In this document: positions 1 to 64,000 of the stretch, one piece after another
Layout: the number at the start of each line of letters is the position of its first letter
How positions within the stretch are numbered: position 1 is the stretch's first letter
Program-made: the position numbers and the translations under genes
The notes under the pieces: model-generated
Told to the model about the DNA's origin: nothing
What the model saw: only the letters and a program-made list of their open reading frames with translations
The model's database searches: none
Source: an uncultured Coriobacteriaceae bacterium
Lineage (GTDB): Bacteria > Actinomycetota > Coriobacteriia > Coriobacteriales > Coriobacteriaceae
Length of the DNA: 64,000 nucleotides
Direction: 5' to 3'
Assembly (NCBI GenBank): GCA_944320725.1
Contig: CALUIM010000020.1
Span: 1 to 64,000 of the forward strand

Positions 1-1166
1 AGGGGATCGGTGTTGCCCTCGGTGGAGAACAGCAATACCTGGCTGAAACGGTCCAGACCGATGGCGTCGCGGAGATCCTTGTATTCGTCGGTCTCCATGA
101 GAGCGGCCAGCAGGCCCATGCCCACGGCGCCGGACTCACCGGAGATGACAGTGGGATCGCCCTTGACGGGGACGCCCAGCATGCGCATACCGCGGGCGCT
201 GACCCAGTCGGGGCAGGAGACGAAGGCGGAAACGTGGTTGCGGCGGATATCCCAGGAGAGAATGTTGGGCTCGCCGCAGGCCAGACCGGCCATGATGGTC
301 TGGAGATCGCCCTCCACAATGCGGGGGTTGCCGTCACCGGCCAGAGCGCCCTGGTACAGGCAGTCGGCGGCGCGGGCTTCCATAACGATAAACTTGGGGG
401 GATTGTTGGGGAACAGGTTGGTGAAGTAGCCCACGACGGCGCCGGCCAGGGAACCAACACCGGCCTGGATAAACACATGGGTGGGACGGTTGACTTCCAC
501 CTGCCGCAGCTGCTCGGCGGCCTCGCTGGCCATGGTGCCGTAGCCCTGCATAATCCAGGAGGGGATTTCCTCGTAACCCTCCCAGGCGGTGTCCTGCACG
601 ACAACGCCCAGCTTGGTCTCGGCGGCTTCGGCGGCGGCCATACGGACGCACTCATCGTAGTTGACGTCCTCGATGGTGACCGTGGCGCCTTCCTTGGCGA
701 TGTTGTCATAGCGGGCCTTGCTGCTGCCCTTGGGCATATGGACGACGGCCTTTTGGCCCAGCTTGTTGGCGGCCCAGGCCACGCCGCGGCCGTGGTTGCC
801 GTCGGTGGCGGTGAAGAATGTGGCCTGGCCGAAGTCGCGCGCGAGCTCGTCGCTCGTGAGGTAGTCGTAGGTCATGTCGGAGACGGGCTTGCCGGTCTTC
901 TCGGCGATGTAGTTGGCCATGGCGAACGAGCCGCCGAGCACCTTGAAGGCGTTGAGGCCGAAGCGGTAGGACTCGTCCTTCACGGCCAGGCTCTTGAGGC
1001 CGAGGTCCGCCGCCAGCGCGTCGAGCTTGGCGAGCGGGGTCACCGAGTACTGCGGGAAGCTCTCATGGAAGGCGCGCGCCGCCCGGACGTGCTCGAGCGA
1101 CATGATGGAAAGGTGCTTGTCGTCGCTTTGCTCCATCGTGTTGGCAACCCACTGAATCGATCCCAC
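1..1166 (-). CDS. dpaL: Diaminopropionate ammonia-lyase, C-terminus cut by window edge
   Basis: A PLP-dependent enzyme that converts 2,3-diaminopropionate to pyruvate and ammonia in the cytoplasm. About 388 residues are present and the frame is still open at the left edge. Compared with E. coli YgeX, roughly the last 10-20 residues are missing. Visible motifs are RFGLNAFK with the presumed PLP lysine near residue 75, TDGNHGRGVAWAA, AGVGSLAGAV and SGESGAVGMG. The GTG start at 1164-1166 is chosen because AAGGAGGT lies 4 bases upstream. An internal ATG 10 codons later has no such site. The gene is divergent from a YheO-like regulator, a common pairing for amino-acid ammonia-lyases. Leucine codons are mostly CTC in the first third and mostly CTG afterwards, which may mark a recombination point near 800-830. 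The family call is firm. Confidence 0.93.
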   Translation of the reverse strand, partial: MGSIQWVANTMEQSDDKHLSIMSLEHVRAARAFHESFPQYSVTPLAKLDALAADLGLKSLAVKDESYRFGLNAFKVLGGSFAMANYIAEKTGKPVSDMTYDYLTSDELARDFGQATFFTATDGNHGRGVAWAANKLGQKAVVHMPKGSSKARYDNIAKEGATVTIEDVNYDECVRMAAAEAAETKLGVVVQDTAWEGYEEIPSWIMQGYGTMASEAAEQLRQVEVNRPTHVFIQAGVGSLAGAVVGYFTNLFPNNPPKFIVMEARAADCLYQGALAGDGNPRIVEGDLQTIMAGLACGEPNILSWDIRRNHVSAFVSCPDWVSARGMRMLGVPVKGDPTVISGESGAVGMGLLAALMETDEYKDLRDAIGLDRFSQVLLFSTEGNTDP

Positions 1167-1250
1167 GGTGACCTCCTTGGCTTTGCGATCGGCGGCTGGT
1201 ATGTCCCGATCTTGCCTGCTGTTCCAGTACCAAAAGATTTGTTTGGCAAG

Positions 1251-1314
1251 CAGACTTTTTGTTTGACACTATGGTTGTACCATAGGAGGCATGGGTTCGT
1301 ACAGACTTTTTGTT
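1251..1314. promoter_or_regulatory. Divergent control region with a palindrome and repeated boxes
   Basis: The 298-bp gap between the divergent lyase and regulator genes holds a perfect dyad, CTATGG-TTGTA-CCATAG (1269-1285), just after TTGACA (1263-1268). A 13-base box CAGACTTTTTGTT occurs at 1251-1263 and again at 1302-1314. A related box, CAGACAAAAAGTTTGTTAGG, lies at about 1401-1420. These look like binding sites for the neighbouring regulator. That role is inferred from position only. Confidence 0.5.
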
Positions 1315-1464
1315 AGGTAGCGCAAACGGTTTGTTTTTGTCGGTAAACGGTATATTACCCTGCAGTATTGTTGAGATTGCCACGATATGGCAGGATGGAC
1401 CAGACAAAAAGTTTGTTAGGTATGGCGAGCGCCCGCACCGCGCTCAGCATCCAGGAGGTACACC

Positions 1465-2121
1465 GTGAACGCGCAGCAGATCGAGTTCTACCGCAGCCTC
1501 GCTCATGGGCTTGCTCTGCAGTTTGGTCCCAACTGCGAGGTTGTTGTGCATGACCTTGAGGCCGAAAATCTCGACCATTCCATCGTGGCGATTGAAAACG
1601 GGCATGTCAGCGGCCGTGCGCTGGGCGACGGCGCCTCGCACATCGTGCTCGAGGCCATCCACACCGACCCCGCCGCGCTGCACGACCGCGCCCCCTACCT
1701 CACCAAAACCACCGACGGCAAGCTGCTCAAGTCGACCACGATCTTCATTCGAGGCGATGAGGGTCGCGCGGTGGGCGTGCTCGCCATCAACCACGACATC
1801 ACGCTCATGAGCGCGTTCGAGACGGTACTCACCTCGTTTACCGCCACCGACCAAAACGCCCCGAGCGAGCCCGAACCCATCACGCGCAACATTGGCGATT
1901 TGCTGGAAGATCTGCTCAAAGAAAGTGAGCAGGTGGTGGGCAAGCCGGCGTCGCTCATGACGAAGGAGGAGCGCGTGCGCGCCATTGGGTACCTGGACCG
2001 TCGCGGCGCGTTTCTCATCAGCAAATCGAGCGAGCGCGCGTGCGAGTTCTTCGGCATTTCCAAGTACTCGTTCTACGCCTACCTCAACGAGGCAAAGGCC
2101 GAAGCCGACGAGCAGAGCTAA
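1465..2121 (+). CDS. YheO-like PAS domain / HTH transcriptional regulator
   Basis: A predicted cytoplasmic DNA-binding regulator of 218 residues, the usual size for the YheO family. The N-terminal half (about residues 5-115) matches the YheO-like PAS domain, with conserved CEVVVHDL and VGVLAINHDIT stretches. The C-terminal part (about 160-215) is the associated HTH, including GAFLISKSSERACEFFGIS and YSFYAYLNE. The GTG start at 1465 has AGGAGG at 1453-1458 at good spacing. It is divergent from the diaminopropionate ammonia-lyase gene and most likely controls it in response to a small-molecule ligand. The ligand is not evident from the sequence. Confidence 0.85.
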   Translation: MNAQQIEFYRSLAHGLALQFGPNCEVVVHDLEAENLDHSIVAIENGHVSGRALGDGASHIVLEAIHTDPAALHDRAPYLTKTTDGKLLKSTTIFIRGDEGRAVGVLAINHDITLMSAFETVLTSFTATDQNAPSEPEPITRNIGDLLEDLLKESEQVVGKPASLMTKEERVRAIGYLDRRGAFLISKSSERACEFFGISKYSFYAYLNEAKAEADEQS

Positions 2122-2228
2122 CATAAGGTGAACAGCAGCGCCTCATAGCTCGCCGATGCGACGCCTTACACCTTGCCGCCTGCAGCGAACTCGATAACAT
2201 GCATCGCAAGGGACAGCGTTTGCACATG

Positions 2229-2254
2229 AAAAAAGCCCGGGAGCAAGCCCGGGC
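2229..2254 (-). terminator. Intrinsic terminator of the SDR gene
   Basis: Stem GCCCGGG (2235-2241) pairs with CCCGGGC (2248-2254) around a 6-base loop. On the minus strand it is followed by six T residues. It lies 23 bp beyond the stop of the dehydrogenase gene. Confidence 0.9.
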
Positions 2255-2277
2255 CCGTACACGCGATAAGCCGAAGC

Positions 2278-3018
2278 CTACACCGTCATGCCGCCGTCGA
2301 CGGCCAGGACCTCGCCCGTCACATACGATGCGAGATCGCTCGCGAGAAACACGAAGGCGTTGGCCACGTCCTCGGGCTGGCCCACGCGCTTGAGCGGGAT
2401 GCCCGCCTCGATGGGAGCGATGAGCTCCTCGGGCAGGGAGGCAACCATGTCTGTAGCCGTAACACCCGGCGCGACAGCGTTCACGCGGATGCCGCGCGGA
2501 CCCAGCTCACGCGCAAGCGAGATGGTGATGCCGTTCACGGCGAACTTTGACATGGGGTAGGCAACGCCGGAGGGCTGACCCATCTTGCTCACCATGGAAC
2601 TCGTGTTGATGATGACGCCACCCTCGCCGAGCACGCGCGACGCCGCTTGGCAGCCGTTGAGCACGCCCTTGACGTTGATATCGATAATCTTATTGAACTC
2701 GTCGGGCGTGTAGTCGTCGAGCGGCGTGGACTGCGAGATGCCTGCGTTGTTGCATACGATGTCGAGTCCGCCGAAGCGCTCCGCCACCTGGCGGAATGCG
2801 GCCTCGAGATCCACCTCGCTCGTAACATTTGGCCAGATGGCCATAACAGGAGCCTCGGGATTCTCGGCGAGAATGCCGTCGAGCGCCTTCTGCGCGGTCT
2901 CCTCTCGGCTGCCGCACAGCGCCACGTTGGCACCTTCCTCCAGAAAACGCTTGACGATAGCGAGGCCGATGCCGCGCGACCCTCCCGTTACAACAGTGGT
3001 TTTTCCCTTGAGTAGCAT
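2278..3018 (-). CDS. Short-chain dehydrogenase/reductase (FabG-like)
   Basis: A cytoplasmic NAD(P)-dependent oxidoreductase of 246 residues, the standard classical SDR length. The Rossmann dinucleotide motif TGGSRGIG is at residues 11-18 and the NNAG motif at 90-93. The catalytic set is Ser near 140-141, Tyr154 and Lys158 (YPMSK). The C-terminal YVTGEVLAVDGGMTV is typical of 3-oxoacyl-ACP reductase and hydroxysteroid dehydrogenase subfamilies. The substrate cannot be read from the sequence. No fatty-acid genes are adjacent, so this is probably a catabolic or steroid/polyol SDR rather than the housekeeping FabG. It is a single-gene unit with its own terminator. Confidence 0.85.
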   Translation of the reverse strand: MLLKGKTTVVTGGSRGIGLAIVKRFLEEGANVALCGSREETAQKALDGILAENPEAPVMAIWPNVTSEVDLEAAFRQVAERFGGLDIVCNNAGISQSTPLDDYTPDEFNKIIDINVKGVLNGCQAASRVLGEGGVIINTSSMVSKMGQPSGVAYPMSKFAVNGITISLARELGPRGIRVNAVAPGVTATDMVASLPEELIAPIEAGIPLKRVGQPEDVANAFVFLASDLASYVTGEVLAVDGGMTV

Positions 3019-3158
3019 GGCAATCCTTTCGTCGAAATCGAACGCGGGTTGCCCCTACCCTACCCTGCGCGCGCCAAAAACAAGATAGCATTTGGGCATC
3101 GCACGGTATAAGGCACGACGTCACTCGACAAACGGCGAAAGAGCGCAGCGCGTAGCCC

Positions 3159-3938
3159 TCAGAACAGGCACGCCTCGATGACGTCGGTGCCGCGCAGCTT
3201 GGCGAGCCACGCGGCGGGGATTCCCTCGATGCCGTAGACGATGCCTGCAAGCGCACCGGCAACGGCGGCCGTGGTATCGGTATCGTTGCCGAGATTCACG
3301 GCAGCGAGGGCGCACTCCGCGTAGCTCGACGTGGTAGCAAGGCACCACAGGGCCGCCTCGAAGGTGTCGCGCACGAAGCCGCCGGAGCGGACCTCGTCCA
3401 CGGGACGCGCCGCAACGCTGCCCGCCACGTCCGCCGGGCTCGTGCCAGCAATGAGGCTCCGCGCGATCTGCACCATGGCAACGCACGCCTCTGTCGAGAT
3501 CGGGTGCGCATGCGTAATCGCAGAGACAGCACGCACCTCGTCGTCAGTGGCGTCGGTGAACGCGAGCGGAACCGTGCGCATGAGCGAGCCGTTGCCGTTG
3601 TCCCACTCCCCCGCGAGGCCATGGCCGCATTCGAGCGCCTCGCGCGTGGCGTTGCCAATGTCAAAGAGGCCATCAACCGTGTAGGCGCCCTCGCGGTACC
3701 ACCGCACGAACCGCCCGCGGATATCATCGACGTCGATGCGCTCCAACTCGCGGTAGCTATCGCAGATGGCAAGCGCCATCGCCGTGTCGTCGCTCCATGT
3801 ACCGGCCGGTTGGTTGTGGGTGCCGTGACCGATCATATCTGTACAGTGAAACGCCCCGCGCGGCCGAAACTCATATGGCACGCCCAACGCATCGGCCACC
3901 GCTTGGCCGTAGACGCAGTCGCGAAGTGTCCTTGCCAT
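3159..3938 (-). CDS. ADP-ribosylglycohydrolase family protein
   Basis: A predicted hydrolase of the DraG/ARH family, which removes ADP-ribose from proteins, nucleic acids or small molecules using two metal ions. It has 259 residues, close to the family norm. The metal-binding motif WSDDTAMA is at about 48-55 and the second one, GNDTDTTAAVAGA, at about 217-229. DALGVPYE, DNGNGSLMR and HAHP are also in family positions. The substrate is unknown. It stands between an SDR and the start of the defence island, and could be either a metabolic enzyme or part of the island. Confidence 0.85.
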   Translation of the reverse strand: MARTLRDCVYGQAVADALGVPYEFRPRGAFHCTDMIGHGTHNQPAGTWSDDTAMALAICDSYRELERIDVDDIRGRFVRWYREGAYTVDGLFDIGNATREALECGHGLAGEWDNGNGSLMRTVPLAFTDATDDEVRAVSAITHAHPISTEACVAMVQIARSLIAGTSPADVAGSVAARPVDEVRSGGFVRDTFEAALWCLATTSSYAECALAAVNLGNDTDTTAAVAGALAGIVYGIEGIPAAWLAKLRGTDVIEACLF

Positions 3939-3996
3939 AGCGCTCTCCCTTTGAGACCCAGCCCATCTATTTCACAAGCAGCACAAGGAAGATATG

Positions 3997-6318
3997 TCAA
4001 ACATCAAGCGCCTCAAAGAATGCTGCCTCACGCTTAAGCAGCTCTTCGACGGCTGCTTTTATGTTGCTACGAACTGCAACGAAATCCACTTCCGTCGCAG
4101 AAGCAGCCGAGGACTCGTCAACGCCCGTCTCGATCTTCAAAATCCGTCGAAAGCGATCAGACGAGGTAATCGGCTTTCGCGTTGGTGCGAAGTACGCGCG
4201 CAAACGCTCTTGGCGAAGCAACATGTCATCGGCCTGATCTTTGGGACCGAGCTCAAGCTCCACCGTAGGTGCGAGCGCTTGGTTCAGCTTGATTGCATAC
4301 ACCCAATAGCGATAGGCATGTCCATCGTCCCACGAACCACCAGCGCCAGAAGCTGCGCATCCAAGGTAAGCATCCATACGCTCAGTCCCAAACCACAAAT
4401 CGCGAGCCCGATAGTGGCGAATCTTTCCCTCATCAGCCAGCTCCTCAAGCGCCGAGCGATAGGTGTCCCTCAGCTTTGCTGCGACATCTTTCGATCCGGA
4501 TGCGATATGTTTCGCAGTGTCGCCCTCGTTCGCGCCACCCATAACGGCAGCCGAATGCGACGCTCCGTACTTGAGCGCATTGTCCGTCATCTTTGGCATG
4601 GGCCAAACCTCGAGCGCCAACTTGGCAAGGCGCTTGCTGCGGGCACGAATCGTTCGCTCGTTCCAGACGTTCGTATCATGCAGGTCCGAAGAGATGGCCA
4701 TATAGTCGTTATCGAAGCCGCCAATGGCGCGGGCCTTCTTCTCCTCAAATGAAACATCTGAAAGCTCCGCGTTGTACGCCGTGAGCGTAAGGTTGCCGAG
4801 GTTATTGATAAGCTCGTCGTAAACGCGCTGACACTCTTCGCCCAACATGTTCGTCCACTCCACGTGAGCAAGGGCGTTGCGCGGCATAATGTGCTCGATA
4901 GTATGGTTCGCATCCATCAAATCACGCGGATCCTTGGGGTGATAGCTGTTCTCCAGCGTTGCCAGCAGGTAGCGCCCGCGCCTAAAGGCGTAACAGTCGC
5001 GCGTCTTGAGCGCGCGCTCGAACTCGGCGTCGTCGGGCATGCGTCGCGCGGTGTTGGCCTCGCTCAAAAGGAAAGCCTCAAAAGCTTCGCGGTAGTTACC
5101 GCCCTGATCTTTTACCGTCTTGAGCCGGGCGATAATTGAGGGGAAGAACTTGTTCAAGCTGTTTGTGGGTACGTCGCATACGGCTCGGCGGAACAGATAG
5201 CTTTCCGTGGTGCGAAGCATGGAAACGAAGTCTTCGTGCGTAAACGCCCCGTCCTCATAGTTCTCGAAGAACGCCATGAACAGCGGGTTCACAACGGACG
5301 CCTCGAGCCACACAATGCGATCGAGAACGGCCTTGACCTCCTCATCCTTGCACGCGCCCGCCGTAATGCAGGCATAGTAGCCAGCAAAGCGACGAATATC
5401 TTTCAAGAGGCTCGACATCTGCCCCGGCTGATCGTAACCCCCGTTGCGCACATGCTGCTTGAACAGGCGATATACATCGCGCACAACAACGCTTGTAGGG
5501 GCGTTGATAACGGTAAGCCAGTTGCGGAGAAAATCATCGAAGACCTCGTCGTAGCCATCGGCACCGAGCGTTTCCTCGATTTTGCGCCAGTAGTTAGTGT
5601 AGAGACTTTCCTGCTCGTCCATGGGAAGGCCCATGAGCACGAAGTTGCGCGCGAGGTCGGCCGTAGAGAGATCTTTGCCTGTGGAGTTCATCGATTCGAA
5701 GATAAGCTGCGGATTGTCCTGGCCCTGTGAGAGCGTAATGGCAACGATTTCAAGGCGCTGAATACCATCCCAGACAACATTGGGGTCTTCGACGGCGTTT
5801 AACCATGTGCGGAAGAGCGCGAGGTTGTCGACGATACGGTGCGATTCGTTCATAACCTCGACATCCTTATTTTCGAGGTGGTCGAGGACCGAGCGAAGCG
5901 TCTTTTCATCGCCCTGCGAGAGGGTAAGACGGTAGTGATCCTCCCCTTTCTTGTATTTGAGGACAAGGTAGCCACTGTCGATGATTTCCTCATAGGAGAC
6001 GCGTGTAAGCTTCTCGGGATAATCCCGGGCGAACTCCGCCATAGCGGCGATAAGGAGGCTGAGCGTGGTAATACGCTGCTGCCCGTCGATGACGAGTAGC
6101 TTGTTCACGCCCAAGGCGCTGAATTCTCCACCCAAAACCATCACCACAGAGCCCGTGAAGTGCGTGCCGGAGCCTTGCTTCCCTACGGCGACGATGTCAT
6201 CCCAGAGCTGCCGGCACTGTTCCTCGTCCCATGAGTAAGCACGCTGGTAGACGGGAATGACCATCCGCTGATTTGTGGAGGTGAGCAAGCTGACGATTGA
6301 CTGTGGTCCGGCGTTCAT
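3997..6318 (-). CDS. DUF262/DUF1524 fused protein, GmrSD-like type IV restriction candidate
   Basis: A 773-residue protein. The N-terminal DUF262 domain has the ParB-like motifs IPVYQRAYSW (about 22-31) and LVIDGQQRITTLSLL (about 74-88). The DUF1524 HNH-type nuclease is near 450-520, with NHTIEHIMPR and NNLGNLTLT. A further C-terminal region of about 200 residues is not assigned. The single-chain arrangement matches fused GmrSD-like enzymes, which use nucleotide hydrolysis to cut modified phage DNA. Its place beside AlbA_2, Mrr and type I restriction genes supports a defence role. The domains are firm. The target DNA modification is unknown. Confidence 0.85.
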   Translation of the reverse strand: MNAGPQSIVSLLTSTNQRMVIPVYQRAYSWDEEQCRQLWDDIVAVGKQGSGTHFTGSVVMVLGGEFSALGVNKLLVIDGQQRITTLSLLIAAMAEFARDYPEKLTRVSYEEIIDSGYLVLKYKKGEDHYRLTLSQGDEKTLRSVLDHLENKDVEVMNESHRIVDNLALFRTWLNAVEDPNVVWDGIQRLEIVAITLSQGQDNPQLIFESMNSTGKDLSTADLARNFVLMGLPMDEQESLYTNYWRKIEETLGADGYDEVFDDFLRNWLTVINAPTSVVVRDVYRLFKQHVRNGGYDQPGQMSSLLKDIRRFAGYYACITAGACKDEEVKAVLDRIVWLEASVVNPLFMAFFENYEDGAFTHEDFVSMLRTTESYLFRRAVCDVPTNSLNKFFPSIIARLKTVKDQGGNYREAFEAFLLSEANTARRMPDDAEFERALKTRDCYAFRRGRYLLATLENSYHPKDPRDLMDANHTIEHIMPRNALAHVEWTNMLGEECQRVYDELINNLGNLTLTAYNAELSDVSFEEKKARAIGGFDNDYMAISSDLHDTNVWNERTIRARSKRLAKLALEVWPMPKMTDNALKYGASHSAAVMGGANEGDTAKHIASGSKDVAAKLRDTYRSALEELADEGKIRHYRARDLWFGTERMDAYLGCAASGAGGSWDDGHAYRYWVYAIKLNQALAPTVELELGPKDQADDMLLRQERLRAYFAPTRKPITSSDRFRRILKIETGVDESSAASATEVDFVAVRSNIKAAVEELLKREAAFFEALDV

Positions 6319-6624
6319 GTGGGCTCCAAAGCGTCGCGGACGGATAGGGTCATTTTACCTGTTATCTATAAACACCGCCCTTGTTGAAAGAGCCAACAAC
6401 ACCGCTAACCTACTTTCACGATGGCGCAATTATTAAAAACTGTGGTGCTACGTCCCCCATCTGCGTCTCCATTATTCCAACGCCACTATCGCCTACTTCC
6501 CAACCTGAACACCCTTCGCTCTCGATCTCAGAATGCCCAGCATCTAGCCTCGCAAAAACCAACTAGCTTTCGTCAACGCACCAAGGCCAGTTAGGCACTT
6601 CGGAAGGAGCGCGCAAAGTAATTT
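6319..6624. other. Intergenic gap without a recognised gene
   Basis: A 306-bp AT-richer stretch between two minus-strand defence genes. No open frame with a ribosome site, strong hairpin or repeat was seen. It presumably carries the promoter of the DUF262 gene and the 3' end of the AlbA_2 transcript. Confidence 0.5.
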
Positions 6625-8115
6625 CTAACCTGTATTTAGATTTGCTTGAATGAACAACTCTCTTAAACCGGTCCTGTCATCCCCCCATAATCTGCCATAC
6701 TGCATCGCTTGGTTTTCTATACGACGGGTAACCTCCATTGCCCCCGCAGCAATTTGCTCCACAGTTTTGTCGGGAAACAGAGCGTCACGGATTGGTTGGT
6801 CTGGGCCGAACGCAGCGATTACCGCTTGTTCGACACGCGAGTCGTTATATACACAACAAGCGGGATAGGCGCTTCCCCTACCATCACCGGATATCTCTAC
6901 ACAGAGGCAGAACAGGTAATCAAATGAACATAGAAGATCGAGCGCTCGCTCATCTGAAGAGCTCAAGGCACCATCGTTCTTGCTATGGGCAAAGCTCAGA
7001 TTCGGAAGGATGATATGCCGGGTGCTCAGACGCTCGAGTGCCACAGAAATGAGATTATCGGAGTTTTCGCCACCAAGAAGGTTGCTACGAGATGCACCAA
7101 CTTGTGCCTCACGGATCCACGAGGCGTAATATGAAGAGCCATTCGGTAGCGATTTCCTATTTACAAAGGGGGAAATCATATCCCACTGGCGAAACAAAAC
7201 CATGCCCGCACCTATCTCATATGCAGCAAGGGCACAGGCAAGTTTCTGCCGGAATCCGTCTTGCGTGAAATCTTGAATCTTTAGATAAGCGGAATAGATT
7301 GCATCTATGGCGGCCTGGGCGATTGCCTTGTTGCCATAGCCCAGCGCCCTGTTGGCAACAACCGCCAGGTCCTCGACTACCGAAAGGTTTTGAGGTGCAT
7401 CAAGGGAGAGTTCATTGATGAAGTGGGTTATCTTCCCAAATTCATTATGCTCGAAATTAGCGGTCAGTGACGAATCTAATGTGGCATCGTCGAGCCCGCA
7501 AACCAAGGGCGGCGTCTTTCCTTTCTCGCCTAAAGCTACGGTTACCCTATCGATAAGGCTGTTGATTCGCTTCCTCTCGTCTTCTCGGATTAGCTCATCG
7601 CGCCTCCTCAATATCTCCGACCATTGATCGTAGCTGATGCGCCCGTTCTGGCCGCCGTCACGGCGCACAATATCACCTTTGCGGAAAACGGCGACAGTAT
7701 CCTTACCTTTTCTGTAGGTTCCGTCTTTGGAGAACGGGACCGGAAGTCCATCGTCGGGGCTTTTGAAGAAGATGATGAAGTAGGTGTGCCCATCAAGCTC
7801 GCGCCTCGCGACCAAAGGGGAAAGCTTAATGGGGACGTACTTGCTGATCTGGTCAGCAAGCTTGGTGCAGTCGAACTGGGACCAGTCGGCGGAATTGATT
7901 AGGTCGGAAGGAAATCCGTTATTATCCGCTCCGATGACGAGATAGCCTCCGGGATAGCGGTTGAACATCGCGAGCGCGTCTTTGACGAATTCGACCTTGC
8001 ATCTTTGATTGCTCAGGTCGAGTGTCTCTTTATAGTCGACGGCGTAGTTTTCTCCACCGGCTGCGAGGAGCTCTTTTAGTTTCTCATCGTCTGTTCGACC
8101 GTCGATTGCAATCAA
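6625..8115 (-). CDS. AlbA_2 (Schlafen-like) domain protein
   Basis: A 496-residue cytoplasmic protein. The first 155 residues match the AlbA_2/Schlafen-type domain: YAVDYKETLDL, a run of conserved lysines and acidic residues, PGGYLVIGADNNGF, then a YFIIFF strand and GTYRKGKDTVAV. The rest (about 160-496) is mostly helical and not recognised. AlbA_2 proteins bind nucleic acid and often occur as regulators or effectors in defence islands. Here the gene sits between the GmrSD-like and Mrr genes. Antiviral function is an inference from context. The start at 8115 has GGGGGA upstream in the antisense of 8122-8127. Confidence 0.7.
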   Translation of the reverse strand: MIAIDGRTDDEKLKELLAAGGENYAVDYKETLDLSNQRCKVEFVKDALAMFNRYPGGYLVIGADNNGFPSDLINSADWSQFDCTKLADQISKYVPIKLSPLVARRELDGHTYFIIFFKSPDDGLPVPFSKDGTYRKGKDTVAVFRKGDIVRRDGGQNGRISYDQWSEILRRRDELIREDERKRINSLIDRVTVALGEKGKTPPLVCGLDDATLDSSLTANFEHNEFGKITHFINELSLDAPQNLSVVEDLAVVANRALGYGNKAIAQAAIDAIYSAYLKIQDFTQDGFRQKLACALAAYEIGAGMVLFRQWDMISPFVNRKSLPNGSSYYASWIREAQVGASRSNLLGGENSDNLISVALERLSTRHIILPNLSFAHSKNDGALSSSDERALDLLCSFDYLFCLCVEISGDGRGSAYPACCVYNDSRVEQAVIAAFGPDQPIRDALFPDKTVEQIAAGAMEVTRRIENQAMQYGRLWGDDRTGLRELFIQANLNTG

Positions 8116-8258
8116 TCTGTCCCCCTTAAGTTCTCAATAGACAACGAAAGCAGGCTGGTTAGATGACTAGCCGCCGCGCATTAACTGACTGCTTGCGCCA
8201 AAGCTGTATGACGTGGACGGAAACCTTCAACGCACTCTTCTAATTGTAAATCTCAACG

Positions 8259-8293
8259 AAAAAAGGTGGGGCGCCCAATCTGCCCGCCCCACC
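8259..8293 (-). terminator. Intrinsic terminator, minus direction
   Basis: Stem GGTGGGGCG (8265-8273) pairs with CGCCCCACC (8285-8293) and is followed by six T on the minus strand. No convincing minus-strand gene ends here. It may be a relic of a lost gene or may shield the AlbA_2 gene from read-through. Confidence 0.8.
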
Positions 8294-8864
8294 GTCCCAA
8301 GAAATCCGGATTATAACTCTTCGTACTAACGTTTTGCTCCCTTACCCTACATCCATTATGCCAGGCGCTTTATTGCCTTAAGCGCTTATGGCTGAATCCT
8401 GCACAGCCCTTTATTGAAATCCCGGCTGCAATAGCAAGTCTGCTGTCGCTTCATAGCATATTTGGCACATATCCGCTATGACGAAGAAGGCGTGACGGCG
8501 TCACGCGAGAGACATGCAGACAGTTATTTCTTTCGACAGCAACCAAGACTTACGAATTGATAGCAAGGCTGAGACCCCCGTCCTTCAGGCAAGTGATACA
8601 CGATCGTGTGCCGGAGCGGCGACGGCATTGGAACATGCCCTGAGGAAGACGGGCGATTCAGCTTCGCCAAACTTTTATGCGGCAACAAGCGACTTGTATC
8701 AAAAATCGCAGGTACGGGGGGTGCGGACAAAAAAACAAGCTGAACAGCGGGCAAGGGCTTATCAGCTGACGAGCGGGAGCGAAGAAAGCCGCACCTAGAA
8801 GAATATGTCCGCACAAAGCTGTACTTTTGCTTATAAGACTGTGTTAACGAAAGGATGGTCGACT
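8294..8864. other. Long non-coding or degenerate stretch
   Basis: About 570 bp without a supported gene. A 94-codon plus-strand frame at 8514-8798 has an ATG but no good ribosome site, no recognisable domain and low-complexity composition, so it is not called. A short palindrome, CGTGACG-G-CGTCACG, lies at about 8491-8505. The promoter of the following zinc-ribbon gene should lie in the last 100 bp. Confidence 0.4.
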
Positions 8865-9302
8865 ATGGGAGTTGGAATTACCGTTGCTTGCAAGACGTGC
8901 GGATGAGAAGACCAATTCTTGATGGGTACAGGATTTCTTTCACAAGATAATCCCGAAGACTATGAAGCTATCTTCTCCGGCCAGCTCGGGCTCTTGGCAA
9001 AACACGCTTTGGGTGACCTCAGCCCCGAAAGGGTGCATACGCTATCTGAACTCACATACTTTTTATGCCCTGGCTGCGGTAAAGCGGTCCAAGGGCGCAA
9101 GATAACCGTATGCATCGACAACGATTTACCCATTGTGCTGCACGACTGCGAGAAAACGTGCCCGGCATGTGGAGGCAGTATAATCTGGCAATTTGGCGGA
9201 CTGAGAGAAGCGAATATCACAACGTATGTCAGGGGCATCCTGAAGCAAGGTTGTCCACGATGCAAAGGTGAGCTTGCAAAATACTTTTTGAGTTGGGACT
9301 GA
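8865..9302 (+). pseudogene. Zinc-ribbon protein gene interrupted by an in-frame TGA
   Basis: An ATG at 8865 with AAAGGA upstream opens a frame that begins MGVGITVACKTCG, meets TGA at 8904-8906, and continues in the same frame as EDQFLMGTGFLSQDN to a stop at 9302. Downstream are three more paired cysteines (CPGCGK, CPACGG, CPRCKG). The first CKTCG knuckle is therefore the fourth pair, and it is cut off by the TGA. The simplest reading is a nonsense mutation, for example TGG to TGA. Translation could restart at TTG 8919 or ATG 8922 and give about 127 residues lacking the first knuckle. The family is not recognised. It stands alone between AlbA_2 and Mrr and converges on the Mrr gene. Confidence 0.6.
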
Positions 9303-9330
9303 GCAAGCAGTGCCGTCGAATCAAAAGACG

Positions 9331-9359
9331 CTGAGCGGCATGTCGTTCATGCCGCTCAG
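9331..9359. terminator. Perfect 12-bp hairpin between convergent genes
   Basis: CTGAGCGGCATG (9331-9342) and its exact complement (9348-9359) flank a 5-base loop. There is no T run on either side, so intrinsic termination is uncertain. The position between the convergent zinc-ribbon gene and mrr supports that role. Confidence 0.6.
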
Positions 9360-9385
9360 GCAGCGGGGCCCCAGAGAAGACGCCC

Positions 9386-10312
9386 CTACTCCTCACCGAA
9401 GTAATCGCTGTCAATACGCTTGATGCGATACGTCTTCTCAGTTGAAACGCCAAGATCGTATTGGACCATCAGCTCAGTAAGGCGCTTGCCGTCGATGAGC
9501 ACGAGCGTCGCATGAGGGTAATGCCGCGCCCAGTCGACGGCGGTCTGGGCAAAGCTCGATGTCGTGATGAATACGCCCCGCGTGATACTTCCGAGCGCTC
9601 CGGCAAAGCCCTGAAGCTCAGGGCGACCAACATGGTTTTCCGATGCGTAACGCTTTGCTTGGACGTAAATAGGATCAAAGCCCAGGGCATCAGTTGCAAT
9701 GATGCCATCGACACCGCCGTCATTCGCGATACGGGTTTGCTCACCTTGGCCGTAGCCCATCTTAACCAGAAGATCGACGACAAGCTTCTCGAAGAACCCG
9801 GGTTCCTTATCCATAACCAAAGAGAGCAGGGAATCCTGCAAATCGGTGTTCAGCTGGACAAACGCGGAATCGATTTGCTCCTGTGGCGAAGTCTCGTCCG
9901 CAGAACCGGACAGAACCTCATCATCCGAATAATCCTCGTTCTCCTTCGCCTTGGAGCTTTTCTTTTTCTTCGTCTTCCAAGGATTGTTCTCAGCAATAGC
10001 TTTGTTCATTTCCTCAACAAGCGTATGCGCATTATCGTGCCTTGAAAGAGCAATGCGCCCATAATCGCTGATCTTATACACACCGTAGGTTACCTTGGTG
10101 AGCATACCCGCGCGAGCAAGATAGGAGACAGACCAGCTTACGCGGCTACGGTAAACAGGCACTCCGCTTGAAGTCACAATGGTTTGCTCCCGATTGGAAA
10201 GGCCGAGCATGGCGCGTGCATCGTGGATGATATCAATGCGCTTACGCTCTTTGCCATCACCCATAAGCTGCAAGGTCACAAGGAACATTTCTGTTTGAGT
10301 GGGGATAGCCAT
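9386..10312 (-). CDS. mrr: Mrr-family restriction endonuclease
   Basis: A 308-residue protein. The N-terminal Mrr_N winged-helix domain (about 1-95, including SRVSWSVSYLARAGMLTK and YKISDYGR) is joined by a lysine-rich acidic linker (about 110-150) to an Mrr_cat PD-(D/E)xK nuclease. In the nuclease the catalytic signature is DGGVDGII followed by YVQAKRY (about 225-248). Mrr enzymes cut methylated DNA. The start lies 21 bp after the hsdR stop on the same strand, so it appears to be the last gene of the type I restriction operon. A type IV enzyme in the same unit as a type I methylase would need to tolerate that methylation. Confidence 0.9.
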   Translation of the reverse strand: MAIPTQTEMFLVTLQLMGDGKERKRIDIIHDARAMLGLSNREQTIVTSSGVPVYRSRVSWSVSYLARAGMLTKVTYGVYKISDYGRIALSRHDNAHTLVEEMNKAIAENNPWKTKKKKSSKAKENEDYSDDEVLSGSADETSPQEQIDSAFVQLNTDLQDSLLSLVMDKEPGFFEKLVVDLLVKMGYGQGEQTRIANDGGVDGIIATDALGFDPIYVQAKRYASENHVGRPELQGFAGALGSITRGVFITTSSFAQTAVDWARHYPHATLVLIDGKRLTELMVQYDLGVSTEKTYRIKRIDSDYFGEE

Positions 10313-10333
10313 TATGGACCTCTCAATCCCAGT

Positions 10334-13300
10334 TTATGCGGCAGGAGAAATGGCGTTCTCCTTGATTGACTTGATCACACTCACCAGATTCATCTGCTGC
10401 TGAGTGTTAAAAATCTGCATGAAGGACCGCGGACGATCGAAAGGCGGGCTGTTAAGAGCCGCAGGCTCCAAATAGCCATTCTCGACCACATAATCAACCA
10501 CGCGCTTGATAAATGATATTTGTTGTTCATTGAGGCTCTGGTCATTTAGAAAGCCCGCAAAGGCCTCCATTGCGGCATCCCTATCAAGGTGAGCAAGCTT
10601 GCGAACTAATAGACCGAACGGAGTATTTCCGTATGCTTTCGCATAGTCTTCCGCGTTGCCAAGCTCATGAGTAAAAATGAGTTCGAGCTGGTCAAACTCG
10701 CATGCTGTCATTGGCTTATTGGTTCGAAGCTTATGAATAACAACGTTATCGGCATAATCCTTGAGATAGCGTTCGACCTTGAGCTTATAATCTTCGAAAT
10801 CTTCACCGATATCTGCGGTTGCCCCATAGGTTACCTGTGTGACCGGATCGTCGAGATGCGTAACGACATCCCGATGCGACGGACCGACAATAATGAACTG
10901 TATGAGCGATCGAAGCCTCTTACGAATGTCCTCGAGGAACAGCAGATCCGCCCCATCCAACACTTCTCCCTCTGCAATCTGCTTAATTAGAGGCAGCTGC
11001 TCGTTTATCTGGGGAATCGTTGTTCGCGATTGCAGGGACCTTGCCATGCCCACCAGTTTTCTTTTGTACAAGTCTGCCTTCTGGGCATTGCATGTCGCAA
11101 TCATGTATCCATACATAATGTTGTCGAAGCGGAGTGCGGAAAAATCCCTCTCATTGTTAACGACGAGCATAGAAATCGGGTTTCTGAGCTCGGCAAGCGA
11201 GACCTCGGAAAGTAGCGTGAACGACTCGACTCGACGGTATTTTTCTACTTCTCGACGATGTTTGCGAACCGTAAAGAGCTCATCGTTTAGCGCAACAACC
11301 TGGCTGTGCATAGTCTCAACAAGCTCTTTTCTCCATGACTGATAGTCATCACTCACGAAAGCGCTATTTTGCAAAAGCATAGCAAGCTCTGCTTGCCGTC
11401 GAAATATCTGCTCGGCAACAGAAACAGCAAGCTCGCCTTCAACTACGTTTGGATTTTCGCGGAAGAACTCGAAATTACGGCACCAATCGAATATGAAGAA
11501 TCGTTCCTTATCTTCATGAACTCCATCTAGCGGGTCAACAACATTCAAACCCTCGCATAGACGCGTTCCGCGTCCGATCATCTGCCAGAATTTGATTTTA
11601 GAACGAACCCTTTTGAAGAAGACAAGGTTCACAATCTCGGGCACATCGATACCCGTATCCATCATGTCGACAGATACGGTAATGACAGGACAGGGCTTTA
11701 GCTCGAAATCTTCAATGATGGTGTGGGCGTAGTCATCCGAGTGAACAACAACCTGAATATAGTCCCCTGGAAGTCCCGGGAAAAGCTTGCCGAAACGTTC
11801 CGCAATGTAGCGCGCATGTTTTTGGTTTTGAGCGAAGATTACAGATTTTCCCAGCTCCTGCCCACCTTGAACGTGGATGCCCATTTCCATAAGCGCAACC
11901 AGGACGTGATCAACTGTCTCCTCGTTAAAAACCCATCTATTAAGATCGGTATTCTCAATCTTATCTGGAACGTCCTGCCCTACATCCTCAAAGTCTTCCT
12001 CAATCTGTTCCCGTTCTTCAGGAGACAGCTCGTCGTAGGTAATGCCTTCATCAATAAAGCTCGTATGAGTCTCTATACCAAAATACGGCACAAGCACATG
12101 GTCAACTTCTGTTGCTGTTTTGTATTCATAGACATACGTAGGCACACCGCGCTCGACATCAAAGAAATCGTATGTGTTTCGATCCACCTCGTTCGCAGGT
12201 GTAGCCGTAAGCCCAACAACAAGAGCATCGAAGTAAGTAAAGATCTCCCGGTACTTTCTGAAAATTGACCGATGGGCCTCATCGACAATGATGAGATCGA
12301 AATGCGCTGGCGTAAACATGCGATCACCATCTTCATTTCGCTCCCCATCAATTGCATTCATAATGGTTGGATACGTAGAGAAGACGATGCGAGCGTTACG
12401 TTCATCCTTGTTTGAACAGAGATTGCACAGCGACTCATGAGGCAAATAATCCTGATATGCGTGCTTCGCTTGCCTCACAAGCGCCACACGGTCTGCTAAG
12501 AACAACGTGTTTTTGACATGCCCCGAACGCATAAGCACGTCAACCAGGGCAGCTGAAACACGAGTCTTTCCCGTACCCGTAGCCATGACCAGGAGACTCT
12601 TGCGATGCCCCTCTTCGATGTTGGCGCACACGCGTTGGATAGCTTCAACCTGGTAGTAACGTCTCCCTCCGCCTGCAATCTTCTCATCTACTGACAAGGT
12701 TGTGGGCTTTAGGATGGATGTCCTGCGGTTGATTATCCTCTGCAAATCTTCTTGTGAGAAAAAACCGCTGACCGAACGTGGGGCACCGTTTTCATCGTCA
12801 ACAAATAGCGTAGTAAAGCCATTGGTAAGGAAGATAGGCGGCTTGTAGCCAAACTCGCTCTCAAGGCACCTCGCATAGAGCCGTGCCTGTTTGAGCCCTT
12901 TTTGCTCAGAATAAGAGGTACGTTTCGCTTCGACGACAGCGAGAGGACGTCCATTTTTGCCCATAAGCAAATAGTCGATATATCCCACGCCAGTATTGTT
13001 ACCAGGCTCCACGGGCATGCCGTATACTTCTCGCTCCTGAAGCGCAGTCTCATCAAGCTTCCAACCAGCAAGCGCCAAATCCCAGTCAATGTAGTGTTTA
13101 CGTGTCTCGAACTCCGAAATGTCTTCTGGGTTGAAATCGCGCTTCGGCTTATCATTTTCTTTGATTTGAGCAGCCTGGGCACTCAATTTCTTAAGCTCGG
13201 CTTCGAGTCGCTTGATCTCCTCGTCCTTTTCAACAAGTAGCGACTCGCGATCTTTGATGGCCTTAATCTGGTCAGCTGTAAGCTGGATGCCTTTCTTCGG

Positions 13301-13717
13301 AATCTTGCGCTCATCGAAGGTCCGTACGGAATAATCCGGACCGTAGCAATAGTCGATCCAATCGATGAACTCAAAGAGGCTCCGCAAAACCAAGATTGCG
13401 TCTGTAGGAGTGACAACGCGCTCGGTATGCACTGAGAGATTGCCGAGCTTGTTTATGCCAAGGAGTTTTCGCCACACACGCCCATCGACAACATTCATGA
13501 AAGATCGCTCATGTAGCAGCGACGACAAATTGTCACGATAAGGCATGTGAATGTCGTTGTCGATTGCGTAAACCCACTTAACCGCAAGCTCGAGTGCCTT
13601 ACGACAGCCGACCGCGCACATTGCGGGAGAGGTAGCAAAGACTTTCTCTGCCTCAATGCAAGCGTCCGCAAAGAGGCTATAGTAGCTATCTTCGCGTTTA
13701 AGAAAATCAAAGTTCAT
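10334..13717 (-). CDS. hsdR: Type I restriction enzyme subunit R
   Basis: The motor and nuclease subunit of a type I restriction-modification complex, 1127 residues. Domains in order: a DUF4145-like N-terminal region (about 1-130), a charged coiled segment (about 160-195), and the HSDR_N nuclease with GYIDYLL and AVVEAKR (about 245-266). These are followed by the SF2 helicase core with Walker A ATGTGKT near 380, VDEAH near 478, VGLTATP and motif VI QMIGRGTR, then an EcoEI-type C-terminal domain. The ATG overlaps the stop of the upstream hsdS copy as ATGA. This is the classic hsdS-hsdR coupling, and here it joins the second, start-less hsdS. Confidence 0.95.
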   Translation of the reverse strand: MNFDFLKREDSYYSLFADACIEAEKVFATSPAMCAVGCRKALELAVKWVYAIDNDIHMPYRDNLSSLLHERSFMNVVDGRVWRKLLGINKLGNLSVHTERVVTPTDAILVLRSLFEFIDWIDYCYGPDYSVRTFDERKIPKKGIQLTADQIKAIKDRESLLVEKDEEIKRLEAELKKLSAQAAQIKENDKPKRDFNPEDISEFETRKHYIDWDLALAGWKLDETALQEREVYGMPVEPGNNTGVGYIDYLLMGKNGRPLAVVEAKRTSYSEQKGLKQARLYARCLESEFGYKPPIFLTNGFTTLFVDDENGAPRSVSGFFSQEDLQRIINRRTSILKPTTLSVDEKIAGGGRRYYQVEAIQRVCANIEEGHRKSLLVMATGTGKTRVSAALVDVLMRSGHVKNTLFLADRVALVRQAKHAYQDYLPHESLCNLCSNKDERNARIVFSTYPTIMNAIDGERNEDGDRMFTPAHFDLIIVDEAHRSIFRKYREIFTYFDALVVGLTATPANEVDRNTYDFFDVERGVPTYVYEYKTATEVDHVLVPYFGIETHTSFIDEGITYDELSPEEREQIEEDFEDVGQDVPDKIENTDLNRWVFNEETVDHVLVALMEMGIHVQGGQELGKSVIFAQNQKHARYIAERFGKLFPGLPGDYIQVVVHSDDYAHTIIEDFELKPCPVITVSVDMMDTGIDVPEIVNLVFFKRVRSKIKFWQMIGRGTRLCEGLNVVDPLDGVHEDKERFFIFDWCRNFEFFRENPNVVEGELAVSVAEQIFRRQAELAMLLQNSAFVSDDYQSWRKELVETMHSQVVALNDELFTVRKHRREVEKYRRVESFTLLSEVSLAELRNPISMLVVNNERDFSALRFDNIMYGYMIATCNAQKADLYKRKLVGMARSLQSRTTIPQINEQLPLIKQIAEGEVLDGADLLFLEDIRKRLRSLIQFIIVGPSHRDVVTHLDDPVTQVTYGATADIGEDFEDYKLKVERYLKDYADNVVIHKLRTNKPMTACEFDQLELIFTHELGNAEDYAKAYGNTPFGLLVRKLAHLDRDAAMEAFAGFLNDQSLNEQQISFIKRVVDYVVENGYLEPAALNSPPFDRPRSFMQIFNTQQQMNLVSVIKSIKENAISPAA

Positions 13718-14796
13718 GCCAGCTCGCCCCGCCTGATAATCGCGACCTCACTTGAAGCCTTTACGTCATTATACTTAAGCACCTGCTGCTGAACGACAAC
13801 CCGCGATTTGCCGACCTCGGCGGCGAAGGCGGCGAACTCGCGTTGGAGAGCAAGAGGTGGAACGGGCACGCACAGCCGAGCAAGCTCGCTTTTCGGAATA
13901 TTGCTCATCGATTTCGCGGATCCGTGCGCCAGGCTTCTCACTTTGTCGAAATACGGCCCACCTAACAAGTGGCTCAGATACGCCCCCTCCACATCGTCGT
14001 TGGGATGCATGCGAAAAACGATGTCGGGAAACATGATGCGGCCAGCAGTCTTATGAACCAGTACGCTTCTCCCAACAAGCTCAGGCGTATTCTTTCTTGC
14101 AAGGAGAATATCTCCATCAATAACCTCCTTTGCCGCCACAAAGGAGTCCTCGGAAGGTAAAGCCTTGTTCTCATGCTCTAGGTAAACACCCGAGGAGATT
14201 CCACTGAGCTTAAGGACCCCCGGCTTTGTTCCCCTCCGTGGACCAGGTGCGCATTTCGGACTTTTCCCGGAATCAATTGCGCTTACGCACGCCGACAGAG
14301 GCAACTGGCAGAAGGAACTTCCATCCCCGAACATCTCGACAAAGCGGGATTTGACCAGGTCGTCCAGGAGGGAGAGGCAGCGAGCTCCTTGGCTTTCAAG
14401 CAGCTCTATAGCTTCTAGACGACCAACTAAACGCTCCTGCTTTACCAAAGATGGACAGAGCACCAACCTCTTTGAATAATCCTTGAAATAAATATGGGGA
14501 ATCGTCGACCCCGTGAACCCCTCGCCTAGCCTCAGAGAGCGGACTAAGTGAAGAAGATACCTGCAGGAGACGCCCTCTTTCGGAAGCAAGGTCTGCATCG
14601 TTCCAAGCACAGACGACTTAGGTTCGCACAGCATAGCCCGTCCAACACCGGCACCGTCCTTAACTACAGCAACGCAAGGAAATTCATTCTGATAGATAGT
14701 CCTAGTCCCAATAATCCCTGACGCCCCGTAGACAGGATAGGGCCCATCGTTGACAACATCTTTCTGCCTTAGCGTAGACTTCCCCTTGGAGCACAC
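13714..14796 (-). CDS. hsdS: Type I specificity subunit, start-less (silent) cassette
   Basis: A second large HsdS copy with two target-recognition domains. Its central conserved helix LLDDLVKSRFVEMFGD and distal helix EFAAFAAEVGKSRVVVQQQ are nearly identical to those of the hsdS gene at 15987-17192. The frame is open back to the recombinase stop codon (14845-14847) and includes KPPFAGEA, the N-terminal block of the other copy, at 14818-14842. It lacks the ATG-GCT-GAC start found there. The GTG at 14796 used as the formal start cuts into the first recognition domain and has no ribosome site. I read it as a donor cassette that becomes expressible after recombination. Its stop overlaps the hsdR start. 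Confidence 0.75.
   Translation of the reverse strand: MCSKGKSTLRQKDVVNDGPYPVYGASGIIGTRTIYQNEFPCVAVVKDGAGVGRAMLCEPKSSVLGTMQTLLPKEGVSCRYLLHLVRSLRLGEGFTGSTIPHIYFKDYSKRLVLCPSLVKQERLVGRLEAIELLESQGARCLSLLDDLVKSRFVEMFGDGSSFCQLPLSACVSAIDSGKSPKCAPGPRRGTKPGVLKLSGISSGVYLEHENKALPSEDSFVAAKEVIDGDILLARKNTPELVGRSVLVHKTAGRIMFPDIVFRMHPNDDVEGAYLSHLLGGPYFDKVRSLAHGSAKSMSNIPKSELARLCVPVPPLALQREFAAFAAEVGKSRVVVQQQVLKYNDVKASSEVAIIRRGELA
13784..13815 (-). repeat. hsdS direct repeat, distal block
   Basis: 32 bp at the 3' end of the silent hsdS, identical to 16042-16073 in the active hsdS and in the same orientation. It encodes the VGKSRVVVQQQ helix of the conserved distal region. Confidence 0.9.
14325..14376 (-). repeat. 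hsdS direct repeat, central block
   Basis: 52 bp with one mismatch to 16589-16640 in the active hsdS, in the same orientation. It encodes the central conserved helix between the two recognition domains, the usual exchange point for making chimeric specificity subunits. Confidence 0.9.
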
Positions 14797-14817
14797 GTCC
14801 CCCAGCCGGACGCGGCG

Positions 14818-14842
14818 CGCCTCCCCGGCAAAGGGGGGTTTG
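14818..14842 (-). repeat. hsdS direct repeat, N-terminal block
   Basis: 25 bp with one mismatch to 17160-17184 at the start of the active hsdS, in the same orientation. It encodes KPPFAGEA. In this copy it directly follows the recombinase stop codon and has no start codon. Confidence 0.88.
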
Positions 14843-14844
14843 CC

Positions 14845-15825
14845 TTATGCGATGTATCTTCGATGCGACATGCGAACGTTACGCTGGTCGACCATTGCGT
14901 ACCTGAGCGTCGTATCGATCTTCTGATGTCCAAGCAGCACCTGAACCTGCTCGATAGGCATGCCTTTATCAATGGCGCGCGTCGCAAGCGTTCTTCTGAA
15001 CTTGTGAGGATGGACACGGCAGATTCCCAAACGCCGCCCTAACTCACGGAGCCGAATCTCAACCCCACTAATTTGTAGTCTCTTATAAGGGCTGCAAAGC
15101 GAAACAAATAGAGCCGGGTTATCGTCTGTGCGCTCCGAAAGATACTCGACTAAATGGAGTTTAGTTCGCGCATCAAAGTAAACGCGCCGTTCCTTTCCGC
15201 CCTTTCCCAACACGATACATTCCCTGGCCTCAAAGTCGATATCTTCGCGATCAAGGTTTACCAACTCTCCCACACGAATGCCGGTCGAAGAAAGCAGATC
15301 GACTATTGCAAGGTCCCGCTTTGACGTACAGCCATCACGCATCAGCTCGATCACTTCGTCGGAATAGGTTTCCTTCACAGTCTTTACCGTCCGAATTTTC
15401 TTGATACGACGAGCGGGGCTCTTGTAAATGTAATCTTCCGCCTCAAGCCATGAAAAGAAACTCGATATAATGCGTCTCACGTTATCAATCGTCACGTTGC
15501 CCGCACCGCCCTCCTCTCCATAGCTACCTAGATACGAGCGAATCTGCTCAGTTGTAACAAATGTGAGAGAGCAGTCGAGCGTACCCAAAAAACGAACGAG
15601 CGTGCTTCTGTAGTACTTAAGAGAACGACCAGAGCACCCCTCGAGACGTTTAGCATCGAAAAACGCCTCGAGGAGCTCAGCGTTACCGAGACGTTTATGC
15701 CGCTCGACAGTTTGTTCGACAAAGCACTCGATAAGCGCGTCGTGTAGCCGGCACATCTGAGCGCCATCTAGCGCTGTCGCCATCATCCGCTCGACCTGAC
15801 GAATCGCGTCACCAACTGACAACAT
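14845..15825 (-). CDS. Tyrosine recombinase linked to hsdS exchange
   Basis: A XerC/D-like site-specific recombinase of 326 residues. A SAM-like N-terminal DNA-binding domain is followed by a catalytic domain with Arg in TGIRVGEL (about 180-187), Lys in KGGKERR, HPHKFRRT, His in LGHQKIDTT and the nucleophile Tyr in LRYAMV (about 308). All catalytic residues are present. ATG 15825 is preferred to an upstream TTG because GGAGG lies 5 bases before it. It sits between the two large hsdS genes and its stop abuts their shared N-terminal repeat. By analogy with recombinases of phase-variable type I systems, it probably rearranges these hsdS genes. Confidence 0.88.
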   Translation of the reverse strand: MLSVGDAIRQVERMMATALDGAQMCRLHDALIECFVEQTVERHKRLGNAELLEAFFDAKRLEGCSGRSLKYYRSTLVRFLGTLDCSLTFVTTEQIRSYLGSYGEEGGAGNVTIDNVRRIISSFFSWLEAEDYIYKSPARRIKKIRTVKTVKETYSDEVIELMRDGCTSKRDLAIVDLLSSTGIRVGELVNLDREDIDFEARECIVLGKGGKERRVYFDARTKLHLVEYLSERTDDNPALFVSLCSPYKRLQISGVEIRLRELGRRLGICRVHPHKFRRTLATRAIDKGMPIEQVQVLLGHQKIDTTLRYAMVDQRNVRMSHRRYIA

Positions 15826-15986
15826 ACCTGCCTCCAATCATCCGGGAAGCAAGCGTAACGCGAGCACGCTATTCGCCCCGTTGACATTCAGCCTGTGCAA
15901 GAAGCCGCAGCATCTAAGCACACCTAATGTGCTCGAGTGGTTTCATTCAATCCCAACGAAAGGAATAGTTCGCTTTTGTCGACAAT
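15826..15986. other. Gap between hsdS and recombinase gene
   Basis: 161 bp containing TGCTCGAGTGG and TTGACATTC-like stretches on the plus strand and the recombinase ribosome site. It may hold a separate recombinase promoter. No repeat shared with the hsdS blocks was seen. Confidence 0.35.
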
Positions 15987-17192
15987 CTAACCAAAGTAAT
16001 CTTGCGCAAGGCTGTCGTAGAGCGTTTGTAGCTTCTTGATTTGCTGCTGAACGACAACCCGCGATTTGCCGACACGCTCGGCGAAGGCAGCGAACTCCTT
16101 TTGGAGGGAGAGCGGCGGGAGGGGAATCCGAACTTTCTGCAAATCAGTAATTGACAGGTATTTGACCGTGGTACCACTGCAGCTGTCATTCAACTGTTTG
16201 ACAAATTGACTATTAGAGAACAGTTCGACCAGCCAGGCTGACAATGGGCTCTTCTCCGTTTTCGACAGCCAAGTAATCATACCGTCTTGAAAGTAAAACC
16301 TGTCTCTGTCACTGACAACATAACACCTGCCCAAAGTCCCTCGCGACGTAACCAAAATATCTCCTGCTGCGGGTACATAACCAGCTTCCTTCAGGTTCAA
16401 GTACTTTCCTTCAGCAATACACAACCCTGACGGAGGTTTCTTGTCATCGATCAGACTGGCAATATCTGCCAGTCGATAAAATGGGACCCCTTCTTTCGTT
16501 AGCTCTTTCGCATAGATCCGCTTTGAGGATTTGATCTGATAGATCTCGCCTAGACACTTAACGTTAAATTGATCTCGACGAGTTAGGTCCCCGAACATCT
16601 CGACAAAGCGGGATTTGACCAGGTCGTCGAGGAGGGAGAGCCGGCAGCGGGAGAGCTCAATCAAGTTAGCTAATAAATCCAATATGTTGACGATACGCTC
16701 GCGGTCACTCTTCACATAGATCGGAACTGTAAGAGAGTAAAAGTTGGAAGGCTTCAGGTTGTTAATGTTTGAGCCGTAGCAAACCTCTTGAGTGGTCCTT
16801 CTATAGACTCCCGATTGAAAGTAATGCCCAAGATAGTCCGCCTCCCCACAAAGGGAACGAAGCACACAACAGAAGGCACCGAATGTAGCGGAAACGTCCC
16901 GCTTGACCAACGCCGCCTTTCCCACGAGACCCTTACTACCACTTGATGTACAGACAAGGATGTCGCCTTTTCTCAGCAACTGAGAAGATCTCACCTTTGA
17001 CCGATCAACATACTGCACATCACTGAGGACCAACTTCCCATCCTGGATGTTGTTTGCCCGAAGAAGAGTAATGCTGTCGTCATCAAGTTCCCGGCGAAGA
17101 TCTATTCCCGCCCTGTAGGCTACCCCTCTGATGAACTCAACACGCCTCGCTAAGTTGTTCGCCTCCCCCGCAAAGGGGGGTTTGTCAGCCAT
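15987..17192 (-). CDS. hsdS: Type I specificity subunit, expressed copy
   Basis: HsdS of 401 residues, which sets the DNA sequence recognised by both methylase and nuclease. The N-terminal block KPPFAGEA is followed by recognition domain 1 (about 12-165), the conserved helix LLDDLVKSRFVEMFGD (about 180-196), recognition domain 2 (about 200-355) and the distal helix EFAAFAERVGKSRVVVQQQ. The ATG overlaps the hsdM stop (TAATG), so translation is coupled. Downstream lie the recombinase and a second hsdS with three matching direct-repeat blocks. A run of six C/G pairs occurs at codons 5-6 and could also slip, although it is short. Confidence 0.93.
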   Translation of the reverse strand: MADKPPFAGEANNLARRVEFIRGVAYRAGIDLRRELDDDSITLLRANNIQDGKLVLSDVQYVDRSKVRSSQLLRKGDILVCTSSGSKGLVGKAALVKRDVSATFGAFCCVLRSLCGEADYLGHYFQSGVYRRTTQEVCYGSNINNLKPSNFYSLTVPIYVKSDRERIVNILDLLANLIELSRCRLSLLDDLVKSRFVEMFGDLTRRDQFNVKCLGEIYQIKSSKRIYAKELTKEGVPFYRLADIASLIDDKKPPSGLCIAEGKYLNLKEAGYVPAAGDILVTSRGTLGRCYVVSDRDRFYFQDGMITWLSKTEKSPLSAWLVELFSNSQFVKQLNDSCSGTTVKYLSITDLQKVRIPLPPLSLQKEFAAFAERVGKSRVVVQQQIKKLQTLYDSLAQDYFG

Positions 17193-18712
17193 TAGAGCTC
17201 ACCGCCCAGCATCTTCTTGAGCTCTGCAAGCCCCGCAACCATCTGTGCATTAAGGTCCTCGAGGTCGGCAAGGATCTCTTCGGTAGGCGGATACTCAATA
17301 CGTTCATATTCGGTCTTCGCGTACTTGTTGAAGCTAAAGTCGTAATCATTATCGACGATTTCCTGCTTCGGAACGAGAAAGCTCTTCTCCGTGCGCTCGC
17401 GCTCACCCTCAGCATCGAGCTTCGTCCAGCGCTCAAAAATGTCAGGAATGTCGTTGTGCTTCTCGTCTGGATCACGCTTGTCGTCGAGCGTGTAGCCATC
17501 GCTCTCCATGTTGTAGAGCCAGACGTTATTTGTGCCACCAGCGTTGGTTTTTGTAAACACTAGGATTGCAGTGCTTACACCCGAGTACGGTTTAAAGACG
17601 CCACTAGGCATATAGATAATTGCTTCGAGCTTCTGATTCTCCACTAACTCACGGCGCAGCTGTCCATACGCCTTCGAATTTGAGCGGAACAGCACCCCAT
17701 TGGGGACGATGCATGCGCAGCGACCGCCAATTTTAAGCATGCGCAGGAAGAGCGCCACAAAAAGTAGCTCGGTCTGTTTGGTGTTGACCATGGCGCGCAA
17801 GCTTTTATTAATATCCTCAACATCAACCGATCCGGTAAAAGGTGGGTTCGCCAGAATGACGTCGAACTTATTCGAAATGTCATTCTTCTGCGAAACGCTG
17901 TCGAGGTAGCGAACATCAGGGGCCTCAACCTCATGCAACATGAGGTTCATAGCGCTGATGCGTAGCATCGTTTGATCCATCTCAAAACCGCTGAACTGAG
18001 GCTCAGCACCGTTCGTGCCCATGAAGGCATCCCATTGTTCAGCCGTCATCCCGTTCTCGTAGTTGCTACGAATATGCTCAGCAGCGGAAATCAGGAAACC
18101 CGCCGTACCGCAAGCAGGGTCGCATATAAGCTCACCAGGCCTGGGATCAACAAACTTCACCATCATCTCACGGATATGAGCCGGGGTACGGAACTGGCCA
18201 TTAGTGCCCGCCGTAGAAAGCTTTGAGAGCATATATTCGTAAAGATCGCCAAGGTCGCCGATATGCTCATCGAAGTCGCTAAGCAACTCATCTACACCTG
18301 TAACCGCCTTCTCCAAAAGCGATGGCTTACCTGCAGGGAATCCGAAAGTGGCATTTTCCATCGCGCGAGAATAGGCCGACTCGTCGCCAAGCGTCTTAAT
18401 GAAAGGAAAGGCGAATTGGTCAACGATGCGATACATATCCTCGGCGCGCTTGTCTTTAAAGCTACTCCAACGCATCTCTTTGCCGGTGATGACCTCTTTG
18501 CGATCGTTCTCATACTCATCCGGAAAAATGTGGGGCAGAGGCTCACCGAGCATCATCTCCATACGCTCCGTTTTAAGCTCCTTTTCGTCGAGCTGGCGCA
18601 TGAACATGAGATAGGTAATATTGGTGATAACGTCGAGAGGATTGGTGATGCCACCTTCCCACATCTTTTGCCAGATGGCATCTACTTTGTTCTTTGTTGC
18701 TCCGGTAATCAT
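17192..18712 (-). CDS. hsdM: Type I modification methylase subunit M
   Basis: N6-adenine methyltransferase subunit of 506 residues. The N-terminal helical HsdM_N domain is followed by the SAM-binding motif DPACGTAGF (about 185-195) and the catalytic NPPF motif (about 290). The C-terminal tail joins HsdS. It methylates host DNA with HsdS and is required for restriction with HsdR. It sits between the half-size hsdS upstream and the full hsdS downstream in one minus-strand operon. Confidence 0.95.
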   Translation of the reverse strand: MITGATKNKVDAIWQKMWEGGITNPLDVITNITYLMFMRQLDEKELKTERMEMMLGEPLPHIFPDEYENDRKEVITGKEMRWSSFKDKRAEDMYRIVDQFAFPFIKTLGDESAYSRAMENATFGFPAGKPSLLEKAVTGVDELLSDFDEHIGDLGDLYEYMLSKLSTAGTNGQFRTPAHIREMMVKFVDPRPGELICDPACGTAGFLISAAEHIRSNYENGMTAEQWDAFMGTNGAEPQFSGFEMDQTMLRISAMNLMLHEVEAPDVRYLDSVSQKNDISNKFDVILANPPFTGSVDVEDINKSLRAMVNTKQTELLFVALFLRMLKIGGRCACIVPNGVLFRSNSKAYGQLRRELVENQKLEAIIYMPSGVFKPYSGVSTAILVFTKTNAGGTNNVWLYNMESDGYTLDDKRDPDEKHNDIPDIFERWTKLDAEGERERTEKSFLVPKQEIVDNDYDFSFNKYAKTEYERIEYPPTEEILADLEDLNAQMVAGLAELKKMLGGEL

Positions 18713-18744
18713 ATTAAAGTCCCTTCTGGATAACCATTATCAGG

Positions 18745-19338
18745 CTAGTCGTTAGTCTGCACCACACGAACAAACTCGCTTTGAAGTAACAGGTCGCTCT
18801 TTTCTGAAATGACTCGACATAGCTCCTTGTATCCTTGGATACATTCTGAAAGCGCCCCCAGCCGAGCCTGTTCCGCTGGCGTTGGAACTGGAACCATCAG
18901 ACCGCCGATATCTCTCTTCTTTAAGAGTTGGATGGTCATGCCCTTGCTCATTGTTTGAAGCTCGAGATGCGTCCGTTGAAGCCCCAGGAATGCAGCAAGA
19001 TAACGCATATCAACCGGGGATTTGGAAAACGAGCGCAGAATGAATCCAAATGAGGTGACAAGCAATCCCTCGTGACCTTTGTCGATATAAACGCAATCAT
19101 AAGGAGTGGATGCTTTGACAATTACATCGCCTTCGCGCGTGAACAGATCGTCCTTAACTTTCGACACCACCTCGCTTACAAGCTGAGCGTCATCGATACG
19201 AGAACCTGTCATCGCTGCCGGAACGAGGACTTTTGTCCTGATGGGATCATCGCTATCCGTTATTTTCTTAGCACGGCTCATAGGTGCGCCAGTCTTTATT
19301 TCGACAAGCGAGCCAAGAGGCAAATAATCGCAGGACAT
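18745..19338 (-). CDS. Half-size specificity subunit (single recognition domain)
   Basis: 197 residues with one HsdS-type target-recognition domain followed by one conserved helix (PTPAEQARLGALSEC and following), about half the length of a normal HsdS. It does not share the repeat blocks of the two large hsdS genes. The second ATG (19338) is taken as the start because AGGAG sits 6 bases before it. The first ATG touches the ribosome site. It is the first gene of the restriction operon, 32 bp before hsdM. Half HsdS proteins can pair as homodimers to read palindromic sites, so this could give the methylase another specificity. It could also be a remnant. Confidence 0.75.
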   Translation of the reverse strand: MSCDYLPLGSLVEIKTGAPMSRAKKITDSDDPIRTKVLVPAAMTGSRIDDAQLVSEVVSKVKDDLFTREGDVIVKASTPYDCVYIDKGHEGLLVTSFGFILRSFSKSPVDMRYLAAFLGLQRTHLELQTMSKGMTIQLLKKRDIGGLMVPVPTPAEQARLGALSECIQGYKELCRVISEKSDLLLQSEFVRVVQTND

Positions 19339-19681
19339 GTTCATCTCCTTTCTGAACTACTCATTTCAGTTGAAATGGCGTTTGGCTTTTGGCCGCCATC
19401 CCCCATCGAGCTTTATTTGTGGAAACGAAGTCAACAACTTTCCCCTTCCCTTCGATTCGAAGCGCGCAATTCGAATCGTTAATTGAAACATGTTCCAATT
19501 GTTAAGAACAATATTATGCAGACGGTAGAAGGACGTCAATGTATTTGTTCAAATTAATTGGAACATTATCTCTATAACCACCTCACGCTGCTTGTTATCA
19601 GCGTTAACCACGGCATTTTTTCCGCACAAACAGATATGGTTCAGCTGAATGCAAGCAGCGACCTCTGGATGGAGGCGAGCC
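19339..19681. promoter_or_regulatory. Divergent promoter region of the restriction operon
   Basis: 343 AT-rich bases between the divergent restriction operon and a plus-strand gene. Near-palindromic GTTCCAATTGTTAAGAAC-type sequence lies at about 19491-19508, and TTCAAATTAATTGGAACA at about 19549-19566. They share the GTTCCAATT/AATTGGAAC core in opposite orientation and could be paired operators. No gene was found. Confidence 0.4.
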
Positions 19682-20170
19682 ATGGCATCAGACAAACTTA
19701 CCTGGATAAGCTTCTATACGTATTGCCCGGGCGATGCCAATTGGACGTTGGCGTGCGATTTGGTTTCTGGGCGTATCTGCCTTACAAGCGTTGCCGAACG
19801 GAAGCTCCGCAAGATAAAGCGTTATATGCTTCGCGCCACAGCAGAACCTGGCACCCACCAAGCGCTGCTCCTAAGCCGTCAGAGAATCATCGACAACGCA
19901 CAGTTTCACGTCTCCCAATTGAGCGAAGCAACGCATGATCTTATTGCGGACCAGTATCCATTCCATCGATTCCAGCGTCTATATAAGCGCATCTGCAACC
20001 CGCATTATTGGTTTATCGACGATAGCGGAAAATCTTTCTCCTGCGGAACGAAAACGGAATCGTTGTCGTGCACCGCCTGGGACATCGATGAAACCAGCCC
20101 TGTCAGGGAGCTGTTCGAGCTCATCAAGAAGGACTCGGGGCTTTCACGGCATTCGGAGTGGTGGTACTAG
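19682..20170 (+). CDS. Hypothetical protein in defence island
   Basis: 162 residues, not recognised. The ATG at 19682 follows GGAGGCGAGCC, a good ribosome site. The sequence is aromatic-rich, with TWISFYTYCPGDANWTLACD near the start and NPHYWFIDDSGKSFSCGT near residue 120. There is no signal peptide or membrane helix. It is one of few plus-strand genes here and is divergent from the restriction operon. The function is unknown. The start and context suggest a real gene. Confidence 0.55.
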   Translation: MASDKLTWISFYTYCPGDANWTLACDLVSGRICLTSVAERKLRKIKRYMLRATAEPGTHQALLLSRQRIIDNAQFHVSQLSEATHDLIADQYPFHRFQRLYKRICNPHYWFIDDSGKSFSCGTKTESLSCTAWDIDETSPVRELFELIKKDSGLSRHSEWWY

Positions 20171-20236
20171 GAGGTTTGCAGAGTTGGCAAGCGCCCCATC
20201 CCATGTTGTACTCACCCATCTCCGCGCTAATCCATC

Positions 20237-21535
20237 CTATTTCTTCCCAAATGGAAGCTTGAACGGAAGCGACTCCGCAACCTTGTCAAGGTCAACGCCT
20301 CTAATCGCTCTGCCGAGCTCTTGGACCCCATCTGCCGCAGCGACGCCCAAGTCAGCAGCGCCTTTCCCTGCTATTTCGCCAAGCACCCCCGCTCCATCGG
20401 CTATGGCGCCTCCAAGCTGCTGCGCACCGTTCGCGGCACCCGAAGCCACGTCGCCAGCGAACTTTCCAGCAACGTCAAGCCACTCCGGAGCACGTTCGAT
20501 AACCTTCTCATCCATCTCGATATCGAGACCCCCAGAGAATTGGGAAGTCTGCATCATCAGGTTGTTGAGTATTTCAAGTGCATCATCCACAGCAAAGGGG
20601 TGAAGAAGCTTTTCCTGTCTCACCTTATCCGACGCCTGCTCGAGCACATCACAGAAAGCATCAACTCCTGCCTTGACTTTGCCAAGCCGCTCACGCCTTG
20701 CCTCCACAATCCCTAAGCGATGCTCTTCTAGCACCTCGGGCAGCTCGGCATAGGCTCGCTCGAGCTCGATAACCGAGAGCTTATCTCTCGTCTGCACGGC
20801 TCTAGAGACCACAACGAGCCACGCTGGAACGTCGTCCTTGGCACTATCCAGGACATGCATAATGCTCTCTGCAGATTCTGCACGCGAAAGCTTATCCGAA
20901 ATACCCTTGAGCTTGGTCAGGGCGTAGCCAAGCGCTCGACTCGTCGTTTGGGCACACGGGGCGAGCTTCGACCATGCCGCATCTCCCAGCGTACCCGTTC
21001 TGGCTCTGATTGCCGCCGCCTCATCAACTTCGAAAGCTACGCCGATGAGAGCAGCAACCGTCTGATCTTTCTGGTCTTGAAGAAGATCTCCTACCTTCTC
21101 GTCGATGCTCTTAAGATAGTCCGTAATCTCTTGAATCGCCTGTTCAAGCGCCATCTGCGTCATTACGCCGGCAACACCCGTTGCCATCGCAGGCGAGAAG
21201 ATCTGGCTCGGGTTTTCGAACTTGAGCCATTTGACAATCTGGCCGTTCGACTTTTGAACGACACCAGGCTGAATGCCACCAGTCTTGCCGTATTTCTTGA
21301 GGAGTTCGGCAGAATCTCGTGTAAGCTTCACCCACCGACCAGACTCTGAGGAAGCCTGAGCAGCTGCTTGCATAACAGAGCTGCCTGTCTTCAACGCCTT
21401 TGTAGTGAATTCGCGAGAGACAAGGCCCTGATCGTCGAGCCATGCCTTGATTTCTTTGGAATCACCGAGAAAGAGGAGACCATGCTCGTCCTTAACGACA
21501 GAGATTTCTTGAGTTGGTACGTTAGCGTCTGCCAT
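20237..21535 (-). CDS. Hypothetical helical protein with glycine/alanine-rich tail
   Basis: 432 residues, no family assigned. The ATG at 21535 follows GAGGGAACCC and is preferred to a frame extension 24 codons longer. The central part (about 110-320) is predicted to be strongly helical, with heptad-like stretches such as ITDYLKSIDEKVGDLL. The C-terminal 90 residues repeat short G/A-rich units (FAGDVASGAANGAQQLGGAI and similar) that resemble glycine-zipper or membrane-interacting helices. It is followed on the same strand by nothing closer than the operon boundary and preceded by two small unknown genes. A membrane-active effector is possible but speculative. Confidence 0.6.
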   Translation of the reverse strand: MADANVPTQEISVVKDEHGLLFLGDSKEIKAWLDDQGLVSREFTTKALKTGSSVMQAAAQASSESGRWVKLTRDSAELLKKYGKTGGIQPGVVQKSNGQIVKWLKFENPSQIFSPAMATGVAGVMTQMALEQAIQEITDYLKSIDEKVGDLLQDQKDQTVAALIGVAFEVDEAAAIRARTGTLGDAAWSKLAPCAQTTSRALGYALTKLKGISDKLSRAESAESIMHVLDSAKDDVPAWLVVVSRAVQTRDKLSVIELERAYAELPEVLEEHRLGIVEARRERLGKVKAGVDAFCDVLEQASDKVRQEKLLHPFAVDDALEILNNLMMQTSQFSGGLDIEMDEKVIERAPEWLDVAGKFAGDVASGAANGAQQLGGAIADGAGVLGEIAGKGAADLGVAAADGVQELGRAIRGVDLDKVAESLPFKLPFGKK

Positions 21536-21678
21536 GGGTTCCCTCGATTCCGACCTGTCCCTCTTCGGCATTTCCGTCTTCTTCACCCTTGGACGAAGCG
21601 CCTCCAATTATACGAAGTATCCGCTGCCAAAGTTGTAATGAGCGATTCCTCTATCGCCGAAAAAAACGCTTTTGACCA

Positions 21679-22041
21679 TCAGAGCGCGGTCGACTGAGCC
21701 TCCTCCGCCAGCTCTTCAAGCCGCTTAAGTACCAACTTCAGCCACTCGAACTCGCGCTGACAACCACCCATCGTCCAATGCGTGATATAGCGGAACTGCG
21801 AGAAGACGGCATCACCCAGAACCTGGATGTCGTCCACATAATCAAGATTGAGTTGCAGCACATCCATATCATCAACAAGCGACCCATAACGTTCTAAAAA
21901 CGACTGGCCACAATCCATCTGGAACCCAAAGTCACTGAAGCGGCCAGCCCAATCCGTCCGCTCAAGCGCGCAGGAGCCCCGTTGCTCCAGCTGCTCTCTA
22001 AGTTCATGCACGTAGCTTCCGGTTTCATCATGGTTATCCAT
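21679..22041 (-). CDS. Small acidic hypothetical protein
   Basis: 120 residues from ATG 22041, which has AAAGG 9 bases upstream. Acidic and helical, rich in Glu/Asp, with a Trp-rich middle (YITHWTMGGCQREFEWLK). No domain is recognised. It lies upstream of and on the same strand as the helical G/A-tailed protein, 143 bp away, and may belong to the same unit. Confidence 0.5.
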   Translation of the reverse strand: MDNHDETGSYVHELREQLEQRGSCALERTDWAGRFSDFGFQMDCGQSFLERYGSLVDDMDVLQLNLDYVDDIQVLGDAVFSQFRYITHWTMGGCQREFEWLKLVLKRLEELAEEAQSTAL

Positions 22042-22182
22042 AGCACGCCTTTGCAAAGTCGCGGCACCAAAATGTCCAAATCTACCCTATTTCAAAAGGA
22101 GATTCGACGAGCGAAGCCGTCTGTCAAGAGGCACAGCGGCTTCTCTAACCTCTTGGCCTGTTTTGTAATGGCATAAGCCCAC

Positions 22183-22638
22183 CTATAGCTCCTCTGAACT
22201 CTTCGTCTTCCACTCCCCCGTTTTGTCATCCCATAGGAATTCAATCTCCTCATCGGCATCTTGGTCGTAAACGGTCCGAGTTGCTCGAAAAGCTTCCGCG
22301 ACAGGCTCCCGCTCCTTCGAATCCTGGCCGGGATAGCTCCAAGCAGACTGCACCACTGCGAAACCAAGGTCCACGCCCCCGTCGCGCAGCTCGATCAAAC
22401 AGTCAATCTCATCGATAAAAACATCGCACGCAGGCGTGTTAAGCACTTCATACTCCACGCGCTGCGGCAGGCGCTCGCAGGGAAGCGCCCGTGCGCAGAA
22501 ATCCCGCACCGCATGCTCAACGGTGTCCGCGTAGCGATAAGCAACGACCATGGGCTCCTCTGGCGACGCACATTGTACGTCCTCGCCAAAGCGACCATTC
22601 TCATTATTCTGCCCGCTTATTGTGGCCTTCACGCTCAT
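22183..22638 (-). CDS. Hypothetical protein
   Basis: 151 residues with a clear ribosome site (GAGGGAGG before ATG 22638). Acidic, with a mid-protein stretch VFIDEIDCLIELRDGGVDLGF and a C-terminal EIEFLWDDKTGEWKTK. No signal or membrane segment and no recognised family. It overlaps the decayed tail of the toxin remnant upstream and probably forms a loose unit with the next two minus-strand unknown genes. Confidence 0.5.
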   Translation of the reverse strand: MSVKATISGQNNENGRFGEDVQCASPEEPMVVAYRYADTVEHAVRDFCARALPCERLPQRVEYEVLNTPACDVFIDEIDCLIELRDGGVDLGFAVVQSAWSYPGQDSKEREPVAEAFRATRTVYDQDADEEIEFLWDDKTGEWKTKSSEEL

Positions 22639-22720
22639 AGCAACCTCCCTCTAGCACTACAAACATTATCGCATGCATGGAGACACACGCAGCGTTGCCC
22701 GCGACGCGCCCTTGCTGTCT

Positions 22721-22977
22721 CAACAGCTCGCTATGACTTCCCGTGCGCGCAGTAATGAGTGCGAGCCCCTTCCCATCGATGCGATAGATGGGAAGCCGAT
22801 CAGGCTCGATGCGGAACTTGAGATTGCCGCGATATGTACCATCAAACGAATGGTCGCGCACCGCATCTGGAAGGACCTCGCCACACACTAGCGTCTCAAA
22901 AATCTGCTTGAGCTGCGAGAGACGCTTACCCGCCACTTTATGCGCTTAAAGTCTTTCTAGTATTTGACGTAAATCTC
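22721..22977 (-). pseudogene. Decayed YafQ-like toxin
   Basis: The core EVLPDAVRDHSFDGTYRG, then RIEPDRLPIYRID and ARTGSHSELL, matches the YafQ/RelE-type mRNA endonuclease toxin family. The expected N-terminal part is in another frame: VKY, then TAG (22957-22959), then KDFKRIKWR. A frameshift then leads into the core near 22930. The frame also fails to stop after the usual C-terminal SHSELL and runs into the next gene. No antitoxin gene is next to it. The gene is therefore inactivated by a stop codon, a frameshift and loss of its terminator codon. Confidence 0.7.
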
Positions 22978-22991
22978 AACTAGGGCATGGC

Positions 22992-23630
22992 CTACTCCGC
23001 GTCAAGCGCAGCCATGGCCTCCTTGACGGTGCGGTAGGGGCCGAAAAGGTTCCTTCCCGTCACGGCATCATCCATGGCGGCAAGCGTCTCAGAACGCGCA
23101 TAGCTGTTCAGCTTCTTCAAGCACGCCTTTCGTTGCTGGCGCGCGGTCTTAGAGCAGGTGCATCCCCATACGATATCGCCCAGGCGCTCAACGCTGATTC
23201 GCCCGCATGAGCAGCATCGCACGCGATAGAGCTCCTCTCCCACCTTGTCGCCCGGAATCACATTAAGGAGCCCATAGCCACACGTGCTAATCACATCGAG
23301 CAGCACGGCCTCTGGAATCATTCCTCTTGCGCCTTGGCCAACCCCGTACTGCGTCCAGCTGTCTCGGAACCACTGTTTCCAATAGCATGCGCGGCATACC
23401 GGCTCGCCGATCTCATGCTTGTGAAGAATGTACTCAAAGCGGTAATGGACCTCGACACCGCATCTCTTGCAGCGCGTAAGCATCCAATCGCGTGGACCTT
23501 TAAACGGCTCGAGACGCACCAATCCTGATTCGCCCATGATGCGATCGATGCATTCCAGGCAATAAGCCGGCTTGCTTCTCGTGCGATACGCTGCCGGATT
23601 CTCGCATCCTGGCGTACTGCAAACCTTCAC
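22992..23630 (-). CDS. Multi-zinc-knuckle hypothetical protein
   Basis: 212 residues from GTG 23630, which has GGAGG 9 bases upstream. The longer frame upstream has no ribosome site. Cysteine pairs recur along the chain: VCSTPGC...YCLEC (about 3-28), TRCKRCGVE (about 51), VCRACYW (about 78), VRCCSCGR (about 140) and GCTCSK (about 160). They suggest several zinc ribbons or treble clefs, as in DNA-associated proteins of mobile regions. The C-terminal tail (RNLFGPYRTVKEAMAALD) is short and helical. No enzyme motif is visible. Confidence 0.6.
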   Translation of the reverse strand: MKVCSTPGCENPAAYRTRSKPAYCLECIDRIMGESGLVRLEPFKGPRDWMLTRCKRCGVEVHYRFEYILHKHEIGEPVCRACYWKQWFRDSWTQYGVGQGARGMIPEAVLLDVISTCGYGLLNVIPGDKVGEELYRVRCCSCGRISVERLGDIVWGCTCSKTARQQRKACLKKLNSYARSETLAAMDDAVTGRNLFGPYRTVKEAMAALDAE

Positions 23631-23843
23631 GATGCCACCCTCCTCTAGTGACAGCAGCAACGATGATGCTCTCCACGGCACCATTCTATTCCTGCTGACT
23701 TCAGGGTAAGGGGAATCCGGCAAGCTGCTTATCCAAACTGCCAGCGTCCCGCTGCAGCTCATGTTTCGCAAACACCGTAGAGACGCAACTTCGATATTGC
23801 GCCTCGCGCAGGCAGGCGCAGCGCCACAATTGACTAGCTAATA

Positions 23844-23993
23844 TGTGCAAAAATTGCGGTAGTGCACGCCTAACTATGAGTATGCATTTTTATTTAAGTT
23901 TTATACATATAAAACCGCAGGATTCGGAAGATCAGACCCGTCCCACAACACCTCTCCTCTCGTAAGGTCGTGCACTATCGTCATTTTTGCACA
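23844..23993 (+). repeat. 150-bp palindromic-ended element, copy 1
   Basis: Begins TGTGCAAAAATTGCGG and ends CGTCATTTTTGCACA. The outer 27 bases at each end are imperfect inverted repeats that always differ at the same TTGC/TGAC positions. The middle is AT-rich, then variable. The length is exactly 150 bp in all three copies (the others are 34092-34241 and 39779-39928), all in the same orientation. On the minus strand each copy holds a 27-codon frame, here 23901-23984. No target duplication is evident. Confidence 0.85.
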
Positions 23994-24223
23994 CAAAGCA
24001 ACCGGTTTGGTGGCACAAGCCACCTTGAGAGGCTTAACATGCTGCATAAACGCGAGAGAAGCCCCGCACCCGAGCAGCTGAACGAGCGCGTCTGCCATCA
24101 CCGTCACATACGACAAGACGTATCTCAACATCCATATTCACCGCGCATCAAATCATCCTTGTGTTCATATGGATTGAAAGCGAAAGGACGCCAAAACCCG
24201 TCCAGTCATTTGATCAACGTGTT

Positions 24224-24267
24224 CATTTCACTGTCATTTTATCATATGTTAAAATGACAGTGAAATG
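24224..24267. promoter_or_regulatory. 44-bp palindromic operator of the AbiE-like pair
   Basis: CATTTCACTGTCATTTTA (24224-24241) and its exact complement (24250-24267) flank an 8-base centre TCATATGT. The palindrome ends 4 bases before the ribosome site of the antitoxin gene. AbiEi antitoxins repress their own promoter by binding inverted repeats, so this is the likely autoregulatory site. There is no T run, which argues against a terminator. Confidence 0.75.
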
Positions 24268-24280
24268 ATTGGGGGAAATT

Positions 24281-25303
24281 GTGATCGATAAGAAGCAGCC
24301 TCATGCAACCGTATTAGGGATGGAGCTAGCCCTAGGAAAGAGCGCCGCAATAGAAAGCAGCTTGCCCGGTATTCACCGCAATAGATACGCCCTCATAAAC
24401 GCAACGCTCAAAGGCTCCGAAAATCATTCCTTCATTGCAGCGATCGCTAAGTCTTACCCAACCATCCTTTCTGCAAGAAATCTCAGGACAGCCGTTCGAG
24501 ATCTTGGAGAGAGCCTACCGGTTGTGATCTATCTTGAGCGAATCGATCCTGGGATGAAAAGAGGGCTCGCAAGCGAGGGAATCCCCTTTATTTCAGAGGA
24601 TGGGAACGTCTACCTCCCCTTCCTCGGCATCCAAGAGACCCCCTCACTTCCGCTCCCCACGTTGCTTTCGCCTCAGGCGCAGCGAATTGTGCTTAACCTC
24701 GCCGCTGGCAGGTGGGCGAGCATCACGGCATCGGAGTTGGCTGAACGTTGCGGTAAAAGTAGAGCTTCCATCACGAAATACTTGCGTGAAATCGAAGCCA
24801 TCAAGCCCACCCTGCTCGAAACGTCATGGAGAAGTCGTATCTTGGACACCGGCGGGTTAAGCCGAAGAGAGCTTCTCGACCTGTTTGAGCCGTACCTTAC
24901 CTCCCCTGTTCGCAAGAAGCATCGCCTTGCCGTTCAGCTCAGCACCAATGCCTTAGCGGACCACAACGCAAGACTGTCTGGACTGAGCGCGCTGCCGTTC
25001 TTTTCTGACCTCGCGCATGACACGTCACATCTTGTCATCCTAATGGCCCATGAGGATATCGCCGGCCTGCATGATGCAGCGGGAGATGCATGGCAAGAGG
25101 CAGCATGGCACGAGGACGCACCTTTAGTCATTGAGGAATGGAGCTACCCCCTTGATAGCACATCAGACATAAGTGTTCTCTCAACCGGCCTAACATGCGT
25201 CGACCCATGGTCGCTGTATGCAGAATTGCTTAATGAGCAGCGCGAGGGCGATCGTATAGAAGATGCAATCGAACAGCTCAGGGAGTACCTATGCCAACAG
25301 TGA
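24281..25303 (+). CDS. AbiEi-like type IV antitoxin / transcriptional repressor
   Basis: 340 residues from GTG 24281, preceded by GGGGG at 24271-24275. An in-frame TTG four codons earlier overlaps the ribosome site. The middle part carries a winged-helix HTH (about 140-185: RIVLNLAAGRWASITASELAERCGKSRASITKYL). The C-terminal half resembles the antitoxin domain that accompanies nucleotidyltransferase toxins. The stop overlaps the next gene by 13 bp, the tight coupling typical of AbiEi-AbiEii. The antitoxin blocks the partner toxin and represses the operon. The family is assigned from architecture and pairing rather than a strong motif. Confidence 0.68.
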   Translation: MIDKKQPHATVLGMELALGKSAAIESSLPGIHRNRYALINATLKGSENHSFIAAIAKSYPTILSARNLRTAVRDLGESLPVVIYLERIDPGMKRGLASEGIPFISEDGNVYLPFLGIQETPSLPLPTLLSPQAQRIVLNLAAGRWASITASELAERCGKSRASITKYLREIEAIKPTLLETSWRSRILDTGGLSRRELLDLFEPYLTSPVRKKHRLAVQLSTNALADHNARLSGLSALPFFSDLAHDTSHLVILMAHEDIAGLHDAAGDAWQEAAWHEDAPLVIEEWSYPLDSTSDISVLSTGLTCVDPWSLYAELLNEQREGDRIEDAIEQLREYLCQQ

Positions 25304-26064
25304 ACGGAATCGAAGCATTCAGGAAAGCAATGGCGGGACACGAAGGCGAATATGTACTCATTGGCGGGGGTGCATGCAGTATCCTGTTCGACCAAGAAGC
25401 CGTTTCGTTTCGTGCAACTAAGGATCTCGACATAGTTGTTTTGGTTGACAAAGGAGCAAGTGGGTTCGCCCGGGCCCTCTGGAGCTTCGTTGCAAACAAC
25501 GGTTACAACTGTTGGAAGCATGCAGAAGAAGCCTGCTCCTACTATCGTTTTGTGCTTCCGAAAAGCAGCCCCGGTATAACAAGCCTACCGGAACAGATTG
25601 AGCTATTTGCTCGCCATCCAGACTTTTCTTTGGAAGACGAGACGTCGGAAATCGCTCCTTTGCCCTTCGACGAGGACGTCTCCAGTCTGTCCGCGATTAT
25701 CCTCGATGACGGATACTACGAATTCATTCGAAATCACGTGAGCATGGTCGACGGGGTTCCGCTCTTGAAAGCAGTTCACATCATTCCTCTCAAAATGCGT
25801 GCGCACATTGACCTGAACAGAAAGCATAAGGCCGGCCGCTACATCAACGACAAAAACCTCGTTAAGCACCGCAGTGACGTTGCAAAACTGTCGCTTCTGC
25901 TCTTCCCTACCGACAAGCTTCTGCTTGAAGGCACAATGCGCGATGATGCAAAAGCGTTCATCACAGATTTTGACAGCTATGTTCAACGTCAGACAAATCG
26001 AAAAGAACGACGGAAACTTGAAGATAGTCTCGAGGTTCTGAAATCAGTCTATCTTGGAACTTAA
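25291..26064 (+). CDS. AbiEii-like nucleotidyltransferase toxin
   Basis: 257 residues. The N-terminal part shows the nucleotidyltransferase signature: the GGGACSILFDQ loop (about 23-33) and FRATKDLDIVV (about 40-50) with the TxDxD-type acidic pair that binds metal and nucleotide. A later conserved LLKAVHIIPLKMRAHIDL helix matches the AbiEii/AbiGii fold. Such toxins transfer nucleotides to cellular RNA such as tRNA and stop growth on phage attack. It overlaps the antitoxin gene and is co-transcribed from the palindrome-controlled promoter. Confidence 0.75.
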   Translation: MPTVNGIEAFRKAMAGHEGEYVLIGGGACSILFDQEAVSFRATKDLDIVVLVDKGASGFARALWSFVANNGYNCWKHAEEACSYYRFVLPKSSPGITSLPEQIELFARHPDFSLEDETSEIAPLPFDEDVSSLSAIILDDGYYEFIRNHVSMVDGVPLLKAVHIIPLKMRAHIDLNRKHKAGRYINDKNLVKHRSDVAKLSLLLFPTDKLLLEGTMRDDAKAFITDFDSYVQRQTNRKERRKLEDSLEVLKSVYLGT

Positions 26065-26124
26065 TCGGACACACGACCGAAGTGATGCTGCTTACGCTAG
26101 CTGATCTTCCTCCGCGTATCTTTG

Positions 26125-26328
26125 CTACTCGTAGTAGCCCTTCACACCAATGAGGACGCCCTCCGTCACACCAAATCTAAGCTGTCCGAATTCAACAGGA
26201 AGGCGAAGCCCTACCGGGAAGACGCCATCGTCATTGAGGTACTTTTCGCGTAGAGCTGAACAATGAGTCCCTTTAGTCGGGAAAATGGTCAGGAGAGCAT
26301 TTTCCCGACTATTAGTCGATGTCTTTTC
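26125..26328 (-). pseudogene. 3' remnant of a lost gene
   Basis: A minus-strand frame without a start codon encodes about 67 residues with protein-like composition, ending EGVLIGVKGYYE before TAG 26125-26127. It includes FPVGLRLPVEFGQLRFG. No family is recognised. The upstream part is missing, so it looks like the end of a deleted gene beside the toxin-antitoxin pair. Confidence 0.35.
26275..26310. terminator. 13-bp perfect hairpin after the toxin gene
   Basis: AGTCGGGAAAATG (26275-26287) and its exact complement (26298-26310) flank a 10-base loop. There is no T run. It lies between the convergent toxin gene and the minus-strand gene ending at 26355, so it may act as a bidirectional stop. 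Confidence 0.45.
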
Positions 26329-26354
26329 CGCTCTTTATCTTAATTCGCGAGGCT

Positions 26355-27152
26355 CTACTTCTTGGGTGCGTTATAGGACGCGTCAGCATCCAACGCAGCA
26401 ATGAGAGAGGACTCGAGAACATCCAGCTTGACTGGCTCACAGGGATAGAGCAGAACGTAGACATGCTGCTTATACTTCACATCCGCATAGACGTCCACGT
26501 TCCCGAGCCCGATGATGTCTGCGTGAATGCTGGCACCCATGTTCTCGGATCCGCCAATGTAGATGTCCCTGAAAGAGCCGTAGTCATCCTTCTTAACCGC
26601 TCCAGGATAGGTCGCGATGGCATAGCATCCACAGTAGGCAAGATACCCACCGTTTGCCTGGTCGAGCTTTTCCTGTGTTTCCCAATTCTCAAGGAATTGA
26701 GCTGCGGACATGCGGATGCCAGCACCGTCCAGCAGGACGCGACGAGCCTCACGGCGTGCCTTCTCCTGCGCTCGAGAGTCAAACGACTTTTTGATTGCGC
26801 CCCCAGCCGCTTGTCCCTTCTCGCCAACCACCGCAGCTGCGCCACGGGCGGCACCGAAAAGCTTCTCGGCTTGTCCACCCAGGGCGTCAGGTGCCTTCTC
26901 CTGAATCTTGCTAGCGACTTGCCCGGCAACAGGGGCGACATCGGGAAGATGGTTGATGATAAGTCGCGCCTTAGGGGCATACTTGAGCGCCTTAGTTGCT
27001 ATCGTTGCCGCGGCGCTTCCCCCAGGGATAAACGAGACAGCAATCTCGGCGATATCAATCACAGCATTAGCGGCGTTCACGTAGTCCTCTGCCGAACGCT
27101 TAGATGGAGCTTCGAGCTCACCCTCGGGCTCTTCAAGACATTCGTCACTCAT
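26355..27152 (-). CDS. Possible degenerate GIY-YIG domain protein
   Basis: 265 residues. The N-terminal half is low-complexity, with G/A-rich helices (about 25-120) and a charged region with RAQEKARREARR. The C-terminal 100 residues show a pattern like GIY-YIG nucleases: GCYAI, then IYIGGSENMG, an IH and GLGNVDVYAD stretch, then LESSLIAAL and SYN at the end. The arginine usually found after YIG is not evident, so catalysis may be lost. It is transcribed with two DUF4230 genes upstream on the same strand. The domain call is tentative. Confidence 0.45.
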   Translation of the reverse strand: MSDECLEEPEGELEAPSKRSAEDYVNAANAVIDIAEIAVSFIPGGSAAATIATKALKYAPKARLIINHLPDVAPVAGQVASKIQEKAPDALGGQAEKLFGAARGAAAVVGEKGQAAGGAIKKSFDSRAQEKARREARRVLLDGAGIRMSAAQFLENWETQEKLDQANGGYLAYCGCYAIATYPGAVKKDDYGSFRDIYIGGSENMGASIHADIIGLGNVDVYADVKYKQHVYVLLYPCEPVKLDVLESSLIAALDADASYNAPKK

Positions 27153-27206
27153 GGAATCCGCCCTTCAATTGCAGTCATATTCGACATTTGCATCAATAGC
27201 AACGCG

Positions 27207-27809
27207 TCACGATTGTTCCGCATCAACCCACTTAACCGTATACGTCTCACCCAGCACATCGCCAACGTTTCTGACATACTCCTCGAGGAGATCTTTCGCG
27301 CGCTGCCGCGCCTGGGCCATAAGCGTATCATTATTAGATATTGAGGTAAGCATTTCTTCTTGAGCCTCGACGAGAGCTTCTTGCTTGTCTTCGATGGAGT
27401 AGTCCGGGTCGAACCAAAACGCTTTATCTGATACCGTTTCTACAATCGAGCTCTCATCTACATCTGGCTTGCCAATTATCTGAGCTTCAGGCACTGTTAT
27501 TGTGACGACATTGTTCGCATCGGGCTGAGAAATGACAACGTTTTTGGCATCTACACCGATTTTGACAACGCCACTATATTCATACCAAAGCTTTCGATAG
27601 CCCATATTTAAAAACCAGGAACCCTCGTCTCCCAACTTCGCAACGTTATGTGAATAGCACTCAAGAGTTGCAAGATCAGCGATATAAGTCGCATTAGAAA
27701 AGTCTGGATCAGGTTTTGGCTGTTCTTCCTGCTGAGAACAGCCGGCAAGAACACAAACTAGCAAGACGATAGCAGCTGCATATAGCACCACCAGCTTATT
27801 TCGTCTCAT
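27207..27809 (-). CDS. DUF4230 lipoprotein
   Basis: 200 residues with a type II signal peptide and lipobox LAGC (Cys about 24), so it is anchored outside the cytoplasmic membrane. The rest matches DUF4230: a beta-rich start with the LWYEYSGVVKIGVDAKNVVI strand, then a helical C-terminal part of repeated Glu/Gln/Ala. Its start overlaps the end of the next DUF4230 gene upstream by 14 bp, so the two are co-translated and may form a heteromer. The function of DUF4230 is unknown. Confidence 0.7.
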   Translation of the reverse strand: MRRNKLVVLYAAAIVLLVCVLAGCSQQEEQPKPDPDFSNATYIADLATLECYSHNVAKLGDEGSWFLNMGYRKLWYEYSGVVKIGVDAKNVVISQPDANNVVTITVPEAQIIGKPDVDESSIVETVSDKAFWFDPDYSIEDKQEALVEAQEEMLTSISNNDTLMAQARQRAKDLLEEYVRNVGDVLGETYTVKWVDAEQS

Positions 27810-28722
27810 TGTCAGCCCCCTCAGAATCTGTTTCCGGAATATCCCAATGGATTGTGTAACCTTCGGATTTTGTCAGGGGCGTCAGAAGCGCCTCAACAGT
27901 TGACCTGAGGTTCTCTTCGGCTGTTTGGATTATCTGCTTGGAAGCACTCACCTCATCGAGCGCATCTTTTTCACAAATCTCGATTACTTCGGATAACGAG
28001 ATATTTGGATTTGTTTCAAAAAAATCTACGGAAGAGCTGTCGACCACGGGATCATCAACCGTTATTTCCGGGAGTACCGGACGTATCGTTTTTTCTTCCT
28101 CATCAATAGCGAATTCTATCTTTGACATATCGATACCAGCATCAACATATGCCTCGTAGTACACATGACAAATCACATTTCCGCCGTCATCTTTTTTCTC
28201 TGCGATCCCGTTATATGTGTAGCGTGCGGTCGACAGGTCACTAATGTTGACGACCTGCTTCAAGGTAGAAATGGTTACGATTTTTGTCGGCTGAGTCGAA
28301 GCGGAATAAACGTTGTATCCAACCACGCCCCCAAAGATAACCACCGCAATGCCGATCACAATGGCCAACTTCGCTATCGAAGGCAGGGCTTTAACCACCT
28401 CGCCGACGTAGGCAGCTCTATTTCTATTGCGTTCCGCTCGTTCACGCCGGCCTTCGCGTCGAAGCCGATCTCGCTCGCGACGATCTTGACGCTTGCTTTC
28501 CTTCTGGCGCTGCCGTTCCTCTTCAGCTCTAACATGAGCAGTTCGGGACCGCTCTCGCTCAATCTCCAGCTGAATTTCCAGGTTCTCCCTTTTAAGCTGT
28601 TCAACGCGTTCCGAAGCACCCTCCTTACAGGAAGCGGTTTGAACATCACCATGCAAATGTTCTGTACTAGCTGGCCCTTTCCCTGATTGAGTACTTGGCG
28701 CGCCAAGTTTTTCCTGCTCCAT
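27796..28722 (-). CDS. DUF4230 membrane protein with coiled-coil N-terminus
   Basis: 308 residues. The cytoplasmic part (about 1-110) is a highly charged Glu/Arg coiled coil. One transmembrane helix follows (about 115-140, LAIVIGIAVVIFGGVVGYNVY), then an extracellular DUF4230 domain starting PTKIVTISTLKQVVNISDL. AGGGA precedes the ATG. It overlaps the lipoprotein gene downstream. The topology suggests a link between a cytoplasmic partner and the outer face of the membrane. Confidence 0.7.
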   Translation of the reverse strand: MEQEKLGAPSTQSGKGPASTEHLHGDVQTASCKEGASERVEQLKRENLEIQLEIERERSRTAHVRAEEERQRQKESKRQDRRERDRLRREGRRERAERNRNRAAYVGEVVKALPSIAKLAIVIGIAVVIFGGVVGYNVYSASTQPTKIVTISTLKQVVNISDLSTARYTYNGIAEKKDDGGNVICHVYYEAYVDAGIDMSKIEFAIDEEEKTIRPVLPEITVDDPVVDSSSVDFFETNPNISLSEVIEICEKDALDEVSASKQIIQTAEENLRSTVEALLTPLTKSEGYTIHWDIPETDSEGADNETK

Positions 28723-28875
28723 TCCCTGCCCGCCTTCATCGTGTAAACCATATTTCCGAGTAATCGAATATCAGCGCCGCCGGAAGCGAAACGATAAGTG
28801 CCTATCTTCTCGCTGATAATGCACGTGCTCTCTATTGAGAGCCATCATGCATCATACCGCACGTATGCTGTAGGC

Positions 28876-29091
28876 ATGAGTAACGCGCGCTACAAGCGGA
28901 GCCTTGGCTCCCGTATACGGTCGACGCGAACGGGGCTCGGCATCTCGCAACGCCAGCTCGCCCTCATGACCGGAACCAGCCGCTCCTATCTCTGGAAAAT
29001 CGAGACGGGAACGGCTGATATCGGCATCGACATACTTATCAAGGTTGCGCAGGCACTCGATGTGCAGGTGCGCGATCTCATCGATTTCTAA
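28876..29091 (+). CDS. Small XRE-family HTH protein
   Basis: 71 residues that consist almost entirely of a Cro/C1-type helix-turn-helix: LGSRIRSTRTGLGISQRQLA, then SRSYLWKIETG and IDILIKVAQALDV. The first in-frame ATG that fits the domain is 28876. The ribosome site is weak. It lies alone on the plus strand between two minus-strand units and probably regulates one of them or itself. Confidence 0.75.
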   Translation: MSNARYKRSLGSRIRSTRTGLGISQRQLALMTGTSRSYLWKIETGTADIGIDILIKVAQALDVQVRDLIDF

Positions 29092-29102
29092 AACGGCGCT
29101 TT

Positions 29103-29987
29103 TTATTCCGTAACTCGAGTAACCGTGAGATTGACAGATTCGACACTCTGCGATTGAACGAGGTTGCTGTACTCCTCGCCAGTTGTCGAGTCGATCATGA
29201 ACTCAAAGGTTATCGGGCTATTAGGCTCCACGCTCTGCCCGGCTACAACATAACCACGCAGTGAAGCTTCGTCCTCAACGTCGACATACGACCCATCGTC
29301 TGCGGTAATGTCAAACTGGATGTAGCCCTGCCCGTAGTGATCGTTGAATGTGCCGCCCAACGACAGATATCCGCAGGTTGCAAGGTTGCGCCCAACGTAA
29401 TCTTTCACATAGCGCGTGTATTTGTCGGGAGAAGCTTGAATCTCGGTTAGCTTGGTCTGAGACGACCCCTTATCCACGGGCGCGACGGCAAGCACGATCT
29501 CGTCGTAGCTCTGAGCGTCAACGAGCGCATCGTACTCTTCGCCATTTTCATCGAGCATGAAGGTGTACTTCATCTCAGAATTCGGCGCGATGTTTTGCGC
29601 CGTCACCTTATATTCCTTGAGAAACTCATCGGGGTCTCCCTCTTCTCCTTCAGGCGCCTCAGGATCATGGTCAAGGTAGGTGCCGTCTTCGGTGACAAAC
29701 ACTACTTTGAGTGTTCCCGAGCCGTATGCGTCGCGACGCGAGCCATCGAGCGCTGTATAACCAACCGCGGCAGCGTTCATGCCTACATAATCTTTGATGT
29801 ACCAGGTGTATTTGTCGGGCGATGACTTAACCTCAACGGGCTGGCGACCAGCCTCGGCTCCAAACTCCTTCGCCTCGATTGCCCCATCCCCACCAGAGCC
29901 GCGCTCGGCTGGGGCGGCCGAGCACCCCGTAAGAGTGAGCCCCGCCACGAGCATCAACACTGCGTACTTCGAAATCTGTCTAAACAT
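29103..29987 (-). CDS. Lipoprotein with duplicated domain
   Basis: 294 residues with a lipobox (TLTGC, Cys about 22). Two copies of a roughly 120-residue domain follow. Each begins SPDKYT(W/R)Y(I/V)KDYVG and ends with a strand of the type EEY..LV..QS...I.L.V. The first copy has an acidic insertion (PEAPEGEEGDPDEF). It is the last gene of a unit with a four-helix membrane protein and a MerR-type regulator. The role is unknown. Extracellular ligand binding is plausible. Confidence 0.65.
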   Translation of the reverse strand: MFRQISKYAVLMLVAGLTLTGCSAAPAERGSGGDGAIEAKEFGAEAGRQPVEVKSSPDKYTWYIKDYVGMNAAAVGYTALDGSRRDAYGSGTLKVVFVTEDGTYLDHDPEAPEGEEGDPDEFLKEYKVTAQNIAPNSEMKYTFMLDENGEEYDALVDAQSYDEIVLAVAPVDKGSSQTKLTEIQASPDKYTRYVKDYVGRNLATCGYLSLGGTFNDHYGQGYIQFDITADDGSYVDVEDEASLRGYVVAGQSVEPNSPITFEFMIDSTTGEEYSNLVQSQSVESVNLTVTRVTE

Positions 29988-29998
29988 GATTCCTCCCG

Positions 29999-30565
29999 TT
30001 AGTTTGTACCTAAGCCCTGTACTTGCACCGCATTTGCGGCCTTTGCTCTACGCTTCACTATGAATAGCCAGATTGCGGCAACAACGAGCACCACAGCGGC
30101 TATAAGGTAAATCGTGGGTGCGGCGCCCCAATCATGCGTGCTATTGGGCAGTACGCCGCGATCGGTGAAATCCCACACGAGCAAGCGCGAGGCGGCTAGC
30201 GTGAGCACGCCGAACACCATCGCACCGATAGGCTTGTTACAGGCCGCAAGGATGAGCGCGAGCACTGAGGTTGCCGCCATGGCGTACATGATCACCATGT
30301 AGATGATCCAACCGCCCTCCATAGAGCCATATACCTGCGCATATTCCAAAAGCGACAAATCCTGGGCATCCGAGACGGTAAACCCGGTTGGTTCGTAATA
30401 CATGAACTCCGGCGCCTGCGCCGCAGCCGACCGATACTCCTCATCAGCCGATGCCCAGGGCAGGAAAAACGCTGTTACCAGCCCGAGCGCCGCCACAACC
30501 ATGACAACGCGCAGCGCGAGCGGAGTCCAAGTCGGCAGCGCCTTTTGATCTTTTGAGTTTTCCAT
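29999..30565 (-). CDS. Membrane protein, four predicted helices
   Basis: 188 residues from ATG 30565, with GGAGA 6 bases upstream. Hydrophobic segments lie at about 17-36, 88-110, 115-135 and 155-178, with a long outside loop between the first two (ADEEYRSAAAQAPEFMYYEP). A basic C-terminal tail is present. No family is recognised. It starts 7 bp after the MerR-type gene stops and is followed within 12 bp by the duplicated-domain lipoprotein, so the three form one operon. Confidence 0.6.
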   Translation of the reverse strand: MENSKDQKALPTWTPLALRVVMVVAALGLVTAFFLPWASADEEYRSAAAQAPEFMYYEPTGFTVSDAQDLSLLEYAQVYGSMEGGWIIYMVIMYAMAATSVLALILAACNKPIGAMVFGVLTLAASRLLVWDFTDRGVLPNSTHDWGAAPTIYLIAAVVLVVAAIWLFIVKRRAKAANAVQVQGLGTN

Positions 30566-30572
30566 CGTTCTC

Positions 30573-31463
30573 CTATCTCTCGCTTGCCCACGTATCCGCC
30601 CAAGCGCGCATGGCGCGAGCGAGGTACGCAAAGGATCCGTTGCCGAAGACGAGCTCTATGGGCACACCGTTTTCCGGCATGGCACAAAAGACTGCGAGCG
30701 CCTTCGCTGTCGTTGTCTGGAGCTTCGCCGAGCCCCCTTGGCAGTGCGCACCATCAGGCGAATCGGACGTGCCTAGAAATGCCTGCACCACCTCTGCCGC
30801 AAATGACTGCGCTGCGCTACTTTCAGGTACCTCTCGTTTCATCAGACTACTCAGACGCGCTGTTAACTGCTGCAATTGCGTCTCACAGCTCACGTCGGCA
30901 ACATCGCTCAAAGCCGACCGCCGCCAAAACCTCGGATATTCACCCTGTATAACCGCAAGCAACATATTTGCGAAAGCTTTGAGATGCTCCGGCGCGAGCG
31001 TGCGGTCCTCCTCTGTTGGCCGTGCGCTTTCCGCTGAAATACGCAGCGCCTCTTGCGCATGCTCCTCGAGCATCTCGCCCATAATGGCGTAGAGGCGCTG
31101 CTCGGGAACTACCGGCACCGCATCTTCGAGGTGTGCCAACGCGGCAAGCTTAGCTCCAACCGCCTCTCGTTGCGCGGCAAGGCGCTGCTCTTTCCCATGG
31201 AGCGCCTGCTCAAACGAGGTGTCGTCCTCCAACATACCAAACACTACCGGCTCGACCTCTGCCAGGGTAAACCCCGCATTGGTAAGCTGTTTGACGAGGT
31301 AAAACGCCAGCAGATCACCCTCGTCGTAGCGCGCATAGCCCGGTTTGGACACCGCAGGTACCCAAAACCCCAGACCATCGCGCGTCGTGTTTTGGTTGCA
31401 CAGGTCTTGAATCGCATGGCGCGACAGACCCGTAAGGCGCTCGACCTCAGACCGTTGCCACAT
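30573..31463 (-). CDS. MerR-type transcriptional regulator
   Basis: 296 residues from ATG 31463, which has AAGGAGG at good spacing. The N-terminal MerR winged helix (about 1-75) shows RSEVERLTGLSRHAIQDLCN and YARYDEGDLLAFYLVKQLTNAGF. The C-terminal effector part (about 80-296) is helical and not assigned. It is unlike the usual metal-binding tails. It heads an operon with a membrane protein and a lipoprotein and probably controls it through the two dyads just upstream. Confidence 0.75.
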   Translation of the reverse strand: MWQRSEVERLTGLSRHAIQDLCNQNTTRDGLGFWVPAVSKPGYARYDEGDLLAFYLVKQLTNAGFTLAEVEPVVFGMLEDDTSFEQALHGKEQRLAAQREAVGAKLAALAHLEDAVPVVPEQRLYAIMGEMLEEHAQEALRISAESARPTEEDRTLAPEHLKAFANMLLAVIQGEYPRFWRRSALSDVADVSCETQLQQLTARLSSLMKREVPESSAAQSFAAEVVQAFLGTSDSPDGAHCQGGSAKLQTTTAKALAVFCAMPENGVPIELVFGNGSFAYLARAMRAWADTWASER

Positions 31464-31490
31464 GGGCACCTCCTTCCCACCCCATCCTGT

Positions 31491-31636
31491 ACCGTCCGGT
31501 AACCGGGCGGCAAGGATGCAACGGAGGGCCGTGCCCGCGCGCCTTAGCGCAACGTCAGAGCATTGTTTCCCGCGCGCTTTCCGCTGTTCCATAGCGCTCT
31601 CCTCTCCGGTCTTGGGACCGTCCGGTTGACGGACCC
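31491..31636. promoter_or_regulatory. Two operator-like dyads upstream of the MerR-type gene
   Basis: The box ACCGTCCGGT starts two imperfect palindromes of 20 bp, at 31491-31510 (continuing AACCGGGCGG) and 31617-31636 (continuing TGACGGACCC). They lie 126 bp apart between the kinase gene and the MerR-type gene. Each has a dyad centre, as expected for a MerR-family dimer. This is an inference from sequence only. Confidence 0.5.
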
Positions 31637-31763
31637 TTCCGTAAGAGCGCTTGTGATTTTCGCGAATCGGCAGAGCGATTTCCTCAGCTGCCAACTGAAT
31701 GTGAGATGAACGTGCTTTTACGAACAGCGCTGAGGTCGCACCAGCGTGCGGTGCGCCATAAGA

Positions 31764-33533
31764 TCACCAGGTTCGAGCGTATACCTCGAGCGTGCCTGCA
31801 GGGGCATTACCAAAGATCGGGATCTCGAAGGTGGAGGATGTGCCCTCGGCCGCCATGTCGACATACGTCTCGCCGCCGGCGACAATGGTCCCAGCATCAT
31901 CGCGCACGACCGCCGTTAGGGCGACGCTGCCCGATGACATGGCCCGATCATCTCCGGCTACCAGGAGTTCGACCTCTCCTGTTGCCACGAGGCCGCCGAA
32001 TCCGTCGCTCTGCAGCGATGACCCGCGCACGTCGTAAGTGCTCGTTGCAGTCGACGAGCTCACCTTCGTGCCATCATCAGGCTTGGCTAGCGTAAAGTCG
32101 ACTGACGCCGCACCACCACCGTTGCCGGCGATGCTCGAACAGTACTGCACCTGTCCGGGATAGATGGCAGACAGCACCATCGTGTCGGACGAGATGATCG
32201 AGCCGTCCTCATCCCTTCCGGTTATCGTAATTTCGGGATAATCAACGCGCAGGCTGTCACTGGTGTTTTTAATGGCCACGACGTAGCAAATGTAGCCGTT
32301 CACGTCGAGATTCCAACCGGAGTCGACGATCTCGAGCGCATCGGCCGCCTGATCGGACTGATTGCCCTGGATGCCAAGCGATGGTGCATCCAGCTGCGGA
32401 TGCTCGGCATCATCGGGCGCGTTGTCGCCCGCGCTGTTTGTCCCCTCGGCTCTGTTTGCCGTTATCGTCGAGGACGCCTGATTGCTTTTCGCTGTCGAGT
32501 CGCCACGCATTACCAGCAGGTATAGCGCTGCAAGCGCGCAAAGCACCGCGACCGCCGTAAAGGAAAGCATGATGACCCGACGATACAGCGGGGTGTTCGA
32601 CGTGGCAGATGGAGCCTCCGCGGGCGTCGGGGAAATCGGCGATGCAGGCGCACGCTGCGCATCAGCTTCCGTGGTCTCGCACGCCTCCGCCGCCTTGCTG
32701 GGAGATTGGGAGGCATCTTCGCCGGCGATGGTTGGAGCAGTACCCTCCCTGTCGCCGCGCGCCGCTTCACCCGCCCCGCACGCGCGATCAAATGCCTCGG
32801 CAAATTCCCCCACCGATTGGTAGCGCGTGCTCGGCTCGAATGCACAGGCGCGGGCGAGCACCTCGACAACAGCTTGGGGCAATGTGCCCATTTGGGTAAA
32901 CGGAGAATCGCACGCCTGCTTTTCCGGCAACACGCCGGTGAGCATATACGCGGTAACACGCCCGAGCCCATAGATGTCCGAGCGGATATCTACCTGCGCA
33001 AATCCATGCTGTTCGGGTGCGGCAAACCCCCATGTTCCCAGCGGGGCGTTCTCCTCATGCGCCTCGGTATTCAGCATGCATGCCGACCCTAAATCGATGA
33101 GATGCGCTCCGTCATCTGCGAGCACGATGTTGGCCGGTGCTATATCGCGATGGACGATGCCGTGCGCATGCAGCGCGCCCACCGCCTCGCAGAGCGCCGC
33201 CATAACGACGCGAGCATCGGCGAGCATGAAGGGCCCTTGCCCCTCCACACGCGCAAGCAACGTTTCACCAGGCACGTAATCGCATATCGCAACAAACTCG
33301 TCGGGCATCTCGTACATGGCATGCACGTGCGGCAGATACGGGCACGCACATTCCGCCAGCATAGCCCACACGCCCCGACGGGCACTCGCAAGCGGCATAC
33401 GCTTGCGCACGAACGGACCAGTGCCATCGATGCTCACGAGCTCGGTCACGCCACCCGGCCCGCAGGCAAGGCGCCGTTCCACCACGTACGCATCATCGAT
33501 GCTCATAGCATGTCGCACTTCGCGCTCGTCCAT
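31764..33533 (-). CDS. Membrane Ser/Thr protein kinase
   Basis: About 589 residues. The N-terminal Hanks-type kinase domain (about 10-270) shows a lysine in VRKRMP, the catalytic loop HGIVHRDIAPANI and LIDLGSA (DLG in place of DFG), with APEQ in the activation segment and SDIYGLGRV. A Pro/Ala/Glu-rich linker, one transmembrane helix (about 328-350, VIMLSFTAVAVLCALAALYL) and an extracellular beta-rich domain follow. The start is uncertain. ATG 33533 is used, but GTG 33536, TTG 33548 (overlapping the upstream stop) and ATG 33506 are possible. It is translationally close to the HTH gene upstream, which suggests a signalling pair. Confidence 0.85.
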   Translation of the reverse strand: MDEREVRHAMSIDDAYVVERRLACGPGGVTELVSIDGTGPFVRKRMPLASARRGVWAMLAECACPYLPHVHAMYEMPDEFVAICDYVPGETLLARVEGQGPFMLADARVVMAALCEAVGALHAHGIVHRDIAPANIVLADDGAHLIDLGSACMLNTEAHEENAPLGTWGFAAPEQHGFAQVDIRSDIYGLGRVTAYMLTGVLPEKQACDSPFTQMGTLPQAVVEVLARACAFEPSTRYQSVGEFAEAFDRACGAGEAARGDREGTAPTIAGEDASQSPSKAAEACETTEADAQRAPASPISPTPAEAPSATSNTPLYRRVIMLSFTAVAVLCALAALYLLVMRGDSTAKSNQASSTITANRAEGTNSAGDNAPDDAEHPQLDAPSLGIQGNQSDQAADALEIVDSGWNLDVNGYICYVVAIKNTSDSLRVDYPEITITGRDEDGSIISSDTMVLSAIYPGQVQYCSSIAGNGGGAASVDFTLAKPDDGTKVSSSTATSTYDVRGSSLQSDGFGGLVATGEVELLVAGDDRAMSSGSVALTAVVRDDAGTIVAGGETYVDMAAEGTSSTFEIPIFGNAPAGTLEVYARTW

Positions 33534-33544
33534 CACAGCCCGCT

Positions 33545-33979
33545 TCAATTGTCCGGATTGAACAAAGTTCTCTCGCCCAAGCGATCGAGCTCATCATCAG
33601 TTTCAACGCGTGTCATACCGTGCTTGATACACCAGATAATAATGGCATCACGACGGCGCTTGGGCCAGAGCTCCGAAACGCCAGCGAGGCGCAGCAGGCG
33701 TTGGGCCTCGCGAACAGTGCACTGCAGGCCGAACGCAAGCATGATGGCATTATCGCGGCCCGGCAAACTCTTGCCTTTGAAGATGTCGTAGACAAAAGTG
33801 CCGTTCACACCAGATCCGCGCACCACATCCGCTCGGTTTAGATCTCGATCATGCAATAGCTCGCGCAGATAGTCGGGGAGTTCACGGTCGACGATTTCAT
33901 CCTCGTACAAATACGCCTCCGGGGTCTCGGCGTCCAACAGACGCTCAAGCAAATCTTCTGTTAGTCGCTCCTCGTGCAC
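33545..33979 (-). CDS. HTH protein paired with the kinase
   Basis: 144 residues from GTG 33979, which follows GGGGAGG. The longer frame upstream runs through the 150-bp repeat and is rejected. The middle part is an HTH-like fold: LPDYLRELLHDRDLNRADVV, then GTFVYDIFKGKSLPGRDNAI. The C-terminal EAQRLLRLAGVSELWPKRRRDAIIIW is basic and helical. The stop overlaps or nearly touches the kinase start region. It is probably a regulator or a substrate of the kinase. Confidence 0.65.
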   Translation of the reverse strand: MHEERLTEDLLERLLDAETPEAYLYEDEIVDRELPDYLRELLHDRDLNRADVVRGSGVNGTFVYDIFKGKSLPGRDNAIMLAFGLQCTVREAQRLLRLAGVSELWPKRRRDAIIIWCIKHGMTRVETDDELDRLGERTLFNPDN

Positions 33980-34091
33980 CGACGCCTCCCCTCTCGACGC
34001 TACTTCATGATATCGAAGAAGTGGAATACAGACGGCCCTCTTATCGGAACCATTTCTGCAGCGCGGCAAAGACAACTTGGGGGCGCAAAAT

Positions 34092-34241
34092 TGTGCAAAA
34101 ATTGCGGTAGTGCACGCCTGATTTTGCGTATACATTTTTATGTCTGTTTTATGCATACAAAACCGCAGGATTCGAGCATCGGAGTCCGTTCCGCGACGCC
34201 CTGTTCCCAAGCAGGTCGTGCACTACCGTCATTTTTGCACA
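34092..34241 (+). repeat. 150-bp palindromic-ended element, copy 2
   Basis: Second copy, exactly 150 bp, upstream of the HTH-kinase pair. The ends match those of copy 1 except at one position. An internal AT-rich hairpin (GTATACAT...ATGCATAC) is clearest here. The minus-strand 27-codon frame runs 34232 to 34149 and ends at the same relative position as in the other copies. Confidence 0.85.
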
Positions 34242-34380
34242 TCATGTAAGCCCTCTCGTGGCAGAGACGGTTATTACCGCCTCTTACCCGGCATGAAAAC
34301 TGCATAACGGGTTGACGGCGGCCCATATCGGCGATGATTGATTCGAGCAGAGAGACTGAGGCCCGCCGACAAGATGCGAA

Positions 34381-34420
34381 ATAGGGCGTGATGGAACCAT
34401 ATTGGTCCATCACGCCCTAT
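34381..34420 (-). terminator. Hairpin downstream of leuB
   Basis: ATAGGGCGTGATGGA (34381-34395) pairs exactly with 34406-34420 around a 10-base loop, 31 bp beyond the leuB stop. The T-rich tail on the minus strand is weak (TTTCGC), but the stem and position fit the end of the leucine operon. Confidence 0.75.
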
Positions 34421-34450
34421 ATAAGCGGTTGCATTGTGCGCACGGCAAGC

Positions 34451-35560
34451 TTACAGGTGCTCGACCACCTTATCGCCCATAGCGGAGGTGCCAAGCACGC
34501 GATTCACCGGAGTCGCCTCGTCGGCGATGTCGCGCGTGCGCCAGCCCTCGTCGAGCACCTCGGTTATGGCGCGGCGAATGTCGTCAGCGGCATCACCCAT
34601 GTCGAAGCTGTAGCGCAGCATCATCTCGACCGAGAGAATCTGTGCCAAGGGGTTCGCGATGCCCTGGCCCGCGATGTCGGGCGCAGAGCCATGACTCGGC
34701 TCGTAGAGCGCCACACCGTCACCCAAGCTTGCCGAGGCAAGCATGCCGAGCGACCCGGTGATCTGCGCGGCCTCGTCGGAAAGAATGTCGCCGAACATGT
34801 TCTCGGTCACCACCACGTCGAAGGTGGCAGGGCGGTTGATGAGCTGCATCGCGGCGTTATCCACAAGCACGTCCTCGAGCTCCACGTCCGGATACTCCTC
34901 CGCGCCAATGCGGTGCACGATCTCGCGCCACATGCGGCTCGTCTCGAGTACGTTGGCCTTGTCGACGCTCGACACCTTGCCGCGGCGCTTACGCGCGGCT
35001 TCGAACGCCTGGCGCGCGATGCGCTCGATCTCGTACTCGCGATACTCGAGCGTGTCGTAGGCGCGCTGGCCGGGCTTGCCATCGGTGCCGGCGCCTTCCT
35101 CGTCATAGAAACGCTCGCGGCGGCCGAAATACAACCCGCCCGTAAGCTCACGCACAATCATCATGTCCACGCCGTCGATAACCTCGGGGCGCAGCGTCGA
35201 GGCATCGGCGAGCGCGGCAAAGATCTGCACCGGGCGCAGATTGGTGTAGAGCCCCAGCTCCTTGCGAATCTTCAAGAGGCCCTGTTCGGGGCGAGGCGCC
35301 GCGGGGTCGGTCGTATCCCACTTAGGACCGCCCACCGAGGCGAGCAGTACTGCATCGGAGGCGTTGGCGGCATCGAGCGTCTCATCCGGCAGCGGATTGC
35401 CGCACGCATCGATCGCCGCACCGCCAATGAGCGCATCCTCGCAGGCAAACGAGACGCCGTACTTGGCGCCCACCGCAGCGAGCACCTTCTTGCCCTCGGC
35501 GATGATCTCAGGGCCAATGCCGTCGCCCGGCAGACAGCAAATCTTATAGGTCTTCTTCAC
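34451..35560 (-). CDS. leuB: 3-isopropylmalate dehydrogenase
   Basis: Oxidative decarboxylation of 3-isopropylmalate to 2-oxoisocaproate with NAD, the third step of leucine synthesis. 369 residues from GTG 35560, which puts the conserved [11 protein letters not shown] near residue 9 as in other LeuB. An upstream ATG (35611) with GGAGG would add 17 residues and cannot be excluded. Substrate and NAD motifs are visible: [55 protein letters not shown] and [18 protein letters not shown]. It is the last gene of the operon, followed by a hairpin. Confidence 0.95.
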
Positions 35561-35712
35561 GTTGCAACTCCAATCAAGCGAGCTAGGACCAGCTGCAAAG
35601 GGGTTATCCATCGATTCGTCCCTCCGTCTTCATGTTGCATCCTGGCCCACAAAGCGAAAGCCAGGATGCCCAAGCTCGAGCGAGGTGCGGCAGGTTTCGA
35701 CCTGCCCCCATC

Positions 35713-36213
35713 TCACGAGCGGGCAGCGAGCTTGGCGCGGGTGCGCTCAACCAAGCCGCCCGCCTCGATGATCTCGGCGATGAAGGGCGGGAAGGGCTCG
35801 GCGGTGAAGGTGGCGCCGGTGTCGAGATTGGTGATCGTACCCGTCTCGGTATCCACGGCAACCTTCGCGCCGTCGGCGATGGCGTCCACAGCCTCGGGGC
35901 ACTCGAGGATGGCAAGACCCACGTTAATGGCGTTGCGGTAGAAGATGCGCGCAAAGCTCTTGGCAATCACGCAGGAGACACCGGCGGCCTTGAGCGCCAC
36001 AGGCGCATGCTCGCGACTCGAGCCGCAGCCGAAGTTCTCCTCGGCTACCACGATGTCGCCGGGCTGCACGCGCGTGGCAAACGTGGGGTCGAGGTCCTCC
36101 ATCGCATGCGCCGCCAGATGCGCATGATCGGAGCTGTTGAGGTAGCGGGCAGGAATGATGACATCGGTGTCGACATCGCGCCCATAGCGGAAAACGGTTC
36201 CTTCGAAGTGCAT
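35713..36213 (-). CDS. leuD: 3-isopropylmalate dehydratase small subunit
   Basis: 166 residues, typical of the short LeuD class. It pairs with LeuC to isomerise 2-isopropylmalate to 3-isopropylmalate. The motifs [26 protein letters not shown] and [15 protein letters not shown] are intact. AAAGGA precedes the ATG. It lies 12 bp after leuC and 152 bp before leuB in the same operon. Confidence 0.95.
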
Positions 36214-36225
36214 GGATGGTCCTTT

Positions 36226-37491
36226 CTAGAGGTCGCTCGGCAGGGCGATGTGACCGGCAACAGCAGATGCGGCGGCAACGGCGGGGCTGGCAAGGTAGAC
36301 CTCGGACGTCGGGTCGCCCATGCGTCCCACGAAGTTGCGGTTGGTGGTCGAGACGCAACGCTCGCCCGCAGCGAGGATGCCCATGTAGCCGCCCAGACAC
36401 GGGCCGCAGGTAGGCGTCGAGAACACGCAGTTCGCGTCGATGAACACATCGGCCAGGCCCTCGGTCATGCACTGCTTGAACACGGCCTGCGTGGCGGGAA
36501 TCACGATGCAGCGCACGTTCTCGTTGACCTTACGGCCGCGCAGCACCTCGGCGGCGGCGCGCATGTCTTCAATGCGCCCGTTGGTGCAGGAACCGATGAC
36601 AGCCTGATCGATCGTGATGTCGCGGCTCTCGGTCACGGGATGCGTGTTGGAGGGCAGATGCGGCCAGGAGACGCACGGTTTGATATCGGCGGCATCGATA
36701 TGGATGACCTGCGCGTACTCGGCATCCACGTCGGCGTGGTACTCCACGTACTCGCGCTCGCAGCGCCCCTCGAGCCATGCGCGCGCCACGTCGTCGACTT
36801 CCATGATGCCGGCCTTGCCGCCCGCCTCGATGGCCATGTTGGAGATGCACATGCGCCCTTCCATAGAAAGGCTTGCAATGGTGGAGCCGGTGAACTCCAT
36901 AGCCTGGTAGAGCGCACCATCAACGCCGATGAGGCCGATGATGTGGAGGATGATGTCCTTCGCAGCGGCGCCGTCGGTAAGCTCGCCGTCGATGACGAAC
37001 TTGATGGTGGGCGGCACCTTGAACCAGGCGCGGCCGGTGGCGAGACCCACGCCGGCATCGGTGGAGCCCACGCCGGTGGAGAAGGCACCCAGCGCACCGT
37101 AGGTGCAGGTATGCGAGTCGGCGCCAATCACTAGGTCGCCCGGGACTACAACGCCCTGTTCGGGCAGCAGCGCGTGCTCGATACCCGCGCAGCCCTGCTC
37201 CCAGTAGTGCGTAATCTTCTGCTCGCGGGCGAAGTCGCGCATCTTCTTGGTTTGCTCGGCGCTCTTGATGTCCTTGTTGGGCGCATAGTGGTCGGGCACG
37301 AGACACACGCGGTCGCGGTCGAACACCTCGGTGGCACCCAGCTCGCGGAACACATCGATCGCGATGGGTGCGGTGATGTCGTTGGCGAGCACGAGGTCCA
37401 GGTCGCACTCGACGAGCTGCCCGGGACGGACCTCATCGAGCCCGGCATGAGCCGCCAAGATCTTCTCGGCTACAGTCATAGGACGTGGCAT
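36226..37491 (-). CDS. leuC: 3-isopropylmalate dehydratase large subunit
   Basis: 421 residues, the length of the archaeal/actinobacterial-type LeuC. It carries the 4Fe-4S cluster. Cluster cysteines are visible in IGSCTNGR and TCGPCLGGYMG, and ADSHTCTYGALGAFSTGVGS is present. ATG 37491 has AAAGGAG at good spacing. It is separated from leuA by 265 bp that contain two large hairpins, whereas leuD follows almost at once. Confidence 0.95.
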   Translation of the reverse strand: MPRPMTVAEKILAAHAGLDEVRPGQLVECDLDLVLANDITAPIAIDVFRELGATEVFDRDRVCLVPDHYAPNKDIKSAEQTKKMRDFAREQKITHYWEQGCAGIEHALLPEQGVVVPGDLVIGADSHTCTYGALGAFSTGVGSTDAGVGLATGRAWFKVPPTIKFVIDGELTDGAAAKDIILHIIGLIGVDGALYQAMEFTGSTIASLSMEGRMCISNMAIEAGGKAGIMEVDDVARAWLEGRCEREYVEYHADVDAEYAQVIHIDAADIKPCVSWPHLPSNTHPVTESRDITIDQAVIGSCTNGRIEDMRAAAEVLRGRKVNENVRCIVIPATQAVFKQCMTEGLADVFIDANCVFSTPTCGPCLGGYMGILAAGERCVSTTNRNFVGRMGDPTSEVYLASPAVAAASAVAGHIALPSDL

Positions 37492-37520
37492 TGGTTCTCC
37501 TTTACATATCCAAATGGGCC

Positions 37521-37601
37521 GGACCGTATCTATCATCCCGTGCTCAGACAGTCCTCGCGCTTCGCGCTGCGGAACTGCGCGCGGGACGATAGATACGGTC
37601 C
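37521..37601. repeat. Covarying hairpin element A between leuA and leuC
   Basis: 81 nt that fold into one long stem: outer arm GGACCGTATCTATC (37521-37534) with its exact complement (37588-37601), then CCCG/CGGG, CAGTCC/GGAACTG and a CGCGCTTCGCG tip. The inner part is shared in inverted orientation with element B (37661-37743). The outer arms are unrelated to those of B but self-complementary in both. Confidence 0.8.
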
Positions 37602-37660
37602 ACCCTTCTGTTACCTAGTTCAATCGAGCATTGCCGGATAGAGTGGGACGCAATGAGGGT

Positions 37661-37743
37661 CGCTGGGTTTTCGTCCCTGCGCAGTTCCGCAGGCAAGCGA
37701 AGCGCAGCCGAGGACTGTTTGAGCAAGGGATGAAAACCCAGCG
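37661..37743. repeat. Covarying hairpin element B after leuA
   Basis: 83 nt that begin CGCTGGGTTTTCGTCCCT and end with the complement (one G-U type change). The core is CTGCGGAACTGCGC...ACAGTCCTCG on the minus strand, as in element A. It starts 13 bp after the leuA stop. There is no T run, so it is not an ordinary terminator. Confidence 0.8.
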
Positions 37744-37756
37744 CCCCCCTAGAAAC

Positions 37757-39280
37757 CTACTTCTGCTGGTCGGAGATCAGGCGGTTCAGGGCGTTCAGGT
37801 AGGCCTTGGTGGAGGAGACGATGATGTCGCCATCCGAGCCGCGGCCGATGTAGACCTCACCGTTCTCGGCAGTCACGCGCACCGTGACCTCGCCGAGCGC
37901 GTCGATACCGCGCGTCACGGCCTTGACCGAGAACTCGGAAAGGTCGTTCGCCACGGTGACGATCTTATCGACTGCCTTGTACGCCGCATCGATGGGGCCG
38001 GTGCCGTAGGCGCACTCGGTGAAGGTCTCTCCGCCCATGTTGGTGAGCGTGATGGTGGCCGTCGGTGTGAGCGGGAAGCCGCAGGAAACCTGCACGGCGT
38101 CGAGGTTCCACACAGCCGTGGACACGCGCTCGCGCTCGTGAACGATGCTCTCGAGATCCTCGTCGTAGACTTCCTTCTTCTTGTCGGCCACCTCGAGGAA
38201 CGATTGGTAAATGTCCTCGAACTCCTCGTCGGAGAAGGTGAAGCCCAGCTCACCCATGCGATGACGCAGCGCCGCGTGGCCGGAACGGGCAGAGAGGATG
38301 ATCTGCGAGCCGCCGGCGCCCACATCGGCCGGGTCGATGATCTCGTAGGTATCGCGGGCCTTGAGCACGCCGTCCTGATGAATGCCCGAGGAGTGCGCGA
38401 ACGCATTGGCGCCCACGATAGCCTTGTTGGCCTGAACCTGCATGCCGGTGATCGAGCTCACGAGCTTGGAGGCGTGCGTGAGCTCCTTGGTTACGATGTC
38501 GGTGTGCGCGTCGAGCTCGGCGCCGTGCATGCGGATAGCCATGACGACCTCTTCGAGGGCGGTGTTGCCCGCGCGCTCGCCCAGACCGTTGATGGTGCAC
38601 TCGACCTGCGTGGCACCGTTGCGCACGGCCTCGATGGCAAGCGCGGTTGCCATGCCAAGATCGTTGTGGGTATGCACGGAGATGGTGGCGTCCTCGATGC
38701 CGTCCACGCGCTCGCGCAGATCGGCGATGCGGGCACCGAATGCCCAGGGCATGTTGTAGCCGGTGGTATCGGGAATGTTCACCACGGTAGCGCCCGCCTT
38801 GATGGCCGCCTCGATGATGCGCACGAGGAAGTCCTGGTCGGCGCGGCCGGCATCCTCGGCGTAAAACTCGACGTCATCCACGAAGTTGCGAGCGAGCTTC
38901 ACGGCATGGATGGCGCGCTCTACAGCCTCGTCCTCGGTCATGCGAAGCTTATCGCGCAGGTGGGAGGGGCTCACACCGAGACCCGTATGGATACGCGGGC
39001 GCTTGGCGGTCTTGAGCGCCTCGGCGGCGACCTCGATGTCCTTATCGACTGCGCGCGTGAGGCCGCACACGGTGCAGCGATCGCCCGCGATGCGGCCGAT
39101 CTCGGCCACGCTCTTGAAGTCGCCCGGGCTCGAAATGGGGAAACCGGCCTCGATAACGTCGACGTTCATGCGAATGAGCTGCCGCGCGACGATAAGCTTT
39201 TCCTCGGTGTTCATGCTGGCGCCGGGCGACTGCTCGCCATCGCGGAGCGTGGTGTCGAAGATAGCGATCTTACGGGTCAT
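37757..39280 (-). CDS. leuA: 2-isopropylmalate synthase
   Basis: Condenses 2-oxoisovalerate with acetyl-CoA, the first committed step of leucine synthesis. 507 residues, the usual long form with a catalytic TIM barrel (about 1-270: FDTTLRDGEQSPG, EAGFPISSPGDF, HTHNDLGMA, NGLGERAGN). A C-terminal allosteric domain binds leucine for feedback inhibition (about 380-500). The ATG has GGAGGAACC upstream. A leader peptide and terminator precede the gene. Confidence 0.95.
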   Translation of the reverse strand: MTRKIAIFDTTLRDGEQSPGASMNTEEKLIVARQLIRMNVDVIEAGFPISSPGDFKSVAEIGRIAGDRCTVCGLTRAVDKDIEVAAEALKTAKRPRIHTGLGVSPSHLRDKLRMTEDEAVERAIHAVKLARNFVDDVEFYAEDAGRADQDFLVRIIEAAIKAGATVVNIPDTTGYNMPWAFGARIADLRERVDGIEDATISVHTHNDLGMATALAIEAVRNGATQVECTINGLGERAGNTALEEVVMAIRMHGAELDAHTDIVTKELTHASKLVSSITGMQVQANKAIVGANAFAHSSGIHQDGVLKARDTYEIIDPADVGAGGSQIILSARSGHAALRHRMGELGFTFSDEEFEDIYQSFLEVADKKKEVYDEDLESIVHERERVSTAVWNLDAVQVSCGFPLTPTATITLTNMGGETFTECAYGTGPIDAAYKAVDKIVTVANDLSEFSVKAVTRGIDALGEVTVRVTAENGEVYIGRGSDGDIIVSSTKAYLNALNRLISDQQK

Positions 39281-39365
39281 GGTTCCTCCTGTTGCTCGTG
39301 CCGAGCGGCGAGCCGCCGGCGATGTGCCGAATCGTGCATTGCAGGAGATGACGTGTTCGCTGGGA

Positions 39366-39439
39366 GAAAAACAAGAAGCACCCCGTCGCGCGTCACGCCC
39401 TGCAAGGCGTTGGATAGATGCGCGTCGGGGTGCTTCTTG
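39366..39439 (-). terminator. Attenuator terminator of the leu operon
   Basis: The arms CAAGAAGCACCCCG (39372-39385) and their exact complement (39426-39439) continue into CGCGC pairing after one mismatch, with an inner ACGCC/GGCGT stem. On the minus strand the stem is followed by TTTTTCT. It lies between the leucine-codon leader peptide and leuA, as expected for an attenuation terminator. Confidence 0.85.
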
Positions 39440-39476
39440 AACAAGCTGCGGTTACACCGCGTAAGCGGGAAGGACC

Positions 39477-39575
39477 CTAGCGCGCATCAGCGCGTAGTAG
39501 CGCTAGGGTTAGGAGCGAGCATGCGGCGACAGCCGAGACGGCCGTTCCTGCCACGTTGTTCTCCCCATACGCCAT
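39477..39575 (-). CDS. leuL: leu operon leader peptide
   Basis: A 32-codon frame beginning MAYGENNV and ending ACSLLTLALLRADAR. Five leucines lie within eight codons near the end, and four of them use the otherwise uncommon CTA codon. A hairpin overlaps these codons (CCCTAGCGC pairing with GCGCTAGGG just past the stop) and the attenuator stem follows 38 bp later. Slow reading of CTA when leucyl-tRNA is short would favour read-through into leuA. AAGGG lies about 13 bases before ATG 39575, which is rather far, so the exact start is less sure than the control region. Confidence 0.75.
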   Translation of the reverse strand: MAYGENNVAGTAVSAVAACSLLTLALLRADAR

Positions 39576-39778
39576 AGTGCCATGAGTCCCTTCGCCGGCA
39601 GCGCCTACTCTCGACGCTGCATTGGTTAGAAGTGTAGCAAAGGCAGCCGCCGCGCCCCACCACAATCCCGTGAGCGGCACGCGTGTTTCCAACCGGTTAC
39701 ATTGCTTCGTGTAATCCCGCGCTTGTTGATTAATCAACGTGACAGCCCAACGCCGTACGCATCCGTATGCCTAGGTTT

Positions 39779-39928
39779 TGTGCAAAAATTGCGGTAGTGC
39801 ACGCCTAAAAAGCGATATACATCTTATATTGATTTTTATTCATAAAAAAGCGCAGGATAAGACGCTGCTACCGACAGCGAAACAAGGCTCCGGTACGGCA
39901 GCTCGTGCACTACCGTCAAAATTGCACA
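39779..39928 (+). repeat. 150-bp palindromic-ended element, copy 3
   Basis: Third copy, the most diverged in the middle (the right end reads CGTCAAAATTGCACA) but still exactly 150 bp. The minus-strand 27-codon frame is 39919 to 39836 and starts with TTG instead of ATG. It lies between the leu leader region and the end of the surface-protein operon. Confidence 0.82.
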
Positions 39929-40050
39929 TTTTTACAACGCGAACGCGGCAATGCCTGCGCTGCACGGCGCTTTTTGGGTCATGGAAATGTATAAAACGGT
40001 GTGGCTCGTTCATGGTTACCTGGTTGGGACAGCTCGCGGCTGCCAGCGTC

Positions 40051-40092
40051 CCAAACAAGAAACCCCGGATCGAGGGGGAACACGATCCGGGG
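40051..40092 (-). terminator. Terminator of the SipW/surface operon
   Basis: CCCCGGATC (40063-40071) pairs with GATCCGGGG (40084-40092) and is followed on the minus strand by TTTCTTGTTT. It lies about 80 bp after the stop of the LPxTG-like gene. Confidence 0.85.
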
Positions 40093-40173
40093 TCGAGAAA
40101 GGAGGGCTATCCACACAGGCAGGACGGATAGCCGAGTCCACGTTGCAGGCGCCGTATAAGGCGCAACGCGGCA

Positions 40174-42180
40174 TTATTGTTCGCGCTTACGGCGCGCAAG
40201 CACCACGCCCACAACGATGGCGACAAGTGCGAGCACCGCGATGCCGCCCGCAATCATAAGGGTGTAGTCGCCCGTTTGCACGAGCTGTCCGTGCGGCTTG
40301 TCGGTTTGATCGTCAGCAATGTTGCCGGTGTCGCCGCCAGGCTGCTGGCCGGTGTCACCAGGCTGCTGGCCGGTGTCGTCACCGGGGCCCTCGCCCGTAT
40401 CGGCATCGATCCACATAAGCTCAAACGGACCAAACTCCGCCCACGGCACCTCGAAGAAGATGCCATCGGCGGCCTTGGTAACCTTGACGGCATGCGCTGT
40501 GGTGCCCGTGATCTCGGCATCGAGATCAGCCTGGCCAAGCGCAAGCGTATAGTCGCGCGTGAGGCCGTCAAAGTAAGCAACCGCGATGGTGTCCTCGGCG
40601 GAGATGCCCTCGAAATAGGGCACGAATATCGTAACCGACGACTGGTCTGCCGTGGAAACCCACAGGTTGCCGTCGTTCATGTCGACCAAGTCGAGGTACT
40701 TGAAGCGACGCTGCACGCCCTCGCCCGTGGCAAAGGCGCCGCCAACCGCCGCACGCGCCTTGTCGTCGAGCACGCCCTCGCGCTCGGGCTCGCCCAGCAC
40801 GCCAGCGATAAAGTCGTCCCACAGCAGGCCGATGCGCGCATCGTCGTTCACCGGCATGTCGAGATTGCCATTCTTCACGAACGTTGTGCCAGCGGCAACA
40901 TGCGCATGCGCCACCGTGCTATCGCAATCGCCCGCATGCGTTCCGCTGGCGGTAAACTGCCCGTCGAGCGCGCTCTGCAGCGAATCACCGGGTGCCGCAA
41001 AGGCCGTCGTAACGATGCCGCCAAATGCATCCGAGAGGGCGCGATTGAGCGCTTGCCCGGCCGTGACCTCGCCGTACACGTTCTTGAAGTGCGACGTTGC
41101 CAGCGCATCTGCCGCCGTGTTGTCCGTCACCTCGCGCACCTGCACCATGGTGTCCGAGCCATCCGTCGTGGTAACCACAAAGCCCGAGCCATCAGGCGTC
41201 TCGGTCGTGGCGTCGCCCAGGACAAGCAACTTGCCGTTCACGGTCACTACAAGCGGCTCGCCGTTCGCGTCGACGAGCGGATACACCATGAGGTGATACT
41301 CGCCCACGCGGGCGCTCGCCGTCACGGGATCCGTTGCTGTAGAGCCATACGCCCAGCGGAACGGCAGGCCATCGGTCCCCTGACTCCAATAGGGGTTACT
41401 CTCGTCCCATACCTGGTTTGCCACCGTGACGCGCGCACTATCCCAGTCGGCATTTACCCACTCGGGATCGGGCAGGGCGTTGCCCACGGAGTCGCCCGAG
41501 GCATCGGTACCCATGCCGCCTTCGTAGGCAACAAGGTCGCTCGCATGCGGCGTGAGCGCAGTTGAGATGGGGCCCTCGTTGTCGTCGCTATCGCCGTCGT
41601 CCTCCTGAATCTGAATAACCCAGGGAATCGTTACCTCGCCGAGCTCGGCAAGCTCATTGCCCGCCTTCCAGGGGTCGATGTACAGTGTGAGCTTCATCGT
41701 GGCCTGTGAGGGCTCGTTGAAGGTGGCAACGTGCACGGGGTCCTGCCCCGCGAAGACCTCCTGCGGCGCATCCACCGGCACGCTTTCGAAGGCGCCATCG
41801 CCCTCAAAGCTCACCGTGAGCGTCATGTTGTTGAGCGCCGCGATAGCATCATCGCTGAGCTGGGACGTATCGGCTTGAATGAAGAGGCGCGTGCCAGCGG
41901 AGATATTGGAGAATTCGAGCGGAATCTCCTGGGTAATACGATCGCCCGGCACCAAGCCCTTGAAGCTCGTGAAGAGGTCGGGGCCTTGCGAGCCGTCGTA
42001 CGCGCCATTGACCGTGAGTTCGTTGGTGGCGCCGTCGTAGAGAATGGCGGGTTCGCCCTCAGCCGCCATCGCAGGCGTAGCGGCAAGCGTCATGGCAAGC
42101 AACGCCGCAGGCGCCACAAGCGCCGCCCTGCGCATCGCGATGCGCGCGCTGTTCAACATATCAGAGAAGCGAAGGTTCAT
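40174..42180 (-). CDS. Sortase-anchored surface protein, LVQTG motif
   Basis: 668 residues. Signal peptide (about 1-39, ending ATPAMA). A first region of about 170 residues follows, then a module (about 210-620) shared with the two other sorted proteins of this locus. A GQQPGDTGQQPGG spacer precedes the sorting signal LVQTGD, a hydrophobic helix and RRKREQ. LVQTG departs from LPxTG but keeps the TG. GGAGGAG precedes the ATG. It is the last gene of the SipW operon, 3 bp after the preceding gene, and is probably the wall-linked base or a substrate of a sortase encoded elsewhere. Confidence 0.85.
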   Translation of the reverse strand: MNLRFSDMLNSARIAMRRAALVAPAALLAMTLAATPAMAAEGEPAILYDGATNELTVNGAYDGSQGPDLFTSFKGLVPGDRITQEIPLEFSNISAGTRLFIQADTSQLSDDAIAALNNMTLTVSFEGDGAFESVPVDAPQEVFAGQDPVHVATFNEPSQATMKLTLYIDPWKAGNELAELGEVTIPWVIQIQEDDGDSDDNEGPISTALTPHASDLVAYEGGMGTDASGDSVGNALPDPEWVNADWDSARVTVANQVWDESNPYWSQGTDGLPFRWAYGSTATDPVTASARVGEYHLMVYPLVDANGEPLVVTVNGKLLVLGDATTETPDGSGFVVTTTDGSDTMVQVREVTDNTAADALATSHFKNVYGEVTAGQALNRALSDAFGGIVTTAFAAPGDSLQSALDGQFTASGTHAGDCDSTVAHAHVAAGTTFVKNGNLDMPVNDDARIGLLWDDFIAGVLGEPEREGVLDDKARAAVGGAFATGEGVQRRFKYLDLVDMNDGNLWVSTADQSSVTIFVPYFEGISAEDTIAVAYFDGLTRDYTLALGQADLDAEITGTTAHAVKVTKAADGIFFEVPWAEFGPFELMWIDADTGEGPGDDTGQQPGDTGQQPGGDTGNIADDQTDKPHGQLVQTGDYTLMIAGGIAVLALVAIVVGVVLARRKREQ

Positions 42181-42183
42181 GGC

Positions 42184-43077
42184 TTACTCCTCCCCTTCTG
42201 TGGTTGTTTCTATGGAACCGCCCGTGGAGGCAGTGCGGTTGACGACGACGTTGCCTTCACCGTCCGTCTGAAGCGATGCGTTTCCGTCTGCATCCGTTAC
42301 AACCGTTACGCCCCAAGCCTCTTTAAGCGCGTCTGCAGGTTCATGCTGAATTGACTGCACAGCGATGTCGACCACGAGCTTGCGACCGTCGTTGTACTTT
42401 GCAAGCTGCTCCTTGGTTTGCCCGATCTTGTTGATGAGCATTTCAGTTTTCCCTTTTGGCTCCAAGGGCGTTGTCCAGTAAAACAGACCGTCGGTGCCTT
42501 CTGCCCAGCCCGTGTCTGCTGGCATGCCGCCCTCAATGGTGTAGTCGTCACCCTCTTTAGGCATCTCCCACATCTGGTTGCCGCTGGCGTCGACCCAGTA
42601 GATGTTCACCTGGGCGCGCACATAGGCAGGAACGGAACCGTCATTGGTAACGGTCACGTTCTCCTTTACGGTATACGGATTGTTAAACGTCTCGTCGATG
42701 GAGACCTCAACCTTGCCGATATCGAAGGCATTCTCCTTGAAGTCGGACTGAACAAGCCACGCAATCGCGCCGCCTACTACCGATAGGCCCAGCACAACAG
42801 CAAGCACCGTGACCACGATGTTGCGCTTCGGCAAGCGATTCCAGGGACCGTTGGCGCGCATCCTGCGCCCGCCATTCCGAAGGCGCGACGAAAAGCCATT
42901 GCCGGCTGATCCGCTGTTCTGAGAGCCAGCAGATGCGCGCTTGAAGCGAGTGTCAGCAGACGTAGCCGAACCCGAAGCTCTGTTGCGATGCGTAGCCACC
43001 GGACGGGGCGCGCGCACCGGCTCGGACGCGCCGTCGTTATGCGGCTTCGGCGCGAAGTGAGAACCGTTGTATGCCAT
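42184..43077 (-). CDS. SipW-type secreted protein (TasA/CalY-like)
   Basis: 297 residues. A basic cytoplasmic N-terminus (about 1-85) leads to a hydrophobic helix and AWLVQSDFKENAFDIGKVEVSI (quoted in part: KENAFDIGKVEV), the hallmark of proteins cut by SipW. A beta-sandwich domain with VTNDGSVPAYVRAQVNI follows, as in TasA/CalY fibre proteins. The N-terminal extension is unusually long and the C-terminus is Thr/Glu-rich. It follows the giant gene by 2 bp. Confidence 0.8.
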   Translation of the reverse strand: MAYNGSHFAPKPHNDGASEPVRAPRPVATHRNRASGSATSADTRFKRASAGSQNSGSAGNGFSSRLRNGGRRMRANGPWNRLPKRNIVVTVLAVVLGLSVVGGAIAWLVQSDFKENAFDIGKVEVSIDETFNNPYTVKENVTVTNDGSVPAYVRAQVNIYWVDASGNQMWEMPKEGDDYTIEGGMPADTGWAEGTDGLFYWTTPLEPKGKTEMLINKIGQTKEQLAKYNDGRKLVVDIAVQSIQHEPADALKEAWGVTVVTDADGNASLQTDGEGNVVVNRTASTGGSIETTTEGEE

Positions 43078-43079
43078 CG

Positions 43080-46000
43080 CTACTCACCCGTCCCTTCACT
43101 TGCCTTGAATTCGTTCTCGATCCTCGCATCATCGGAGAACCAGCTGTCGTTTTCGAGCACGTTGGTGGCCTTGACGCGGACCGGCGTCAGCTGGGCATCG
43201 GCGCCCTCGCCGCTATAGCCTGCGTACTTGACCGTCACGCTCGTACCGTTGTCCATAGACTCCCATGCGGACCCCTGAGAGAGGCACTTCTGAAGAGAAA
43301 CGGTGTAGCGCCATGCCCAGCCGGTATCCTCTTCAACGGTGTAATCGCCATAGGGGAGCTGAACCCGTGCCGAGGCGGTGTATGCGCCGTCGTCAGGCTC
43401 GTTAGGAAGGGTAATCAGCACCGTCTGACTCATCGTCTTATCGGCACTCGTCACCTTAAAGGTGAAGGTCTGACCGGCTGCCTCCTCATCATTTGAGGTC
43501 TTGGTGATCTCGAGCATGCCGTTGAAGGTAAAGATGGCATCGCCCTTCTCGAGCTTCACGCCCGAAACTTCATCCTCATCAGAGCGGGTCACGTCCGTAT
43601 CGAGCGCAATGCCGCCAGAGCTGTCCTTGGCGTACAGGCGAACGGGAACGTCCTCCATGCCCTGGGGCGTTGGTGCTTTGCCGTCACTGCCATCGTTATC
43701 GGCGGTATACACCAATCTGTCCACACTCACCATGAGCCAGGGGTCAGTGTAATCCTCGGTAAGAAGCACGTTCACCGCAAGAGCATCGGCATCCGTAGTA
43801 CCATCTTCGTTCGCAGGTGCCTCGACCGCCCAGTTCACGCTCTTCGTGTAGTCAACCGCCGCGCCATTGTCCGGCTTCTGCGCACTCAAAGCGACGGTGA
43901 TGGGATACAGGTCAACCGTGCCATCGGCACCAGTTAGCTCGCCGATGCCCTTATGCGTGAAGTTGTTAGGGTCAGCGCTATTCCACTCCTGGTAGCCATC
44001 GTCCATCTTGAGCTGCCAGTTGATGAACTTCTCGTAGTAGGTTCCGTCCTTCGCAGCAAGCTCGCTCAGAATTGCGCCGAACGCCTCACCGTCGTAGACC
44101 GCGTCCTGCGTATTGCCCTCTTCTATCTCAACCTCGTAGATAAAGCCATCGCTCGTATAGCGGCCCTCATCGGTTCCCACACTCTGCGAGAAGATGATCG
44201 AGCCGTCGGTGCCGTGATAGTTGATGACCGTCGTCTCCTCATAGATGGCTACGTAGACAGCGCCATCCTCGAACCGATCGGCACCGGTCAAACGGAACTC
44301 GTGCGCCTGGGTGATAAAGCTACCATCGCCGCCCTGCTTCTGCCAGCCCTTGAACTCATAACCAGGAACATCCTGTGCCACGATCCAAAGACCGTCCGCG
44401 TCAGAAGCACGCTTCTCAACATAGCGAATCTCGTCAAGGCTCATCCCAGCGGTCTGGAAGGCAGTGTCCTGGTTCGAGATGACGCTTACCGTTCCTTGGC
44501 GGTACACAGGCCAAAGATCCATGGAATGGTTGACCGTGTCCACGCCCGGGCTGGCAAAGACGATGTCATCAACGTAGTCAATCGGGTCATTCGAGGTGTC
44601 ACCGGCAGGCTTCTCTGCCCAGCCAACGAAGAAGCCCTGATTTTCATACGAAGGCTTACGCGTAGGAACAGGCAGCTTGTTGCCCACCTCGAGCTCATCA
44701 AAGACCTCGGTATCGTCCGTATTATGGTGATACGTCACCGAAACAGGGATGGGCTTGTAGTTCGCCCGGAAGATATAGCTGTGACCGAGCGTGATAGGAA
44801 TGTCGAACGCAATCGTGCCGGCACCGTCGTCCTTGATTCCCTGATCAAGCGAGAGCTCCTGCTCGACTCCGTCAACCGAGACCGTGAGGGATACAAGCTC
44901 GTAGTTCTTATCGCTGCCCTCCTTGATGAGGCCGCCCAGATCGGCTGCCACCTCGAGTGTGACGTTGCCGTGGCGATCGTAGTTCAGCTGCACCTCAGTA
45001 CTCTTATTACCTACGACCGCTTCATTCTGCAGCGGGAACTTAGGATCAGTAGGTGCATAGTTGACCTTGGTCCAGAAGTATGTCGACTCGCTCTTGCTCG
45101 TGCACACCACGCTAGGAATGCTGGGGAGGTTGAAACCATCCGGCACGCCGGCCTCGCGCACGTTGGTGCTCGTCTGGATGGAGATGGGAACGTATACCGG
45201 ATAGAGCTCGGTCGGACGCGTGCACACGGCGGTGTCTTCGTCAATGAGGTAAGGCAGGACGCGCGTTACATGCTCAACGGTTTTGATGCTACTGTCACTC
45301 GCCGCTTCCTTACCGTCCTGGAAGATGTAGTCCCACTCGCCTTGTGTCATCTCACCGTACTTGACAGCAGAATGATCAATCCAGCCAAGGAAGGCATATC
45401 CCGCCGGTGCGTCAAGCTGTGCCTCAAAGCCAACCTCATAGTTACGCGGAACATCTTCTTCATCGCCCGCAGTATCTGTTACACCAAGCTCGATCGTTCC
45501 CGCAGGCTTGGCATTCTTGTAGTAGTAATCCACCCTCTCCATATCGGGAGTGAGCTCCGTTAAGCCAATGAAAAGATTCTGACGATAGCGGCGTTCGACC
45601 ATCATATCTTCACCCTTAGGAAGACAGAAGGTCACATTCGCAGTCATATGAGCTACAGCATGGTAATCATATCTGGTGTCCCAAGCGGTTCCCATATCCC
45701 AATCTGTTTTGGTAGAAGTACTCTGATTTGGAAGGTGACCGTCCTCTCTACTGAGTGACCAGAACTTGAAGTTGAAACCTTCATTAAGCGTATCCAGCTT
45801 GGCGTGGGTGTAACCAGTAACCCCAGGTTGAGTTGCCGACACCTCAGCACTGCCCGGGAAATCCGTCGAGACGGCGATTGGACGAGGCTCACTGCTGTCG
45901 TCGCCACTCCAATGCCCATGGACATCCATCGGATACAGCACCTGCCAAGGATTCGTTCCATTGGACAAATCGAAATCTTGGAGTTTTGGATTGGTTGCAG

Positions 46001-49000
46001 CATCGCCCACCTGATCCGAACAGGCCTTACCTGTCCGCCAGCTATCAAGGTCATATTCATCGCCGTAATATTCGCTACTGGAGAAGTCCTTGATATCTTT
46101 GAACGTCTGTGCGTACTGGTGCCAGAGCTTGGCAACGACCTCGTCGGAACCGGAGTCGAGATAATACGTCACTTCGTACTCAAAGCGCGCCTTGTAGCTG
46201 CGCGGCTGCGTAAGGTCCACCTCAGCTTGAGTCAGGTTGAAGCTGAAGCACTCGGCATCGGCAGCCGGCTTGTTGATGTACTCGCCATCGCCGTTGAGCA
46301 CGTCGCCGTCGTCATCTGCTTCAGGCTGCGTGCCAGCATCGACCTTGACCCAGTTCTCACCATCAGTGGGATCGACGTCCTCGTACCAACCGAGGAAACG
46401 CACCGTGCCCTTAGTGAGGGGGCTGTCCGTATAGGGCTTAACCGTCAGGATGACATCGCCCGAGTCCTGATCGACGGTAACGTTGGCCTCGCCAAAGTCC
46501 TCGCGGATGTTACGAGCAGTCGTGGTATCGCGCTCGTCGCCCTCATAAATCACCGTGATGTTGGTGATGTAGTTGGAATACACCGGCCACAGGTTCATGG
46601 GTTCGTTAACCGTGATGGTGGCCTGACCGTCCTCATCCACGGGGTAGAACACGCCCTGCTCACGCAGCGTGTCCAAATCGGTCGAGGTGATGGCGCTGTA
46701 GTTCATAGACCCGCTGCTCGGAATCGACGTCCAACCAATCAGCTGCGTACCTTCCACTGTCGGCGCGTTGGCAACCGTCGCGGGCGTCACAAGCTGTGCG
46801 TTGTAGTCATACCAGTCGGCCTCGGACGAGTCGTTCTGAGACTGACCGTTCTCGCGGCTGACAATGCCGCCGTTCACGTCGTGAAGCAACACATTGGCCT
46901 GCAGATAGGCAACGTAGAGATCGCCATCGACATACTCGGGATCAGATTCGCCTTCAGCGTCGTTCTCTCGGGTAATGGACAGGACGTCCTTGTTCTCCTC
47001 GGAAACCAGCTTGTCCTTATTGCCGATAATCGGACCCTCGCCCAAATAGGGCTGCTCGCCATCAGCAGTGAAGAGGTCGTGGTTCGCAGGGATTGAGGTG
47101 TAGCCCACACTCTGCTGGCGATACCAACCGTACACGCGCCAGCCGGTGTTGGCCTCGTCGTCGTTACCTTGGGCGGGGTTCTGCCCTTCCGTATACTTAA
47201 TCGTCACTTCCTGCGTGCTCGTATCAACCGGCAGGAAGCCCTGGACGGCAAACTCATAGGGGTCCGTCGTCTTCCATGCGGGATCATTGCCGTCATCGGT
47301 CTGGTCGCCGTCGTACTCGGTGGTTCCAATCTCTACTGTGCCTGCGCCTGGGAAGTCGAACGTAGCCGTGATGCTCATGCCGTGAACGGGAATACCGATA
47401 TCAAAGTTCATGACCCATTTGTTGGCATGCCCCTCATCGTTCAGCAGTTTAGAGGTAGTCGTGGGCTCCGTTCCATCGGGATAGCCATGCGGCGCCGTAC
47501 GCTCGACGGCACCACCGAAGTCAAACGTGCACCCCTCCCAGAAGTCGACATTGGTGTACTCGGACGCCTTGGGGCCAAACGTGGAGCCATAGGTAACAGT
47601 GTCAGAGGCAAGCGTGCCATCCTGCGTGGAAACGATCTTGCCCGTGTCTCCATCGATTGACGCTGCCGCCATGTTCTCGTTGTAGTAGCACTGCTCAACC
47701 GAAGCGTGCGTAGAATCGCGGCCCACGAATGCCGCCAGGAACTTGTTATCTTCGATGATGACGGGCAGGACCAGGATGGAGTTGACCTGGCGCGAGCTCA
47801 TGTCACCCGCGAACGAGCAGCGCGAAAGGTACACCGTGCTGCTGCCACCCACGCTCTGGCCCGTACGTCCAACGATACCGCCCACGTAGCCGGCGGTACC
47901 GGCACCTACAGAGATGTAGCACGCAGCATAGGAGTTGAGGTCGGCTATAGAGAAGCAGTCGATGATCTGGCTGGGGACCTTGCCCTCATCACCGCTTGAA
48001 GAGGCACCACCCACAAGACCGCCGGTGTACACCTCGGACGCGGCAACGGCACCAACGGCGGTGTCGTAGCGCATCGAAACATCGGTGCGTCCGCCATCGA
48101 TGATCTTACCGTCCTCACCGGTCGTTGCGCTCACGCGGCAGTACTCGATAACCGAGTCGGTCGAGAAGCCCACCATGGCACCCAGGTAAAGAGGCTGGCC
48201 ACCGAGCGCAGCGATGCCCTGGGTGGCGTTGCAGACCGCAGAGCCGTCCTTCACCTCGCAGTTATAAAGCGTGGAGTCGACAATCTCACCCGCGAGGATG
48301 CCGCTCGACATACCCGCATTGGTAATGAGGTTGATGACGTTGTTGCCAGGAATAACGCTTGAGGTGCAGTTGTTGAGGATAACGTTCTCGATGAGCGTAT
48401 TCTGCGCAAGGCCCACAAGCACAGCGCTGCGGTACGAGCCACCGACATAGCAATCGGCGAGCTTGAGGTTCTTGATGGTGGCGCCTTTGGTCACGCCAAA
48501 GAAGCCACAGTCCGTGACGATCGCAAGACCCTCGCGCTCATTGCTGAGATTGCTGATGGTCCAGTTTTGGCCATCGAACGTTCCCGCGAAGGGCATGTCA
48601 TCGGAACCCACGGTCAGCTGCGTGCGGCCAGCACTGGGATTCCGGTCGAAGTTGTACGCTTTGAAATTAATGCTCGAGTTTAGTTTGATGAGATAGTTAT
48701 CGAAGTCATGGATGCGAGAGGCCTCCACAAAGTAGTACCAGCCCGCGCAATCCTCATGATAGTGCACTGTATCGTCTGGATCATTTAGATCGGCATCATG
48801 AATGGGGTCATAAACAAGATAGTGACCGGGTTCGGTGTCCGTTGCCGGAACCCACTTGAAACCCGGGCCCATGGTGATGTCGTTGTACGGCGTGTTCTCA
48901 TAGCCGTTCACGATATCGGCCCACGCATCCTGCGGGGCGGCAGCAAAGCCCACCACGGCTACGAGGGCCACGGTGAGCGCAGCAGCGAAGGTTTTCAGGC

Positions 49001-49031
49001 GTTGTGCAATAGTGGTGTGATTCATCTTCAT
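43080..49031 (-). CDS. Giant secreted adhesin-like protein
   Basis: 1983 residues from ATG 49031 (GGGGGAG upstream). Signal peptide (about 1-40, ending DAWA). The first 500 residues contain GLUG-like beta-helix units (GYVGGIVGR, TGGLVGGAS). Many beta-rich repeats of the InlB/Listeria-Bacteroides type follow, recognisable by Trp-Pro-Val-Tyr and F-x-GW elements (NLWPVYS, FLGWYED, DLWPVYR). A Cna-B/SpaA-like domain lies near the end (LEITKTSNDEEAAGQTFTFKV, YTVEEDTGW). No LPxTG motif or membrane helix ends the chain, so it must be held by its partners. It is probably the tip or main adhesin of a surface structure built by this operon. Confidence 0.82.
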   Translation of the reverse strand: MKMNHTTIAQRLKTFAAALTVALVAVVGFAAAPQDAWADIVNGYENTPYNDITMGPGFKWVPATDTEPGHYLVYDPIHDADLNDPDDTVHYHEDCAGWYYFVEASRIHDFDNYLIKLNSSINFKAYNFDRNPSAGRTQLTVGSDDMPFAGTFDGQNWTISNLSNEREGLAIVTDCGFFGVTKGATIKNLKLADCYVGGSYRSAVLVGLAQNTLIENVILNNCTSSVIPGNNVINLITNAGMSSGILAGEIVDSTLYNCEVKDGSAVCNATQGIAALGGQPLYLGAMVGFSTDSVIEYCRVSATTGEDGKIIDGGRTDVSMRYDTAVGAVAASEVYTGGLVGGASSSGDEGKVPSQIIDCFSIADLNSYAACYISVGAGTAGYVGGIVGRTGQSVGGSSTVYLSRCSFAGDMSSRQVNSILVLPVIIEDNKFLAAFVGRDSTHASVEQCYYNENMAAASIDGDTGKIVSTQDGTLASDTVTYGSTFGPKASEYTNVDFWEGCTFDFGGAVERTAPHGYPDGTEPTTTSKLLNDEGHANKWVMNFDIGIPVHGMSITATFDFPGAGTVEIGTTEYDGDQTDDGNDPAWKTTDPYEFAVQGFLPVDTSTQEVTIKYTEGQNPAQGNDDEANTGWRVYGWYRQQSVGYTSIPANHDLFTADGEQPYLGEGPIIGNKDKLVSEENKDVLSITRENDAEGESDPEYVDGDLYVAYLQANVLLHDVNGGIVSRENGQSQNDSSEADWYDYNAQLVTPATVANAPTVEGTQLIGWTSIPSSGSMNYSAITSTDLDTLREQGVFYPVDEDGQATITVNEPMNLWPVYSNYITNITVIYEGDERDTTTARNIREDFGEANVTVDQDSGDVILTVKPYTDSPLTKGTVRFLGWYEDVDPTDGENWVKVDAGTQPEADDDGDVLNGDGEYINKPAADAECFSFNLTQAEVDLTQPRSYKARFEYEVTYYLDSGSDEVVAKLWHQYAQTFKDIKDFSSSEYYGDEYDLDSWRTGKACSDQVGDAATNPKLQDFDLSNGTNPWQVLYPMDVHGHWSGDDSSEPRPIAVSTDFPGSAEVSATQPGVTGYTHAKLDTLNEGFNFKFWSLSREDGHLPNQSTSTKTDWDMGTAWDTRYDYHAVAHMTANVTFCLPKGEDMMVERRYRQNLFIGLTELTPDMERVDYYYKNAKPAGTIELGVTDTAGDEEDVPRNYEVGFEAQLDAPAGYAFLGWIDHSAVKYGEMTQGEWDYIFQDGKEAASDSSIKTVEHVTRVLPYLIDEDTAVCTRPTELYPVYVPISIQTSTNVREAGVPDGFNLPSIPSVVCTSKSESTYFWTKVNYAPTDPKFPLQNEAVVGNKSTEVQLNYDRHGNVTLEVAADLGGLIKEGSDKNYELVSLTVSVDGVEQELSLDQGIKDDGAGTIAFDIPITLGHSYIFRANYKPIPVSVTYHHNTDDTEVFDELEVGNKLPVPTRKPSYENQGFFVGWAEKPAGDTSNDPIDYVDDIVFASPGVDTVNHSMDLWPVYRQGTVSVISNQDTAFQTAGMSLDEIRYVEKRASDADGLWIVAQDVPGYEFKGWQKQGGDGSFITQAHEFRLTGADRFEDGAVYVAIYEETTVINYHGTDGSIIFSQSVGTDEGRYTSDGFIYEVEIEEGNTQDAVYDGEAFGAILSELAAKDGTYYEKFINWQLKMDDGYQEWNSADPNNFTHKGIGELTGADGTVDLYPITVALSAQKPDNGAAVDYTKSVNWAVEAPANEDGTTDADALAVNVLLTEDYTDPWLMVSVDRLVYTADNDGSDGKAPTPQGMEDVPVRLYAKDSSGGIALDTDVTRSDEDEVSGVKLEKGDAIFTFNGMLEITKTSNDEEAAGQTFTFKVTSADKTMSQTVLITLPNEPDDGAYTASARVQLPYGDYTVEEDTGWAWRYTVSLQKCLSQGSAWESMDNGTSVTVKYAGYSGEGADAQLTPVRVKATNVLENDSWFSDDARIENEFKASEGTGE

Positions 49032-49035
49032 TGTC

Positions 49036-49692
49036 CTACTCCCCCGCCTCGTCGGTGCTCGGCCAACCGGTGGCGTTGATGGCTGTGCCATCCGGGCTGA
49101 CGTTGTTATCGGACTGTACGGCCTGGGCGTCGATGGTCATCTCGAACGACCCGCCCTTGCCGGTAAGCGTGTAGTAATCGCCGTTGAACTCAAGCGCGGT
49201 CATGAGCTCGGCGGTCGTGCCGCCCTCGGCGGTAACGGGGCTGTTGTAGTAGTACCAACCGTCATCGGGGTTGTAGGTCCATTTGTTGGCGTCAGTGCCC
49301 ACGTTGAGGGTGTATGCCACATGTGCATCAACCTCTGGGCCCACCGTCTCGTTCCCCTCGGCAGTCTTGGCAACCATCACCGGACGCACGCGCACGTACA
49401 TGTCGGCCGTACCAACGTTCTCAACGCGCACGATACGGCTGATCTCGCCTTTGTCAGCGCGAACCGAGGAACCGTCTTCCACGGGCACCTCGTTTCCGCC
49501 AACCAGCTCGGTCTCGAGAATCCTCATCTTCACGTTCTTGAAGGTGAGCACGTTCTCGGCCTCCGCTCGCTGCGTGGTAAACGCGAGCGTTGCCCCCGCG
49601 CCCACGATGGCGATGAGGCAAAGCAGCGCGAGGGCGAATGCGCGCCTGCGAATCCGCTTACGCTTCGGTTCTGGTGTGTTTTGTGCTGCCAT
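49036..49692 (-). CDS. SipW-type secreted protein
   Basis: 218 residues. A short basic start, a hydrophobic helix (about 18-38, FALALLCLIAIVGAGATLAF) and TTQRAEAENVLTFKNV form a SipW-type signal. A single beta-sandwich domain follows with IVRVENVGTADMYVRVRPVMV, characteristic of TasA-like subunits. AAAAGGAAG precedes the ATG. The stop overlaps the ribosome site of the giant gene, so the two are coupled. Confidence 0.8.
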   Translation of the reverse strand: MAAQNTPEPKRKRIRRRAFALALLCLIAIVGAGATLAFTTQRAEAENVLTFKNVKMRILETELVGGNEVPVEDGSSVRADKGEISRIVRVENVGTADMYVRVRPVMVAKTAEGNETVGPEVDAHVAYTLNVGTDANKWTYNPDDGWYYYNSPVTAEGGTTAELMTALEFNGDYYTLTGKGGSFEMTIDAQAVQSDNNVSPDGTAINATGWPSTDEAGE

Positions 49693-49735
49693 GTAATCTT
49701 CCTTTTCGTGCTATTCCGCGAACACGGTCTGACAT

Positions 49736-49841
49736 GTGCAGATCGGTGCAGGCGCGCCGGGTACCCGGCAAGTCTCCACCGGTCTGCGCACGTCGCGCGC
49801 ATCCCCGCTATCCCGCGGCAAGGCCGGACCTCGCCGCGGGA
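49736..49841 (-). promoter_or_regulatory. Structured leader between two fibre-type genes
   Basis: Two stable stems lie in the gap. One contains the perfect palindrome GCCGGGTACCCGGC (49755-49768) within longer arms (49736-49793). The other pairs TCCCGCGGC (49811-49819) with GCCGCGGGA (49833-49841). Neither has a T run. They may stabilise the upstream message or partly stop transcription, so that the first fibre protein is made in excess. Confidence 0.5.
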
Positions 49842-49880
49842 TGTGGGAAACGCTACGTACGCATAGGGCTTGGGTGATGC

Positions 49881-50681
49881 TTACTTGCTGGGATCAGCCT
49901 TGATGTCCTCAGCCCACTGGATGGCAGCGGTAAGAGCGGCCTGAGCGGAGCCCTCCTCACCATTATTCACGCCGGCCTTGGAGCCATAGATGAAGGCGTA
50001 GACGGAGACGTTCGCGTTCTCAGTGTCGATGCCCTCGGCGTTACCGTTGGGCAAGGTGATGGTCTCGAAGAGCTCGCCGGTGTAAGTGTTGTCCTGCGTC
50101 GTGGAAACCTTAAGAAGTGCGGGAAGCGTCTTTACGGCCTCGTCGCCGGTATACATGAACAGGCCGTCCACATACGCACCGCTAGTAGCACCGTTGCCCT
50201 CGCTCAGAGTAGGCGTCACGATCTGGCCGGCATTCGGCGTGCCTGTATCATGGTTGTCGCTAACAGTACTCCACTGGTGCTCGATGGTGAAATACGGACC
50301 ATAGGTCGCGACATCGGTGGTAGCAGTGGTGTCGAGCGCGTTGTTCTTCACGAAGATGAAGACGTACGGGTCGACGCTATCCTTGCCCACACCCACGTTG
50401 GGGTTCTTGGCAACCGGGTCACCCGGGATGAAGGTCTGATCCTCAACCCACTCGGTCTCGGTGAGGAAGCCGTCGGTGTTATCGGTAGTGGACTCGTCCT
50501 TGTCCTGATCCTGGCCCTCATCCGGCTTGGGGTCCTTGCCCGGCTCGTTGAACGTGCCCACCGTGAACGCATTGACCTTGCTGTCCTCAGCAGTCATCCA
50601 CGCGATCGTGCCGCCCACCACGAGGGCGACGAGGAGCACCGCGAGCGCTCCAATGAGGAGAGGTTTCTTGTTCCTTTTCAT
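49881..50681 (-). CDS. SipW-type secreted protein, probable major subunit
   Basis: 266 residues from ATG 50681 (GGAAGG upstream; an earlier TTG is ignored). The helix LLIGALAVLLVALVVGGTIAW is followed by MTAEDSKVNAFTVGTF, the SipW-type cleavage context. A Lys/Asp/Glu-rich linker and a beta-sandwich domain with NPNVGVGKDSVDPYVFIFVKN follow. It comes right after sipW and before the hairpins, the usual place of the most abundant fibre subunit. Confidence 0.82.
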   Translation of the reverse strand: MKRNKKPLLIGALAVLLVALVVGGTIAWMTAEDSKVNAFTVGTFNEPGKDPKPDEGQDQDKDESTTDNTDGFLTETEWVEDQTFIPGDPVAKNPNVGVGKDSVDPYVFIFVKNNALDTTATTDVATYGPYFTIEHQWSTVSDNHDTGTPNAGQIVTPTLSEGNGATSGAYVDGLFMYTGDEAVKTLPALLKVSTTQDNTYTGELFETITLPNGNAEGIDTENANVSVYAFIYGSKAGVNNGEEGSAQAALTAAIQWAEDIKADPSK

Positions 50682-50738
50682 CTGCAAATCCTTCCTTTCC
50701 CAATAGAAGTCCCTCGGTGCCCTATGCTCCGTGGGTAT

Positions 50739-51266
50739 TTACCGCCTTGCGTGCTTGCCTCGTGCGTGGGCGCTCTCCTGCTCGCCCCAGTTAGCAACCA
50801 CCAAAAGGGCAATCACGATGACCACCCCAGCGATAACAACGAATGTCCCGATGCCCGACGTGACAAAGGCGTTCACGTAACCAAGCACAGGAATGCAGGC
50901 CACCGGCACACCGATGACCTGACTAAAGGGAACCGGCTCCGCATCGTGAAGCAGCGTGCCGTCTGAACTTTTGTTATTGATGCCCTGCGTGCGAATGAGC
51001 CGCTGCTCGCCATCGACCTCGTAGGCCTGGTGCGTGGCAACCTGACCGGCGCCGTTCTCGAAGGTCACAGCATCTCCGGGCTGGATGCTCGCCGGATCGA
51101 CCTCGTGCACGTAGATGAGCGACCCCACCGGATACTGGGGCTCCATACTTCCCGAGAGCACCGCAAAGGGGGTTAAACCAAAAAGACGGACCCCAGCGAA
51201 TGCAATCGCCAGAGCCGCAAGTACCACAATGAGCACCCATGAAACGATGTTCACGAATGTTTTCAT
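50739..51266 (-). CDS. sipW: Signal peptidase I, SipW (ER) type
   Basis: 175 residues with two membrane helices, at the N-terminus (about 5-30) and C-terminus (about 130-155). The catalytic serine is in VLSGSMEPQYPVGSLIYV (about 37-54). The second catalytic residue is histidine in VATHQAYE in place of lysine, which defines the SipW/ER-type subclass. It cleaves the signal anchors of the TasA-like proteins encoded downstream. GAGGGGG precedes the ATG. It heads the operon behind a promoter with a G-rich spacer. Confidence 0.92.
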   Translation of the reverse strand: MKTFVNIVSWVLIVVLAALAIAFAGVRLFGLTPFAVLSGSMEPQYPVGSLIYVHEVDPASIQPGDAVTFENGAGQVATHQAYEVDGEQRLIRTQGINNKSSDGTLLHDAEPVPFSQVIGVPVACIPVLGYVNAFVTSGIGTFVVIAGVVIVIALLVVANWGEQESAHARGKHARR

Positions 51267-51337
51267 ATTCCCCCTCGCCGGAGCGCGCCACCCAAAGCAG
51301 CATTTCTAGTGGGGGGCGGCGTTTTCCGGTACAAGAT

Positions 51338-51367
51338 ATAGTATTGGAGTTGCCCCTCCCCCGTCAA
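51338..51367 (-). promoter_or_regulatory. sipW promoter with G-rich spacer
   Basis: On the minus strand TTGACG (51362-51367) and TACTAT (51338-51343) are 18 bp apart. The spacer starts with GGGGAGGGG. The same kind of spacer occurs in the promoters at 55415-55444 and 60390-60417, so the three surface units may be co-regulated. Confidence 0.6.
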
Positions 51368-51483
51368 TAATTTGCTGTTCTTGTCGTGGCATTTTTTATT
51401 TTGAGAGCGAGGGGAAGGTAAGACACGCGTCAAGCTGTCTCTCTCCGTTGACGGTGTATCAACGAAATGCTGAAGCTGGGGTA

Positions 51484-51515
51484 TGAAAAGGCGCAGTCCG
51501 TGCGTGGACTGCGTC
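51484..51515 (-). terminator. Hairpin repeat, left copy
   Basis: GGCGCAGTCC-GTGCGT-GGACTGCGTCC, followed by TTTTC on the minus strand. About 60 bp including GAGCTATGGCTGCCGTTG are repeated at the right copy (about 52003-52065), which has its T run on the plus strand. The pair bounds a 500-bp segment without a clear gene. Confidence 0.65.
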
Positions 51516-52003
51516 CCATTCTGTGAGCTATGGCTGCCGTTGTGCCTGGCTTCCCTCATTTCGTTGCAGCAGATTATGCGCCGAAACGTTTTCGTTGCAT
51601 AATTACGTACAACGAAAGACCTTTCGTTGCACAACCAATGCAGAGTTGAATTTGCACGACTTGCCCTCTCCGGTCAGAACCAGGCCTTTGGCGAGCTTCT
51701 TGACCGTAAGACAATTCATGGGGAATCGGCTTTACTGCAGTACGACGCGGCGATGGAGATGTATGAGCGCTACGGCACGTATGAGAAGGTACCGCCAGGC
51801 GTAATCCCGGCGCATAAAACTCACAACGCAAACGATTCCGTTGCTGGAAATGCAGGTATGCAAGGGTCTGGGTGCGCACATCGTAGTAGGTCCCGGAGCA
51901 AGCCGGGCAAAACACGAGGAACATGGTGGTGCCTTGTACCGCCCACTCCAGCAGTGCGGGGTAAATCTTTGAATACCTGCTTTTTCTAGCACGGCGCATG
52001 CGA
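51516..52003. other. Segment between hairpin repeats, no clear gene
   Basis: About 490 bp between the two hairpin repeats. Three TTTCGTTGCA-type boxes occur at about 51559-51632, one of them inverted. A minus-strand frame reads LEKAGIQRFTPH near its start, a phrase seen in tyrosine recombinases, but the catalytic HxxR does not follow. It is at best a relic. Overlapping frames on both strands have poor composition. I see no gene that can be supported. Confidence 0.4.
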
Positions 52004-52040
52004 AGGGGCGCAGTCCGTACGTGGACTGCGCCCCTTTTTG
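52004..52040 (+). terminator. Hairpin repeat, right copy
   Basis: GGGGCGCAGTCC-GTACGT-GGACTGCGCCCC followed by TTTTT on the plus strand, a strong intrinsic terminator for plus transcripts. It also lies about 50 bp after the stop of the minus-strand LPxTG gene, where it can stop transcription less efficiently. Confidence 0.75.
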
Positions 52041-52090
52041 CGAGCTATGGCTGCCGTTGCGTCCGATTCCTCGGCCGCAGGCACTGCGTG

Positions 52091-55000
52091 TTAGCGCTTA
52101 CGGCGCTTCAGAGCAGCGCCGACGCCAAGAGCACCCGCCGAAGCCGTGGCTGCTGCGATGACAGCGAGCGTCACGGGGTCGCCGGTTGTGGGCAGGCTGC
52201 CCGTGCCCTTGCCGCTGTTGCCGGAACCGGAACCAGAACCGTTGGTGGCACCCGTGCCGTTACCGGAACCCGGCTGATTGTCGCCCGGATTGGTGCCCGG
52301 CTTTTCGTTGTCGGTGCTCTCGTCGCCGCCACCGGGGTTCTCATCGTCGCCGGGCTTCTGGTCGTCGGGATTCTCCTCATCCCCGCCACCAGGCTGGTCG
52401 CCGCCCGGCTCGTCTCCCTCATCGGCAGACGTCCACATGAGCTCGAACGGGCCAAAGCCGCACGAGGGGACCTCGAAGAGCACGCCGGCATCGGTCTTCT
52501 CGATCGCGAGCGCCTCGGCATCGCACGATGCAATCGCCGCATTGAGCTCTTCCTCATCGGCGTCGATGGTGTAGTCGCGCGTGAGGCCCGGGAAGCGCAC
52601 CGCCGCGATCTCGTCCTCGGTCGTCACGCCCTCGGGATACGGCCAGAACACGGTTGTGGGCTCGCTTGCGGTGCCTACCCACACGTTGCCGTCTTCCATA
52701 TCCACGAGGTCCATGTACTTGAACTCGTGGCCGACGTTCTTGTCGCTGGCAAAGACGCCACCAGCGGCCTCGCGGGCCTTGGCGTCGAGCTTGGACTCAC
52801 GCTCGTCACCGCCGAGCAGGCCCTCCTGGAGCTCGTCCCAGAGCAGGTTGACTTTCGCGTCGTCGTTCAGAGGCATGAGCTCGTTGCCGTTCTTGTAGAA
52901 GAGCGTGCCCTCAGCGACGTGGGCGTGCGGCTCCGAGGAGGACTCGCAGCCGCCCGCCACGGTGCCGTTCTCGTCAAAGACGCCGTCGGCGGCAGACACG
53001 GTCCTTGCAAGCGAGACGATCGAGGAATCGGCGTGCTCGGAAGCGTACACCGGACGGAAGGTTGCCGTTGCCAGGCCCTCGGCATTTTCATCGTCCGTAA
53101 CGTCGCGGACCTTCATGACAACGGGGTCGCCATAGGGGTCGTTGATGGCGGTCGTGGTTCCCTCGTCAAGATCGAGCTCGTAGCGCTTGCCCTGCGCGTC
53201 GGTCGCGATGACCTCGGGGTCGCCGTCGAGCGGCCAGGCACGCAGGTAGTAGACGCCCTTACCGGCGGCGCTCGTGATCACGTTCGCAGAATCCGTTTCA
53301 CCCTCGGCAAAGTAGCCCCAGTTGAACGGCATGCCCTTCGCGTCCACGTCCCACGGCTCGCCATCGACGGTTACGGTCCAGCCCTCCCACTGCGCGCGCC
53401 ACACGGGCTCGGGTAGGGCGTCACCCGTCTCGGGATCGCCATGGCTGCCGAGGCCGCCCTCGTAGGCCACAAGGCCATACGCCTGCGGCAGCACCTTCTC
53501 GGGGGCGGGCTCCGGCTCGGCGACGTTCATTACGTCAACGTCATTACCAAAGAGGCCAACGGTCACCAGCGTCTCGGTTGTGGCTCCGCTGGGTTGCGTG
53601 TAGTCCTCAGGCGTCTCAACCTCAACGAACAGATAGTTGCCGCGCTTCACGCGCACATCGACCGGCTCGCCGGCTGTTCCGTCGGCATTCGCCTCGCACA
53701 GACGACCGTCGGAATTCGTAACCAAATTCTCGAGACGCGTGCCGTCCCTGGTCACTGCCACATTGCCGTGCGATCCATCGGCCTTCGCCTCATAAACTGT
53801 GAACACAGCACCAGCGAGCGGTTCCGCCGCGTCATCACCCTCAGTCGAAAGACGGCCGAGCTTCTGGAAGTCCACCGCGCTGTAGAGATCCACCTCGGCG
53901 CCGATGGTGCCATCCTCAGGGTCCACCTTGCCACCGGTTGACGTGTTTCCCTCGTCGATGTCTTCCATGGTGGTCTTTTCGAACTCAAGCGGCTCGCATA
54001 CTTCGTCGTTGCCGCAATTGGGAATCTCCTGCGCGTAGAGGCTCGCCGTGTTGCGGTAGTTCGGAATGCCGTTGGCATCCATCTCGGGTGATGGGTTCAC
54101 GATGTCGAGGTAGTACACGAGCGTCATGAAGCCGCCCTCGGTGCGACCGATGCCCTTGAAATTCTTGACGCGGAGCTTAAAGCCCTTACCGACGGTCTTA
54201 TTGAGACCACCGGCCGCGTCAATCTTCGCCTGCTGCTCCGCCGTGAGCTCGGTGCCCGCCGGAACCTCCACCAAAATGTTCTCAGGCACCGTGGCCTGCT
54301 GCATGCTCTGGGTGTATGGCACACCCGTAGCGAGGTTCACGCGATCGTAGGTGAGGTACTCCTCGGTATAGGACGCCTCGCGCGGGTCATCCACGTCGCA
54401 GCCCTCCTCGGTGAGGTAATAGATATCGGAGAGCCACACCTCCATACGGGTGTCCTTGTTGTTGTCCTCATCCTCTACCCAGTAGTTCTGATGGCGATCA
54501 AGCGTAAGCTCCGTGAACTCGCCATGGCCACGGCCCACATATAGACGCAGGTTGCCGTTGAAGGCGAGATTGACATCGGGCGTATCGTAGACGGTGTACT
54601 CGTTGTACTGATTGAGCTCGGTATCAATCCAGAGGTTGTACATGAAGTAGCCCTCGCCGAACTCACCCACCTGATTGTACGTGCCACTCGACTTGTCGAA
54701 GTTCTCCGTAACTTCACCCTCTGCAGGGCGTTGCGCGATGAATGTAGCAACCTTGTCTTGCTTGACACCGTTGATGACGAGACGATAGGAGAACGTCACC
54801 TCGTCATCATCTGGATGATTGTCGAACCACACGCGCAACGCAGCGGTGTCGAGGTCCATGGGCATGTGGATCTGCGCCGTAAAGGGATCGTCGATGCCAA
54901 GGAACGTCAGCTCGAACCCATTACGCTCGCTGAGGTCAATATCGGCAATCGTGGTGCTGGTAGCAGTGTCGACCACTTCGTCCTTGATGCTGAACTGATA

Positions 55001-55336
55001 GTCCATCTTCAAGAAGGGCTGGTCATCGTCCTCGGGGACCAAGCGCACGTCGAGCGTGTCGCCGTCTTCGATGGGCTGCGCATCCACATCGGTGCGTGCC
55101 AGATCGACGTTGAACATGACGCTGCTCGTGACGCGGTGCGGCTCGGTATTGCCAAAGAGGTCCTCAGTGCTGGACGAGGATGCGGTGATAGTCGCCGACT
55201 CGATAAGGCCCTCGAGCGCAACGCGCGGCTGAACGGGCTCACCCGCTCGTGCCGCATGCGGAGCTGCGACCGCGGTCAGTGCAACCAGCAGCGCTGCAGC
55301 GCCCATTGCCAGAATCTTGCTACGTTTAAGCATCAT
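52091..55336 (-). CDS. LPxTG surface protein with SpaA-like domain
   Basis: 1081 residues. Signal peptide (about 1-30, ending HAARA), then a beta-rich adhesin-like region (about 40-480). A SpaA/Cna-B domain follows (about 495-600: AGAVFTVYEAK, YLFVEVETPEDY), then the C-terminal module shared with the two other sorted proteins (about 640-990). A Gly/Asn/Glu/Pro-rich wall spacer, LPTTGD, a hydrophobic helix and KRRKR end the chain. ATG 55336 is preceded by GGGGG. It has its own promoter. Such proteins are attached to peptidoglycan or pili by sortase. Confidence 0.88.
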   Translation of the reverse strand: MMLKRSKILAMGAAALLVALTAVAAPHAARAGEPVQPRVALEGLIESATITASSSSTEDLFGNTEPHRVTSSVMFNVDLARTDVDAQPIEDGDTLDVRLVPEDDDQPFLKMDYQFSIKDEVVDTATSTTIADIDLSERNGFELTFLGIDDPFTAQIHMPMDLDTAALRVWFDNHPDDDEVTFSYRLVINGVKQDKVATFIAQRPAEGEVTENFDKSSGTYNQVGEFGEGYFMYNLWIDTELNQYNEYTVYDTPDVNLAFNGNLRLYVGRGHGEFTELTLDRHQNYWVEDEDNNKDTRMEVWLSDIYYLTEEGCDVDDPREASYTEEYLTYDRVNLATGVPYTQSMQQATVPENILVEVPAGTELTAEQQAKIDAAGGLNKTVGKGFKLRVKNFKGIGRTEGGFMTLVYYLDIVNPSPEMDANGIPNYRNTASLYAQEIPNCGNDEVCEPLEFEKTTMEDIDEGNTSTGGKVDPEDGTIGAEVDLYSAVDFQKLGRLSTEGDDAAEPLAGAVFTVYEAKADGSHGNVAVTRDGTRLENLVTNSDGRLCEANADGTAGEPVDVRVKRGNYLFVEVETPEDYTQPSGATTETLVTVGLFGNDVDVMNVAEPEPAPEKVLPQAYGLVAYEGGLGSHGDPETGDALPEPVWRAQWEGWTVTVDGEPWDVDAKGMPFNWGYFAEGETDSANVITSAAGKGVYYLRAWPLDGDPEVIATDAQGKRYELDLDEGTTTAINDPYGDPVVMKVRDVTDDENAEGLATATFRPVYASEHADSSIVSLARTVSAADGVFDENGTVAGGCESSSEPHAHVAEGTLFYKNGNELMPLNDDAKVNLLWDELQEGLLGGDERESKLDAKAREAAGGVFASDKNVGHEFKYMDLVDMEDGNVWVGTASEPTTVFWPYPEGVTTEDEIAAVRFPGLTRDYTIDADEEELNAAIASCDAEALAIEKTDAGVLFEVPSCGFGPFELMWTSADEGDEPGGDQPGGGDEENPDDQKPGDDENPGGGDESTDNEKPGTNPGDNQPGSGNGTGATNGSGSGSGNSGKGTGSLPTTGDPVTLAVIAAATASAGALGVGAALKRRKR

Positions 55337-55414
55337 ATATACCCCCGACACCATTTCCTTGCCTTGTTAGACCACACACGCTCTGAACAAGGAAAATGTT
55401 CTCAGATAGGTCAC

Positions 55415-55444
55415 ATTATGCTCCCCCTCCCCCATTTCTTGCAA
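55415..55444 (-). promoter_or_regulatory. Promoter with G-rich spacer, LPxTG gene
   Basis: TTGCAA (55439-55444) and CATAAT (55415-55420) are 18 bp apart on the minus strand. The spacer contains GGGGGAGGGGGA (about 55422-55433), as in the sipW promoter. Confidence 0.6.
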
Positions 55445-55598
55445 TACATAGCTACCGTTGCATAAAGATTTGTTCTATTCGGCGATGGGGCTTATGAGTA
55501 GCTGTTTTATGGGCAACGCAACTACCTGCGGATTTTTTAGAACTTTTTTATCCTATACCTAGCCTACCCCTCGATGAGAGGAACCAAAGTTGATGAGA

Positions 55599-55626
55599 GG
55601 CCCTCCGAGCGAATGCTCGAAGGGCC
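55599..55626 (-). terminator. Hairpin after the HAAS-like gene
   Basis: GGCCCTCCGAGC (55599-55610) pairs with GCTCGAAGGGCC (55615-55626) with one mismatch and a GAAT loop. The tail on the minus strand is only TCTC. It lies about 50 bp after the stop of the PadR partner gene. Confidence 0.65.
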
Positions 55627-55678
55627 GCGTGCGCGCTCAATGCGCTTTTCTATACAGTTTTACCTGTAGTCTATGCAG

Positions 55679-56923
55679 TTAGTCGTCGATCTCCGCGATA
55701 TCGCAGTGCCGCTCGCAGAAGTTGCCGTTCGTAAGGCATGCGCAGACACGCGCCCATGCGTCATCGGATGCGAACATCGAGGCGTCGATCGTGGTGAACC
55801 CGCAATCGTGGTGATTCGAGAAACCGCTTTCGAGCGCGGCGCGCTGGAACTGATAGGTATCGGTGTCGTACGCGCCGTCACCCTGCTCATGCAGCACGAC
55901 AGAAACCGACTGCACATCGGGGCGCATCGCCATAACGGCCACGGCATTGAACACAAGCGCGCAATCGAGGGCGTCGTCGTCAAAGGCCTCCAGCACGTTT
56001 GCATAGCGCACGTTCACCGCCGTGGCGCTTTGGTCCTGCCCTACGCTCTCCACGTAGTCCCCCAGCGGCAGCGCGCGGAACATCTGCTCAAACGTCGTAT
56101 TGCCTTCGGCCATGCTCTTGAGCGATGCCGCCGTGACACCGTCGAGTGCGTTCAGCAGCGCGAGGCTCTGCTCGTATTCAACCTGATCATCGTAGTCGTC
56201 GATGTCATGGTGATGACGCTGACCGTACGCATGGCCAAAACCGCTGCCCTGGGCTGTTCCGCTGCCAGCACCGGTCCCCGTGCCGGAACCCGTGCCGTTA
56301 TTCGTCGCTGCATCATTGTTCGTAGTGGCGTCATCGGCATTATCGCTCTGAGACACGTTGCTGCCTGCAGTATTCCCCGCGCTTTGCACCGTTGTTTGCT
56401 GAGTCGCCGATTCCGCCGGCATCACCGTGCCCCACAGCCCCAGCGCCAGGGTCGCCGCAACGCCCAGCACCACAACGCCCGCCGCGATTCCTGCAATGAT
56501 GGGCCACTTCTTGCGCGTAGGCTTGCTGGCGGCGTCCGCCGATGCGGGCGCATGCTCGGGATCCTCAGACGCGGTGCTCGTCACACCAGCGGGCGGCGTG
56601 GGCGGATTTCCGCCTCCGTTCGCGGTGGGCATGTTCGCTGTGGGCGCCGCTTCTGGGGCCGGGCCGGCATCAACAGGCAGCACCGTGGTTGCCGCGGTAT
56701 CGGCCGCCTTAGCAGGAACACCATCCTCACTCAAAACATCCTCGATGCTCGTCAGGCTCGCCTTGGTCTTCTCGAGCGCCTCTGCCTTATCCATGCCAGC
56801 CGCCACGTAATCCTCGTAGCGCGCCACGAGGTTGCCGTACATCTCTTCTTTCAGTTCGATCATCTCGGCCGTGAGCATGCGCCCCTCAAACAGATGCTCG
56901 ACGTACATACGCAACTCGTTCAT
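55679..56923 (-). CDS. HAAS/permease-prefix-like membrane protein, PadR partner
   Basis: 414 residues. The first 65 match the helical prefix domain that accompanies PadR regulators (YVEHLFEGRMLTAEMIELKEEMYGNL...KTKASLTSIEDVL). A Pro/Ala-rich stretch, one transmembrane helix (about 143-165, PIIAGIAAGVVVLGVAATLAL), an Asn/Gly/Thr-rich linker with HHHD, and an extracellular domain of about 170 residues with several cysteines follow. The ATG overlaps the padR stop. It probably senses an envelope signal and controls, or is controlled by, the PadR protein. Confidence 0.75.
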   Translation of the reverse strand: MNELRMYVEHLFEGRMLTAEMIELKEEMYGNLVARYEDYVAAGMDKAEALEKTKASLTSIEDVLSEDGVPAKAADTAATTVLPVDAGPAPEAAPTANMPTANGGGNPPTPPAGVTSTASEDPEHAPASADAASKPTRKKWPIIAGIAAGVVVLGVAATLALGLWGTVMPAESATQQTTVQSAGNTAGSNVSQSDNADDATTNNDAATNNGTGSGTGTGAGSGTAQGSGFGHAYGQRHHHDIDDYDDQVEYEQSLALLNALDGVTAASLKSMAEGNTTFEQMFRALPLGDYVESVGQDQSATAVNVRYANVLEAFDDDALDCALVFNAVAVMAMRPDVQSVSVVLHEQGDGAYDTDTYQFQRAALESGFSNHHDCGFTTIDASMFASDDAWARVCACLTNGNFCERHCDIAEIDD

Positions 56924-57270
56924 CGGACACTCCCCTCCTGCTTGAGCAGCCTATCAATAATCCGTCTCACGCGAACCCAGCGCTCGGTTGCCTCACCCAA
57001 CTCAAGCGCACCGGCGCTGGTTACACGGTAGTACTTGCGGCGCGCTCCCTGCGTCTCGTCACCCCAGTAGCTCTCAACGAACCCAGCCTTTTCCAGGCGT
57101 TTGAGACTCGTATAGAGCGAGGGCTCCTTCATCTCATACTCGCCTTGGCTGGCTGTGGCGATGTGCTTGAGGATCTCGTACCCGTAGCTATCGCCATCGT
57201 TGAGTGCGCAGAGGATGATTGCATCGATGTTTCCTCTAATCAGGTCGCTCACTGCGTCACGCGCTGGCAT
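56920..57270 (-). CDS. PadR-family transcriptional regulator
   Basis: 116 residues with the PadR winged helix: ALNDGDSYGYEILKHIA, then EPSLYTSLKRLEKAGFVESYW and GARRKYYRVTSAG, and a C-terminal dimerisation helix. The start is either ATG 57270 (GGGAGG 9 bases before) or GTG 57279. The stop overlaps the next gene (ATGA). A palindrome 45-65 bp upstream is the likely autoregulatory site. PadR proteins usually repress envelope-stress genes. Confidence 0.88.
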   Translation of the reverse strand: MPARDAVSDLIRGNIDAIILCALNDGDSYGYEILKHIATASQGEYEMKEPSLYTSLKRLEKAGFVESYWGDETQGARRKYYRVTSAGALELGEATERWVRVRRIIDRLLKQEGSVR

Positions 57271-57315
57271 TCGCCTCACCTCCCGGGTCTCCTGCTAGTG
57301 CTACTGTAACATATA

Positions 57316-57334
57316 TACTATGTCTGGCATAGTA
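57316..57334. promoter_or_regulatory. PadR operator-like palindrome
   Basis: TACTATG-TCTGG-CATAGTA, a perfect 7-bp dyad in an AT-rich stretch just upstream of the PadR gene. Its size and place fit autoregulation by a dimeric PadR repressor. Confidence 0.65.
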
Positions 57335-57371
57335 GTATTTATAAAAATGTATCTGCTTGTAGTGCTCGTTT

Positions 57372-57405
57372 AAAAAAGCGGCCCGTACCGGTGGTACGAG
57401 CCGCT
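57372..57405 (-). terminator. Terminator of the LPxTG gene
   Basis: AGCGGCCCGTACC (57377-57389) pairs with 57393-57405 with one mismatch and is followed by six T on the minus strand. It lies 25 bp after the stop of the surface-protein gene. Confidence 0.88.
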
Positions 57406-57429
57406 CGTTATCGTTTATTTCGTGACGAA

Positions 57430-60330
57430 TTAACCGTTCACATGCTTGCGCTTTACGCCAAACGCCACAACAACCGCCCCCGCAAGTGCAAGCAGCGTCA
57501 CGACGGGCAGCATGCTATCACCCGTGGTGGGAAGCGCGCCCTGCTTATCCTGCGAAACGATCTCGCTGCTATCGCTACCGGTTGGGTTGTTATCTCCTGT
57601 GTTGTCGTTCGTGTTGCTGCCACCCTCGGGGCCCGGCGCAGTCTTCTTATGCCACACCAGCGCAAAGGGGCTGAAACAACCCTCGTCCTTGTCGCCTTCC
57701 AACGTGAAGACCACGTTCTCACCCTCGACCCTGCAGGAGACAACCTCGACCGGGCTCTCGGCCACCTGCTTGTCCATATCGCCGCGATACTCGCGATGGA
57801 GGTTGCGGAAATGCAGGATCTCGAAGGTATAGTCGGCCGGATCAAGGTCCTTGGGAATGAGCCAGTACACCTCGATCTTGGCGCCGTCATCCGTGCTCAT
57901 CCACGCATTGCCATCGCGCTCGTTCACCAGGTCGAGATACTTGAGCTCGCTATTGTCTTCGGTGAGCGTATGACCCTCTTCGCCTGCACGGTCGCGCAGC
58001 ATCTGAGCCGTGTCTTCCCCTTCCTCGCCCGGCAGCAGCTCATCGAACAGAAGGCCAATCAGCGGCGTCTCGGGATGCTCGTCATCACCTACGACACCCA
58101 AGCTCTCGTCGCCGTTCGTGTAGTACTCGGTTGCATCGGCAATGACAGCCACGCCGATACCATCTGAGGTATCGACATCATCCGCGTCGCTCACCACCGG
58201 CCGCACCACATCCACGTCACCTGTGAGCACGCCCTCGGGCTGCGAGACCGTGCGCACGGTAAGCTGCGCGTTGGCGGCCGCATCGATCGTCACGCTGTAG
58301 CGCGTTCCATCGGCGCCCTCAGCCGTGATGTGCTCCGCATCGACCCCGATAACGTATTCGCCTGCCGCCATATCGCTTGCAGCTGCCGCGCCGTCCTGGC
58401 TGAACGTGTTCTCCAGCTCGGGCAGCACCCAGTAGTTGCCCACGCTGTGGGCATACGCCTTCACGCCGTCGATGTCGAACTCAATATCCTCCGCCGCATC
58501 GATTGGCGCACCGGCAACGGCATACCGCACCGCGGGGAAGCTGCTTTCGCTGAGCGAGCTTCCGCCGGTGTAGGCGATCATGCTCTGGGGTGTGAGCGTG
58601 ATGGTGCCCGTCTTGCGGCGGTTGGTCACAACGGTACCGAATCCGTAGCGCTCGCTGCCGGTAACGGTAAACGTCCCCTCGTCGCCGAGGTTGTTCGCCT
58701 TATCGCTTCCGCTCTCCCCAAACTGCGACGTCTTTTCGTAGCCGTGAAGCCATGCCGTTTGCACGACACGGTACGTACCGTTTACAAAGGGGCCCACGCT
58801 GATCATGTGATCTGCATCGGCGGGGTCGCCTGTGGTGAGCATGCCGTTCGCATCGGTGGTGCCAGCAATGCCGGTATCTTCCCAGCTTCCATCGGAGCGC
58901 TGCTGTTGCACCTTGAAGGAGGCACCGGCAAGCGGCTCGCCCGTCTGCTCGTCAACGAGCTTGACCAGCAACTCGTTCGTACGGGCCACGCCCACGCCGC
59001 CACCGTTGTTAATCTTGTACTGCGCCGTGTTGCCGCCCACGCGAGATGGCGCAGCATCGGCATTCGTTGCCTGCGTAAGCTCCGCCGTATTGTAAACCGG
59101 GTCCTTCAGACCCACGATCTCGGGGTAATACGTGTCGAACTCGACGTAATAGCTCACCACGTTACCGTTCGACGCGCCGTTCGCACTAAAGATCTCAGGG
59201 TAATCGCAGGAATACTGCGCGCCTAAACCACCCAGGCTCTCATACGTGATTCCGTTGCTGTTCGCCGCTGCGCCCACATTGCCAAAGTTGCACATGAACG
59301 TCTGGGTATTGTCGTTTGCGGTATAGACACCCCAGCTGAGCTGCTGGCTCCGCACACGATGCTCAAACTGCTCGAGCGTTTCCCCCTCGCGCTGCTCCAG
59401 CTGAGTCATGCGGTCGAGAATCGAGTAGCGCTGCGTTCCCGAGCGCTGGGCAAAGTACGTGCCGTGGGGGATGCTGTAGTTGCCATGCCACTTGTCGACA
59501 TAGTCAGGACCGTTGTTGACGGCAAGCACCGGAACAGCGGCGTAAATCTGCATCGACGCAAGATCGACGAAACCATGCTCGGGGATCTCGTCTTTCAAGA
59601 AGAGATTTTGATATGAGGCGACCTCGCCCACATCACGCGTGGTCGAACCGTACAAATCGAGCGAACCGATGGGATTGACCTCCATGGACGCCACGCCCAC
59701 CGTGAGGTCGTTCCCGCGATTCCACATGTTCTTCCAGAACGTATCGATATCCACCAAGCTCAGCGACGTCGATCCGGGAGGGGTCGGGGCCTGCTCGGCA
59801 AAGACAATCGATGTCGAAGCGTTGCCAATAACAAGATCTCTCGTCACGGAGTTGTCCTCGGTGGCGCCCAGATCCTTTGCAGTAAATGAGTTGGTAGTCA
59901 TGAGCTGACCGCTCATTGACACCATACCCTCCGCTCCGGCGGCGACGGTGAAGACCACCTTGTCTTCATGCACCGTAGCCGTTGCAAGCGTGACGGAGCT
60001 GCCGTCCGCGTTCTTCTGCACAAGTTCAAATGCCGGCAACGAGCCATAGCCACCGTCGACCTCGAACAGCTCGCCAATATTCGATGATACCTCGATAACA
60101 TCGCCCTCATGGAGGGCCACACCCGACTGCGTGGTGCTCAGCGTGAAGTTCCATGCCAGCGCGTACGTATCACCCTGGTTCATGGTCTTTTGTGCCTGGA
60201 TGCTCTCAATATCAATCGAGAGATGCCCCTGTTCGATGGCGTCTCCGTTTGCAAACGCGGGAAGCGCGACGGCGAGCCCCGTGAGAAGCAGGATGAATGA
60301 AGCTGCGAGTGAGATGATGGTGCGTTTCAT
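57430..60330 (-). CDS. LPxTG surface protein with Cna-B-like domain
   Basis: 966 residues from ATG 60330 (GGAAAGG upstream). Signal peptide (about 1-28, ending LPAFA), then a beta-rich adhesin region (about 30-440). A Cna-B/SpaA-like domain follows (about 450-550: LLVKLVDEQTGEPLAGASFKV), then a shorter, diverged copy of the shared C-terminal module (about 590-900). LPTTGD, a hydrophobic helix and KRKHVNG end the chain. It is a single-gene unit with its own G-spacer promoter and terminator. It resembles a major pilin or wall adhesin. Confidence 0.88.
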   Translation of the reverse strand: MKRTIISLAASFILLLTGLAVALPAFANGDAIEQGHLSIDIESIQAQKTMNQGDTYALAWNFTLSTTQSGVALHEGDVIEVSSNIGELFEVDGGYGSLPAFELVQKNADGSSVTLATATVHEDKVVFTVAAGAEGMVSMSGQLMTTNSFTAKDLGATEDNSVTRDLVIGNASTSIVFAEQAPTPPGSTSLSLVDIDTFWKNMWNRGNDLTVGVASMEVNPIGSLDLYGSTTRDVGEVASYQNLFLKDEIPEHGFVDLASMQIYAAVPVLAVNNGPDYVDKWHGNYSIPHGTYFAQRSGTQRYSILDRMTQLEQREGETLEQFEHRVRSQQLSWGVYTANDNTQTFMCNFGNVGAAANSNGITYESLGGLGAQYSCDYPEIFSANGASNGNVVSYYVEFDTYYPEIVGLKDPVYNTAELTQATNADAAPSRVGGNTAQYKINNGGGVGVARTNELLVKLVDEQTGEPLAGASFKVQQQRSDGSWEDTGIAGTTDANGMLTTGDPADADHMISVGPFVNGTYRVVQTAWLHGYEKTSQFGESGSDKANNLGDEGTFTVTGSERYGFGTVVTNRRKTGTITLTPQSMIAYTGGSSLSESSFPAVRYAVAGAPIDAAEDIEFDIDGVKAYAHSVGNYWVLPELENTFSQDGAAAASDMAAGEYVIGVDAEHITAEGADGTRYSVTIDAAANAQLTVRTVSQPEGVLTGDVDVVRPVVSDADDVDTSDGIGVAVIADATEYYTNGDESLGVVGDDEHPETPLIGLLFDELLPGEEGEDTAQMLRDRAGEEGHTLTEDNSELKYLDLVNERDGNAWMSTDDGAKIEVYWLIPKDLDPADYTFEILHFRNLHREYRGDMDKQVAESPVEVVSCRVEGENVVFTLEGDKDEGCFSPFALVWHKKTAPGPEGGSNTNDNTGDNNPTGSDSSEIVSQDKQGALPTTGDSMLPVVTLLALAGAVVVAFGVKRKHVNG

Positions 60331-60389
60331 AGTGGCCTTTCCAACTACCGACATGCCGAACCCCTCAAGCTGAGCATTCGGCCTTCATG

Positions 60390-60417
60390 ATTCTACACCC
60401 CCTCCCCTCTTTTTCAA
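60390..60417 (-). promoter_or_regulatory. Promoter with G-rich spacer, LPxTG gene
   Basis: TTGAAA (60412-60417) and TAGAAT (60390-60395, preceded by TG) are 16 bp apart on the minus strand, with spacer GGGGAGGGGG. It is the third surface-protein promoter of this kind. Confidence 0.6.
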
Positions 60418-60464
60418 TCATCCAGTCAGTTTGTCGTTTATAGGAAATAGGCTCCCCACGTATG

Positions 60465-60497
60465 AAAAAAACCCGGCCCCGCAAAGCGGAACCGGGC
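60465..60497 (-). terminator. Terminator of rplK-rplA
   Basis: A CCCGG..CCGC / GCGG..CCGGG stem is followed by seven T on the minus strand, about 50 bp after the rplA stop. Confidence 0.88.
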
Positions 60498-60545
60498 GTA
60501 CCCCTCTGTGCTTAGAGCCTTGCTCCAGGCTTAGTAGCGGCGAAT

Positions 60546-61253
60546 CTACTCAGCCATGAAGTCGCGCTGGATGCTGGAGTCAACCTTGACGCCAGGGCCC
60601 ATGGTGGAGCTGAGCGCGATACTCTTCACATAGCGACCCTTGGCGGAAGACGGCTTCACGCGCAGAATCTCGGTGTAGAGCGCAGCGTAGTTCTCGACGA
60701 GCTTCTGGTCGTCGAAGGAAATCTTGCCCACGGGCACGTGGCAGATGCCGTAACGGTCGGCACGATACTCAACGCGGCCAGCCTTGAGCTCGGAGACCAT
60801 CTTGGCAACATCCATGGTCACGGTGCCGAGCTTGGGGTTGGGCATGAGGCCACGGGGGCCAAGGATCTTACCAATGCGACCAACCTTGGCCATCATGTTC
60901 GGCGTCGCGATGGCAGCGTCGAAGTTGATCTCGCCACCCTGGATGGCGGCAACGAGGTCATCGGAACCGATGACGTCGGCGCCGGCCTCCTCCGCCTCGC
61001 GGGCCTTCTCGCCCTCGGCGAACACGGCAACACGCACGGTCTTGCCGGTGCCGTGGGGCAGGGAGATGGAGCCGCGAATGTTCTGGTCGGCCTTACGGGT
61101 GTCGATACCCAGGCGGAAGTGAACCTCGACGGTCTCGTCGAACTTGGCCGGAGCGATCTCCTTCACGAGCTTCACAGCCTCGAGCGGCGTGTAAAGCTTC
61201 ATGCTGTCGACCTTCTCGGCGGCAGCGCGATAGTTCTTTCCGTGCTTAGCCAT
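60546..61253 (-). CDS. rplA: 50S ribosomal protein L1
   Basis: 235 residues, standard length. L1 binds 23S rRNA at the L1 stalk and can repress its own operon by binding the mRNA. Characteristic stretches are [26 protein letters not shown] and [17 protein letters not shown] 61253 has GGAGG. The longer frame upstream is ignored. It follows rplK by about 100 bp. Confidence 0.97.
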
Positions 61254-61355
61254 TTCTAACCTCCTGTGGTCAACGGGCGTGTGCCCTCCCACATCGATGC
61301 GTGCCCTATTGCACGCAAACGGGCGCACCAAGCGGCGCACCCGAATTACCACATG

Positions 61356-61784
61356 TTACTCGGCGATGGTCACGCCCATGGAACGGGCGGTACCGGCGAC
61401 GATCTTCTTGGCGGCCTCAATGTCGTTGGCGTTGAGGTCGGGCATCTTGATCTCGGCGATCTTGGTGAGCTGCTCCTGGGTGAGCTGGCCAACCTTGTCG
61501 CGCTGCGGCACAGCGGAGCCGCTCTTAAGACCGAGCTCCTTCTTGATGAGGTGAGCCGCCGGCGGGGTCTTGGTCACGAACGAGAACGAACGGTCCTCGT
61601 AAACGGAGATCTCAACCGGGATGATGTCGCCCATCTTGTCCTGCGTGGCGGCGTTGAACGCCTGGCAGAACTGCATGATGTTGACCTGGGCGGCACCGAG
61701 GGCGGGACCCACCGGAGGAGCGGGGTTAGCCTGGCCGGCAGGAATCTGAAGCTTGATGACAGTGGTGATCTTCTTCTCAGCCAT
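61356..61784 (-). CDS. rplK: 50S ribosomal protein L11
   Basis: 142 residues. L11 forms part of the GTPase-associated centre. The N-terminal [20 protein letters not shown] and the C-terminal rRNA-binding domain with [10 protein letters not shown] are typical. It lies between nusG and rplA, the conserved bacterial order. Confidence 0.97.
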
Positions 61785-61911
61785 CCTAGTACCTTCCTAG
61801 AAGTCTGCAGTGAATCTTGCTATATCGTTAGCGCGCCTGTACTAGAAGCACTTCCCAAGATGAGCGGTCTCAAGAAGAAATACGGGCCCGCGAACGGACG
61901 AATGAATAGGC

Positions 61912-62448
61912 CTACGCGATAACGGCGACCTGATCGAAGCCAAGCTCGACCGGGGTCTCGCGGCCAAAGATCATGAGCGTGACCTTGACCTTGCCCGCCT
62001 CGGCGTTGACCTCGGAGATCTGGCCGTCGAAATCGGCCAGCGGGCCAGAGGTGACGCGCACGGTGGTGCCCACCTCGAGTCCAACGGCGGTGCGCTTGGG
62101 CGCTTCGCCCTTCTTGGACTTGCGCATCATCTTGTTGTACTCATCGCGCGAAAGCGGTGCGGGCTTGCCGTTGCCGCCCAGAAAACCGGTGACACCGGGG
62201 GTGTTGCGCACGCAGGTCCAGGCGTCGTCGTCCATCTCCATGCGCACCAGCACATAGCCGGGGAAGATCTTGACGTCCTTGGTCTCGCGCTTGCCGCCCT
62301 CTTTGATCTCGGTGACACTCTCCATAGGGATCTGAATGTCGAAGATGCGATCCTGCATCCCCATGGTCTCGATGCGGTGCTCGAGGTCGGACTTGACGCT
62401 CTTCTCGTAGCCAGAATAGGTGTGGACAACGTACCAACGCTTAGACAT
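61912..62448 (-). CDS. nusG: Transcription elongation/termination factor NusG
   Basis: 178 residues. The NGN domain ([32 protein letters not shown]) is followed by a KOW domain ([17 protein letters not shown]). It links RNA polymerase to Rho or the ribosome. It starts 3 bp after secE stops. Confidence 0.96.
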
Positions 62449-62451
62449 GGC

Positions 62452-62784
62452 CTAACCCCGCAATCCCGAGAACAGAACCAAACCCTCGCTAATGATCATG
62501 TCGAGACCGGCGATCACGACGCCCACCACGATGAGCGAAACGCACACGGCGAGGGAGTAGTTGATGAGCTCCTGCTTGCTCGGCCAGGTGACGCGCTTCA
62601 TCTCGGAGCGCACGGAGCCGAGATACTTCTTCGCGCGGGCAATCATGCCGGGCTTGGCGTTCTTCTTGGCCTTGGCCTTCGCCTTCTCCTTGGCCTTGAT
62701 CGCCTTGCTCTTGTCGGCCGTCGGAGCGGCAGCAGGCGCCTCTTGGGCCTTGGTTGCCTTCTTCTTGCTCTTCTTGTTGGCCAT
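62452..62784 (-). CDS. secE: Preprotein translocase subunit SecE
   Basis: 110 residues. An unusually Lys/Ala-rich cytoplasmic start (about 1-50) precedes the conserved SecE core, with EMKRVTWPSKQELI and one transmembrane helix (about 75-100). Part of the SecYEG channel. It lies between tRNA-Trp and nusG. Confidence 0.95.
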   Translation of the reverse strand: MANKKSKKKATKAQEAPAAAPTADKSKAIKAKEKAKAKAKKNAKPGMIARAKKYLGSVRSEMKRVTWPSKQELINYSLAVCVSLIVVGVVIAGLDMIISEGLVLFSGLRG

Positions 62785-62820
62785 CTAACTACCTCCGGCA
62801 AAAGCTGCGCATAACATGGT

Positions 62821-62853
62821 AAAACCGTAAGCCCCTAATTTAGAGGCTTACGG
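62821..62853 (-). terminator. Terminator after tRNA-Trp
   Basis: CCGTAAGCC (62825-62833) pairs with GGCTTACGG (62845-62853), followed by TTTT on the minus strand. It separates the rpmG/tRNA transcript from secE. Confidence 0.8.
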
Positions 62854-62862
62854 ATTCATTTG

Positions 62863-62938
62863 TGGCACGCCAGGAAGGACTCGAACCCTCAACACTCGGT
62901 TTTGGAGACCGATGCTCTACCAATTGAACTACTGGCGT
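62863..62938 (-). tRNA. tRNA-Trp (CCA anticodon)
   Basis: A 76-nt cloverleaf with acceptor ACGCCAG/CTGGCGT, T-loop GGTTCGAGTCC, anticodon loop CTCCAAA (anticodon CCA) and encoded 3' CCA. Its place between rpmG and secE is conserved in many bacteria. Confidence 0.96.
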
Positions 62939-62950
62939 ATATTCAGAAGA

Positions 62951-63100
62951 CTAACGGGTCTCCTTGTGGACCGTATGACGACGGCACCAGGGGCAATACT
63001 TCTTGATCTCCATACGATCAGGCATGTTGGCCTTGTTCTTGGTCGTCGTGTAATTGCGACGCTTGCACTCGGTGCATGCAAGGGTGACTAGAGTACGCAT
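62951..63100 (-). CDS. rpmG: 50S ribosomal protein L33
   Basis: 49 residues beginning [17 protein letters not shown] and ending [15 protein letters not shown]. It is the zinc-binding form, with two pairs of cysteines. GGAGGTAAT lies before the ATG at 63098-63100. Confidence 0.95.
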
Positions 63101-63230
63101 GAAACTTATTACCTCCAAATACCGCCCCGTACGGGCACGATGGAATACATTAGCATCTTGGTAAGGCTTCTGTCAACGACAACCTTATCAGCCCGTATAT
63201 CTGCAAAAACGGTACATATCATCGACAGAA

Positions 63231-63262
63231 AACAACCCGGCCCCTAAAAGGAGCCGGGCCGT
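63231..63262 (-). terminator. Terminator of tuf
   Basis: A GGCCCGGCTCC / GGGGCCGGG-type stem is followed by TTGTTTT on the minus strand, about 30 bp after the tuf stop. Confidence 0.85.
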
Positions 63263-63293
63263 TATTTCGCACAAATCGAAGTAGCTAGATCAG

Positions 63294-64000
63294 TTACTCG
63301 ATGATGGTGGAGACAACGCCGGAGCCGACGGTGTGGCCGCCCTCGCGGATAGCGAAGCGCAGGCCCTCCTCCATGGCGATCGGGTGGATGAGGTCGCCCT
63401 CGATGGTGACGTGGTCACCAGGCATGGCCATCTCGGTGCCCTCGGGGAGCTTGACGGTGCCGGTCACGTCAGTGGTACGGAAGTAGAACTGCGGACGATA
63501 GCCGTCGAAGAACGGGGTGTGGCGGCCGCCCTCCTCCTTGGTGAGGACGTAGACCTCGCCGGTGAACTTGGTGTGCGGGGTCACCGAACCGGGCTTGGCG
63601 ATAACCTGGCCGCGCTCGATGTCCTCACGCTTGATGCCACGGAGCAGGATGCCGACGTTGTCGCCAGCCTCGCAGAAGTCCATGGTCTTGCGGAACATCT
63701 CGATGCCGGTGGCAACGGAGGTCTGGGTCTCCTTGAGGCCGATGATCTCGACGGGCTCGTTGAGCTTGAGGGTACCACGCTCGACACGACCGGTGGCAAC
63801 GGTGCCGCGGCCGGAGATGGTCATGGTGTCCTCGACAGCCATCAGGAAGGGCTTGGAGTCGTCACGCTCGGGCGTGGGGATGTAGGAGTCGACAGCAGCC
63901 ATGAGCTCGCGGATGGAGTCATACCACTTCTCCTCGCCGTTGAGGGCGCCAAGAGCGGAACCACGGATGATGGGGATATCATCTCCGGGGAACTCGTACT
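63294..64000 (-). CDS. tuf: Elongation factor Tu, N-terminus cut by window edge
   Basis: The C-terminal 235 residues of EF-Tu, open through the right edge. YEFPGDD and [13 protein letters not shown] belong to the G domain. [20 protein letters not shown] opens domain 2, and the chain ends [18 protein letters not shown]. It delivers aminoacyl-tRNA to the ribosome. Confidence 0.97.

Follow-up and report, generated by a model that had tools for sequence, protein, structure and literature searches.

The question raised by this locus is whether a type I restriction system with two hsdS genes lying the same way round, one on either side of a tyrosine recombinase, can switch its specificity and, if so, by what route. 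The window, meaning the whole stretch of 64,000 nucleotides analysed here, comes from an uncultured gut bacterium of the Coriobacteriaceae. By analogy with the tvr locus of Streptococcus pneumoniae, we consider that it probably (a probability of roughly 0.8) holds a specificity-switching type I locus that works by excision and reintegration of a circle.

Layout of the locus

A complete type I restriction system occupies the minus strand in the order hsdM, hsdS1, tyrosine recombinase, start-less hsdS2 and hsdR. All three subunits are encoded together and matched by Pfam domains, and the genes lie as follows.

17195–18712, minus: hsdM, type I methyltransferase subunit (Pfam N6_Mtase 3e-60, HsdM_N 6e-12)
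15987–17192, minus: hsdS1, active specificity gene, recognition segments a1-b1 (open reading frame; Pfam Methylase_S 6e-24)
14845–15837, minus: tyrosine recombinase, between the hsdS copies (Pfam Phage_integrase 1e-31; NCBIfam NF040815 above cut-off)
13714–14844, minus: hsdS2, silent specificity gene, recognition segments a2-b2 (in-frame opening after the recombinase TAA; Pfam Methylase_S 9e-6)
10337–13717, minus: hsdR, type I endonuclease/translocase subunit (Pfam ResIII, EcoEI_R_C, HSDR_N)

The frames of the recombinase, hsdM, hsdR and both hsdS genes are open throughout, and the R, K, HxxR, H and Y motifs of the recombinase are intact. Its start is probably the ATG at 15825, which follows a GGAGG in a start region conserved with Enorma massiliensis. 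The ATG of hsdS1 lies one base ahead of the end of the hsdM stop. The frame of hsdS2 begins directly 3′ of the recombinase stop (TAA GGC AAA CCC CCC) with no ATG there, the earliest in-frame start-like codon being a GTG at 14796, 16 codons in, and its own stop overlaps the ATG of hsdR (ATGA), a layout that would suit translational coupling. In these respects the earlier note, which had described two hsdS genes pointing the same way around a tyrosine recombinase, the downstream one lacking a start codon, beginning at the recombinase stop and coupled to hsdR, is borne out by the layout. Next after hsdR on the same strand is a gene for an Mrr-type endonuclease (9389–10312), and the same genome has a second recombinase-linked locus (C15), which is without a downstream hsdS.

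Three pairs of direct repeats with a common core

The two hsdS sides share three blocks in direct order, here called P, M and T.

17160–17184, minus: block P1, just 3′ of the hsdS1 ATG; core CAAA-CCCCCC-TTTG (17171–17184)
14818–14842, minus: block P2, directly 3′ of the recombinase stop; core CAAA-CCCCCC-TTTG (14829–14842)
16588–16645, minus: block M1, between the hsdS1 recognition segments; core CAAA-TCCCGC-TTTG (16604–16617)
14324–14381, minus: block M2, between the hsdS2 recognition segments; core CAAA-TCCCGC-TTTG (14340–14353)
16042–16073, minus: block T1, near the hsdS1 3′ end; core CAAA-TCGCGG-GTTG (16055–16068)
13784–13815, minus: block T2, near the hsdS2 3′ end; core CAAA-TCGCGG-GTTG (13797–13810)

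Blocks of 25, 52 and 32 bp had been reported before, and all three are present. The P copies match over 25 bp with one mismatch (15 bp exact) and the T copies over 32 bp exactly, and the second block extends to 58 bp at 95% identity, including a run of 52–53 bp with a single mismatch as well as 41 bp of exact match. Those 41 bp are the longest exact match between hsdS1 and hsdS2, compared with 9–11 bp in 12 dinucleotide shuffles. No inverted match of at least 14 bp was found between the two hsdS sides, and the P block occurs in the genome only twice, both times in the same orientation.

Outside the blocks, a1/b1 and a2/b2 share only about 50–53% DNA identity, against 48–50% for shuffled sequence. 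Because the recognition segments differ almost as much as shuffled sequence does, the two genes do not stem from a recent duplication of hsdS, and the suggestion that the locus might be a recent duplication frozen in one state must be dropped; E. massiliensis, moreover, keeps the layout with four different segments.

On the coding strand, P, M and T have in common a CAAA-N6-KTTG core, with spacers CCCCCC, TCCCGC and TCGCGG respectively, and each spacer is identical in E. massiliensis. Such a core, with a spacer specific to the type of block, is new here. Since tyrosine recombinases generally need homology in the spacer, the 6 bp would, as far as can be judged from the sequence, serve as an address that keeps exchanges at the start, middle and tail apart. 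The M and T cores lie inside protein-conserved regions of hsdS (KSRF and KSRV), so that conservation of the motif is partly protein-driven, while the P core lies outside such regions. A codon-usage check for a DNA-level core gave AAA/TTT fractions of 0.28–0.44, which is a weak test for M and T.

Predicted products of exchange

Under the proposed mechanism, the recombinase would cut at the core and join like sites, P with P, M with M and T with T. As each pair is in direct order, exchange would cut out a circle of about 2.3 kb, on which the recombinase gene would lie together with two of the recognition segments. A circle returning to the same type of site would restore the locus, and one returning to another type would re-sort the segments, so that a1-b1-recombinase-a2-b2 could be converted among four full-length arrangements, with a1b1, a2b1, a2b2 or a1b2 active; loss of the circle would leave four shortened forms. 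A start codon is present only in the hsdS copy that follows hsdM, for which reason one specificity would be expected at a time, and we infer that the methylation motif changes with the arrangement.

When these exchanges were enumerated on the real sequence, four linear states were obtained, with active HsdS proteins of 401, 375, 373 and 399 aa, together with four short forms (378–406 aa) and circles of 2258–2342 bp, and all of the products keep the hsdS frame. Of the switches previously envisaged, a circle-mediated one is the best-supported reading and matches what is known of tvr (PMC6265443, PMC4263131); a one-way switch would apply only where the excised circle is lost, given that reintegration at three types of site would otherwise yield the four full-length arrangements.

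Comparison with tvr and with inverting loci

The closest known system is the tvr locus (SpnIV) of S. pneumoniae (Croucher 2014, PMC4263131; Kwun 2018, PMC6265443). There, hsdS is shuffled by excision and reintegration of circles, which have been found (PMC6265443, PMC4263131); the hsd genes all share a strand, the direct repeats are of two kinds with a common core, and of the hsdS copies only the one upstream of the recombinase is active (PMC6265443). The window has the same order on one strand (hsdM-hsdS-recombinase-hsdS-hsdR, with a tyrosine recombinase between the hsdS copies) and, like tvr, direct repeats with a shared core at the hsdS midpoint and tail, here M and T with CAAA-N6-KTTG. It differs in its host, a member of the Coriobacteriaceae, and in having a third site at the 5′ end, which would free the segment next to hsdM, whereas in tvr that segment is fixed.

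Control of the recombinase must also differ from that of tvr, or be looser, because the corresponding elements are absent: no homologs of the tvrAT toxin-antitoxin genes precede the recombinase, the approximately 150 bp between it and hsdS1 being gene-free, and neither a terminator-like attenuator hairpin (fold z-score 0.73) nor a known RNA was found upstream of it. Given the absence of tvrAT and the attenuator, we class the locus, whose recombinase is placed by NF040815, as a tvr-like variant, likened to tvr by layout and repeats, and not as tvr itself.

Inverting loci such as pneumococcal ivr/SpnIII, with PsrA/CreX (PMC4948785, PMC7394358), resemble the window in being type I systems with extra hsdS segments and a tyrosine recombinase encoded at the locus, which in these loci alters specificity; inverting loci, too, are served by related recombinases of the same core geometry. 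The hsdS copies of the window, however, share one orientation, and this, in the absence of inverted repeats of at least 14 bp between the two sides, means that exchange would delete rather than invert.

Conservation of the layout and signs of variation

The hsd locus of E. massiliensis (NZ_HE978575.1), which belongs to another genus of the family, shares the gene order and strand as well as a start-less hsdS2 directly 3′ of the recombinase stop. The recombinase proteins are 92% identical, and hsdM, the recombinase gene and hsdR are orthologous at about 80% DNA identity, but all four recognition segments are unrelated to those of the window.

Wholesale replacement of segments between two otherwise 80%-identical loci could also arise if an ‘hsdS plus recombinase’ unit from outside entered an existing hsdS at its 5′ site, so that the old gene fell silent and the specificity was a new one, with no shuffling of resident segments. 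A P site immediately behind the ATG and a second one immediately behind the recombinase stop would suit such a cassette, as would the presence, in another genome of the family, of a relative of b2 (55%) at a different locus of the inverted type. Even so, we regard a mobile cassette as barely credible: the analysis found neither an array of cassettes with several recombinases nor any cassette lying outside an hsd locus, insertion has no need of the M and T sites, which are conserved all the same, and ordinary recombination of the flanks can also replace segments.

A genome of the same genus as the window (G005) has hsdM and hsdR 97% identical to those of the window, and in its assembly the locus is split between contigs. 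The contig with hsdM, ending in ...ATGGCCAGCAAACCCCCCTTTGCCGGGGAG, runs behind that gene as far as the final base of block P; the next begins 39 bp ahead of the shared tail region, just before block T, and the assembly lacks the middle of the locus. The break would be explained if the hsdM end is unique but leads, behind P, into two or more different sequences, although dropped short contigs or low coverage could do so as well. With the assembly broken at this point, hsdM without a recombinase in G005 gives no support for a clean ‘excised’ form. In seven other loci of the recombinase family (L017, L023, L036, L041, L065 and L070, and L040 at both ends) a contig end likewise lies about 15 bp or less from a core, and these ends, taken with the break at the 5′ block of G005, suggest live variation, though breaks of this kind can also result from short repeats, low coverage or the dropping of short contigs. 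Records of 5–6 kb labelled as ‘phage’ and carrying a related recombinase were considered as excised circles and rejected, as they have no terminal overlap and resemble bacterial contigs.

These observations bear on whether the locus is a former shuffler, now fixed, with an idle recombinase and with hsdS2 as an unexpressed remnant. A single assembled arrangement is known for this strain, hsdS2 is without a start codon, and C15 has no downstream hsdS, all of which would fit a locked relic. We nevertheless think this unlikely: hsdS2 is open from end to end and the recombinase motifs are intact, the blocks have remained 95–100% identical with every exchange product in frame, the layout is kept in a second genus, and the break in G005 falls at block P.

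Direct order around related recombinases

Related loci were surveyed as the 80 nearest of 551 recombinase loci from species-representative genomes, a sample biased towards the window's own kind; of these, 57 had hsdS in direct orientation on both sides, 15 an inverted hsdS copy, seven hsdS on one side only and one no hsdS. Loci of the inverted type cluster strongly on a recombinase tree (88 sequences), with 15/19 inside a single well-supported clade; the direct type occurred in Actinomycetota, Bacillota, Spirochaetota, Synergistota, Deferribacterota, Bacteroidota and Fibrobacterota. With direct loci outnumbering inverted ones among the nearest 80 and widespread on the tree, direct layout is the rule near the window's recombinase. 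The earlier note had started from the premise that such systems usually invert and had taken direct orientation to be unusual; for this recombinase family neither holds.

Across the family the core takes the form YAAA-N6-TTTR, which was complete in 56/143 exact repeats shared by the upstream and downstream sides (shuffling expectation 0.22) and lay no more than 60 nt from the recombinase stop in 23/58 direct loci, where about one was expected. Spacers within a locus were identical in 49/56 same-type pairs and in 1/110 different-type pairs; between loci, same-type pairs agreed in 698/4301 comparisons. Differing natural hsdS arrangements are seen among four Lactococcus plasmids that have the same recombinase protein, the junctions of which fall on a 25-bp element with TAAA-TCATCA-TTTA, of the same geometry in inverted order. 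These natural rearrangements are inversions, not excisions.

The blocks might instead be used by RecA-type homologous recombination, giving occasional deletions and chimeras without site-specific cutting, the recombinase being incidental. M and T, with 41 and 32 bp of exact match, are long enough for rare homologous exchange, and tvr excision persists weakly without TvrR (PMC6265443), but tvr circles are still present in a recA mutant (PMC6265443). P, moreover, has only 15 bp of exact match and yet its core is kept in two genera beside the recombinase stop, an unrelated position, and the frequency of the core near that stop in the direct loci, like the clustering of hsdS orientation on the recombinase tree, speaks against this reading too. 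RecA-type exchange is very improbable as the main explanation, and we infer that site-specific switching by the recombinase takes place in this strain.

Implications

The REBASE survey that defined phase-variable hsdS systems looked for inverted repeats (PMC7394358), and direct-order loci would for that reason escape it. We lean, if only slightly, towards a wider proposal, namely that direct-order hsdS shufflers working by excision and reintegration form a widespread class, in at least seven phyla, missed by inverted-repeat surveys, in which the recombinase reads YAAA-N6-TTTR, the spacer is the address, only like exchanges with like, and all products stay in frame. If this is true, a switch known experimentally only from the pneumococcus would be common in gut and rumen bacteria, and searches based on inverted repeats would under-count type I specificity switching. 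The core and spacer code makes the rule of segment exchange directly testable, and it would allow loci and their possible states to be read from sequence.

Genes flanking the hsd locus

Three genes lie beside the window's hsd locus:
18748-19344, (-), 199-aa ORF immediately upstream of hsdM
9389-10312, (-), Mrr-type endonuclease gene immediately behind hsdR
6628-8115, (-), Schlafen/AlbA-domain gene near the Mrr-type endonuclease gene

The 199-aa ORF, also kept in Enorma massiliensis, weakly resembles one HsdS recognition domain (NCBIfam MAD5, E 2e-4); methylase genes of Ligilactobacillus salivarius plasmids (L109-L112) are likewise preceded by lone hsdS-like genes. E. massiliensis, too, has an Mrr-type endonuclease gene behind hsdR. 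In the window, this gene and the Schlafen/AlbA-domain gene possibly form a small defence cluster.

Related recombinase loci

Further loci hold recombinases of this family or related ones:
L005, 1-2016 of contig C15 in the window's own genome, second recombinase of the same family
L131, near 44869-45423 of contig C22 in genome G016, recognition segment resembling the second half of hsdS2, the start-less downstream copy
L105-L108, Lactococcus plasmids pJM2A, pUCCL627F, pJM1A and pUC073A

The L005 recombinase (61% identical to that of the window) is preceded by a 236-aa ORF and an hsdS tail carrying its own core, TAAA-CTGAGG-TTTG; no hsdS was found downstream of the recombinase, which sits at the end of its contig. 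In several Coriobacteriia (L048, L029, L035) the gene order is hsdM-hsdS-hsdR-recombinase-hsdS. Because direct repeats flank hsdR in L048, excision there would remove both hsdR and the recombinase, perhaps switching between restriction and methylation only.

The L131 segment, 55% identical to its hsdS2 counterpart, belongs to a locus of inverted type, where it lies beside a related recombinase, and recognition segments thus appear to circulate between direct- and inverted-type loci. In the Lactococcus plasmids, one and the same recombinase protein goes with inverted arrangements of hsdS segments that differ from strain to strain: this is switching in the window's recombinase family, recorded in nature.

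Follow-up and report, generated by a model that had tools for sequence, protein, structure and literature searches.

The gap between leuA and leuC holds an inverted pair of hairpins, elements A and B, which we interpret, at a probability of about 0.5, as non-autonomous dispersed DNA hairpins of a REP/REPIN-like kind, with a core that would be recognised and arms that would be kept matched by template-switch copying. The hairpin family to which they belong is large, patchily distributed over several phyla and apparently undescribed.

Elements A and B between leuA and leuC

Both hairpins were found in the window (the whole 64,000-nucleotide stretch analysed) where a preliminary description of this DNA had placed them, and a repeat search recovered their arms and inverted core. 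The description had them carrying inverted copies of one core between unrelated, self-complementary arms. The core copies are indeed inverted (A on the plus strand, B on the minus strand), and the outer arms differ between A and B while each pairs near-perfectly with its own partner. The pairing, described as perfect, is interrupted once in each arm pair, by an A.C that reads as G.T on the opposite strand. The shared core, put at about 55 bp, is shorter, at about 31 nt (TGCTCARACAGTCCTCG / CTGCGGAACTGCGC). It consists of a 17-nt and a 14-nt half, since the apical stem that lies between them is not the same in the two elements. The features of the locus are as follows.

37521..37601, plus strand: element A, whole hairpin (outer arms, core, apical stem); from sequence, inverted repeat and model match (4.6e-17)
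37521..37540, plus strand: A 5' variable arm GGACCGTATCTATCATCCCG; pairs with 37581-37601 except for one A.C; both arms changed together in relatives (leu-site comparison)
37541..37557, plus strand: A core 5' half TGCTCAGACAGTCCTCG; conserved among copies, by construction in the portion matched by the search pattern
37558..37566, plus strand: A apical stem-loop CGCTTCGCG; variable among copies
37567..37580, plus strand: A core 3' half CTGCGGAACTGCGC; from sequence and genome matches
37581..37601, plus strand: A 3' variable arm; from sequence and inverted repeat
37602..37660, no strand: spacer of 59 bp between the inverted pair, a length typical of close pairs
37661..37743, minus strand: element B, whole hairpin, inverted relative to A; from sequence, inverted repeat and model match (5.8e-13)
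37726..37743, minus strand: B 5' variable arm (minus strand CGCTGGGTTTTCATCCCT); from sequence and inverted repeat
37709..37725, minus strand: B core 5' half TGCTCAAACAGTCCTCG; from sequence
37693..37708, minus strand: B apical stem-loop GCTGCGCTTCGCTTGC; from sequence
37679..37692, minus strand: B core 3' half CTGCGGAACTGCGC; from motif match
37661..37678, minus strand: B 3' variable arm; from sequence and inverted repeat
36226..37491, minus strand: leuC, downstream gene; from ORF and gene finder
37757..39280, minus strand: leuA, upstream gene; from ORF and gene finder

The gene names leuA and leuC follow the preliminary description. The leuC start lies 29 nt downstream of A and the leuA stop 13 nt upstream of B, and the two elements occupy most of the 265-bp gap. 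DNA folding gave z values of -6.7 (top strand) and -7.1 (bottom strand) for A, and of -4.0 and -6.6 on the two strands of B. No terminator-like or sigma-70-like site was found in 37480-37770, nor any GC stem followed by a T-run.

The window also carries a second repeat family, with copies of about 150 bp that are about 80% alike at 23844-23993, 34092-34241 and 39779-39929. They start with TGTGCAAAAATTGCGGTAGTGCACG, and two of them end in the inverted form ..GTCATTTTTGCACA. This family is MITE-looking, with terminal inverted repeats of about 25 bp, and two copies bracket the leu operon.

A conserved core between a variable outer stem and a variable tip

Copies of the element share a plan of variable outer stem, core and variable tip stem. 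The core is conserved and asymmetric, and comprises a 2-bp GC helix, a 5-nt TCARA bulge, CAGT/ACTG, a bulged A, CC/GG and a small internal loop. Within the window alone, the core 14-mer at 2 mismatches was found twice against 1.05 expected, which could be chance. Across the genome of the window (G000), the 3' half at no more than one mismatch gave nine matches, of which eight were elements and one (L008) was not. The genome-wide core search that had been proposed thus yielded eight element copies in G000, and the core recurs in relatives too. A covariance model, R1, was built on 44 copies with a structure specified by us; it gave 14 copies in G000 and 16 in G005 at E<=1e-3, from 17 listed at E<=0.1 in each.

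Exact-pattern searches understate how far the core varies. Among the variants were GCTCGRACAG..GGAACTCGCG, TCGCTGGTCCTCG..CTGCGGAAGCG and a form without the inner TCC/GGA. As a separate observation, three loci of genus g5 of the family (L029, L032, L039) have a terminator-like tip stem (A-run, GC stem, T-run) nested within the core.

Distribution across genomes and phyla

The exact gapped core pattern was present in 7 of 9 genomes of the genus and 18 of 65 genomes of the family, while a reversed-pattern control had 0 matches in any of the 65 family genomes. R1 at E<=1e-5 matched in 111 of 197 genomes of the class, representing 49 of 93 genera. Eight further genomes had from 3 to 100 R1 matches each, the count for G069 to be read as a minimum.

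A pattern scan with one genome per species returned at least 118 stretches, 80 of them with titles. Among the 80 titled stretches listed, 18 came from other phyla (Bdellovibrionales 7, Hydrogenedentota 6, Omnitrophota 4, Myxococcales 1), the names being those in the titles of metagenome-assembled genomes (MAGs). One MAG of each held 30, 52, 9 and 11 copies, respectively, at E<=1e-3. The copies in Bdellovibrionales and Hydrogenedentota have AT-rich flanks, unlike those in Coriobacteriia, which makes contaminating Coriobacteriia contigs an unlikely source in these two cases.

Searches of existing collections returned nothing that corresponds to the element. Rfam at its gathering threshold found only a tRNA in the window, and in eight loci searched at E<=5 nothing that matched the element attained its gathering score. 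Phages, plasmids and IMG/VR contained no match. Core words occurred, among open-access papers, only in ones of unrelated title, and the open-access papers that came up in searches on Coriobacteria RNA motifs and on REP/MITE sequences in Coriobacteria have nothing on it in their titles or the openings of their abstracts.

The two arms of a copy change in concert

Among 138 copies with enough flank, the outer arms had a median length of 28 bp (90th percentile 71, maximum 113), and about 90% of aligned arm positions were Watson-Crick pairs. The arms of L231 had 83 pairs in 85, and those of L102 had 45 in 45. Arm sequences were mostly unrelated between copies. Over all 137 copies scored, rather than the 44 chosen for R1, the median stem score was 17 for a copy's own arms and 2 for arms swapped between copies; own arms exceeded the 95th percentile of swapped arms in 94.9% of copies and the 99th in 76.6%, although the swapped set includes relatives with similar arms. 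About 5% of copies were unpaired or barely paired, so the outcome named beforehand as speaking against the description (unpaired arms, or one arm type only) appeared only to a marginal extent.

Orthologous sites behaved in the same way. At the leu and thr sites of related species, both-sided changes that kept the pairing numbered 210 against 39 one-sided ones, each site being compared in five species whose pairs are non-independent. At thr, leu A and leu B, compensated double changes numbered 56, 95 and 59, one-sided changes 13, 13 and 13, and double changes not paired in both 11, 13 and 14. The arm covariation that the preliminary description proposed to examine is therefore seen both across 137-138 copies and at orthologous sites, and the covariation score of the 44-copy alignment, given below, agrees with it.

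There were exceptions to the lack of arm similarity. The ten G066 copies listed have arm and flank in common, and G069 copies have common arm blocks split by a variable block that is complementary within each copy. These common blocks and flanks imply that arms travel with the core. From such comparisons of copies, the whole hairpin seems to spread, its arms then changing in concert.

On the reading we favour, the core would serve for recognition by a putative trans-acting protein that would spread or maintain the elements. The protein would read it as folded DNA, the bottom strand (5' GCGCAGTTCC...) being the likelier one. The outer arms would be kept complementary at the DNA level, most likely by replication template-switching (quasipalindrome correction), in which an arm is recopied from its partner before mutations can drive the two apart, the arm sequence itself being under little or no selection. 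The host may tolerate the elements, and perhaps benefit from them, after stop codons and between the genes of an operon. Template switching would account for arms whose pairing persists over 45-85 bp although the earlier sequence has gone, and for the missing G.U signature.

Two further features were noticed at outer ends. In the Hydrogenedentota MAG (G066; L048, L127, L130 and others) a second perfect hairpin precedes each copy, e.g. CAGCGATTCTCGGCG..CGCCGAGAATCGCTG, and one of its halves recurs after the element. In long-armed copies of G065 (L085, L224, L231), both sides carry an outer end resembling AAGGTGCCTGACACTTTTTCCAGTCC, which is suggestive of terminal repeats in this genome.

Possible selection on an RNA stem

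The elements might instead be functional RNA hairpins (mRNA 3'-ends, intercistronic stabilisers, processing sites or terminators), with arms under compensatory selection in the transcript, an explanation that we consider unlikely. It draws on both structure and position. The apical stem is terminator-like in some genomes (AAAAGCCCGCC..GGCGGGCTTTT), outer arms in the Hydrogenedentota MAG show an A-run and a T-run (GGCCTGCTCG..CGAGCAGGCC), and the stems covary, with a score of 0.365 in the 44-copy alignment against 0.106 when shuffled (0 of 500 shuffles reached it). In the same alignment 86% of cells were paired against 69.6% when shuffled, a count that leans towards structure because these copies were picked for stem score >=12, as well as for tips of limited length.

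An RNA stem under selection is expected to tolerate G.U and not A.C, and in rRNA, according to PMC8794818, G-U pairs were involved in about 78% of the two-step compensations. The outer arms do not follow this expectation. Farther than 9 nt from the core, the element strand of 110 distinct copies had 57 G.T and 58 A.C mismatches, and the transcribed strand in tandem gene contexts had 39 G.U and 35 A.C; copies with low stem scores (cut-off 10 or 12) are left out of these counts, as they are of the end-tag, direct-word and folding counts below. Equal numbers of G.U and A.C argue against selection on the stem at the RNA level, of which the outer arms show no sign, and leave DNA-level copying or DNA-level selection. 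The earlier suggestion of either selection for a stem or a copying mechanism is thus partly supported: the concerted arms bear it out, and the mismatch counts speak against selection on the stem as RNA.

Gene context, for which a home-made gene finder was used, fits a role at transcript ends, and a placement in transcribed rather than promoter gaps is equally part of the favoured reading. Hairpins often begin within tens of nt after a stop codon. The Coriobacteriia loci comprised 24 convergent, 1 divergent and 51 tandem gaps, against 25, 56 and 149 background gaps, so that divergent gaps are avoided (1/76 versus 56/230, p 4e-7) and convergent ones enriched (24/76 versus 25/230, p 6e-5). Most copies are intergenic: 14 further copies in the Coriobacteriia loci and, in the tally of placements, 16 of 115 were called inside genes. 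Copies of G069 and G070 lay in 20 convergent, 5 divergent and 42 tandem gaps, the other 7 of 74 being inside a gene or at its edge.

Orientation speaks against the RNA explanation. Single copies in tandem gaps were sense in 22 cases and antisense in 13, and in the other set (G069, G070) 11 and 16, i.e. without preference, the two sets overlapping in some loci; with singles in either orientation, the core would have to be two different RNAs. The lack of a terminator in the leu gap likewise counts against it.

Single copies outnumber pairs. Close inverted pairs were arranged '+ then -' in 21 of 21 sequence-distinct cases, with the TGCTCA sides facing outwards as at leu, and with gaps between model ends of 48-487, mostly 48-128. 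Same-strand neighbours also occur (L097, L090, L086, L307, L318, L355). Element orientation was weakly positive with respect to regional GC skew (96/164, p 0.035; Wilcoxon 0.10). In G070, strong copies were on the plus strand at 0.09-1.2 Mb, with exceptions, and on the minus strand at 1.30-2.11 Mb, and roughly follow GC skew.

Site occupancy and possible DNA-level selection

Of 30 leu regions in the family, 12 had a pair between leuA and leuC and 14 had none, the remaining 4 not being called; gaps without a pair were as short as 14 nt. The thr locus was equally varied. thrB and thrC nearly touch in G000 and G001, and an element pair is present in G006 and G002. A '+'/'-' pair in G003, G004, G005 and G007 brackets an inserted two-gene operon of about 3 kb that splits thrB from thrC. 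In G008, one element abuts the thrB ribosome-binding site without room for a promoter, so a full terminator there would silence thrB, a further point against the RNA explanation. The insert of about 3 kb, exemplified by L252 (G005:C1:461000-467000), occurs in 4 of 9 genus genomes, and its first gene presumably encodes a protein resembling beta-glucosidase.

It counts against the favoured reading that neither a mobiliser nor a clean insertion with target duplication was found. No clean insertion boundary was seen either, and at leu and thr there was no empty site with an arm-arm hairpin lacking the core. Direct words outside the stems were in slight excess (2.83 versus 2.40, sd 0.15), a value confounded by genome composition. 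Outer ends, when looked for as MITE-type terminal inverted repeats, were conserved among the copies of some genomes only. Sites remain occupied from genus to genus as their arms are replaced, a persistence that may point to a function for the host and is a further point against the favoured reading.

Such long-lived occupancy would suit selection on the hairpin as DNA, either as a cruciform for a nucleoid or recombination protein or as a folded strand for a recombinase, in which no template-switch copying takes part. This is an unlikely explanation in our judgement, yet together with the RNA role it is one of the two rivals that we keep in play, and the folding bias and the surviving mismatches and bulges described next point its way. 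For the bottom-strand core of the favoured reading there is also a mismatch bias. Within 9 nt of the core, A.C mismatches outnumbered G.T by 43 to 10, which read on the other strand are G.T wobbles, and the excess was alike in sense (8 versus 3) and antisense (19 versus 4) copies. The bottom strand folds better with DNA parameters in 100 of 121 copies, while the core's own T0.G14 is a wobble on the top strand, opposite to the near-core bias. Together, the near-core and folding data point to hairpin DNA of which one strand is preferred, rather than to a transcript, and are only suggestive because the copies are related by descent and have the core in common. Particular near-core mismatches, and bulges in G069 copies, persist beside changed arms; pure template-switch correction does not predict this, and selection for a recognised shape would explain it. 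Selection would, however, have to police 45-85 bp nearly free of mismatches (L102, L231), where one mismatch hardly alters the fold.

Possible mobilisers

We also entertain, as a long shot, a hairpin-binding enzyme that is neither a Y1 HuH protein nor a reverse transcriptase. It would spread the elements by reading the core as a folded bottom strand and rebuild an arm from its partner in every round. Copies would then be born perfectly matched, and their arms would drift as a unit. If true, this would be a mobile palindrome, present across several phyla, with the core as its identity and the stem as a renewable copy.

A REP/REPIN mobilised by a Y1 (RAYT/TnpA-REP) transposase would resemble these elements in its inverted doublets with a spacer of tens of bp, its extragenic multi-copy habit and its bulged palindromes with strand-specific features, as described for REPs in PMC3116915 and PMC8266576. 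This highly improbable reading is already contradicted. The Y1 transposase (PF01797) was found in 6 of 14 genomes, a sample that includes G037, which has no R1 match, and was absent from 8, including several high-copy carriers; G005, G066 (52 copies), G070 (47 copies), G071, G073 and others lack it. GTAG/CGTC tags were found at stem ends in 28 of 121 copies against 23 of 121 in control windows. An all-against-all ORF comparison over loci L043-L160 revealed no recurrent protein family near the element, the largest ORF cluster spanning 16 loci and the next 6. The linked REP-type transposase that had been suggested as a check is therefore not linked, and only a divergent Y1 protein that the profile missed in every one of the genomes lacking a match could revive the reading. 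As general mobilisers, both RAYT and the reverse transcriptase RVT_1 (PF00078, in 3 of 13 genomes) were rejected.

On another reading, terminator hairpins came first and the core landed in their loops as a small insertion, which would make the arms local terminators. This would fit arms that differ from site to site and elements that sit after genes, and is scarcely credible given arms of 45-113 bp that far exceed terminators, the lack of T-runs in most copies, and the arm blocks and flanks that the G066 and G069 copies have in common.

Comparison with known systems

If the favoured reading is right, the gut Coriobacteriia and distant phyla carry a large repeat family that is nameless in the libraries searched. 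It would offer natural replicates of concerted stem evolution, with numerous copies in each genome and orthologous sites in related species, together with an internal mismatch test able to tell selection on RNA from copying of DNA. The family would also be a warning that strong covariation, often taken to prove that an RNA is functional, need not come with an RNA signature.

Integron attC sites, with their folded bottom strand, unpaired core bases and variable terminal stem, may be comparable to the elements. They differ in having conserved R'/R'' ends and an integron integrase, whereas the elements described here are variable on the outside.

REPINs and BIMEs are likewise multi-copy, extragenic and palindromic, and form inverted doublets with a spacer of tens of bp, and where their hairpins vary the changes are compensatory; their end REP sequences are conserved and linked to RAYTs (PMC3116915). 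Here, by contrast, the conserved core lies near the tip, the outer arms vary and Y1 is absent in most genomes checked. The GTAG and CGTC REP superfamilies are also small palindromic repeats found in several phyla, the CGTC REPs being said to be without a dedicated transposase, and the text of PMC3733652 has 0 mentions of Eggerthella, Collinsella, Slackia or Actinobacteria. Our elements differ from them in having no stem-end tag and stems of up to about 113 bp. The E. coli REP bound by TnpA-REP shares a conserved hairpin bulge, and the strand-specific reading of folded single-stranded DNA that would apply here has been shown there; that REP has a GTAG motif and a cognate TnpA-REP (PMC8266576), and neither was found here. 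With no GTAG/CGTC tag and no consistent Y1 transposase, we class the family as an interspersed palindromic repeat and not as a REP.

The mechanism offered for arms that change together has its closest parallel in template-switch hairpins. PMC8794818 and PMC7202029, the latter on E. coli quasipalindromes, report that stems can arise and be mended by template switching. Those cases are rRNA stems or reporter sites, whereas the repeats described here are dispersed as a family and their asymmetric core is protected.
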